Shown here: positions 1 through 34,162 of the stretch, piece by piece
Layout of the letters: every line of letters begins with the position of its first letter
Numbering within the stretch: position 1 is the stretch's first letter
Assembly: GCA_015486955.1 (NCBI GenBank)
Contig: WFQR01000184.1
Coordinates: 1 to 34,162 of the forward strand
Direction of reading: 5' to 3'
Source of the DNA: Hippea sp.
GTDB taxonomy: Bacteria; Campylobacterota_A; Desulfurellia; Desulfurellales; Hippeaceae
Length of the DNA stretch: 34,162 nucleotides
The notes under the pieces: generated by a model
Databases searched by the model: none
What the model saw: the letters and a program-made list of their open reading frames with translations, nothing else
Told to the model about the DNA's origin: nothing
Made by a program: the position numbers and the translations under genes

Positions 1-655
1 ACAGAACAAAGTAGTCATGAGGCTTGAAGTTCTCTACCTGCTCATCCCTCTTCACGACAAGGGCAAGGGTGGGCGTCTGCACCCTGCCAACCGTTATGAG
101 TGTTCCAGCCTTGAGCGTGAAGTAGCGTGTGAAATTCATACCCACAAGCCAATCGGCATAACTCCTTGCCTCCGCTGAGAGCTTATACGGCAGGTATCTT
201 TTATTATCCTCTATGTTTTTCAGGGCTTTCAGAATGTTTTCTCTATCAAGGGCCTGTAGCCAGATCCTCTTAACTGGCTTTTTTACGTGCAGATACTCTA
301 AAACCTCGTCAACAAGAAGCTGTCCTTCCCTGTCGGGATCCCCTGCATTGACTATGGTGTCAGCTTTAGCCACTAAGGACTTGATTGTGTTAAACTGCTG
401 CTTGGCGTCCTTTTTTACAAGCTTCACCCACTTATCTGGGATAATGGGCAAATCCTCAAGCTTCCATTTTGGTTTTTTCTCATCAGTGTTTAAGTATTTG
501 TCTGGTTTTGCGAGCTCTAAAATATGCCCGAAGCACCACGTAACAACGGTGTCGTTTTTGCACTCTATATAGCCGTTTTTTGTAGCCTTAATGCCTATAA
601 CCTCAGCAATGGCCCTGCCGAGAGAGGGTTTTTCGGCAATAAAAAGGGTGGTCAC
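1..655 (-). CDS. topB: DNA topoisomerase III (type IA), 3' end truncated by window edge; GTG start
   Basis: Not in ORF track. Reverse-strand reading from GTG at 655: MTTLFIAEKPSLGRAIAEVIG...NAGDPDREGQLLVDEVL...GMNFTRYFTLKAGTLITVGRVQTPTLALV; Toprim DPDREG and type IA GRVQTPTL motifs; RBS GGAGGTGGG upstream. Confidence 0.9.
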   Translation of the reverse strand, partial: MTTLFIAEKPSLGRAIAEVIGIKATKNGYIECKNDTVVTWCFGHILELAKPDKYLNTDEKKPKWKLEDLPIIPDKWVKLVKKDAKQQFNTIKSLVAKADTIVNAGDPDREGQLLVDEVLEYLHVKKPVKRIWLQALDRENILKALKNIEDNKRYLPYKLSAEARSYADWLVGMNFTRYFTLKAGTLITVGRVQTPTLALVVKRDEQVENFKPHDYFVL

Positions 656-676
656 AATACCCACCTCCAAGTTATA

Positions 677-961
677 TTACCTTGAAGGAATATACAGCCT
701 TAAGTTTTTTGGCGGAGTTTGAATTTTAGTATTCGACTGGATTGAAACTTTTGCCCTATGTTGCTGTAAGGTAATAAGAGTGTGAACGTCTATTGCTATA
801 AAATACATAAAAATGGCAATGGCAACAATCGCCACAAATCCTACAATCTTGGCGACATACTTGATAATCTCAACAGCGGCAAGGGAAAAACCCATGAGGA
901 ACATCACAGCGTTTTCAGCAATGTAACTCACAGAGTCCTTAATAGTTAATAACTTTTCCAT
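677..961 (-). CDS. small membrane protein, unknown function
   Basis: 94-aa ORF with hydrophobic segment, in minus-strand operon, RBS upstream. Confidence 0.6.
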   Translation of the reverse strand: MEKLLTIKDSVSYIAENAVMFLMGFSLAAVEIIKYVAKIVGFVAIVAIAIFMYFIAIDVHTLITLQQHRAKVSIQSNTKIQTPPKNLRLYIPSR

Positions 962-964
962 GTT

Positions 965-1462
965 CTACCTCCTACCAATCTTCTCGTTTTTTGTTTTGTA
1001 CGCTTCGGTTTTTTGTATCTTTCTCCTTGCGTAATCACCAATACAAATGGCATCTGCTAAATCAGGATCATCAATTTTTTCTTTTGCTATCTCGCTTGCT
1101 ACGAGACAGGAAATTCGCTTTCTTTGATCTCTTTTGGCTTTTATGTTCACGCCGAGCATGATTGTTTGCCAACTTTGGGGAGAAACAACCTCGCATTTAG
1201 TAGCGCCAGCAACACGGGCAAGAGTGAGTATCATCGTTCGGGCAGAGACCAGTTTTATCAGGGTCTTAACGTTGAGGTTGAGGTATTGATCCTCTATAAA
1301 AAACATAAACTCCTTCCCTATAAACTGGCTAAAAAAAGACTGTATGTCAGTGAACCTCGTTTTAACCTTCGTATAACTTTCAAGCCCACTATCGCTAAAC
1401 ACTGCAAACGCACTCGACTTCGTGCTTGGATCACAAGAAATCAAAAACATAACTCTCCCCAC
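965..1462 (-). CDS. RuvC-like Holliday junction resolvase fold protein
   Basis: Acidic motifs in RuvC order: LISCDPSTKSSAFAVF, FFIEDQYL, DDPDLADAICIGDYA. Confidence 0.6.
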   Translation of the reverse strand: MGRVMFLISCDPSTKSSAFAVFSDSGLESYTKVKTRFTDIQSFFSQFIGKEFMFFIEDQYLNLNVKTLIKLVSARTMILTLARVAGATKCEVVSPQSWQTIMLGVNIKAKRDQRKRISCLVASEIAKEKIDDPDLADAICIGDYARRKIQKTEAYKTKNEKIGRR

Positions 1463-1632
1463 AAAACTTTCCCTCTCTACTATATAGGGTCAATTTTTAA
1501 CAAAAATTATGGAAATGGCGTTGGGAAGGGAAATGCAAAGGTTAGTTCCAAATCAGGGAGAGCCAGGTACTACACTATACACAGCTGTGAACCACTACTT
1601 CCTCACGGGAGGAGACTTCTTCTGGTAGGGAG

Positions 1633-2046
1633 TTATGCGTTTGCTATGTTCTCAATTTTTCCAACAGATATGCATTCCACTTTACCGTATCGGAAAGCTT
1701 CCACAACGTCCTTTATTATTTGTCTTTCTCTCTCGGAAAAAAATTTAGTCGGCACCTTGAAAACTTTTTCGTGTGCCCCTTTCTTCAAAGCTGAAACAAA
1801 ATCCACCGTTGTCACAGGGGTATAGCAAGTGGATCCAGAAAAAGTGTATTGGTTGAAGAATATAGGTCTACCAAGCTTCTGAATAGCGAAAGTGTCACAC
1901 ATGTGTACCATCTTGAGGAGTTTCTCCATCGTCAAATCTTGAACACCCGAAAGTCTGCAGAACCTTGCAAAATTTCTCAACTTTCTTGCTATATACGAAG
2001 GATTTGGCACTTGTCTCAAATACATTCGTGACCTCCTTAAAATCAA
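1633..2046 (-). CDS. Panacea (SocA/DUF4065)-like protein, tentative
   Basis: MEKLLKMVHMCDTFAIQKLGRPIFFNQYTFSGSTCYTPVTTVDFVSAL...FSERERQIIKDVVEAF resembles the KLLYfaD...GRpi.gd.Y.a..yGPVp / FSe.E...ld.V layout of Panacea domains. Confidence 0.4.
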   Translation of the reverse strand: MILRRSRMYLRQVPNPSYIARKLRNFARFCRLSGVQDLTMEKLLKMVHMCDTFAIQKLGRPIFFNQYTFSGSTCYTPVTTVDFVSALKKGAHEKVFKVPTKFFSERERQIIKDVVEAFRYGKVECISVGKIENIANA

Positions 2047-2070
2047 AGAGAGGGGTTTCCCCCTCTCTTT

Positions 2071-2352
2071 TTAACTAACTGCTTTTTTAAGCTCGCTACC
2101 AACCTTGAACGCAGGCAACTTCCTTGCGGGAATAGTGATAACTTCGCCAGTTCTTGGGTTTCTTCCTTTTCTTTCACTCCTCTCGCTCAAATAAAACTTA
2201 CCCATGCCTGGAATGTTCACCTCTTCTCCCTTCTTAAGAGCCTCAGAAACTACCTCCCAAAAAGCATCCAGCACCTTCTTTGCTTGCGTTTTTGTTACCC
2301 CAGCTCTCTCCGCCAATGCTCCAATAAGCTCCGTCTTTGTCATACGAACCAC
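2071..2352 (-). CDS. hup: HU-family DNA-binding protein
   Basis: MTKTELIGALAERAGVTKTQAKKVLDAF...GMGKFYLSERSERKGRNPRTGEVITIPARKLPAFKVGSELKKAV is canonical HU. Confidence 0.95.
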   Translation of the reverse strand: MVRMTKTELIGALAERAGVTKTQAKKVLDAFWEVVSEALKKGEEVNIPGMGKFYLSERSERKGRNPRTGEVITIPARKLPAFKVGSELKKAVS

Positions 2353-2367
2353 CTCCTTAAAAAAGTT

Positions 2368-3093
2368 TTATGCTATTATGCCGAAATCGGCGTCTGATAA
2401 TGAGTATGAGTAACTTTCAGGTATACAAACTTTGTCTTTATCAAATACAATCTGAGGTCTAAAAACACCTTCTATAAGACCTATTTTGTCAGCAAAAATC
2501 CTAAAGTAGTCAAAAAAATCTACCATATCGGTATACTCCTTTTCCTCTGGGCTTCCAAAAAACATTTCTCTGTATACTTTCTTTTTAAACTTCTCGAGGT
2601 TATTATCATCCACAACCGCCTTAGGTATATAATAAAAGCTGTTTTCTGAAAGAAGTATCCTCCTTTTTTTACTGAACATAGAATTCAAGATCCCAATTAT
2701 ATAAATTCTTCTTCTATTGAAACTTTCCCCTTCTGGTATATTAAAAAACACCTTGCCAAAAGACTTCCTGCATACATTCTCTCTTACTACAAAATACACC
2801 CCGCTTTTTACAGTAAGATAAGGTGGCATCTCTATGTCCTCTACAAACGCACCGCTTTTGCAAACATTAAGGAGCTTTCTTTTAAAGACCATTATACCGT
2901 TTAAGGCATCAAGAAATACAGTGTTGATGGGCTTTAGCCCCATTTCCCTGCATTTTATATTTTTTAAAATATTTAGCTCTTCGTCATCCATCTTCCTATG
3001 CTTAACCCTTTGTACAAAATCCTCTACCTCACTCTCCTCTACAGGTATAACATCAATTTTAACAACATTACCGAAAAGCCTTATTTCAGGCAT
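2368..3093 (-). CDS. hypothetical protein in conjugation operon
   Basis: 241-aa ORF abutting the traC-like start-side operon; no recognised motif. Confidence 0.6.
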   Translation of the reverse strand: MPEIRLFGNVVKIDVIPVEESEVEDFVQRVKHRKMDDEELNILKNIKCREMGLKPINTVFLDALNGIMVFKRKLLNVCKSGAFVEDIEMPPYLTVKSGVYFVVRENVCRKSFGKVFFNIPEGESFNRRRIYIIGILNSMFSKKRRILLSENSFYYIPKAVVDDNNLEKFKKKVYREMFFGSPEEKEYTDMVDFFDYFRIFADKIGLIEGVFRPQIVFDKDKVCIPESYSYSLSDADFGIIA

Positions 3094-5579
3094 TAGATCT
3101 CACCTCTTTCTCTTGCCTCTATGCACATTTGTACAGCTTTTAATATATCCCCTGTCTGATTGTAATACTTGGTTCTTAAGGCAACCTCTTTAGCATCAGT
3201 CGTGTAAATCCAATAAAGTTCCTTAGGTAAAACGAGCCTTAATATGCCCCTCCCCGTAGACCTCGAAATAACCAAAACTTCTGAATACTTACCTTTAACG
3301 GTTCTCAGCGTGTCTCTGTATATCTCTTTCTCATAATCAGATATAAAGATATCCTTATCCTTAACCATTCTCTCCCACTCTTCTGGTGGTTCCCAGAAAA
3401 TAAACAGATATTCTGAGTTGTTTTTAAGAACTTTTGTAACATCGTTTCTTAAGAGGTCACTAATAGATTGAGTGATAAATACCAAAGAACCATTAAATTT
3501 TCTGTACTCTCTTGCTCCCTGTTCGATAAACTTTAGCACCGCTTGGTTTCCTATAAATCTCCATGCTTCATCCCAGATTACAAGCTTTTTTGTATCTCTA
3601 TCACCCTGATAAATTTCTATGTTAATGAAATAGAATAAGCTAAGCAGTAAAACGTTAGTCAGAACCGTGTCGTCTTTAATAGCTCCAAGCTCAAACACGA
3701 CTAAGTCATTATTTAAATCTATATCACTCTTACCTGACATAAACTTTTCGTACTGTCCGCCCTTACACCAGGGAGAAAGGTTGAAATGAGCGAGTTTTTT
3801 AAACCCATAATCTTTATTTTCATCTGCAATTTTATCTATTTCAGCCTTTACATGATTTATATCCATATCGTTGCCGTATTTTTCATAAGCCCTTCTTATT
3901 GCAACCTGTATCATTCCCCTTTCTGTATCCGTACATCTTTCATTAGGTTTAATCATTGTATCAACTATGTTGATCAAGAAGTCCATTTCTCTATCGAGAT
4001 TTTTAATCTGAGAGAAAGGATTTACCTTTATTGGTTTGCCAAACTCTGGTTTAATAAACTGACCATTAAAAAGCTTAGATATTCCAACGTAAGATTCACC
4101 GACATCGATAACTCTGATCTTTGTGTTGGGAAGTGATCTGTAGTTAAAGATCAAATGGTTAACAAACATCGATTTACCTTGACCCATAGGGCCGACGACA
4201 CATGCGTTCATACCGCCATTTGTATCCCAAAGGTCTACAAATGCCAACTGGCCTCTCCTTGTTATAAGTGGAACCACAGGTGTACCTGACCCTTTCCAAT
4301 CAAATTGAACAGGTGTTAAGTGTGCCGCATTATAGGAAAACATAGAATAAGCACGTGCAACCTGCTGTGTTGTGAGAACTGAATATGTATTAAACGGCAG
4401 TATAGTCATAAAGAAGGGGACTGGAACCATCTCTTCCTGCAAGAACACATTACTAACCATAAGCATATTCTTCAACACTCTCGCTGAATCATTTACACGT
4501 TTTTTGCTTTCATCATACAGGTAAAACATAAGCATTCCTTTCCACAGTACTTGCCCTTTTTCTGTTTCACGGCCGAGAAGCACTGCGTCTTCTTGTCTTT
4601 CTTGCAGTTTTGTGGAAAGTGCAGAAAAGCTCTGCTGTTTAAGAACTGCTTCCGCCTTTTGAAGCAAAACAGACTTTTCTTTATCCGTTGCTTTCCTTGC
4701 CGAAAAAGACACTACAAACCTACAATTTATCTGGTTTCTGTTGATATGATGAATAGAACCGAGCCACTCGTTAGTCTCCGCAGATGTAAACTCCTGTGGA
4801 TACTCCTTTACGGTTAGCACTTTTCCGTACATTTTATCTATCTTAAAAATATTATCGTCTTCATATTGCTCAAGAACTGTATCTCTGTAAACAACTTGTT
4901 TGTTTATATTCTCTCGATCATTGTACTTAAACGTAGCTTCTTTAAGAGCGTGAGATGGATTTACAAAAAGTCTTGATAAAAGCAAATACTCATTAATTGT
5001 AAGGCGATAAGGATTAAACACAGCCTGCTTTAAAGTCGATTCAATGGCGTCTCTAAGCTGAGATATTTCGGAAATTTTCTCATAGTAACGAGTTTCAGAC
5101 ATATTAGAGAGATTAAAAGGTATTTTTATAGTCAGAAAAGCCCAAGCATCTCTTACTGGAATTTTCCAATCTTCGTATATTTCCCCGTGACTTTTATCTC
5201 TGACAAACTTTACGTAAGTATCAACAATATTCGCTATCTCTTTGTTCTCTAAATTTTTTAAAGATCTATATCCGTTCACAAGAGAATCAATAAAATCACC
5301 ACCCCAAAGAACCCATTGAATTATTGAGTTAGGAGGGATTTGAGGATCTTGGTAAATACCATTTTCAAGAAAGTTTAAAGTCTCATACCCCATAGAAGGT
5401 TTAGTGCCTATAATCCACCCAAAACCCAATGTATCATCAGCCATGTAAAAGAACTGTTTTGATTTATCGTATGCAATAGGCAGTACATACTTGCTTAAGT
5501 GCTCATAATCGAAAAACATGGATATATGTTCTTTTTCAAGTGCATCAATGCTTCTTATTTGAAGTAGCTTTTTCAGCAT
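3093..5579 (-). CDS. traC: F-type conjugative transfer ATPase TraC (VirB4 family)
   Basis: Walker A GPMGQGKSMFVNHL, Walker B KKLVIWDEAWRFI, FITQSISDLL; 828 aa; TraW upstream. Confidence 0.9.
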   Translation of the reverse strand: MLKKLLQIRSIDALEKEHISMFFDYEHLSKYVLPIAYDKSKQFFYMADDTLGFGWIIGTKPSMGYETLNFLENGIYQDPQIPPNSIIQWVLWGGDFIDSLVNGYRSLKNLENKEIANIVDTYVKFVRDKSHGEIYEDWKIPVRDAWAFLTIKIPFNLSNMSETRYYEKISEISQLRDAIESTLKQAVFNPYRLTINEYLLLSRLFVNPSHALKEATFKYNDRENINKQVVYRDTVLEQYEDDNIFKIDKMYGKVLTVKEYPQEFTSAETNEWLGSIHHINRNQINCRFVVSFSARKATDKEKSVLLQKAEAVLKQQSFSALSTKLQERQEDAVLLGRETEKGQVLWKGMLMFYLYDESKKRVNDSARVLKNMLMVSNVFLQEEMVPVPFFMTILPFNTYSVLTTQQVARAYSMFSYNAAHLTPVQFDWKGSGTPVVPLITRRGQLAFVDLWDTNGGMNACVVGPMGQGKSMFVNHLIFNYRSLPNTKIRVIDVGESYVGISKLFNGQFIKPEFGKPIKVNPFSQIKNLDREMDFLINIVDTMIKPNERCTDTERGMIQVAIRRAYEKYGNDMDINHVKAEIDKIADENKDYGFKKLAHFNLSPWCKGGQYEKFMSGKSDIDLNNDLVVFELGAIKDDTVLTNVLLLSLFYFINIEIYQGDRDTKKLVIWDEAWRFIGNQAVLKFIEQGAREYRKFNGSLVFITQSISDLLRNDVTKVLKNNSEYLFIFWEPPEEWERMVKDKDIFISDYEKEIYRDTLRTVKGKYSEVLVISRSTGRGILRLVLPKELYWIYTTDAKEVALRTKYYNQTGDILKAVQMCIEARERGEI

Positions 5580-6270
5580 GTTTCCCCCTCTTTTTTATCT
5601 TTGAGATGTCCTTTTTTATTTCTTCAAGTCCTACTACCTTAATATCGACTAAATCGGGGTCAAATTTGTCTTTGCTTACTATGCTGACCGTGTAGCGTAT
5701 GTTTAATCTTTTATCTAAACCTTTAAGGTCAAAGTATATCGGCCTTTTCATTTTCTTAGCCATATTAATAAGATCTTGTGCATCACCGCTGACACTCAAA
5801 AGCATCACTTCATAGTTATCCTTGTACTTTTTTTCAACCCATTCTCTTTCAAGCGGATTTTTGATATCAAAAACCACAAGCGTTGGCATGTATGGAATGT
5901 AACGCATAACATGGAAAGTGAACCCTTTAGGGTAAAGTATCCCTATTACTTTGCCGTTCTTATCAACTCTTGGAATGTCAAATGGTAAAGTGTATACAAC
6001 GTCGTATTTATACGAAAAGCTCTTTTTGGAAGGGGGCAGGTACTCAACTCTCGGTGAAACATAGTGAAGTGTTTTGTATTTAAGTTTTTCTCTAAGCTGT
6101 GAGAGATAGGCTTTATTGTGCATAAGCTTTTCCGCTTTAGCATGAGCTTCTACCAACAAATCTGGCTCCGCTATTGGATATGTCTTACCGCAGATCTCAG
6201 CAGATATGGATGAACCTGCTACACTTATAGCAATCACCGCTGCCAAAGCAGCACTAACTATTTTCTTCAT
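5545..6270 (-). CDS. traW: F-type conjugation assembly protein TraW-like
   Basis: Signal peptide, ICGKTYPIAEPDLLVEA N-terminal motif, position next to TraC/TrbI-like genes; 35-bp overlap with traC. Confidence 0.75.
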   Translation of the reverse strand: MKKIVSAALAAVIAISVAGSSISAEICGKTYPIAEPDLLVEAHAKAEKLMHNKAYLSQLREKLKYKTLHYVSPRVEYLPPSKKSFSYKYDVVYTLPFDIPRVDKNGKVIGILYPKGFTFHVMRYIPYMPTLVVFDIKNPLEREWVEKKYKDNYEVMLLSVSGDAQDLINMAKKMKRPIYFDLKGLDKRLNIRYTVSIVSKDKFDPDLVDIKVVGLEEIKKDISKIKKRGKHAEKATSNKKH

Positions 6271-6424
6271 CGTTTTGGTTAAAAAGAGACTGGATGAAGT
6301 TTCTGGTAAGTTCCATGACTTTCTTATTTGAAGCTTGATCTGTAGCTTTTATCTCCCTGCACCCTTCAATTTCACAAGATAACCCTTCTTCCTCTTCTCT
6401 TTTTTTCTTGTCTTTATCCTCCAT
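6254..6424 (-). CDS. 56-aa hypothetical protein (below ORF-track cutoff)
   Basis: MEDKDKKKREEEEGLSCEIEGCREIKATDQASNKKVMELTRNFIQSLFNQNDEENS; AAGGAGG 6 nt upstream; fills the gap between traW and the peptidase gene. Confidence 0.6.
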   Translation of the reverse strand: MEDKDKKKREEEEGLSCEIEGCREIKATDQASNKKVMELTRNFIQSLFNQNDEENS

Positions 6425-6435
6425 AATGCCCCTCC

Positions 6436-6924
6436 TTAAAAAATTTTGTAAGCCTTACCTTCTATGCCACTACATACAAGCCCGTAGTATCTTGAGTCGT
6501 AAGAATTGTAGGCTGTTCCCAAAGCAAAATAGCAACCTACTGGTATTACACCATTGTAAATTACATGGTTTGGGCAGTTTGGGAATTCCAACGTTTTCTT
6601 GCAAGCGTATCCCAAGAGTCTACCATTGCAGTAATACGCAGTGCCTTTCTTTGTAACTTTGGTCGTGAGGTATTCACCAGAGGAACAACCCACAATCTTG
6701 ATAAACTCAAAACCCTTCGGATACAACTTACTTCCCTTAAAGTAAAAAGCAAAGTAGTCACCGTCATGCAGGTTTTTATTCTTAGTAACAAAGAAGTATG
6801 TCCCTTTTATGCAGTCCATTGTATTAACACCAAAGTAACCAACGCCGTAAGATATGAGCCTTAAAATTACAGATACAGCAACTATAACTACGCCACTTAC
6901 AATGAGCTTCTTATTCTTGCTCAC
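6436..6924 (-). CDS. traF: TraF-like S26 signal peptidase family protein
   Basis: Single TM then NTMDCIKGTYFF, GFEFIKIVGCSSGE, YNSYDSRYYG; layout of conjugative TraF/LepB-like S26 peptidases. Confidence 0.75.
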   Translation of the reverse strand: MSKNKKLIVSGVVIVAVSVILRLISYGVGYFGVNTMDCIKGTYFFVTKNKNLHDGDYFAFYFKGSKLYPKGFEFIKIVGCSSGEYLTTKVTKKGTAYYCNGRLLGYACKKTLEFPNCPNHVIYNGVIPVGCYFALGTAYNSYDSRYYGLVCSGIEGKAYKIF

Positions 6925-7447
6925 TGTTGGTTCTATCCTTCAGTGTTTTTTCAAAACCTTTAGTTATATCTTTCACGTAAGGGCTCTTTCCTATAGTAGC
7001 CCCGCCAACAAACACTATGCCTTTTTTAGAAAAACTATTCACATACTCTCCAACTGCCGTCATGTAACTGTTGATTTCTTTTTTTATTTCTTTTGAAGAC
7101 TTCTTTGAGTGCATAATATTGTTTTTCATTTCATCAACAACTCTCGCAAGATTAAAGGAGTAAAATCGAACTGGATGCCTTACGTATGAGACATAAATAG
7201 CAAGAACTATGCTTGCTGTTATTAAACCTGTGACAAAAGAGATCAGGAAAGTCATTAGTAAATTCTGCTTAGCTGAAAGTTTACTATAATCGTAAGTATT
7301 CCAACCATCTGTTTTTTTTGTTTCCCAAGTATCGCCATCCTTTTCCTTATGTTGCGTTTCTTGTTTTTTATCATCTAAATTCTCTCTTTCCTGTTGGTGC
7401 TGAGTTTCTTTTTCTTTGTCCTGTTCATTCCTATCCTTATCCACCAT
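6911..7447 (-). CDS. trbI: TrbI-like F-type conjugation protein
   Basis: Charged N-terminus, single TM, VRFYSFNLARVVDEMKNNI...GIVFVGGATIGKSPYVKDITKGFEKTL resembles F TrbI layout; located between S26 peptidase and TrxL gene. Confidence 0.55.
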   Translation of the reverse strand: MVDKDRNEQDKEKETQHQQERENLDDKKQETQHKEKDGDTWETKKTDGWNTYDYSKLSAKQNLLMTFLISFVTGLITASIVLAIYVSYVRHPVRFYSFNLARVVDEMKNNIMHSKKSSKEIKKEINSYMTAVGEYVNSFSKKGIVFVGGATIGKSPYVKDITKGFEKTLKDRTNSEQE

Positions 7448-7449
7448 GT

Positions 7450-7836
7450 CTACCTCCCTTCGTTTTTATTTTTTGCATATTTTCTTGCCTGATCTATATA
7501 ACTAAGAAGAACGTTTAACGTATTTGCCACAGTATCCTGTACCAATGACACGTTTTCTTGGTCTAAATCCATCTTGGCTAACTTTTCACCATTCACATAA
7601 AAAAGAATGGAAGGTACATCAGCAAAATTTTTCCTATCTGCATCATTAACAGTAAACACACCAACTCGCTTTTCCATCACCTCCTTATTCCTGCTTATTA
7701 GTTTTTCTAAAGCACTGTAGACCTGCGGACAGATGCTCTTATCCTTATTACACAGAATCGCAATTTTCACATCTTTGGCAGATAGCCATAAAGCCTTCTC
7801 AAGTTCTGATAAATCCCTTGCTTTTACTTCTATCAC
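7450..7836 (-). CDS. thioredoxin-like fold protein
   Basis: DVKIAILCNKDKSICPQVYSALEKLI...VFTVNDADRKNFADVPSILFYVNGEKLAKM: beta-alpha-beta with cis-Pro VPS. Confidence 0.5.
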   Translation of the reverse strand: MIEVKARDLSELEKALWLSAKDVKIAILCNKDKSICPQVYSALEKLISRNKEVMEKRVGVFTVNDADRKNFADVPSILFYVNGEKLAKMDLDQENVSLVQDTVANTLNVLLSYIDQARKYAKNKNEGR

Positions 7837-7837
7837 C

Positions 7838-8200
7838 TTAACCTCCTGTTTGAGCTATTACTTTATTTTTCTTTCTCAGTTCTGAAAGCTTTTGTCTTGC
7901 CCAAGATACAATCCAATCTTCTCTCAATTCCCACCCAATACCTTTGAGATTGGCAACAACATCCCACTTAAAAAGTGTGTGAAGTAACTCCGCTTTTCTT
8001 CTGCCAATAGCATCCGACAGAATCCCCAGAGAGGCTTCTGAAGCACAAGGAAGACCTTTACCCCAGCAAAAACCTGTGGAAAATCTACCAGTAGGAATTA
8101 GTCTATATGTCCTACCTCTATCTGTAACAGTTATGGTATAGCCAATCCCACCTCGATATATCTTATACGTTTTGTCAGCACTTTTTTGTTGACCGAGCAT
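7838..8200 (-). CDS. DUF6166-like small protein
   Basis: GFCWGKGLPCASEASLGILSDAIG...FKWDVVANLKGIGWELREDWIVSW resembles the FxWGYGGSGPAxLAxxIL..FKxxVI..L....W.L pattern. Confidence 0.45.
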   Translation of the reverse strand: MLGQQKSADKTYKIYRGGIGYTITVTDRGRTYRLIPTGRFSTGFCWGKGLPCASEASLGILSDAIGRRKAELLHTLFKWDVVANLKGIGWELREDWIVSWARQKLSELRKKNKVIAQTGG

Positions 8201-8203
8201 AAC

Positions 8204-8503
8204 TCACTCCTTTTTGCTGGTTTTTGCAAACTCCTTACCTACCTCTTTAAGCTCGCTGAAAGGTAACTTAAATTTGGGTTTATCTTCTTTCTTCTCTTCT
8301 TGCTGCTGTATCTGTGAGAAGCAAATTTCCACGTCACCTATAAGAATACTTCTCACTCTTCTTTCCAGTTCCTTATCGTCCGCCCCTTCTTCTATTTTCT
8401 TCAGCAGTGTGCCAAAAAACATCTTTTTGACTGCCCAAATGTCTACCTTTTTAAGTGTATTCAACAACCTCTCACTAACCTCAATCTTCACATAAGGCAT
8501 CAC
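8204..8503 (-). CDS. hypothetical protein
   Basis: 99-aa ORF immediately downstream of parM-like gene. Confidence 0.55.
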   Translation of the reverse strand: MMPYVKIEVSERLLNTLKKVDIWAVKKMFFGTLLKKIEEGADDKELERRVRSILIGDVEICFSQIQQQEEKKEDKPKFKLPFSELKEVGKEFAKTSKKE

Positions 8504-9415
8504 TTATCCCTCACTTTCCTCGCTTTGAGCGGCGATAAGGAAACCTTTAACGTTCGCATATTCAGGGTTCTCAGGAATATAAAAGCCGTGTTTATCAGCA
8601 ACTTCTTGAGGAATATAATAAGCACCTCCACCAGCTATAATGAACTCATCAATGGATAAAAGAACCTTCTTTAGCTTACTTGCCGAAAGAACAGAAGATA
8701 TTACATCATCCGCAAAAAGCCTCTTTTGCTCCTCTATGAAATCTGATAAATCGTACTGTTTTCTAAAGATCTTAAACTTACCGCCATTTAAAAGTATTTC
8801 GTCTGCCATATGTGGAGAAAGCGAGTTACCTGGAAAATGAGAGTTCACCCAATCATTAATCGCATCAATTATATTGCCAACACCCATATTTGAGAGACTA
8901 AAACTGTACTCAGGACGAGGTTTGCTGTCTATAATTGTCAATACATCAAGAGTATTAAAACCAATATCTACGATAATGGCATCTTTTGGAGCACCAGAAG
9001 TTATCCAAATACCCAAACCTTGAGGAAAAACCACCACCTCTTTTTGGCGGTAAACTTCGTTGTTCACCGTGAAAACTTTACACACCTCTTCAAGATCATC
9101 TTTTTTCTCTCTAAACTCGGCAATAGACAGAGACACACAAAGCGTATCAACTGATTTGAGCCCTTCTTTCTTGAAAAGATGATAAAGAAGCAGGGGAGAA
9201 TACTTCACGAGGAAATTTTCCGTTCTTGTAGGAATAGTCTCAGATAAACGAGCATTCTCACCCACAAGGTAATAAGAACCGTTGTAAGTGTAAGTTGAAG
9301 TCTCACCAAAACCAGTAAGAGCTGGTATATGAGCTACAGCAGACGGAAACTTGGATAGTTTGTCTTGATAAGCATATTTTGTATAACCATACCCGACATC
9401 AACAGCCAAAATCAT
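8504..9415 (-). CDS. parM: ParM/StbA-like actin-family plasmid segregation ATPase
   Basis: ILAVDVGYGYTKYAY (phosphate 1), AIIVDIGFNTLDVLTI (phosphate 2), FIIAGGGAYYI (adenosine motif). Confidence 0.85.
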   Translation of the reverse strand: MILAVDVGYGYTKYAYQDKLSKFPSAVAHIPALTGFGETSTYTYNGSYYLVGENARLSETIPTRTENFLVKYSPLLLYHLFKKEGLKSVDTLCVSLSIAEFREKKDDLEEVCKVFTVNNEVYRQKEVVVFPQGLGIWITSGAPKDAIIVDIGFNTLDVLTIIDSKPRPEYSFSLSNMGVGNIIDAINDWVNSHFPGNSLSPHMADEILLNGGKFKIFRKQYDLSDFIEEQKRLFADDVISSVLSASKLKKVLLSIDEFIIAGGGAYYIPQEVADKHGFYIPENPEYANVKGFLIAAQSEESEG

Positions 9416-9418
9416 ACC

Positions 9419-9628
9419 TTACCCCCTCTCTTTCGTTTTCTTCAGAAACTTCACAAATTCGGCCATGTTTTCTACATGGCTTTGCTGTCTAACCAAGATA
9501 AGACTTAATTTTCTGATAAGCTCTCTTGCTTCCTCTATCTCAAGCTTTGCATTTTCATATTCACGTTCCCACTCATCCAAAAGGTTGTCCAACTTGTCCA
9601 AAGGAGCACCTCCTAAAAAATTTTTCAC
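9419..9628 (-). CDS. small coiled-coil protein, possible ParR-like partner
   Basis: 69 aa, highly charged, directly upstream of parM and downstream of repeat region. Confidence 0.5.
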   Translation of the reverse strand: MKNFLGGAPLDKLDNLLDEWEREYENAKLEIEEARELIRKLSLILVRQQSHVENMAEFVKFLKKTKERG

Positions 9629-9733
9629 ATTTCCCTATATATTAGGGTCGATTTTTAACAATTTTCGCAAAAACGGGCATAAAAACTTCAAAAACCGAAG
9701 TATGTAAGGAATTTTCCAAGAAAGGACATGCAG

Positions 9734-10098
9734 GAAGTCAAAGTATGGGAAAATTGAACCGAGTATGGGCAAGCTTGGACAAGTTTTCCCATACTTTGAC
9801 ACTTTTGGTCGAAGTATGGGCATATAGGGGAAAACTTGGCCAAGCTTCGATCTAATAGAGTATACTTTAAATTAACTAAGTATATTTAGTTATAGTAGAA
9901 TACTCTATTTTGAATAGTTTGGTTTATACTTTCTTAGTATAGTGATACCATAGTTTGGTTAGTTTGGCTTAGTATAGTATGTTTGGTTTTATATAGAGTA
10001 ACTCTGTAGAGAAGTCAAAGTATGGGAAAATTGAACCGAGTATGGGCATATAGGGGAAAACTGGTGCAAATATGGGAAAGCTTGCCCATACTTCGACC
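9734..10098. repeat. iteron-like direct/inverted repeat region (candidate parC centromere or second origin)
   Basis: 38-bp exact direct repeat GAAGTCAAAGTATGGGAAAATTGAACCGAGTATGGGCA at 9734-9771 and 10011-10048; 24-bp repeat AGTATGGGCATATAGGGGAAAACT at 9813-9836 and 10039-10062; inverted copies at 9784-9800 and 10083-10098; AT-rich middle. Confidence 0.85.
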
Positions 10099-10144
10099 TG
10101 TTGCGTGAGGTGAGCGTGATTGCGTGAGCAAGTGTGAGCGAGGC

Positions 10145-10183
10145 CGATGCACTCGTGTAGCCGTGAGGCGGTAGAGTGCATCG
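10145..10183 (+). repeat. stem-loop A (CGATGCACTC / GAGTGCATCG), loop GTGTAGC...GCGGTA
   Basis: Perfect 10-bp inverted repeat 10145-10154 / 10174-10183. Confidence 0.85.
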
Positions 10184-10218
10184 TTGCCGAGCGAACGCGG
10201 TTTTGGAGCGTTGCGGAA

Positions 10219-10286
10219 GGTGTTGCCCCCGTGTAGCGACTGCAGAGCGGTGTTAAGCAGAGCGGAAAGCGGTAGGGGGCAACACC
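10219..10286 (+). repeat. stem-loop B (GGTGTTGCCCCC / GGGGGCAACACC), loop GTGTAGC...GCGGTA
   Basis: Perfect 12-bp inverted repeat 10219-10230 / 10275-10286. Confidence 0.9.
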
Positions 10287-10346
10287 TGTAGCAAGCGGAA
10301 AAACCGACGAGCAGGAGCGAGTGGGGAAAAGAAAAAGAGAGGTGTG

Positions 10347-11075
10347 TCAGTAGGCTTTTACAAGCTCTCTTGCGAACCAGATAACACGGCCGTTGATGTA
10401 GATGTCGTCTTCGCTAATAAGGAAGGGTTCATAGCGAGTGTTGTCACTGATGACTTTAATTTTTTTGTGCTCGTAGTCGTATTGAAGGCGTTTAATTAAA
10501 ACGACGTTGTCACCTTTTAAAGTAATGGCGTAAATGCCGCCGTTACGGTCAAGCCAGTTGAGACTGTGGTTTACAAGAACAATGTCACCAGGAAAAAGAG
10601 TAGGCTCCATGCTGTCACCACTGACTTTGATAACTGACATTTGAGTTGGGTCTCCAAAACGGAGAAGCCAGTCCCTTCTGAAAGCAAGGAATGTAACTAT
10701 TCTATTGTCAGGAGCTTCTCCAGGGCCAGCTGATAGAGAACCTTCCATAAGAGGAACATCGATGAAATCACCCATTTGTTCTTTTATTTCTTTACATTCC
10801 TCGTCCTTGAATATAGCCCCTTCCCCCGTTAAGAGCCAGTCCACATTTACATTGAACTCTTTGCTTATACGAGCAAGGATATCGACAATGACTGGCTTTC
10901 TTTCGCCTAAGGTGTAGTTTTGTAATGATTTATACGAAATATCAATCTCTCTTGCAACTTCAGCTTTAGTTTTACCTATTCTGTTTATTAGTTCATTTAA
11001 CCTTCTACCAAAATCGGAATCTTTTATCCCACCTTCTATCTGTTTAATTTCTTTCCCATTTTCACTCATAAGCAC
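10347..11075 (-). CDS. CI/LexA-like repressor (HTH + S24 peptidase)
   Basis: HTH KTKAEVAREIDISYKSLQNYTLGERKP; S24 region VIKVSGDSMEPTLFPGDIVLVN and GIYAITLKGDNVVLIKRLQ. Confidence 0.92.
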   Translation of the reverse strand: MLMSENGKEIKQIEGGIKDSDFGRRLNELINRIGKTKAEVAREIDISYKSLQNYTLGERKPVIVDILARISKEFNVNVDWLLTGEGAIFKDEECKEIKEQMGDFIDVPLMEGSLSAGPGEAPDNRIVTFLAFRRDWLLRFGDPTQMSVIKVSGDSMEPTLFPGDIVLVNHSLNWLDRNGGIYAITLKGDNVVLIKRLQYDYEHKKIKVISDNTRYEPFLISEDDIYINGRVIWFARELVKAY

Positions 11076-11101
11076 CTCCTTTTTTACACCTAAATCTTGA
11101 C

Positions 11102-11123
11102 ATTACCCTCAAATAGAGGTAAT
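11102..11123. promoter_or_regulatory. candidate repressor operator ATTACC...GGTAAT
   Basis: ATTACCCTCAAATAGAGGTAAT, inverted repeat just upstream of the repressor gene. Confidence 0.55.
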
Positions 11124-11228
11124 ATTACTCTGTATGAAGGTGTTCATTAAAACTAAATACCCCTATACAAAGCCAGTAGAAAAAAGAAACTCTAAAAACA
11201 GATACAAGCACTTCTTTTTAGCCTCCAT

Positions 11229-11261
11229 TCGAGGGTTACAATTACCCTCAGTACGAGTAAT
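11229..11261. promoter_or_regulatory. second candidate operator cluster
   Basis: GAGGGTTACAATTACCCTC palindrome followed by ATTACCCTCAGTACGAGTAAT; shares ATTACCCTC with the 11102 site. Confidence 0.5.
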
Positions 11262-11462
11262 ACTAATTTCTAACTTAAGTCTCATACAGGCTAATCCATT
11301 AAACTCAATCATCTCTCCAATCATTTCTCTTAAATTATACACACCATTTTTAACAAATCCCAGAAAAAAAATGTTGCATAGGGTCTATTTCACATCCTTT
11401 CTACCCCCATCAGTACTTTCTGTTGCTCGTTTTTTCCAAAAAGATGAGAAAGGAGGTGTTCT

Positions 11463-11807
11463 ATGGCTAAAAAAACTGCAAAGTCTGTAAAACCACAAGC
11501 ACAAGAAAACACTAAAACACAAAACATTTCTGAAAAAGAAGAAGAGGATATTCTAAAAAATCTAATACCCTTAAAAGATGATGAGCTAAAAAAAGCTGGA
11601 ATCCCCTACTCTGCAAAAACCCTTTACCGATGGCACAGTCAAGGCATTTATCCATCAATTTTTATCAGAATTGGCAGGAGAGTATTTCTCAACAAGAGGC
11701 AATTCGCAAAAAAACTCCTCGAATTTGAACAAGAAGCCATCAGAAGAGAAAAAGCTTTAAAAGACAAAATCAAGGCTGACTTTTTTGCAACAGTTCTCGG
11801 TCTTTAG
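11463..11807 (+). CDS. MerR/AlpA/excisionase-like winged HTH protein
   Basis: PYSAKTLYRWHSQGIYPSIFIRIGRRVFLNKRQFAKKL; AGGAGG upstream. Confidence 0.6.
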   Translation: MAKKTAKSVKPQAQENTKTQNISEKEEEDILKNLIPLKDDELKKAGIPYSAKTLYRWHSQGIYPSIFIRIGRRVFLNKRQFAKKLLEFEQEAIRREKALKDKIKADFFATVLGL

Positions 11808-11835
11808 AAAAAAAAGAGAGAGGAGGTAAAGTGCC

Positions 11836-12495
11836 GTGTGGTATGCTTTAACTGAAAAAGTTGATGGTAAATCAAAATGCTACTGCAAAACTATCCTCGA
11901 CATTGACAGCGATGACGACTGCAAAAACTGCATTAGGCAAATTTGCTGGTGCTACACAGGTGACTTCGAGAATGTGAGTGGTAAAGACGATATTTTACAA
12001 GATCTTGCGCTAATCGCGATTGAAAAACACGCCGATCCAGAGCTCATTTATGACCCATTTAAAGATCTCGAAGCATCAAAGCAGCTTCTCAAACTAATAG
12101 CAGATACTTTATCTTCATCCCCGCAAAACAGAAAACACGGCAAACAGTTAGTTAGAGTCGACTTTGAGGCCGTAGAAAAGAGTGTACCAGCTGAAGACAA
12201 TTTCGATATTCAAGAAATTGAAGAAGAAGACGAAAAAAGTATTGACTTCAGGAAAATAAAAACGTACGCAACAAAATTAACTCGTGGCAAACAGAGAAGG
12301 ATTTTAGAAACTTACCTGTCTTTAAGGGCAAAATACCCCAAAGATAAAATAACATACAAACAGATAACATCAACCTGTAAGCGTCTGTATCACTTCGCAC
12401 CATCGCCAGCACAGATAAGTATGGCAATCAAAAGAATAGCTGAAAAGATAGAAAAAAACCCGTATTTGATTAGAGAAGAGGAAATAGCTGTGTAA
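11836..12495 (+). CDS. hypothetical protein with N-terminal Cys cluster and sigma-like C-terminal HTH
   Basis: CYCKTILDIDSDDDCKNCIRQICWCY; C-terminal QRRILETYLSLRAKYPKDKITYKQITSTCKRLYHFAPSPAQISMAIKRI; GTG start after AGGAGG. Confidence 0.5.
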   Translation: MWYALTEKVDGKSKCYCKTILDIDSDDDCKNCIRQICWCYTGDFENVSGKDDILQDLALIAIEKHADPELIYDPFKDLEASKQLLKLIADTLSSSPQNRKHGKQLVRVDFEAVEKSVPAEDNFDIQEIEEEDEKSIDFRKIKTYATKLTRGKQRRILETYLSLRAKYPKDKITYKQITSTCKRLYHFAPSPAQISMAIKRIAEKIEKNPYLIREEEIAV

Positions 12496-12513
12496 GAAGT
12501 GTAGGAGAAAGAA

Positions 12514-13878
12514 ATGGCTGAAATAAAAAACATAAACGGGTACCATACAAAAAAAGGTACCCGCCCCCTCAAAAACTATATTAACAAAAACAATCTCGGC
12601 ATTCAACCATATTCTTGGGAAAGTGAAGTTGCTACACTCTGTTGCATCCTTTTAGACAACGAACTCATCTCTTACTGTCTTACAGAAGACTTGACGCCAG
12701 AAGATTTCTATGACAAAAGAAATGCTCTGTTATACTCCACAATGCTCAAACTATACCAAAATGGCGATAGTATAGATTTTATGTCTCTCTCATCCGAACT
12801 TTCTGATCAGCAGGATAAGATACCCATCCAGTATTTAATGTCCGTATCCGAGTACTTACCAGCCCCAATGAATATAAAATACTTTGTCAAAAGAATTAAG
12901 AATTTCTCAAAGATACGAAAATATCTAAATATAGCCAAGCAAATAGAAATACTAAGCTATGAAACCGAAGATCCTGAAGAGATAGAAAAAGCAATATCAG
13001 ACCTTTTACTTAAAGAAAACACCTCTTCACAGTTCTATAAAACCGTAAGCTCAATCTTAAACAGAGAGATAAAAACATACGAAATTTTCAGTCACGGAGC
13101 AAAAATCCAGCAGAGAGCAATATGGGGCATCTTAGGTGCAACAAGTGCTGGAAAAACAGAATTTTCCCTTGATTTAACGCTTGCCTTTATATCGCAGAAT
13201 GTAGAAAACGTGGTGCTGTTTTGTGAATACGAGGGAACAGAACACGACCTCATCTTAAGGATACAAAGAAAAGCCGAACACGAAAGCAGGTGGAATACTG
13301 AAAGGGTTTTTATTGCTATGAAGCCAAGTTTTTTAGAAATCATTGACTTTGTTAGAAGATATAAAGAGAAAAATATACTCATCATCGTTGACTATCTGCA
13401 ACGCTTTGCAAGAAAACTTCAGGCTGAAGACCAAAGACCAACAGACAATCTAAGGCTGTATGTGAATAATATATACGGCTTTTTCGATAATCTGAGAAAC
13501 GAGCATCCGAATATTTCAGTATGCCTGCTTATGTCCATGTCAAAAAGCGGAATAAACGAAATATCAAGACAGAAAAAAGCAGATAAGGTTGATCTGCTAA
13601 ATTCGATCAAGGAGTCTGGAGATGTTCAATACGATCTTGATTACTCCTATGCTATGCTGTTCAGCGATGATAATGACGAGAATGAAAGAGTCTTGAGTTT
13701 AAGCAGGTTCACCCAGGAAGGAAAAGCAAAGAAATACATGCATCTATACCCAATCAAAGAGGCAAGAATTGGTGAACCCTTAAAAGAGGCTGTTTATGCA
13801 TTCTCAGCAGAAAGGTACTCTTATGAGCTCTTAAGAGAAATCAGTAATACTACTGACGAGGTGGATAACGGTCTCTAA
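12514..13878 (+). CDS. DnaB-like replicative helicase
   Basis: N-terminal SWESEVATLCCILLDNELI...LTPEDFYDKRNALLYSTMLKLYQNGDSIDFMSL; Walker A GILGATSAGKTEFSLDL; Walker B ILIIVDYLQ. Confidence 0.9.
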   Translation: MAEIKNINGYHTKKGTRPLKNYINKNNLGIQPYSWESEVATLCCILLDNELISYCLTEDLTPEDFYDKRNALLYSTMLKLYQNGDSIDFMSLSSELSDQQDKIPIQYLMSVSEYLPAPMNIKYFVKRIKNFSKIRKYLNIAKQIEILSYETEDPEEIEKAISDLLLKENTSSQFYKTVSSILNREIKTYEIFSHGAKIQQRAIWGILGATSAGKTEFSLDLTLAFISQNVENVVLFCEYEGTEHDLILRIQRKAEHESRWNTERVFIAMKPSFLEIIDFVRRYKEKNILIIVDYLQRFARKLQAEDQRPTDNLRLYVNNIYGFFDNLRNEHPNISVCLLMSMSKSGINEISRQKKADKVDLLNSIKESGDVQYDLDYSYAMLFSDDNDENERVLSLSRFTQEGKAKKYMHLYPIKEARIGEPLKEAVYAFSAERYSYELLREISNTTDEVDNGL

Positions 13879-13895
13879 ATTCTAAAATTGGGAGG

Positions 13896-14999
13896 TTGAT
13901 GATGGCAAAGAAAGACAAAGAGCAGAAAAAGAAAAAAGAACAGGACAAGCATCCTGCTGAGCCTGTGGAGATTACAAGACACGAGGAAAAATTATTCAGC
14001 TACACATTCAGAAAAACTGGCAAACCAATCCTTTCGGAAACAATGATCGAGGACGACAAATTTCTCTGGTCCATCAAGGCAAAAACTCAGCTGACCCAGC
14101 TCCACAACTTGTTTATTGATGCTATGATGACGCTGGGTTTTAAAAACAATGCATTCGCTACAACATACGACACAGTCGTAGCGAAGCTCACTAACACACC
14201 TGCCTTTGTCTGTGTTGTCACATTGAAAGAATTAAAAAATTACCTATCCAAAAAAATGTCTATGCACTCATTCCAAGAAATTCAGAGAATAAGTGAGGAA
14301 CTCACCAAAAGCTGTCCTATTGAACTGACTTTGATTGATAAATACACACGAGAGGTGAAGCTGAAAAGCTCCACCCAACTCGTTTTAGAATGTGGCTACT
14401 TGTCGGACGACTTAGAAGTCGTCAAAGCCACATTACCAGAAAGTGAGAGAATTTTCAAGTTTGTTCAAGAAAACAAAGTTGATCTGGAAAAAATCAACAA
14501 AGTGGCTAAACCAAAGGAAACTGGTAATCTATTCATAATGCTTTCACCAGTCTACGTTGCAATGTTATTCGCTTCAAAAGTTAGAGTGAACTACTCAACA
14601 GTTATTCTTGAGAAATTTAAATCCATACCAGATGGGTTATTACTTTCGGTGATAAAGTACATAACATCCCAAAAAGCTCCTTACAGCGTAAAGGTTGATA
14701 CGGTGGTGGAGAAGATTATACAAGGCGAAATAGATGACTCCTCAACTTCAAGCATAATCACTCAATTTAGAAAAAAACTCGCATCAGGTAAATTTAACAA
14801 ATACTTAAGTAAATTTAAAATTGCCTATGATAGGGAAAAAGACATGTTCATCTATCCAGAGAATATAAAAGGGATTGGATTTTCAGAGCCTTTTAAAGAC
14901 AGAAAGAAAAAACTCTTAAAAGCAATTACAAAAGGAGTAGAAAGTCACCTACCCCGCCCTAAAGGGCAGAGCTTGAGCTCTGTGGGTGACAAGCCTTAG
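13896..14999 (+). CDS. plasmid replication initiator-like protein (Rep); C-terminus encoded by inserted IscB element
   Basis: 367 aa, Lys-rich, between helicase gene and iteron origin; last 17 aa HLPRPKGQSLSSVGDKP fall in the omegaRNA-like region. Confidence 0.5.
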   Translation: MMMAKKDKEQKKKKEQDKHPAEPVEITRHEEKLFSYTFRKTGKPILSETMIEDDKFLWSIKAKTQLTQLHNLFIDAMMTLGFKNNAFATTYDTVVAKLTNTPAFVCVVTLKELKNYLSKKMSMHSFQEIQRISEELTKSCPIELTLIDKYTREVKLKSSTQLVLECGYLSDDLEVVKATLPESERIFKFVQENKVDLEKINKVAKPKETGNLFIMLSPVYVAMLFASKVRVNYSTVILEKFKSIPDGLLLSVIKYITSQKAPYSVKVDTVVEKIIQGEIDDSSTSSIITQFRKKLASGKFNKYLSKFKIAYDREKDMFIYPENIKGIGFSEPFKDRKKKLLKAITKGVESHLPRPKGQSLSSVGDKP

Positions 15000-15190
15000 C
15001 CCTTCAAAGGGCTACGTTAAGCGGGTCATGACACCCTGGGGTGTTCCGCAAGCTCCAGGCTCTGTCGCTGACGGTTAAACAGCCCTGTCGGGGTAGGGGC
15101 AGTGCCGTCGGCATGACAAGCCCGCTTAACATTGGCGATGCGGCTCTAACCCGCCTTCGGGCGGAGAAGACCCTTTTATGTTAGGGGAGG
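14944..15190 (+). ncRNA. HEARO / omegaRNA associated with IscB
   Basis: Directly 5' of iscB; nested stems: GTCACC 14944-14949 with GGTGAC 14985-14990; GCCCTTCAAAGGGC 14999-15012; GTTAAGCGGG 15016-15025 with CCCGCTTAAC 15121-15130 (plus TCATG/CATGA); ACACCCTGGGGTGT 15031-15044; CCGCCTTCGGGCGG 15151-15164. Confidence 0.85.
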
Positions 15191-15197
15191 TGAAAAA

Positions 15198-16424
15198 GTG
15201 GTAGCGTATGTGTTGAACAAACACGGTAAACCTTTAATGCCGTGCCACCCAGCAAAGGCACGCATACTGTTAAAGCAGGGCAAGGCAAAGGTGGTGCAGA
15301 GAACACCCTTTACTATCCAACTGCTATACGGTAGCTCTGGCTACAAGCAGCCCATCACTCTCGGCGTTGACAGTGGCTATAAACACATAGGCTTATCCGC
15401 CGTATCAGGCAAGAGAGAGCTGTACGCTTCAGAGATTGAGTTAAGGGACGATATTTCCAAGCTTCTCACAGAACGCAGAGAATACCGCAGAAACAGAAGA
15501 TACCGCAAGACAAGGTATAGAAAGCCACGCTTTCTCAATAGACGTAGGCCCGAAGGGTGGCTTGCACCATCTATACAGCACAAATTAGACAGCCATATTA
15601 AGGCAGTTAGCCAGGTGGCAAAGATTTTACCCATTTCAAAGGTTGTGGTAGAGGTTGCTTCTTTTGACATACAGAAGATCAAAAACCCCGATATAAGCGG
15701 GGAAGATTACCAAAACGGTGAACAGAAAGGCTTTTGGAATGTGAGGGAGTATGTGTTGTTTAGAGATGATCACACATGTCAAATATGCAAAGGCAAATCC
15801 AAAGATACAGTTTTGGAAGTTCACCACATAACACCGAGAAGCAAAGGTGGCACAGACAGACCCGACAACCTAATAACCTTATGCCACACCTGCCACGAAA
15901 AGCTGCATAAAGGCGAAATAAAAGCCGTATTAAAGCCTAAAAACAACGGCTTTAAACCTGAATCCTTTATGTCCACTATTAGGTGGAAGGTGGTAGACAG
16001 GCTAAGAGAACTCGGCTACAGCGTGTCTCACACTTACGGCTATTTGACTAAAAACAAAAGAACAGGCTTAGATCTACCTAAGACACATATCAACGATGCT
16101 TTTGTTATAGCTGGTGGGACTAACCAAGAAAGACTGGATAAATACTTCTTTATTAAGCAGGTTAGAAAGTGCAACAGAAAGCTCTACAAAGGGGCAAGAA
16201 GCCATATCAAGAACACAGCGGAGAGGTTTGTTATGGGCTTTCAGAGATTTGATAAGGTGCTTTGGAAAGGGACTGAGTGTTTTGTTTTTAGCAGGAGGAA
16301 AAGAGGATACTTCGATCTAAGAAAACTTGACGGAACTAAAGTTAACTCTTCGGCTAACGCAAAAAAACTGAAACTCTTAGAGAGTGCAAGGACGTTCCTT
16401 GTGGAGCTGAGAAATGTTGCCTAA
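15198..16424 (+). CDS. iscB: IscB RNA-guided nuclease (RuvC + HNH)
   Basis: PLMP motif GKPLMP; RuvC-I LGVDSGYKHIG; Arg-rich bridge RREYRRNRRYRKTRYRKPRFLNRRR; RuvC-II VVVEVASFDIQ; HNH CQICKGKSKDTVLEVHHITPRSKGGTDRPDNLITLCHTCHEKLH; RuvC-III KTHINDAFVIAGG. Confidence 0.95.
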   Translation: MVAYVLNKHGKPLMPCHPAKARILLKQGKAKVVQRTPFTIQLLYGSSGYKQPITLGVDSGYKHIGLSAVSGKRELYASEIELRDDISKLLTERREYRRNRRYRKTRYRKPRFLNRRRPEGWLAPSIQHKLDSHIKAVSQVAKILPISKVVVEVASFDIQKIKNPDISGEDYQNGEQKGFWNVREYVLFRDDHTCQICKGKSKDTVLEVHHITPRSKGGTDRPDNLITLCHTCHEKLHKGEIKAVLKPKNNGFKPESFMSTIRWKVVDRLRELGYSVSHTYGYLTKNKRTGLDLPKTHINDAFVIAGGTNQERLDKYFFIKQVRKCNRKLYKGARSHIKNTAERFVMGFQRFDKVLWKGTECFVFSRRKRGYFDLRKLDGTKVNSSANAKKLKLLESARTFLVELRNVA

Positions 16425-16501
16425 AACCAAGAAGAAAGGAGGTAAGTAGGCACTCTTCTCACCGCCCTGAAGGGCGGAGTCCCCGAGCGCTGAAAAGGAG
16501 G

Positions 16502-17185
16502 ATGGCGAGGATAAAAAGAAATGAGATAAAAGTTTTCTTGGCTGAAAGCAATAAAAATACTCAGCTGTTGGTATTCTCCTTTAAAAGAGACAAATGGATA
16601 AAGACAGAAATATCTACTTGCGTAGACAACGATGCACAGCGTGTAACCGTAAGATTTAATATAAGGCCGTTTGATGATGAGGAATGTCTCTGTAAAATAC
16701 TTGCCTGCTACAAACTATCATTCTCTCTTGAAACTCTAAGAATTGAAAATAAAACCTCTTATGTAGAGAGAATAAGAGAATGGTTCGACAAAATAACCAT
16801 AGACTTCCCAAACGACAAGGAATGCATCATTGAAATGGGAACAGTCACTCCAGCTCCAGTAAGGCTGAAAACAGCTGTGATGTTTGTTGTAGAGGCTGTA
16901 ACCGCATCTCTGCTCACTGGATTAGCTGAAAGAAAAAAAATACAGAACATAGACAAAAGGTTTAACAAGTGGATCTCAGAGACATTTTCTAACGGTTTCT
17001 CCATACAAACCACTTGGGATAAGAAGAAAAGAAAAGAAAAACAGAAAGAACAAGAAGATCAGCAAGCTAACCAAGAAAAAGAGATTGAGCAAGAAGATCA
17101 AATTGACCAAGTAAAACCAACTAACCAAACAAGAAATAATGCTCCCGATCCCATTCCGCAAGACATTTTCCTTTTTGAGGGTTAA
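16502..17185 (+). CDS. hypothetical protein with charged C-terminal tail, origin-proximal
   Basis: 227-aa ORF ending just before the iterons; C-term KKKRKEKQKEQEDQQANQEKEIEQEDQ. Start uncertain (AGGAGG abuts ATG). Confidence 0.55.
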   Translation: MARIKRNEIKVFLAESNKNTQLLVFSFKRDKWIKTEISTCVDNDAQRVTVRFNIRPFDDEECLCKILACYKLSFSLETLRIENKTSYVERIREWFDKITIDFPNDKECIIEMGTVTPAPVRLKTAVMFVVEAVTASLLTGLAERKKIQNIDKRFNKWISETFSNGFSIQTTWDKKKRKEKQKEQEDQQANQEKEIEQEDQIDQVKPTNQTRNNAPDPIPQDIFLFEG

Positions 17186-17267
17186 CACCCTCTTTTTTTT
17201 ACCACAACAACAGTAACTTTCTACACCTATTATTTTGTTATACTTTCCATTTTTTCACAAAATTATT

Positions 17268-17529
17268 GGAAGGTAAAGTTAAAGTTGATGAAAGGATACC
17301 TTAAAGTCGATGGAAGGTAAAATTCATTTTTCTTTTTAATTCAAAAACCCCAGAAGGTAAAGTTAAAGTCGACGGAAGGTAAAGTTAAAGTCGACGGAAG
17401 GTAACGAATTTTTAATTTTCCTATTTGAGATATTGGCGTAATAACAACATTTTCTCAAAATAATTCAAAAACCCCAGAAGGTAAAGTTAAAGTCGACGGA
17501 AGGTAAAGTTAAAGTCGACGGAAGGTAAC
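17268..17529 (+). repeat. 22-bp iteron array (candidate oriV)
   Basis: Unit RGAAGGTAAAGTTAAAGTCGAC at 17268 (variant), 17352, 17374, 17476, 17498 plus partial units; exact 68-bp direct repeat 17338-17405 = 17462-17529. Confidence 0.9.
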
Positions 17530-17560
17530 CCAAAAACCCCGATTTTCGACCCTTTTTTGC

Positions 17561-17615
17561 AGAATAGTAATATAGAATAGTGACTATTCTGTTACAGAAT
17601 AGTATACAGAATAGT
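17561..17615. repeat. AGAATAGT octamer cluster with palindrome
   Basis: AGAATAGT at 17561, 17574, 17596, 17608; inverted ACTATTCT at 17583, forming AGAATAGTGACTATTCT. Confidence 0.8.
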
Positions 17616-17618
17616 CAC

Positions 17619-17668
17619 TATGCAAAAGCGCATTGGCGCCCCTTTAAGGGCGCCTGCGCTTTTGCATA
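17619..17668. repeat. strong origin-proximal hairpin
   Basis: TATGCAAAAGCGCA-TT-GGCGCCC-CTTTAA-GGGCGCC-TGCGCTTTTGCATA: 14 bp + 2-nt bulge + 7 bp stem. Confidence 0.9.
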
Positions 17669-17730
17669 AAAAAGAATAAAAAAATCGGATACGCTTCGCT
17701 ATCGCTTCGCTCTTTCACTTCGCTTCGCTC

Positions 17731-17802
17731 AATAATATTCTCCCCTACCGCTCCTACTGAAACCGCTTCGAAGAATAATCGCTACACGGGGAGAATATTA
17801 TT
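17731..17802 (-). repeat. stem-loop C (AATAATATTCTCCCC / GGGGAGAATATTATT), loop on minus strand GTGTAGC...GCGGTA
   Basis: Perfect 15-bp inverted repeat 17731-17745 / 17788-17802; loop begins TACCGC and ends GCTACAC on plus strand. Confidence 0.9.
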
Positions 17803-17903
17803 TCGCTACGCTAAATGGATCAAAAAGAGCAACTTTTTTCTAAAAAGCTACTCTATCAAGAACAGAAAGAGAAGATGTAGCGCTGACGAGGGTGGCATTC
17901 GAA

Positions 17904-17925
17904 GATGCCCGTCGCTACGGGCATC
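17904..17925 (-). terminator. hairpin at end of integrase gene
   Basis: GATGCCCGT-CGCT-ACGGGCATC perfect 9-bp stem overlapping the stop codon; no clear T-tract, so terminator role uncertain. Confidence 0.4.
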
Positions 17926-19036
17926 ACTCCAATTTCTTCACTGCTTCTCTCTTTGTGTCGGGTATTAGATGTGAGTATCTTTCTGTCATGGCGAGCGTTT
18001 TATGTCCCATTAACTCTTTGATTGTATAGATGGGGGTTCCCTGTATGGCAAGCCAGCTTGCAAAGGTGTGGCGCAAGGTGTGAAAAACCACCTTGTCTCT
18101 CGGGTCTGTGATGCCGTCGTTAAAGCCGAGCTTGTTTACAACTCTCTCAAATGTTCTTGAAATTCTTATAATTTTTGATCCATTTTTAGTGAAAAAAACA
18201 AAGGATTCTGGTTTTGTTTTTAAGTTTGGTAATCGTTCTTTTCGCTGAGTGAGTATTTGTTCCACTCCATCTGTCATGTAAGCGACTCTGCTGGTTCTGT
18301 TTTTAGGATCTTTAACGTGTATGAGCTTATTTTGAAAATCTATGTCTTGCCACTTTAGGTTTGCTATTTCACCAAACCTCATACCTGTATAGAGGGATAT
18401 ATAAGCCATTTCATAAACTTGTTGGGAGTGTTTTTTGAGTTCTTCTAAGAGCCTTTTAGCCTCTTCTTTTGTTAGAAACCTCAATCTCCTGTTATCTGCC
18501 TTTTTTACTTTAACGCTTTTAACAGGATTAGTCCCGCTGTAAAATCCCCACTCCGCTGCTTTATTGAACACTTGCCTAACTACAGCTATAGCATACTCAG
18601 CAGTTCTCGGACTTCTACCAGCTTGGAGTATGTTTCTTTTGATTTTTTCAATATCCAAAGGGGAAATGGTAGAAAGAGATTTATTACCAATTACAGGTTT
18701 TATCCAAAGTCTGTAATAGCTTTCCTCACGAGGAAAAGACACTTTCTCTTTTGCATAAGGAACGTATTTTTTCTCGAAAAAGAGATCAAATGGTATTTTC
18801 TTATCAGTTAAAGAGTAAACGCTGTCTATCAGTGCCTGTTTAAGTTTCGTTTCCAGCTGTTTAGCTTGAGGTAGCGTGACTCCTGTAAATTCTTTTCTTA
18901 CTGTCTTGTAGTTGTGGTTGACGTGAATCCTCACAGTCATAACACCTTTAGGTCTCGGAGTATTGCACTTGGGACAGGATTTATGTTTCGATGAATATTC
19001 GTTTTTACATGTTGGGCAAACGATGTATATAGGCAT
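17924..19036 (-). CDS. int: tyrosine recombinase/integrase with N-terminal zinc ribbon
   Basis: TGMRFGEI, HTLRHTFASWL, GHKTLAMTERYSHL catalytic motifs; MPIYIVCPTCKNEYSSKHKSCPKC N-terminus; start reassigned to 19036 because AGGAGG precedes it and the upstream 41 aa are implausible. Confidence 0.92.
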   Translation of the reverse strand: MPIYIVCPTCKNEYSSKHKSCPKCNTPRPKGVMTVRIHVNHNYKTVRKEFTGVTLPQAKQLETKLKQALIDSVYSLTDKKIPFDLFFEKKYVPYAKEKVSFPREESYYRLWIKPVIGNKSLSTISPLDIEKIKRNILQAGRSPRTAEYAIAVVRQVFNKAAEWGFYSGTNPVKSVKVKKADNRRLRFLTKEEAKRLLEELKKHSQQVYEMAYISLYTGMRFGEIANLKWQDIDFQNKLIHVKDPKNRTSRVAYMTDGVEQILTQRKERLPNLKTKPESFVFFTKNGSKIIRISRTFERVVNKLGFNDGITDPRDKVVFHTLRHTFASWLAIQGTPIYTIKELMGHKTLAMTERYSHLIPDTKREAVKKLE

Positions 19037-19211
19037 TTTCTCCTCCTTTCGATGGAGAAATATCGGAGAAAAGAGTATAAAAAAATAGGAAAAAAGCAAG
19101 AAAAAATTGAGATAAAAAAGTAAAAGAACAAAACAGGAAAATGTTGATACGCAAAGCATTTTCAGAGAATTTTCCTATAAAAATAAGGATTAAGGAAAGT
19201 AATAGACAAAA

Positions 19212-19258
19212 GACTGAAAATCCCTGTGTCCGAGGTTCGATTCCTCGTCTCGGCACCA
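19212..19258 (+). other. 3' half of tRNA-Phe(GAA): integration att site
   Basis: GACTGAAAATCCCTGTGTCCGAGGTTCGATTCCTCGTCTCGGCACCA: anticodon loop CTGAAAA, T arm GGTTCGATTCC, CCA end; 5' half (expected to begin GCCGAGA) absent. Confidence 0.85.
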
Positions 19259-19274
19259 TGAAAAGCCTTCAATC

Positions 19275-19311
19275 AAGCCAATCTTGAGGCTGCTCTCAAG
19301 ATTGGCTTTTT
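19275..19311 (+). terminator. Rho-independent terminator downstream of tRNA 3' end
   Basis: AAGCCAATCTTGAG-GCTGCT-CTCAAGATTGGCTT followed by T run. Confidence 0.85.
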
Positions 19312-19674
19312 TAGTTTCCCTTAATTAGTCCCCTATTAGTCCACAAAAATGAAATTGATTACCCTCGGATGGACTAAGGGTATTTCTCTTTTCTCTATCT
19401 TTTATCTTTAGCGGAATCCGTTTAAACAGCCCAACTGTAAGCATATAAGCATAACCAGAAAAAACCATAGGTAAACGGGAGTATGCTTATTTTTTAGAAT
19501 CAACTGCTATGCGTAAACTTTTTTCTCAAGATACATTCAGTTTTTAGTATTGATAAATCTATAATACTCAGACCTTCTAATTAGAGAAGTCTTTTATTCC
19601 TGTTTCTTTGATTTTTTTCACTCTTCCCAAAATTTTTTATCTACATAACCGTCACTCATTGATTTTTCCTTATC

Positions 19675-19882
19675 CTAATGAAGCGTAACTTCCCTTTTTC
19701 TCAACAGTTCAATAAAGTCCCAGACAGACAGTCCTGTCAATTTTCTTGCTTGGACAAAAAAGTTTGCTTTTCTCAAAAAGATAGACAGCAAGCTCCTTTT
19801 TTATTGTAGAGTTCACTTCCTTTTTAGGTATTCCCAAAGCTCTGATTGTATCCTCTGGGATTTCTATGTAGTACTTTTCCAT
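19675..19882 (-). pseudogene. UPF0175-family antitoxin-like gene with one frameshift
   Basis: Frame 1 MEKYYIEIPEDTIRALGIPKKEVNSTIKKELAVYLFEKSKLF, then +1 frame VQARKLTGLSVWDFIELLRKREVTLH-stop; shift at T6 run. Confidence 0.75.
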
Positions 19883-20069
19883 TTTTTGCCGCTCCGTAAT
19901 TTTGAGTTCTTAAAAATATTATCAAATATCCCGTTTTTGTTCCAACAGTTTGGATTAAAATCAATTAGTTCCTGGCTTTATCTATGCTTTCAGCGTCTCA
20001 CTGTATTGACCTTTTAAAGAAATAGTCTTACTATATTAGTATGATAAAATAGTCAATTAGGAGGCTAAA

Positions 20070-20318
20070 ATGCTCATTAGCGCAAGTGAGGTTAAGGCAA
20101 AGGGCGTATCTTTCATAGGTAAGCTGATAAAAAAGCACAAAGAGGTGTTTATCACTGTAAGGGGCAAGAAGAAATTTGCCGTCCTTCCTATTGAAGAGTA
20201 CGAAAGGCTTAAAGAGGCAGAGCTCGATAGGCTTATTTTTGAAGCAGAAAAGGATTATGAAGAAGGCAGGTATATTAAGGAAACAGCTGATGAGCATTTT
20301 AAGAGGCTCGGGATTTAA
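20070..20318 (+). CDS. Phd/YefM-family antitoxin
   Basis: MLISASEVKAKGVSFIGKLIKKHKEVFITVRGKKKFAVLPIEEYERLKE. Confidence 0.8.
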   Translation: MLISASEVKAKGVSFIGKLIKKHKEVFITVRGKKKFAVLPIEEYERLKEAELDRLIFEAEKDYEEGRYIKETADEHFKRLGI

Positions 20319-20356
20319 GGAGTCTACTTAGCATTTGGTGGGACTTGTTTTTTGAC

Positions 20357-20695
20357 CTAAATCTCACTCAGTATTCTTTCAATTCTTGTTTTTAACTTAG
20401 GAAGCTCATACTCTATGGTGTTCCATACAAGCTCATGCTTTATACCAAAATAGAAGTGTATAAGCTTATCTCTAAAACTTGCCATCTCTTTCCAGGGTAT
20501 ATCTGTATATTTCTGTCGTATTTCCTCTGGAATATGTTTAGATGCTTCCCCAATGATCTCAAATTTTCTTATAACAGCACTAAAGACCATGTCGTTTTTT
20601 CTGAACTCTTCAAAATCTATATCTTTAACAAATTTTTCAATTGCATCAATAGCTTTTAGAATATCTTTTACATACAACTTGATATCTCTTTTCAT
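20357..20695 (-). CDS. hepT: HepT-like (DUF86) toxin
   Basis: RDKLIHFYFGIKHELVW contains the RX4HXY motif; four-bp overlap with NTase gene. Confidence 0.88.
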   Translation of the reverse strand: MKRDIKLYVKDILKAIDAIEKFVKDIDFEEFRKNDMVFSAVIRKFEIIGEASKHIPEEIRQKYTDIPWKEMASFRDKLIHFYFGIKHELVWNTIEYELPKLKTRIERILSEI

Positions 20696-20985
20696 ATAAA
20701 AATAGCCTCTTTCACTATCCTTTCTCTTAATTCCTCTCTAATGGTATCCTGAGGCACTATATCAACATCGATGCCAAGTTTCTCTTGCAGAAACATAGAT
20801 AATCTCATGTAATCAAAGAGTGTGGCGTCTTTGTGAAATTTCACAAGTATGTCAACATCGCTATCTGATTTCTGTTCTCCCCTTGCAAAAGAACCGAAAA
20901 TCCCCACTACTTCTGCCCTAAAGTTTTGTTTTATATCGTTTTTAAAGTCCTTTAAGATTTTCTCAACTTCTCCGACACTTTTCAT
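20692..20985 (-). CDS. mntA: MntA-like minimal nucleotidyltransferase antitoxin
   Basis: GIFGSFARGEQKSDSDVDILVKF (GSX10DXD). Confidence 0.88.
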   Translation of the reverse strand: MKSVGEVEKILKDFKNDIKQNFRAEVVGIFGSFARGEQKSDSDVDILVKFHKDATLFDYMRLSMFLQEKLGIDVDIVPQDTIREELRERIVKEAIFI

Positions 20986-21261
20986 CTTTTCGTTGGCCCC
21001 TTAATAAGCTTTTTGGTCTTTTTTGTTTTGTTTTTAAAACTACCCCGCATCTACTCTTTAAATAAAGTTTATTGCACCGTCGCCATAAAGTCAAATTTTC
21101 GAGTTTTTCAAAATAGAATAAAGAGAGTTCTACTGCCAAAAGAGATTCTGGAGTCTCCACAAACGGTCATCTAAATTCCTCAGTTTCAGCTTTTTTAAAA
21201 AATTCTAAGACCCTCCAAACTAAGCAGACTCTTCCTCTATAATCTGATGCAAAACGCTTTT

Positions 21262-21663
21262 TTATCTTATCCAATTTTCCACCTTTAAAGCTTCTATCCT
21301 TCTAAACTCTCTCTCATTATTAGTCACAAGAACGGCACCTAAAGATATTGCATGGGCAGCAATTTGGAGATCATAAGCCCCTATAATATTGCCTTTTCTT
21401 TCAAGCTCTGCTCTGATTTTCCCATAGATTTCAGCTGCTTTTGTATCGAAGTTGTAGATAGTAAAGTTTTCTATAAAACCCTTTATGAGGCTAATTAGCC
21501 TCTCACTGTTTTTCTTGTAAGCACCATAGAACAGTTCAGAAACAACAACAGATGAAAGGGCTAATTCGTGCTCTCTCTCCACTTCTTTAAGTTTCACTTT
21601 TATTCTTTCCGGTGTACTTCTGATTATATAGCTGCAGATGTTGGTGTCGAGCATGTAAACCAT
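21262..21663 (-). CDS. vapC: VapC PIN-domain toxin
   Basis: MVYMLDTNICSYIIRSTPERI...SSVVVSELFYGAYKK...GAYDLQIAAHAISLGAVLVTNNEREF. Confidence 0.93.
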   Translation of the reverse strand: MVYMLDTNICSYIIRSTPERIKVKLKEVEREHELALSSVVVSELFYGAYKKNSERLISLIKGFIENFTIYNFDTKAAEIYGKIRAELERKGNIIGAYDLQIAAHAISLGAVLVTNNEREFRRIEALKVENWIR

Positions 21664-21900
21664 CTAAAACAACTCCTTTTCTTGAGGTAGAGGTTGGTTT
21701 CTTTCCTTCATAAAATCACTGGTAATATCTTTAGACTCTCTAAGCCTATCAAATAACTCATCCCATTTATTATCTGGTGGAATTAATACTATACGCTTAC
21801 CTTCTCTCTTTATATACACAGTATCGCAGTTTAATCTAAACTCTTTCGGTAGTCTAACCGCATAGGAGTTGCCGCTTTTAAATACCTTTGTTTTGCGCAT
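21664..21900 (-). CDS. vapB: VapB-type AbrB-like antitoxin
   Basis: MRKTKVFKSGNSYAVRLPKEFRLNCDTVYIKREGKRIVLIPP; adjacent to vapC. Confidence 0.9.
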   Translation of the reverse strand: MRKTKVFKSGNSYAVRLPKEFRLNCDTVYIKREGKRIVLIPPDNKWDELFDRLRESKDITSDFMKERNQPLPQEKELF

Positions 21901-22150
21901 ATTTGCCTCCTTATTGAGTATCTATTAGTAGTATATACATAAATACCAAAAATGTAAAGGGAAAAACAAGCCGCAAAACAGGATCCTATTACAGAAAAAC
22001 ACAGGGGCAAAATAAAATTTCCACTGCTTCCATTTTCAAAAATCAAGTTCTAAAAAAATTTGGCTCTTCCCAAAAATCTATATGGGTAATCCAAACTCCA
22101 TGAGTTATGCAAAGAGCAATTTATTTTTACTACGTTCAACCCTTTACCCT

Positions 22151-23410
22151 TTATATATCAACTTCAAACATTTCTATTCCCATTCGTTGTGTATGATTGA
22201 TACCTATTAAAGCCATCTCTTCCCTTGCAATGTGTATCTTGGATCTTCCAAACCTTTTATTTAACTCATCAACCGCCTTGTATAGACGGATTATTTTGTC
22301 TATCTTTGTTTTATTTTCAAAAAGCGTGTATTGTTGCTTTGTTGTTAAATCACCCAAAATAACTCCTGTTTGCCTGTAGAATAGGTTTTCATCGTAAATC
22401 ATCTCAAAGGCCTTTTTAAGCGTGTCCACAAACAAAAGTGGTACATTGGTAGCGTTTTTTAGTTTAAGTTTCACATATGAGGTCTGATAATCGTGGGTTT
22501 TTAAGAATACAATGAGCTTTCTGGCTGCAAGTTTGTACATCCTTACTTTCATGCATGCATTCTCTAAGTTTCTGATGAGCTCCCCAAGCAGTTTTTCTTT
22601 ATCACTTGTGGGCTTACTGAAGCTCTTTGACTTGCTTATGGATTTGTAGGTGGATTTCTTGTTGGGATCAACTTTTAATACAGATTCACCCCTTAGCTCA
22701 TGATATATCTCCATGTATGGTTTAGAAAGAAATCTTTTTAAATACTCCTCTTTCGCCCGCGCAAAATCCAAAGCCGTGTATATGCCAAGTTTATTCAAAA
22801 GCGACGCCGTATTTTTGCCTATACCCCAAACATCTTCAACATTCACCTGTTTTAAGTACCTATGAATAGATTTTGCTTCTATAGCTACAAGGCCATGTGG
22901 TTTGTTCATCTTTGATGCAATCTTTGCAAGCACCTTTGTGGGTGCTACACCTATGGATACGCTTATGCCAATCCTTTTTTCTATTTCATCTTGGATAAGT
23001 CTTGCTATACCCAGATAGCTTGTGTTGTAAATCCTTCTTAAGCCCGTCAAATCTACAAACGCCTCGTCTATTGAGTATTCTTCTACAACAGGAGAAAAAT
23101 TTCTTAAAATCTCAAACATCCTGACAGAAAACATGCTGTACTTTTCATAGTCGGATTCAACAACCACAAGGTCTGGGCAAATTCTTTTTGCTTCACTGAT
23201 TAACATTCCCCTCTTTATACCTTTTGCTTTGGCGGAATAGCTCAAAGCTGTAACTATACCCCTCTCTTTGCCTACCACAACATTTTTGTCCTTTAGTGTT
23301 GGGTTTGTTGCAACCTCACATGCCACAAAGAAAGCATCCGCATCAATATGGGCTATAGCTTGTGGCCATGATGCCACAGATAAGACAAATTCCTTTGGTT
23401 TTTCCGACAT
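22151..23410 (-). CDS. dinB: DNA polymerase IV (Y family)
   Basis: AIAHIDADAFFVACE, YSIDEAFVDLTG, GISVSIGVAPTKVLAKIASKMNKPHG. Confidence 0.93.
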   Translation of the reverse strand: MSEKPKEFVLSVASWPQAIAHIDADAFFVACEVATNPTLKDKNVVVGKERGIVTALSYSAKAKGIKRGMLISEAKRICPDLVVVESDYEKYSMFSVRMFEILRNFSPVVEEYSIDEAFVDLTGLRRIYNTSYLGIARLIQDEIEKRIGISVSIGVAPTKVLAKIASKMNKPHGLVAIEAKSIHRYLKQVNVEDVWGIGKNTASLLNKLGIYTALDFARAKEEYLKRFLSKPYMEIYHELRGESVLKVDPNKKSTYKSISKSKSFSKPTSDKEKLLGELIRNLENACMKVRMYKLAARKLIVFLKTHDYQTSYVKLKLKNATNVPLLFVDTLKKAFEMIYDENLFYRQTGVILGDLTTKQQYTLFENKTKIDKIIRLYKAVDELNKRFGRSKIHIAREEMALIGINHTQRMGIEMFEVDI

Positions 23411-23412
23411 TC

Positions 23413-24003
23413 CTACTTATACTTCCTCACAACGCCAATAACAACACCAGCAACTACAAGTTCATTTTTCGGTTTTATTGGTTTGTACTTCTTGTTTGCA
23501 GGTTTTAGTATGTAATCTTTGCCAACCTTTGACAAATATTTCATAGTCCACTGACCATCAACTTGAGCTATGACTATGTCGTTCGCTTTGGGCTTCCTCG
23601 ATCTATCCACTATGACATAATCACCTGGTAAAATACCCGCCTCTATCATGGAATCGCCAGAGACTTTAAGCATAAATGTAGATTCTGGGTGTTCCACAAG
23701 GAACCTATCCAGAGAGATTGTGTCTAAAAGCTCTTCCTCTGCCGGTGATGGAAAACCTGCCTCTACCTGCCCTACAAGTTTTATCGAAAATGGGCTTGAT
23801 GAAAAGTGTATATAGCCCTTCTCATCCCTTTTTATGAGATTTAGTTCTATCATCTTATTGATTATTTTAAAAACGGCATTCTTTGATTTAACACCAAATA
23901 GAAGTGCCATTTCTGAATACGAGGGCATACGTGAGTGTTTTATGTAAAAGTCTCTTATTAGCCCATATCGTTCTTTTAGTTTTTCATCACGGTTAATACC
24001 CAC
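23413..24003 (-). CDS. lexA: LexA repressor
   Basis: HTH MPSYSEMALLFGVKSKNAVFKII; VEAGFPSPAEEE cleavage site; LKVSGDSMIEAGILPGDYVIVDRSR. Confidence 0.9.
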   Translation of the reverse strand: MGINRDEKLKERYGLIRDFYIKHSRMPSYSEMALLFGVKSKNAVFKIINKMIELNLIKRDEKGYIHFSSSPFSIKLVGQVEAGFPSPAEEELLDTISLDRFLVEHPESTFMLKVSGDSMIEAGILPGDYVIVDRSRKPKANDIVIAQVDGQWTMKYLSKVGKDYILKPANKKYKPIKPKNELVVAGVVIGVVRKYK

Positions 24004-24033
24004 AAAGTACCCTCACATAGCTTAGTCATTGAT

Positions 24034-24062
24034 ATTATAGTGAACGATTGTTTACTTGTAAA
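24034..24062 (-). promoter_or_regulatory. lexA promoter with embedded LexA-like operator
   Basis: Minus strand TTTACA-17 nt-TATAAT; spacer contains GTAAACAATCGTTCAC near-palindrome. Confidence 0.65.
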
Positions 24063-24074
24063 GCGTTTTTTAAA

Positions 24075-24809
24075 CTACCTACCAAACACTTCTCTTAGAA
24101 GCTCTGTCACCCTTTTAGCTGGATCTTTCCTAATAGCTTCCTCCTCCTTTGCCATGTAGTAAAAGATGCCGTCTTCTGCTTTATTTAAAACATAATCTGT
24201 CAAATTCAAATTCACTTTCTTACCAAATGGCAAGGTGTTAATACTGTTTACAATGGAATTGTACGTTTTAACGGCATCAACCTCGCTCAAAGTCTTATCA
24301 ACAATTGGTCTCATCTCGCTTTTTAATTTCTCACCCATATTTTCTCTGAAATACTGGGTGGCAGCATCGTCTGGACCTTTATAAATCCTGTACACATCCC
24401 TTATCGTCATGTGCTTAATGGCATCCAAAAATAACTCCTTTGCTTTCGGCGTCGCAAGTTCAGCAGCCCTGTTAAGCTTTATCTCCAACTTATCCAATTT
24501 TCCTGATAAGCCAATCCTATCTAAAACACCCCTGAGACTTTCAAGTTTCGAAGGCAAGGGTATATGCACCTTCCTATCTTTATAAAAACCGTTAACTCTA
24601 CCCAACTTAGACACAGTGTTGGAAACGGCAATACTCAAAGCCTCTTTTAGCCCCGCCGCTATTTTACTTTTGGATAAATTGCTGGATTGGCCTTTTTCCT
24701 GCATTCCGCCGAAACCCTTCAAGTGGTTCACAGTATCGTTTAACCAGCTTGCGTTTGCACTAAAACCAACAAAAACAAAAAGCAAAATCGCACTTATTAG
24801 CTTATTCAT
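24075..24809 (-). CDS. DUF4197 family secreted protein
   Basis: Signal peptide; ALSIAVSNTVSKLGRVNGFYKDRKVHIPLPSKLE...GPDDAATQYFR. Confidence 0.8.
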   Translation of the reverse strand: MNKLISAILLFVFVGFSANASWLNDTVNHLKGFGGMQEKGQSSNLSKSKIAAGLKEALSIAVSNTVSKLGRVNGFYKDRKVHIPLPSKLESLRGVLDRIGLSGKLDKLEIKLNRAAELATPKAKELFLDAIKHMTIRDVYRIYKGPDDAATQYFRENMGEKLKSEMRPIVDKTLSEVDAVKTYNSIVNSINTLPFGKKVNLNLTDYVLNKAEDGIFYYMAKEEEAIRKDPAKRVTELLREVFGR

Positions 24810-25620
24810 TTGAGCCCTCCTTTTTCAGGTGAACATCCATTTGTGGATAAGGTATTGATATGCCTTTTTGGTCGAAAGTAGTCTTTATCTTTTCAAGCAA
24901 ATCGAAATACACATTCCAATAATTACTTGCCCTAACCCATGGCCTCACAACAAAGTTAATACTACTGTCTCCAAGCTCTGAGACCGCTACAATAGGCTTT
25001 GGATCTTTTAGTACTCTATCATCTCTTTCTAATATCTCATTCAGTATACTTTTTGCGAGTTTTATGTCATCATCGTATCCTATACCAACAGTTATATCTA
25101 CTCTTCTTGTGTCCTTAACAGAATAGTTTATTATGTTGTCCCCCACAATTTTAGAGTTAGGGACTATAATACTCCTATTATCAGGTGTCCTCAATATGGT
25201 GTTAAATATTGAAATCTTTTCTATAGTTCCGCTAACACCGGCAACTTCGACAAAGTCGTTTAACCTAAACGGCCTTAGAAACATAATCAAAACTCCTGCG
25301 CCCAGGTTTGATAGGTTGTTTTGCAAAGCTAAACCAACAGCCAATGTTGCAGCACCCAAGATGGCAACAAAAGATGTCATCTTCATTCCTAAAGTACTTA
25401 AAGCCGCTATAACAACAAGAACGAGTAAACTCACATTCGTTAGATCAAGCAAAAAACCTATCAATGTTTCATCAACCTTTGCTTTACCTAAAGCCTTGCG
25501 CATCAGTCTTAATATGACATTGATTGCAAACTTTCCAATAACAAATATAGCCAAAGCACCAATGAAACGAACACCATACTGAACTACAATATCCAAAATC
25601 GTCTGAGATAAACTATCCAT
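24802..25620 (-). CDS. mscS: MscS-family mechanosensitive channel
   Basis: GAATLAVGLALQNNLSNLGAGVLIMFLRPFRLNDFVEVAGVSGTIEKISIFNTILRTPDNRSIIVPNSKI. Confidence 0.95.
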   Translation of the reverse strand: MDSLSQTILDIVVQYGVRFIGALAIFVIGKFAINVILRLMRKALGKAKVDETLIGFLLDLTNVSLLVLVVIAALSTLGMKMTSFVAILGAATLAVGLALQNNLSNLGAGVLIMFLRPFRLNDFVEVAGVSGTIEKISIFNTILRTPDNRSIIVPNSKIVGDNIINYSVKDTRRVDITVGIGYDDDIKLAKSILNEILERDDRVLKDPKPIVAVSELGDSSINFVVRPWVRASNYWNVYFDLLEKIKTTFDQKGISIPYPQMDVHLKKEGSNE

Positions 25621-25636
25621 GATTTCCTCCCAAAAT

Positions 25637-26491
25637 TTACTTCACATATTTTTCATAGCTTGGGTTGGGGTACTTATAAAAGCCCTCACCTGTTTCCACG
25701 CCAAGTTTACCCTTGTCCAAAAATTCCTCTTTAATTCTTTTGGCCCTATCAAAAAGCTCTTTGCTGTTCGTACGTTTAGCATCCATGAGCACAACATTGT
25801 AAATTGTCCTCAATCCAATCAAATCCATAACGCCAAAAGGACCAAACTTCGATTTTGTACTAATAATCCAGGCTTTATCGATATCCTCAAAGTTTGCCAC
25901 ACCGCTGAAGTACAAATGCTGGGCAGATGCAAGCCAAGGAATTAGCATGGAATTCAGCACATAACCCCTCTGCTCTTTGTAAATTTTAATTGGCTCCATG
26001 CCAATATCTTTTGCAAACTCAACAACCTTATCGAAAACTTCCATATCTGTTTCGCTATGCCCCATAATCTCTGCTATATTTGCTTCCCATATGGGATTTG
26101 CAAAGTGTAAGGCCAAAAACCTCTGGGGTTTATGCACGACGCCCTTTAATTCAGTAGGCATTAAAGTCGAAGAATTTGTTGTTATAATTGTGTTTTCAGA
26201 AACAATATTGGAAACATTACTTAAAAACCCTCTTTTCAATTCCAGATCCTCAGGTATGGATTCAATGACAATATCGATATTTTTCAGAGCCTTTTCCAAA
26301 TCTGTAAGATAGACAAGCCTACTGAACGGTTCTTCCGTTTTGAATAATTTAGAGTACCTTTCGTGAAACCTCTTGCAACGCTCTAAACCCTTTTCATCTA
26401 CTTCATACACATTCACTTCAAATCCAGACAAAGCCACCTGCCAAGAAATTTGGGATCCCAAAACCCCACATCCACACACAGAGACCTTCAT
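25637..26491 (-). CDS. 3-hydroxyacyl-CoA dehydrogenase
   Basis: MKVSVCGCGVLGSQISWQVALSGFEVNVYE (Rossmann), ALHFANPIWEANIAEIMGH; start set at MKVSV after GGGAGGG. Confidence 0.85.
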   Translation of the reverse strand: MKVSVCGCGVLGSQISWQVALSGFEVNVYEVDEKGLERCKRFHERYSKLFKTEEPFSRLVYLTDLEKALKNIDIVIESIPEDLELKRGFLSNVSNIVSENTIITTNSSTLMPTELKGVVHKPQRFLALHFANPIWEANIAEIMGHSETDMEVFDKVVEFAKDIGMEPIKIYKEQRGYVLNSMLIPWLASAQHLYFSGVANFEDIDKAWIISTKSKFGPFGVMDLIGLRTIYNVVLMDAKRTNSKELFDRAKRIKEEFLDKGKLGVETGEGFYKYPNPSYEKYVK

Positions 26492-26601
26492 AAACCCTCC
26501 CACCATCTTTTGCCTCATAGTACACAAAAACAATCCAGTAATAAAGTTAAATTGATAAAAAACGAAAAATATGTTTTAATTGTTAAAAAAGGGGTGCAGG
26601 T

Positions 26602-27246
26602 ATGACTTCAAACCTTCTTCCTCTTCTAATTCACAACACGGTTGCTGTTTTGACGATAGTAAACCCGATAGCCGCAGCAAGTATTATGCTCGGAATGGTG
26701 TCAAGCAACTCCAAAGACACCATAAAACCCATAGCTTTAAAGTCAACCTTAACACTTCTCATAGCGTCATTCGTTACTCTCTTTGGTGGTGAATTCATCT
26801 TTAAAATCTTCAGCATAAACACCGATTCACTTAAGGTCATAGGCGGTGTGATTTTGATGTTAATAGCCGTAAATATGGCCTATGGTCAGCATAAACAAGG
26901 CAAACACACAAAGGAAGAAGACGACGAGGCGCAAAGCAAAGAGGATATCTCCATTGTTCCATTAGGTATTCCCATACTTTTCGGCCCTGGTTTAATTGCC
27001 ACCATAATTGTCCTACATTCCAGTTTGGCAAGCCAATCTTCTGTCATTTTATCCTACATCATAAACGGCATATCTATCATTCTTGCTTCCATTGCAACAT
27101 TCTTCACGCTATTATACGCCGTTGCCATAGACAAGCTGCTCGGTACTACGGGTGTAAAGATACTGACGCGCATCATGGGTCTTATCGTTGGTGCAATTGC
27201 AGCGCAATTCTTAATCGGCGGAATTAAAGGCCTTTGGGGTGCATAG
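26602..27246 (+). CDS. MarC-family integral membrane protein
   Basis: LTIVNPIAAASIMLGM...GGVILMLIAVNMAYG...PLGIPILFGPGLIATIIVL...RIMGLIVGAIAAQFLIGGIKG. Confidence 0.88.
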   Translation: MTSNLLPLLIHNTVAVLTIVNPIAAASIMLGMVSSNSKDTIKPIALKSTLTLLIASFVTLFGGEFIFKIFSINTDSLKVIGGVILMLIAVNMAYGQHKQGKHTKEEDDEAQSKEDISIVPLGIPILFGPGLIATIIVLHSSLASQSSVILSYIINGISIILASIATFFTLLYAVAIDKLLGTTGVKILTRIMGLIVGAIAAQFLIGGIKGLWGA

Positions 27247-27250
27247 CACC

Positions 27251-28882
27251 TCACACGTTATAAAGCTTTTCATAGTATTCTTCAAGCATTCTATCACTGT
27301 CAAAATACGGCAATACATCCCTCATGGATTGTTTAACAATGCTCAACCACTTCTCCTTATCCTCGTAATACATAGGAACTACCGTATCCTCAAGTATATT
27401 CATTAGATTTGTGGCATCAATGTCATCCTGCTGCTCGAAAGACAAACTCGTATCAACGGGGGGTATGACAAAGGAATTCACACCGTCTTTGGCAAATTCT
27501 ATGAACCAGCCATCCAACGTTGATAGATTAATAGCTCCGTTCATCGCAGCTGTCATGCCACTCGTTCCAGAGGCTTCCCTTGTAAGCCTCGGTGTATTAA
27601 GCCAAATGTCTGCTCCTCTTTTCAAAAGTTTGGATAGCTTAAGCTCATAGCCCACAAGCACAGCTGCCCTTTTAAGCGTTGAGCACAAATTAATCAGGTC
27701 GTTAAACAGGTTTATGCCGTATTGGTCAAAGGGATACGGCTTGCCAGCCCAAATAACCTGAATGGGTTGTTTCTCCCTTTCAACAAGATGTTTGAACCTC
27801 TCGATCTTCATCCTCAAAAGCCACGGTCTTTTGTACTCAACAAACCTCCTCGCCCAAACAATCGTTAAAACGTCCTCATCAAAAATCTTACCCGTCTGAT
27901 CAGCAACAACTTCAAACAACTCTCTCTTATAGCGCTTCTTTATTGCTTCAATCTCATAGTCCATGTCGTTTTCAAGCGCCTCATACAACTCCTTACTCTT
28001 CCATAACTTTGTGTTCTGGGCATTTGTGATAGCCACAATATTGGATGTATCCACATCGTTCTTCCACATATCCACAGTCACTTCCCAATGTCTCTTGGAC
28101 ACGGCGTTGGATTTTTTAGATAATCGCAAAGCGGCCAAAGTCAAATTGAAATCATCCCCATAAATGCCCGTGATCCTTTTGACCTCTTCAAGGTCAACAC
28201 CGTTAAAGAAGTTCAAATGGGCAAGCTTGAGTATGTGATGGGACTCGTTGCCAGCTTTCAATGGCGTATGTGTGGTGAATACGAGCCTTTTTTTAACCTC
28301 ATCAACACTTTTGTACTTAGAGTAAAGATAAAATGCCACCGGTATGGCATGGCCCTCGTTTATATGGTAAACATCTACCTCTTTGCCCAACTCATCCAAA
28401 ACCTTTGCTCCGCCTATACCCAATACAATTTCCTGTTTTATCCTCGTATCCTCATCGTTATCGTAAAGCTTCTTTGTTATTGTCCTTGCAAGGAAACTGT
28501 TCTCTTCAATGTCCGTTGAAAGCAAAATAACCGGAGCCGTTTTAAATATGGACGGATCCAAATAATAAGCCCTAACCTTTACCTCTTCACCGTGTATTGT
28601 TATGGAAGTCGTCAAAAGCTCTTTTAAAAAGTAGTACTTCTTTCTTCTAAACTCTACCTTCATGTAGTCTTCGTAATCCCTTTCCTGATCATAATAACCC
28701 TCTGTCCAAAGTATGCCAACACCCGTAACATCACAACCATTCTCATAGGCACTTTTAAGATAACTGCCAGCCAAAAATCCCAAACCACCAGCGTAGATCT
28801 TTAAACACTGATCTATTGCAAACTCCATAGAAAAGTAAGCAATCCTCTTGTTCTTACAAAATTCCTTTTTATCCATAAACAC
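27251..28882 (-). CDS. glgP: alpha-glucan (glycogen) phosphorylase
   Basis: IAYFSMEFAIDQCLKIYAGGLGFLAGSYLKSA, HINEGHAIPVAFYL, TREASGTSGMTAAMNGAINLSTLDGW. Confidence 0.92.
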   Translation of the reverse strand: MFMDKKEFCKNKRIAYFSMEFAIDQCLKIYAGGLGFLAGSYLKSAYENGCDVTGVGILWTEGYYDQERDYEDYMKVEFRRKKYYFLKELLTTSITIHGEEVKVRAYYLDPSIFKTAPVILLSTDIEENSFLARTITKKLYDNDEDTRIKQEIVLGIGGAKVLDELGKEVDVYHINEGHAIPVAFYLYSKYKSVDEVKKRLVFTTHTPLKAGNESHHILKLAHLNFFNGVDLEEVKRITGIYGDDFNLTLAALRLSKKSNAVSKRHWEVTVDMWKNDVDTSNIVAITNAQNTKLWKSKELYEALENDMDYEIEAIKKRYKRELFEVVADQTGKIFDEDVLTIVWARRFVEYKRPWLLRMKIERFKHLVEREKQPIQVIWAGKPYPFDQYGINLFNDLINLCSTLKRAAVLVGYELKLSKLLKRGADIWLNTPRLTREASGTSGMTAAMNGAINLSTLDGWFIEFAKDGVNSFVIPPVDTSLSFEQQDDIDATNLMNILEDTVVPMYYEDKEKWLSIVKQSMRDVLPYFDSDRMLEEYYEKLYNV

Positions 28883-29019
28883 ACCCCCTTCTTTTTAACA
28901 TCTTAACAATAAATATACACCAACTTACACAAAGCGACAACTCATTTAAATGTTTTGAAGTGAGAGGATTTTGTGATAAAATAAATGTAAGTTTAAGTGT
29001 CATAAACGAGGAGGCATGT

Positions 29020-29991
29020 ATGGGTATAGGTATCTTGTGTTCTGGCGGTGATGCAGCCGGAATGAATCCCGCAATTAGGTATTTCGTTGACAAATGTATT
29101 TCGAAGGGTGAAGAGCCTTATTTCATCTATAGCGGATTCGAGGGGATGATAGATGGAAAGATAAAAAGAGCGACACACAAAGACGTTTCGGGTATACTTT
29201 ATAAAGGCGGAACGATAATTAAATCCTCACGGTCAAAAAGGTTTCTTGAGAAAAAATACAGAGAACAAGCATACGAACAGTTAAAGAAACATGGGATAGA
29301 GAAATTGGTCGTTTTAGGTGGCAATGGGTCGTTTAAGGGCTTAAAGGTCTTTCATGATGAATTCGGTGTTAAGTTTATCGGGATACCAGCGACCATCGAC
29401 AACGATATATACGCAACTGAATACTGTTTGGGCGTGGACACGGCATTGAACGTCATAAGGATGTCTTTGGATTACATCAGGGACACGGCCTCGTCATTTA
29501 GAAGGGCATTTGTCATTGAAATTATGGGAAGGGAGTGCGGATATTTGGCTTTGGTCTCTGCTTTAACAAGCGGCGCTGAGGTTTGTGTAATACCTGAGTT
29601 GGGGTATAATCTAAACAATTTGAGGATAAGGTTAGAAAAGGAAATCAAGGAAGGTAGGGACTACATATTAGCCATCGTTGCGGAAGGCACTGGAGCAACA
29701 AATGAGATTGCAGAGTGGCTAAAGAACGATCTACACATGGACACGCGCATAACGATTTTAGGTCATATTCAAAGGGGCGGCAATCCAACGGTTTACGATA
29801 GGCTTATGGGTTATGAATTCGTAGAACACGGCCTTGAAGCCCTACTTAGTGGAAAAGTTGAAGAGGGCGTTGTTGTATTCAGAAAAGGTGAGTTTTTCAT
29901 AGAATCGATAGATTACGTTGCTTCACATCAATACAAGATCAAGGACGAATTGTTAAAACTGGCCGGAAAATTGACCGGCGTTTATGTATAA
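29020..29991 (+). CDS. pfkA: 6-phosphofructokinase
   Basis: MGIGILCSGGDAAGMNPAIRYFV, VVLGGNGSFKG, IPATIDNDIYATEYCLGVDTALN, GHIQRGGNPTVYDR; GAGGAGG RBS. Confidence 0.92.
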   Translation: MGIGILCSGGDAAGMNPAIRYFVDKCISKGEEPYFIYSGFEGMIDGKIKRATHKDVSGILYKGGTIIKSSRSKRFLEKKYREQAYEQLKKHGIEKLVVLGGNGSFKGLKVFHDEFGVKFIGIPATIDNDIYATEYCLGVDTALNVIRMSLDYIRDTASSFRRAFVIEIMGRECGYLALVSALTSGAEVCVIPELGYNLNNLRIRLEKEIKEGRDYILAIVAEGTGATNEIAEWLKNDLHMDTRITILGHIQRGGNPTVYDRLMGYEFVEHGLEALLSGKVEEGVVVFRKGEFFIESIDYVASHQYKIKDELLKLAGKLTGVYV

Positions 29992-30004
29992 AAGGAGAAA
30001 AGCC

Positions 30005-31588
30005 ATGATAGAGAAAGATTTGGAGAGCATGGGTATAATAAACCTAAAGAGCATTAAAAGAAACCTAAATTCCCCTATGCTTTATGAGGAAATCATAAAC
30101 AACAAAGAGGGCCTTATAGCGCATTTGGGGCCTGTTGTTGTAAAAAGCGGCAAGTACACGGGTAGATCACCAGAGAATAGATTTATCGTTTATCAAGAAC
30201 CGTCTTCAAAGAATATTTGGTGGTCAAAGGAAAACAAGCCCTTCGATAAGGATAAATACGAAACGCTTTACAATAGAATTATTGCCTATCTACAAAGAAA
30301 GAACGTCTACGTAATGGACGGTTATGCAGGTGCCCATCCAAACTATAGGATCCCTGTAAGGGTCATATCAAGGTGGGCGTGGCATTCGCTTTTTGCAAGG
30401 AACATGTTTATCCGCGAACTGGACAAAGAGAAATTGAAAACGTTTAAGCCAGAAATTAAGCTTATTGTAATACCCGAATTCCAAGCATCGCCCAAAATCG
30501 ATGGAACAAATTCCGAAGCCTTCGTTATTTTAAACATAGACAAAAAGGAGATCATAATCGGCGGAACGGGTTATGCAGGAGAGGTAAAAAAGGCCGTTTT
30601 CAGTATGGTTAACTACTTCTTCCCTTTAAAAGGCATCATGACAATGCATTCAAGCGCCAATATGGGTAAAAACGGCGATGTAGCCGTATTCTTTGGACTG
30701 TCTGGAACAGGCAAAACAACCCTATCGAGTGACCCAAATAGATTTTTAATCGGAGATGACGAAATAGCGTGGTGCGACGACGGTGTATTCAATATAGAAG
30801 GCGGCTGTTATGCAAAGGTAATTAGGCTCTCAAAGGAAGATGAGCCGTTGATCTACGAGGCAACGAGAAAATTCGGGACAATATTGGAAAATGTTGTGAT
30901 AAATGAAGAGACGCGAAGGGTGGACCTAAACGACAACTCCATAACAGAGAACACGCGCGCATCCTATCCAATAACACATATACCAAATATCGTTGAAGGC
31001 TCATGCGCCGGCCATCCCAACAACATAATCATGTTAACATACGACGCTTTTGGCGTTCTACCACCTGTGTCGTACTTAACAAAGGAGCAAGCCATGTTCC
31101 ATTTCTTGAGCGGTTATACAGCCAAAGTAGCAGGCACAGAAGAGGGTGTAAAAGAGCCAAAAGCCACATTCTCGACCTGTTTCGGTGCACCATTTATGAC
31201 GTTGAAACCATCGGTCTATGCAAAACTTCTGGGGGAAAAGATAGAAAAGCACGGGACAAGGTGCTGGCTTGTAAATACGGGCTACATTAAAGGCGGCTAT
31301 GGAAAGGGCGAAAGGATAAGTATAAAGTACACAAGGGCAATCATCGATGCCATTTTGAACGACAGACTTGCACGCATCGAAAAGGACACCCTACCCTACT
31401 TCAACATACAATTTCCAAAACACTGCCCAAACGTGCCAAGCGAAATTTTGACGCCTTACAAAATGTGGAAAAACAGGGATGAATACGATAGGCAACTTAA
31501 AAGACTGGCTAAAGAGTTTATTGAGAACTTTAAGGAATTTGAGTCCTTCTGTAGCGAGGATATAGCACAGGCAAAACCAAGACTATGA
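30005..31588 (+). CDS. pckA: phosphoenolpyruvate carboxykinase (ATP)
   Basis: KYTGRSPENRF, MHSSANMGKNGDVAVFFGLSGTGKTTLSSDPNRFLIGDDE, FNIEGGCYAK; ATG at 30005 follows AAAGGAG. Confidence 0.95.
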   Translation: MIEKDLESMGIINLKSIKRNLNSPMLYEEIINNKEGLIAHLGPVVVKSGKYTGRSPENRFIVYQEPSSKNIWWSKENKPFDKDKYETLYNRIIAYLQRKNVYVMDGYAGAHPNYRIPVRVISRWAWHSLFARNMFIRELDKEKLKTFKPEIKLIVIPEFQASPKIDGTNSEAFVILNIDKKEIIIGGTGYAGEVKKAVFSMVNYFFPLKGIMTMHSSANMGKNGDVAVFFGLSGTGKTTLSSDPNRFLIGDDEIAWCDDGVFNIEGGCYAKVIRLSKEDEPLIYEATRKFGTILENVVINEETRRVDLNDNSITENTRASYPITHIPNIVEGSCAGHPNNIIMLTYDAFGVLPPVSYLTKEQAMFHFLSGYTAKVAGTEEGVKEPKATFSTCFGAPFMTLKPSVYAKLLGEKIEKHGTRCWLVNTGYIKGGYGKGERISIKYTRAIIDAILNDRLARIEKDTLPYFNIQFPKHCPNVPSEILTPYKMWKNRDEYDRQLKRLAKEFIENFKEFESFCSEDIAQAKPRL

Positions 31589-33472
31589 AACGGGCTTGAG
31601 GTACAAAACAGAAAGAGGGGGTAAATCCAAGCGTATTGAGTATTTTCGGTTGTGCATGGGCTTTTCATAAGTTTCGATAACATCGTTCTCCATACCCCAA
31701 CCGCCGAAGGTTGGGTCTTGAGAGTTGAAGATTTGTACGTATGTGCTATTTTTATCAACACCAAATTCAAAGTTGTTATACGTAAAATCGGCAAAATTAC
31801 ACACAACGATTATCTCTTCATCGCCGTTTTTCCTTTTGAAAATCACGATATTCTGCTCTGCGTGGTCGTAAAGGAGCTCAAAGCCTGAACTATTACAATC
31901 CAACCACAAGGCCTTTTCACTTTTATATATTGAATTCAGCGTTTTTAGAAGCTCTTGAACTCCTTTGTTCAACGGATTTTCAAGTACCTGCCAATCAACC
32001 TCCGATGCGAAGTTCCACTCACCGTATTGGGCAATTTCATCGCCCATAAACAACAGCTTCTTGCCAGGATGGGCAAACATAAAGCCAAATAAAGCCCTTA
32101 AATTGGCAAATTTTCTCTCTATGTCACCGGGCATCTTATTGATGAGCGAGCCCTTCATGTGGACAACCTCATCGTGGCTCAAAGGCAAGATATAGTTTTC
32201 ACTAAAGGCATAAACAAAACTGAACGTTATTTGGTGATGGTGGTATTTGCGAAAAACAGGATCAACCTTGAAATACTCCAACGTATCGTGCATCCATCCC
32301 ATATTCCACTTATAGCCAAAACCCAAACCATCTTTATCAACGGGCCAGGTAACCTTAGGAAATGCTGTTGATTCTTCGGCTATCATAGTTATACCCTTAA
32401 AATCCCTATAACAGCTCTCGTTGAGTTTTTTTAAGAAATCTATAGCCTCCAAATTCTCCCTGCCACCGAACCTGTTGGGAATCCATTCTTTCCTTGCATA
32501 ATCCCTGTAGATCATCGACGCAACAGCATCAACACGCAATCCATCTATGTGATACATGTCAAACCAAAAATGGGCGGAAGACAAAAGGAAGCTTCTAACC
32601 TCGCCCTTTGAATAGTCAAAAACAGAGCTTTTCCATTCGGGGTGATAACCGAGTCTTGGATCTTCGTACTCGTATAAAGCCGTGCCATCGAAGGCAATCA
32701 AACCGTGTCCATCAACGGCAAAGTGGCTCGGCACCCAATCCATGATAACCCCAAAGCCATTTTTGTGCATAATATTGACAAAAGCCATAAAATCCTTTGG
32801 TTCGCCGAAGCGCGCCGTGGGTGAAAAGTAGCCCGTTGATTGATAGCCCCAAGAACCGTCGTATGGGTGTTCTGTAATGGGCAAAAGTTCAACATGGGTA
32901 AAGCCCATCTTCTTCATGTATTCAACCAACTCGTAAGCAAGCTCTTTATAGTTCGAATAACCACCGTCGGATTTGCGCTTCCAAGAGCCCAGATGCACCT
33001 CGTATATGCTCATGGGTTTATCGAAATTTTGACTTCTCTTTTTAAGCCATTCACCATCTTCCCACTCGAAACCGCTAAGATCGTAGATTACACTCGCAGA
33101 TTTCGGTGGTTTCTCACTGAAAAAGGCAAATGGATCGGCTTTTAGGTTATAAGCGCCAAAGGGCGTTTCGATGTGGAACTTGTACGTCTGATAGATTTTA
33201 GCATTTTCAACAAAGTCAGACCAAATACCGCTGTTTTTATCCTTTTTTAAGGGATTCGCATCCTTGTTGTAGCCGTTAAAATCGCCAACAACACTCACAA
33301 AAGGAGAATTAGGTGCCCAAACGGCAAAGTAGACTCCCTTTCTACCGTCCTTTTCAACGATATGAGCACCCAATTTTTTGTAAAGTTTAGTATGGCTGCC
33401 CTCTTTAAACAGATATATATCGTAATCGGTAAAAGTCAAATCATCCAAGCACACGCTTATGGACCTCTTCAT
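31583..33472 (-). CDS. glgB: 1,4-alpha-glucan branching enzyme
   Basis: VYFAVWAPNSPFVSVVGDFNGY, YEVHLGSWKRK, MDWVPSHFAVDGHGLIAFDGTALYEY, DGLRVDAVASMIYRDY, LPLSHDEVVHMKGS. Confidence 0.96.
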   Translation of the reverse strand: MKRSISVCLDDLTFTDYDIYLFKEGSHTKLYKKLGAHIVEKDGRKGVYFAVWAPNSPFVSVVGDFNGYNKDANPLKKDKNSGIWSDFVENAKIYQTYKFHIETPFGAYNLKADPFAFFSEKPPKSASVIYDLSGFEWEDGEWLKKRSQNFDKPMSIYEVHLGSWKRKSDGGYSNYKELAYELVEYMKKMGFTHVELLPITEHPYDGSWGYQSTGYFSPTARFGEPKDFMAFVNIMHKNGFGVIMDWVPSHFAVDGHGLIAFDGTALYEYEDPRLGYHPEWKSSVFDYSKGEVRSFLLSSAHFWFDMYHIDGLRVDAVASMIYRDYARKEWIPNRFGGRENLEAIDFLKKLNESCYRDFKGITMIAEESTAFPKVTWPVDKDGLGFGYKWNMGWMHDTLEYFKVDPVFRKYHHHQITFSFVYAFSENYILPLSHDEVVHMKGSLINKMPGDIERKFANLRALFGFMFAHPGKKLLFMGDEIAQYGEWNFASEVDWQVLENPLNKGVQELLKTLNSIYKSEKALWLDCNSSGFELLYDHAEQNIVIFKRKNGDEEIIVVCNFADFTYNNFEFGVDKNSTYVQIFNSQDPTFGGWGMENDVIETYEKPMHNRKYSIRLDLPPLSVLYLKPVS

Positions 33473-34162
33473 ACTTCTTTGCGCTTTCGTCCCAGCTAAA
33501 CACCTTGCTCATTGCCCTTCTAATCATAATCTCAATGGCATCTTTGTCGTAAAGCCACGTTTCCAATGCCCATTTCACCGTATTAAACAGTGCCTCAGGC
33601 GTTGCATCGTAGAACTTAAACCCCCATCCATTTTTTGTGTAAGGGTCAAAATTCTCAACCGTATCATCCAAACCGCCAACAGCCCTGACAATGGGCAAAG
33701 TGCCGTATCTAAGCGAGTAAATCTGATTTAGGCCGCATGGCTCAAACAAACTTGGCATGAGAAACAGGTCACTTCCCGCCTCAATTTTGTGCGCAAGCTC
33801 GTCACTATAGCCTACATAGACACCGAAATTCGAACGTGTCGCACTTACATGAGAGAAAAACTCCTCAGCCCACTTCTCGCCGCTACCCAAAAAGACTATC
33901 TGTAAGGGCAAATCCAGAAGCTTGTCTATTACCGCTGCAATGAGTTCTATGCCCTTCTGCTTCACAAACCTGCCAATAAAGCCAACAATTGGTATGTCGT
34001 CTCTAACTTCCAAACCAAACAGATTTTGCAAATCCCTTTTGCATTCACCCTTGCCGCTCAAATCGTCTATGTCGTAGTTTTTTGCAATGTATTTATCGGT
34101 TTTTGGATTCCACACATCGTAGTCCACACCGTTTAAAATGCCGTAGAGCTTGTAAGCATGGG
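33441..34162 (-). CDS. glgA: glycogen synthase, C-terminal part (5' end beyond window)
   Basis: Open frame reaches window edge: HAYKLYGILNGVDYDVWNPKTDKYI...GFIGRFVKQKGIELIAA...SLFEPCGLNQIYSLRYGTLPIVRAVGGLDDTV. Confidence 0.93.
   Translation of the reverse strand, partial: HAYKLYGILNGVDYDVWNPKTDKYIAKNYDIDDLSGKGECKRDLQNLFGLEVRDDIPIVGFIGRFVKQKGIELIAAVIDKLLDLPLQIVFLGSGEKWAEEFFSHVSATRSNFGVYVGYSDELAHKIEAGSDLFLMPSLFEPCGLNQIYSLRYGTLPIVRAVGGLDDTVENFDPYTKNGWGFKFYDATPEALFNTVKWALETWLYDKDAIEIMIRRAMSKVFSWDESAKKYEEVHKRVLG

What the first reader, a model, noticed from the sequence alone, without database searches (positions are those of the whole stretch)
14944..16490. Apparently intact IscB-omegaRNA locus inside the replication module of an F-type conjugative element
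All IscB hallmarks are readable (PLMP, RuvC-I D, RuvC-II E, HNH, RuvC-III HxxDA, Arg-rich bridge), and the 250 nt upstream form a multi-stem structure as in HEARO/omegaRNA. No TnpA is present. IscB proteins are RNA-guided nucleases with the guide at the 5' end of the omegaRNA. Here the locus sits between the rep-like gene and the iteron origin of a conjugative element, so the nuclease could act in plasmid competition or homing.
Basis: partly seen in the sequence, partly recalled or inferred. Interest (0 to 1): 0.85.

Follow-up and report, generated by a model that had tools for sequence, protein, structure and literature searches.

The report
RNA-guided nuclease element in mobile DNA
A small mobile element carrying an intact RNA-guided DNA-cutting enzyme (IscB) and its guide RNA has landed exactly at the start of a gene in the replication region of a conjugative element, and its guide spells out the empty landing site, so it probably cuts copies that lack it; this is a well-preserved new case of a known kind.

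Summary
Window 14944-15150 is a full-length HEARO/omegaRNA (RF02033, 155.4 bits, cut-off 83), followed by an intact 408-aa IscB (NCBIfam 413 bits) with all RuvC and HNH residues.

An uninterrupted allele in a related genome fixes the insertion: 14944-16501 (1,558 bp), between the last codons of a rep-like gene and the ATG of the next gene. Leaving it out restores the 23-nt gene overlap and Shine-Dalgarno register of the empty allele. The guide (about 16 nt, 14928-14943) followed by ATGG is therefore the empty site itself; in the occupied allele GTCA stands there instead. Right ends of relatives abut ATGA (36 of 39), in line with known motifs of this family.

The host is an integrative conjugative element at tRNA-Phe with F-type tra genes. 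The insertion has no tnpA; the only one found in the genome belongs to a TnpB-type IS605.

Most likely IscB cuts empty alleles, retaining and spreading the element among sibling replicons. Expression and cutting are inferred, not measured. It is a new member of a known kind. Two leads may be less well known: junctions lie at start codons of open reading frames more often than expected (24 of 39), and several right ends carry a Shine-Dalgarno-like sequence.

The parts
14944..16501 (+). whole IscB/HEARO insertion (ISC-type, IS200/IS605 superfamily), 1,558 bp, without tnpA
   Evidence: left end = HEARO model position 1; right end from the empty allele G014:C87 and from relatives that end just before ATGA/ATGG
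14928..14943 (+). presumed omegaRNA guide (about 16 nt, ACAAAAGGAGTAGAAA): 3' end of the upstream gene and native Shine-Dalgarno region of the downstream gene
   Evidence: directly 5' of HEARO; only exact copy in the window; followed by ATGG when the insertion is left out; the 16-nt length is from general knowledge of IscB
14944..15150 (+). omegaRNA scaffold, HEARO RF02033
   Evidence: 155.4 bits, model 1-211/211; 25 of 40 predicted pairs show two-sided changes in a 13-sequence alignment
15198..16424 (+). iscB, 408 aa, RuvC + HNH RNA-guided nuclease, catalytic residues intact
   Evidence: dN 0.04 against dS 1.0 over codons 1-126 versus the relative in G002
16450..16501 (+). right end of the element: hairpin CCGCCC-TGAA-GGGCGG (16462-16477) inside an outer stem GCACTC/GAGCGC (one mismatch), ending CTGAAAAGGAGG
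   Evidence: sequence; similar solo right end in G002:C136 = L019 1709-1773
16502..16505 (+). ATGG: presumed target-adjacent motif and start codon of the downstream gene
   Evidence: the IsrB relatives use NTGA or NTGG motifs (PMC9581776)
13896..14999 (+). upstream replication-module gene ('rep-like'); its last codons are replaced by omegaRNA-encoded residues SHLPRPKGQSLSSVGDKP
   Evidence: 59% identical homologue uninterrupted in G014:C87; reading without the insertion ends GVENGEDKKK*
16502..17185 (+). downstream gene of the interrupted pair, coding sequence unchanged
   Evidence: 50% identical homologue overlapping gene 1 by 23 nt in G014
12514..13878 (+). DnaB-like helicase of the same module
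   Evidence: PF00772 E 1e-17, phrog_19 E 1e-23
17253..17530 (+). iteron-like direct repeats, 22-nt unit GGTAAAGTTAAAGTCGACGGAA, presumed origin
   Evidence: the repeat finder
17924..19159 (-). tyrosine integrase of the conjugative element
   Evidence: PF00589 E 1e-34, phrog_1 E 1e-71
19212..19258 (+). attachment repeat: 3' part of tRNA-Phe; an intact copy is at G000:C133
3093..6270 (-). F-type transfer genes traC (3093-5579) and traW (5545-6270); a weak trbI-like gene lies at 6911-7447
   Evidence: PF11130 E 2e-35, TIGR02743 E 8e-16 (below its cut-off), PF09677 E 0.002

Best explanation
This is an ISC-type mobile element (IscB plus its omegaRNA, no transposase of its own) that inserted immediately before the ATG of a gene in the replication operon of an integrative conjugative element. 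The omegaRNA begins at the left end, so the last ~16 nt of host sequence before the element become its guide. That guide plus the ATGG after it is the sequence of the empty site. IscB loaded with this RNA is expected to cut any copy of the conjugative element, or sister chromosome, that lacks the insertion. Repair from the occupied copy, or loss of the empty one, then keeps and spreads the element. The occupied site is spared because GTCA replaces ATGG next to the guide. Shown: identity, integrity, ends, guide/empty-site match, purifying selection. Inferred: expression, cleavage, homing, and mobilisation by a TnpA supplied from elsewhere.
For: HEARO and IscB are complete. In the empty allele of G014:C87, gene 1 (1881-2957) and gene 2 (1370-1903) overlap by 23 nt. 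The window allele with 14944-16501 left out gives the same 23-nt overlap and the same AGGAG register, -11 to -7 before ATG. Of 39 relative junctions, 36 read ATGA, 2 ATGG and 1 ACGA. DtIsrB uses NTGA and BbIsrB NTGG (PMC9581776). dN/dS is about 0.04 in the shared 5' part of iscB, and the omegaRNA is 96% identical to that of G002 while synonymous sites of iscB differ at 55%. TnpB is described as retaining IS605 elements and as a gene drive in plasmids (PMC11870625).
Against: No expression or cleavage data. No empty allele of this very site from the same species was found; the empty site is inferred from a 59% identical homologue. The fourth motif base is G where nearly all relatives have A, and DtIsrB rejects G there. 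The element has no tnpA, and the only TnpA found in the 82% complete genome belongs to a TnpB-type IS605. The omegaRNA similarity to G002 may partly reflect recombination, since that locus is a mosaic. Relative junctions were placed by eye at the first ATG-like motif after the right-end hairpin, so their count is partly circular.
Confidence: 0.78

Rival explanations
1. A domesticated IscB: the conjugative element has kept the nuclease as a weapon against competing, element-free relatives (incompatibility or competition), with transposition lost for good.
For: No tnpA in the element; strong purifying selection on iscB; position in the replication module of a transmissible element; plasmid gene drive is documented for TnpB.
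Against: Few HEARO/IscB loci have a tnpA anyway (PMC9755519), and the same cutting also serves plain retention. The G014 allele matches the guide at only 11 of 16 positions (sequences), so cutting of distant relatives is unlikely. The element's ends still look intact.
Confidence: 0.1
2. A passive ISC insertion, intact in sequence but silent in this host.
For: No expression data; the guide depends on read-through from the operon or a promoter inside gene 1; fragments of sister elements in G002:C136 show that copies decay.
Against: dN/dS of about 0.04 over a long divergence and a conserved omegaRNA point to function in the lineage; operon read-through should supply the guide.
Confidence: 0.1
3. 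IscB and its guide regulate the rep operon, because the guide covers the Shine-Dalgarno region of the downstream gene.
For: The guide is that Shine-Dalgarno region, and other relatives also sit at start codons.
Against: The guide has the same sense as the mRNA and cannot pair with it; the catalytic residues are intact, unlike what a binding-only regulator would need.
Confidence: 0.02

Closest known systems
IscB/HEARO systems (OgeuIscB, 7xht; NCBIfam NF040563; Rfam RF02033)
   Same: Same protein domains, same omegaRNA family, guide at the 5' end of the RNA
   Different: 408 aa, shorter than OgeuIscB (496 aa chain); junction motif ATGG, where OgeuIscB and OrufIscB are reported to prefer NWRGNA and NTAAA (PMC13180657)
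IsrB (Desulfovirgula thermocuniculi and others, PMC9581776)
   Same: RuvC core, PLMP, structured omegaRNA and a TAM of the NTGA/NTGG kind
   Different: IsrB lacks the HNH domain and nicks; this protein has an intact HNH
TnpB of IS200/IS605 elements, including the plasmid gene drive of PMC11870625
   Same: RNA-guided cutting of the empty site as retention or drive
   Different: Different nuclease family with its guide at the 3' end of the RNA (general knowledge); the drive was shown for TnpB, not for IscB
Mosaic IscB of G002:C20 (Desulfurellales bacterium, L018/L047)
   Same: omegaRNA 96% identical, N-terminal third nearly identical
   Different: The rest comes from a different IscB lineage (that of G000:C169), and its RuvC-I Asp is Ser

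Membership tests
IscB (HEARO) RNA-guided nuclease | Curated IscB family score above cut-off | tested here: met
   NF040563 413 bits against a cut-off of 175
IscB (HEARO) RNA-guided nuclease | PLMP, Arg-rich bridge, RuvC I-III catalytic residues, HNH | tested here: met
   Alignment with relatives
IscB (HEARO) RNA-guided nuclease | omegaRNA of the HEARO family directly upstream, same strand | tested here: met
   RF02033 full length, 155.4 bits
IscB (HEARO) RNA-guided nuclease | Guide taken from the flank at the omegaRNA 5' end, target motif on the other flank | tested here: met
   Empty-site comparison; position only, guide use not tested
IscB (HEARO) RNA-guided nuclease | RNA-guided DNA cleavage | not testable with these tools
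   Needs biochemistry
IS200/IS605-type (ISC) mobile element | Hairpin-bearing ends, no target duplication, fixed motif at one flank | tested here: met
   Ends and ATGR junctions
IS200/IS605-type (ISC) mobile element | Y1 transposase TnpA in the element | tested here: not met
   None in 14944-16501; one TnpA in the genome, next to a TnpB. L071, L072 and L131 have a TnpA-like stretch 330-380 nt downstream of the iscB match. Hence filed as a non-autonomous element, not a complete ISC transposon
IsrB | No HNH domain | tested here: not met
   HNH present, PF01844 E 2e-13
F-type integrative conjugative element (host of the insertion) | F-type tra genes, integrase, attachment repeat at a tRNA | tested here: met
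   TraC, TraW, integrase, tRNA-Phe repeat; the left end lies off the contig, so completeness is unknown

The most novel reading that the evidence does not exclude
ISC elements of this lineage are adapted to start codons: the motif ATGR is often a gene start, the right end brings a Shine-Dalgarno sequence so that the downstream gene stays translated, and the captured guide is the native ribosome-binding region. In the replication operon of a conjugative element this makes a low-cost RNA-guided drive against element-free siblings.
Probability: 0.25. Interest if true: 0.6.

Novelty: new member of a known kind. Interest (0 to 1): 0.38.

Why it matters
It gives an intact IscB with a natural guide and an inferred natural target in a transmissible replicon, so the retention/drive idea, shown for TnpB in plasmids, can be tested for IscB with its native parts. 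The start-codon preference and the Shine-Dalgarno-bearing right ends, if they hold up, suggest how such elements limit damage to their hosts.

Tried and rejected
A fold of the rep-like protein from its single sequence had mean pLDDT 35 and was not searched further. Pfam, NCBIfam, PHROGs and PDB searches gave no family for it, and the plasmid and viral collections no homologue.

A search for guide + ATGG with up to 3 mismatches in 25 genomes gave 2-3-mismatch hits at about the rate of the reversed-pattern control, and no exact target.

Chance as the source of the HEARO hit was rejected: E is 4e-33, and none of the 14 control genomes rings.

Other right ends, such as 16490 or 16492, were considered. 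Ends that differ by multiples of 3 also restore the gene-1 stop, so the frame alone does not settle it. The end at 16501 is preferred because it puts the Shine-Dalgarno sequence in the register of the empty allele and meets the ATGR junction of the relatives.

A link between TAM-reading residues and ATGG was looked for and not found: the window has SRRKRGY where most relatives have GRRKTGY, but L046 has an Arg in that place with ATGA.

Full report
What is there. The ORF at 15198-16424 is IscB: NCBIfam NF040563 413 bits, Pfam RRXRR and HNH, OgeuIscB and other solved IscB chains. In an alignment with relatives all catalytic and structural motifs are kept. The IscB start codon is preceded by a good Shine-Dalgarno sequence, GGGGAGGTGAAAAA-GTG.

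Where it sits. The window is a whole contig of a 1.67-Mb, 82% complete genome. A genome of the same genus, G002, has a 10,128-bp contig that matches L047, titled 'Desulfurellales bacterium'. The left 19 kb is an integrative conjugative element: traC, traW and a weak trbI match, a ParM-like gene, a CI-like repressor, a DnaB-like helicase, the interrupted gene pair, iteron-like 22-nt repeats and a tyrosine integrase. It ends in the 3' part of tRNA-Phe, whose intact copy is on another contig. The F-type label is therefore supported; 'rep-like' for the interrupted gene rests on gene order only.

Exact ends and guide. G014:C87, from a genome of the same family, carries the gene pair without insertion (gene 1 59% and gene 2 50% identical). 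There the genes overlap by 23 nt. Leaving out 14944-16501 in the window gives a gene 1 ending ...KGVENGEDKKK*, the same 23-nt overlap, and AGGAG at -11 to -7 before the ATG, as in G014. Frame alone would allow other ends in steps of 3; the Shine-Dalgarno register and the relatives favour 16501. In 39 relative junctions the right end abuts ATGA (36), ATGG (L037, L116) or ACGA (L030). These junctions were placed by eye after the conserved right-end hairpin, so the count is partly circular; still, near-identical right ends at different sites diverge at that point (for example L036, L038, L039 and L083). Thus the ~16 nt before the element (ACAAAAGGAGTAGAAA) plus ATGG is the empty site. In the occupied allele the guide is followed by GTCA, which should protect it. 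The motif fits published TAMs of the sister family: NTGA for DtIsrB, NTGG for BbIsrB (PMC9581776).

Is it functional? Between the window and the G002 relative, the first 126 codons of iscB have dN 0.04 and dS 1.0, and the omegaRNA is identical at 199 of 207 positions. In 13 related RNAs, 25 of 40 predicted pairs show changes on both sides that keep the pair. The G002 locus is a mosaic (its 3' part is about 95% identical to the IscB of G000:C169), so part of the 5' similarity may be recombination; the synonymous divergence inside iscB still shows long purifying selection. Nothing here measures expression or cutting.

How it most likely works. IscB binds the omegaRNA read from the operon transcript. 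The captured flank guides it to alleles without the element; a cut there leads to repair from the occupied copy or loss of the empty one. This is the retention/drive logic described for TnpB, including in plasmids (PMC11870625), applied to IscB by inference. The element lacks tnpA. Few HEARO loci have one (PMC9755519), though TnpA-like stretches lie close downstream in L071, L072 and L131. The only TnpA found in the genome accompanies a TnpB, so mobilisation in trans is unproven.

Start codons. Of 39 junctions, 24 open a reading frame of at least 50 codons at the motif, against 28% of all ATGA sites in the first 25 of those loci (binomial P about 1e-5). The loci are related, some share right ends, and the background is crude, so this is a lead and not a proof. 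Several right ends (L024, L027-L029, L031, L032, L113, L132 and the window) end in a GGAG-type sequence close to the ATG. In the held library, searches that joined IscB with ATGA, with Shine-Dalgarno, or with TnpB, transposon, donor and start codon gave no paper on this (titles and abstracts only were read for most hits). The original HEARO description and the main ISC papers are not held; from memory the HEARO description already named ATGA/GTGA as the integration flank. So the motif is known; the Shine-Dalgarno part may not be.

Verdict. A confirmed, well-preserved IscB-omegaRNA element with an inferable natural target in a conjugative element: a new member of a known kind, of moderate interest.

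Noticed in passing
L018 (G002:C20) 1200-2748, minus strand: Mosaic IscB: omegaRNA and N-terminal third like the window, the rest about 95% identical at DNA level to the IscB of G000:C169, and RuvC-I Asp replaced by Ser (GVSSGY), so it may be a nickase.
   Followed up: partly
L019 (G002:C136) 1709-1773 and 2775-2856: Solo remnants of the same element: a right end just before ATGA of an RNase H-like gene, and an 82-nt left end fused to the 3' end of another gene and abutting ATGG.
   Followed up: partly
L096 6266-6631 and about 7690-7740 (G007:C1 near 670-672 kb): A hairpin leader like the one between omegaRNA and iscB (window 15146-15190) stands before a DNA methyltransferase-like gene in another genome, about 1 kb from a TnpA-like gene.
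   Followed up: partly
G000:C169 635-1900, minus strand (L020): Second IscB-HEARO locus of the same genome (49% identical IscB, HEARO 147.9 bits); its right junction appears to read GTTAAA-CTGA, not ATGR.
   Followed up: partly
L024, L027, L028, L029, L031, L032, L113, L132: Right ends of related elements carry a Shine-Dalgarno-like GGAG a few bases before the ATGA, which is often the start codon of the next gene.
   Followed up: partly
window 20357-20985: Possible HepT/MntA type VII toxin-antitoxin pair just right of the att repeat, both below the curated cut-offs.
   Followed up: no
window 17577-17668: Perfect inverted repeats (16 and 14 nt) between the iteron-like repeats and the integrase.
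   Followed up: no
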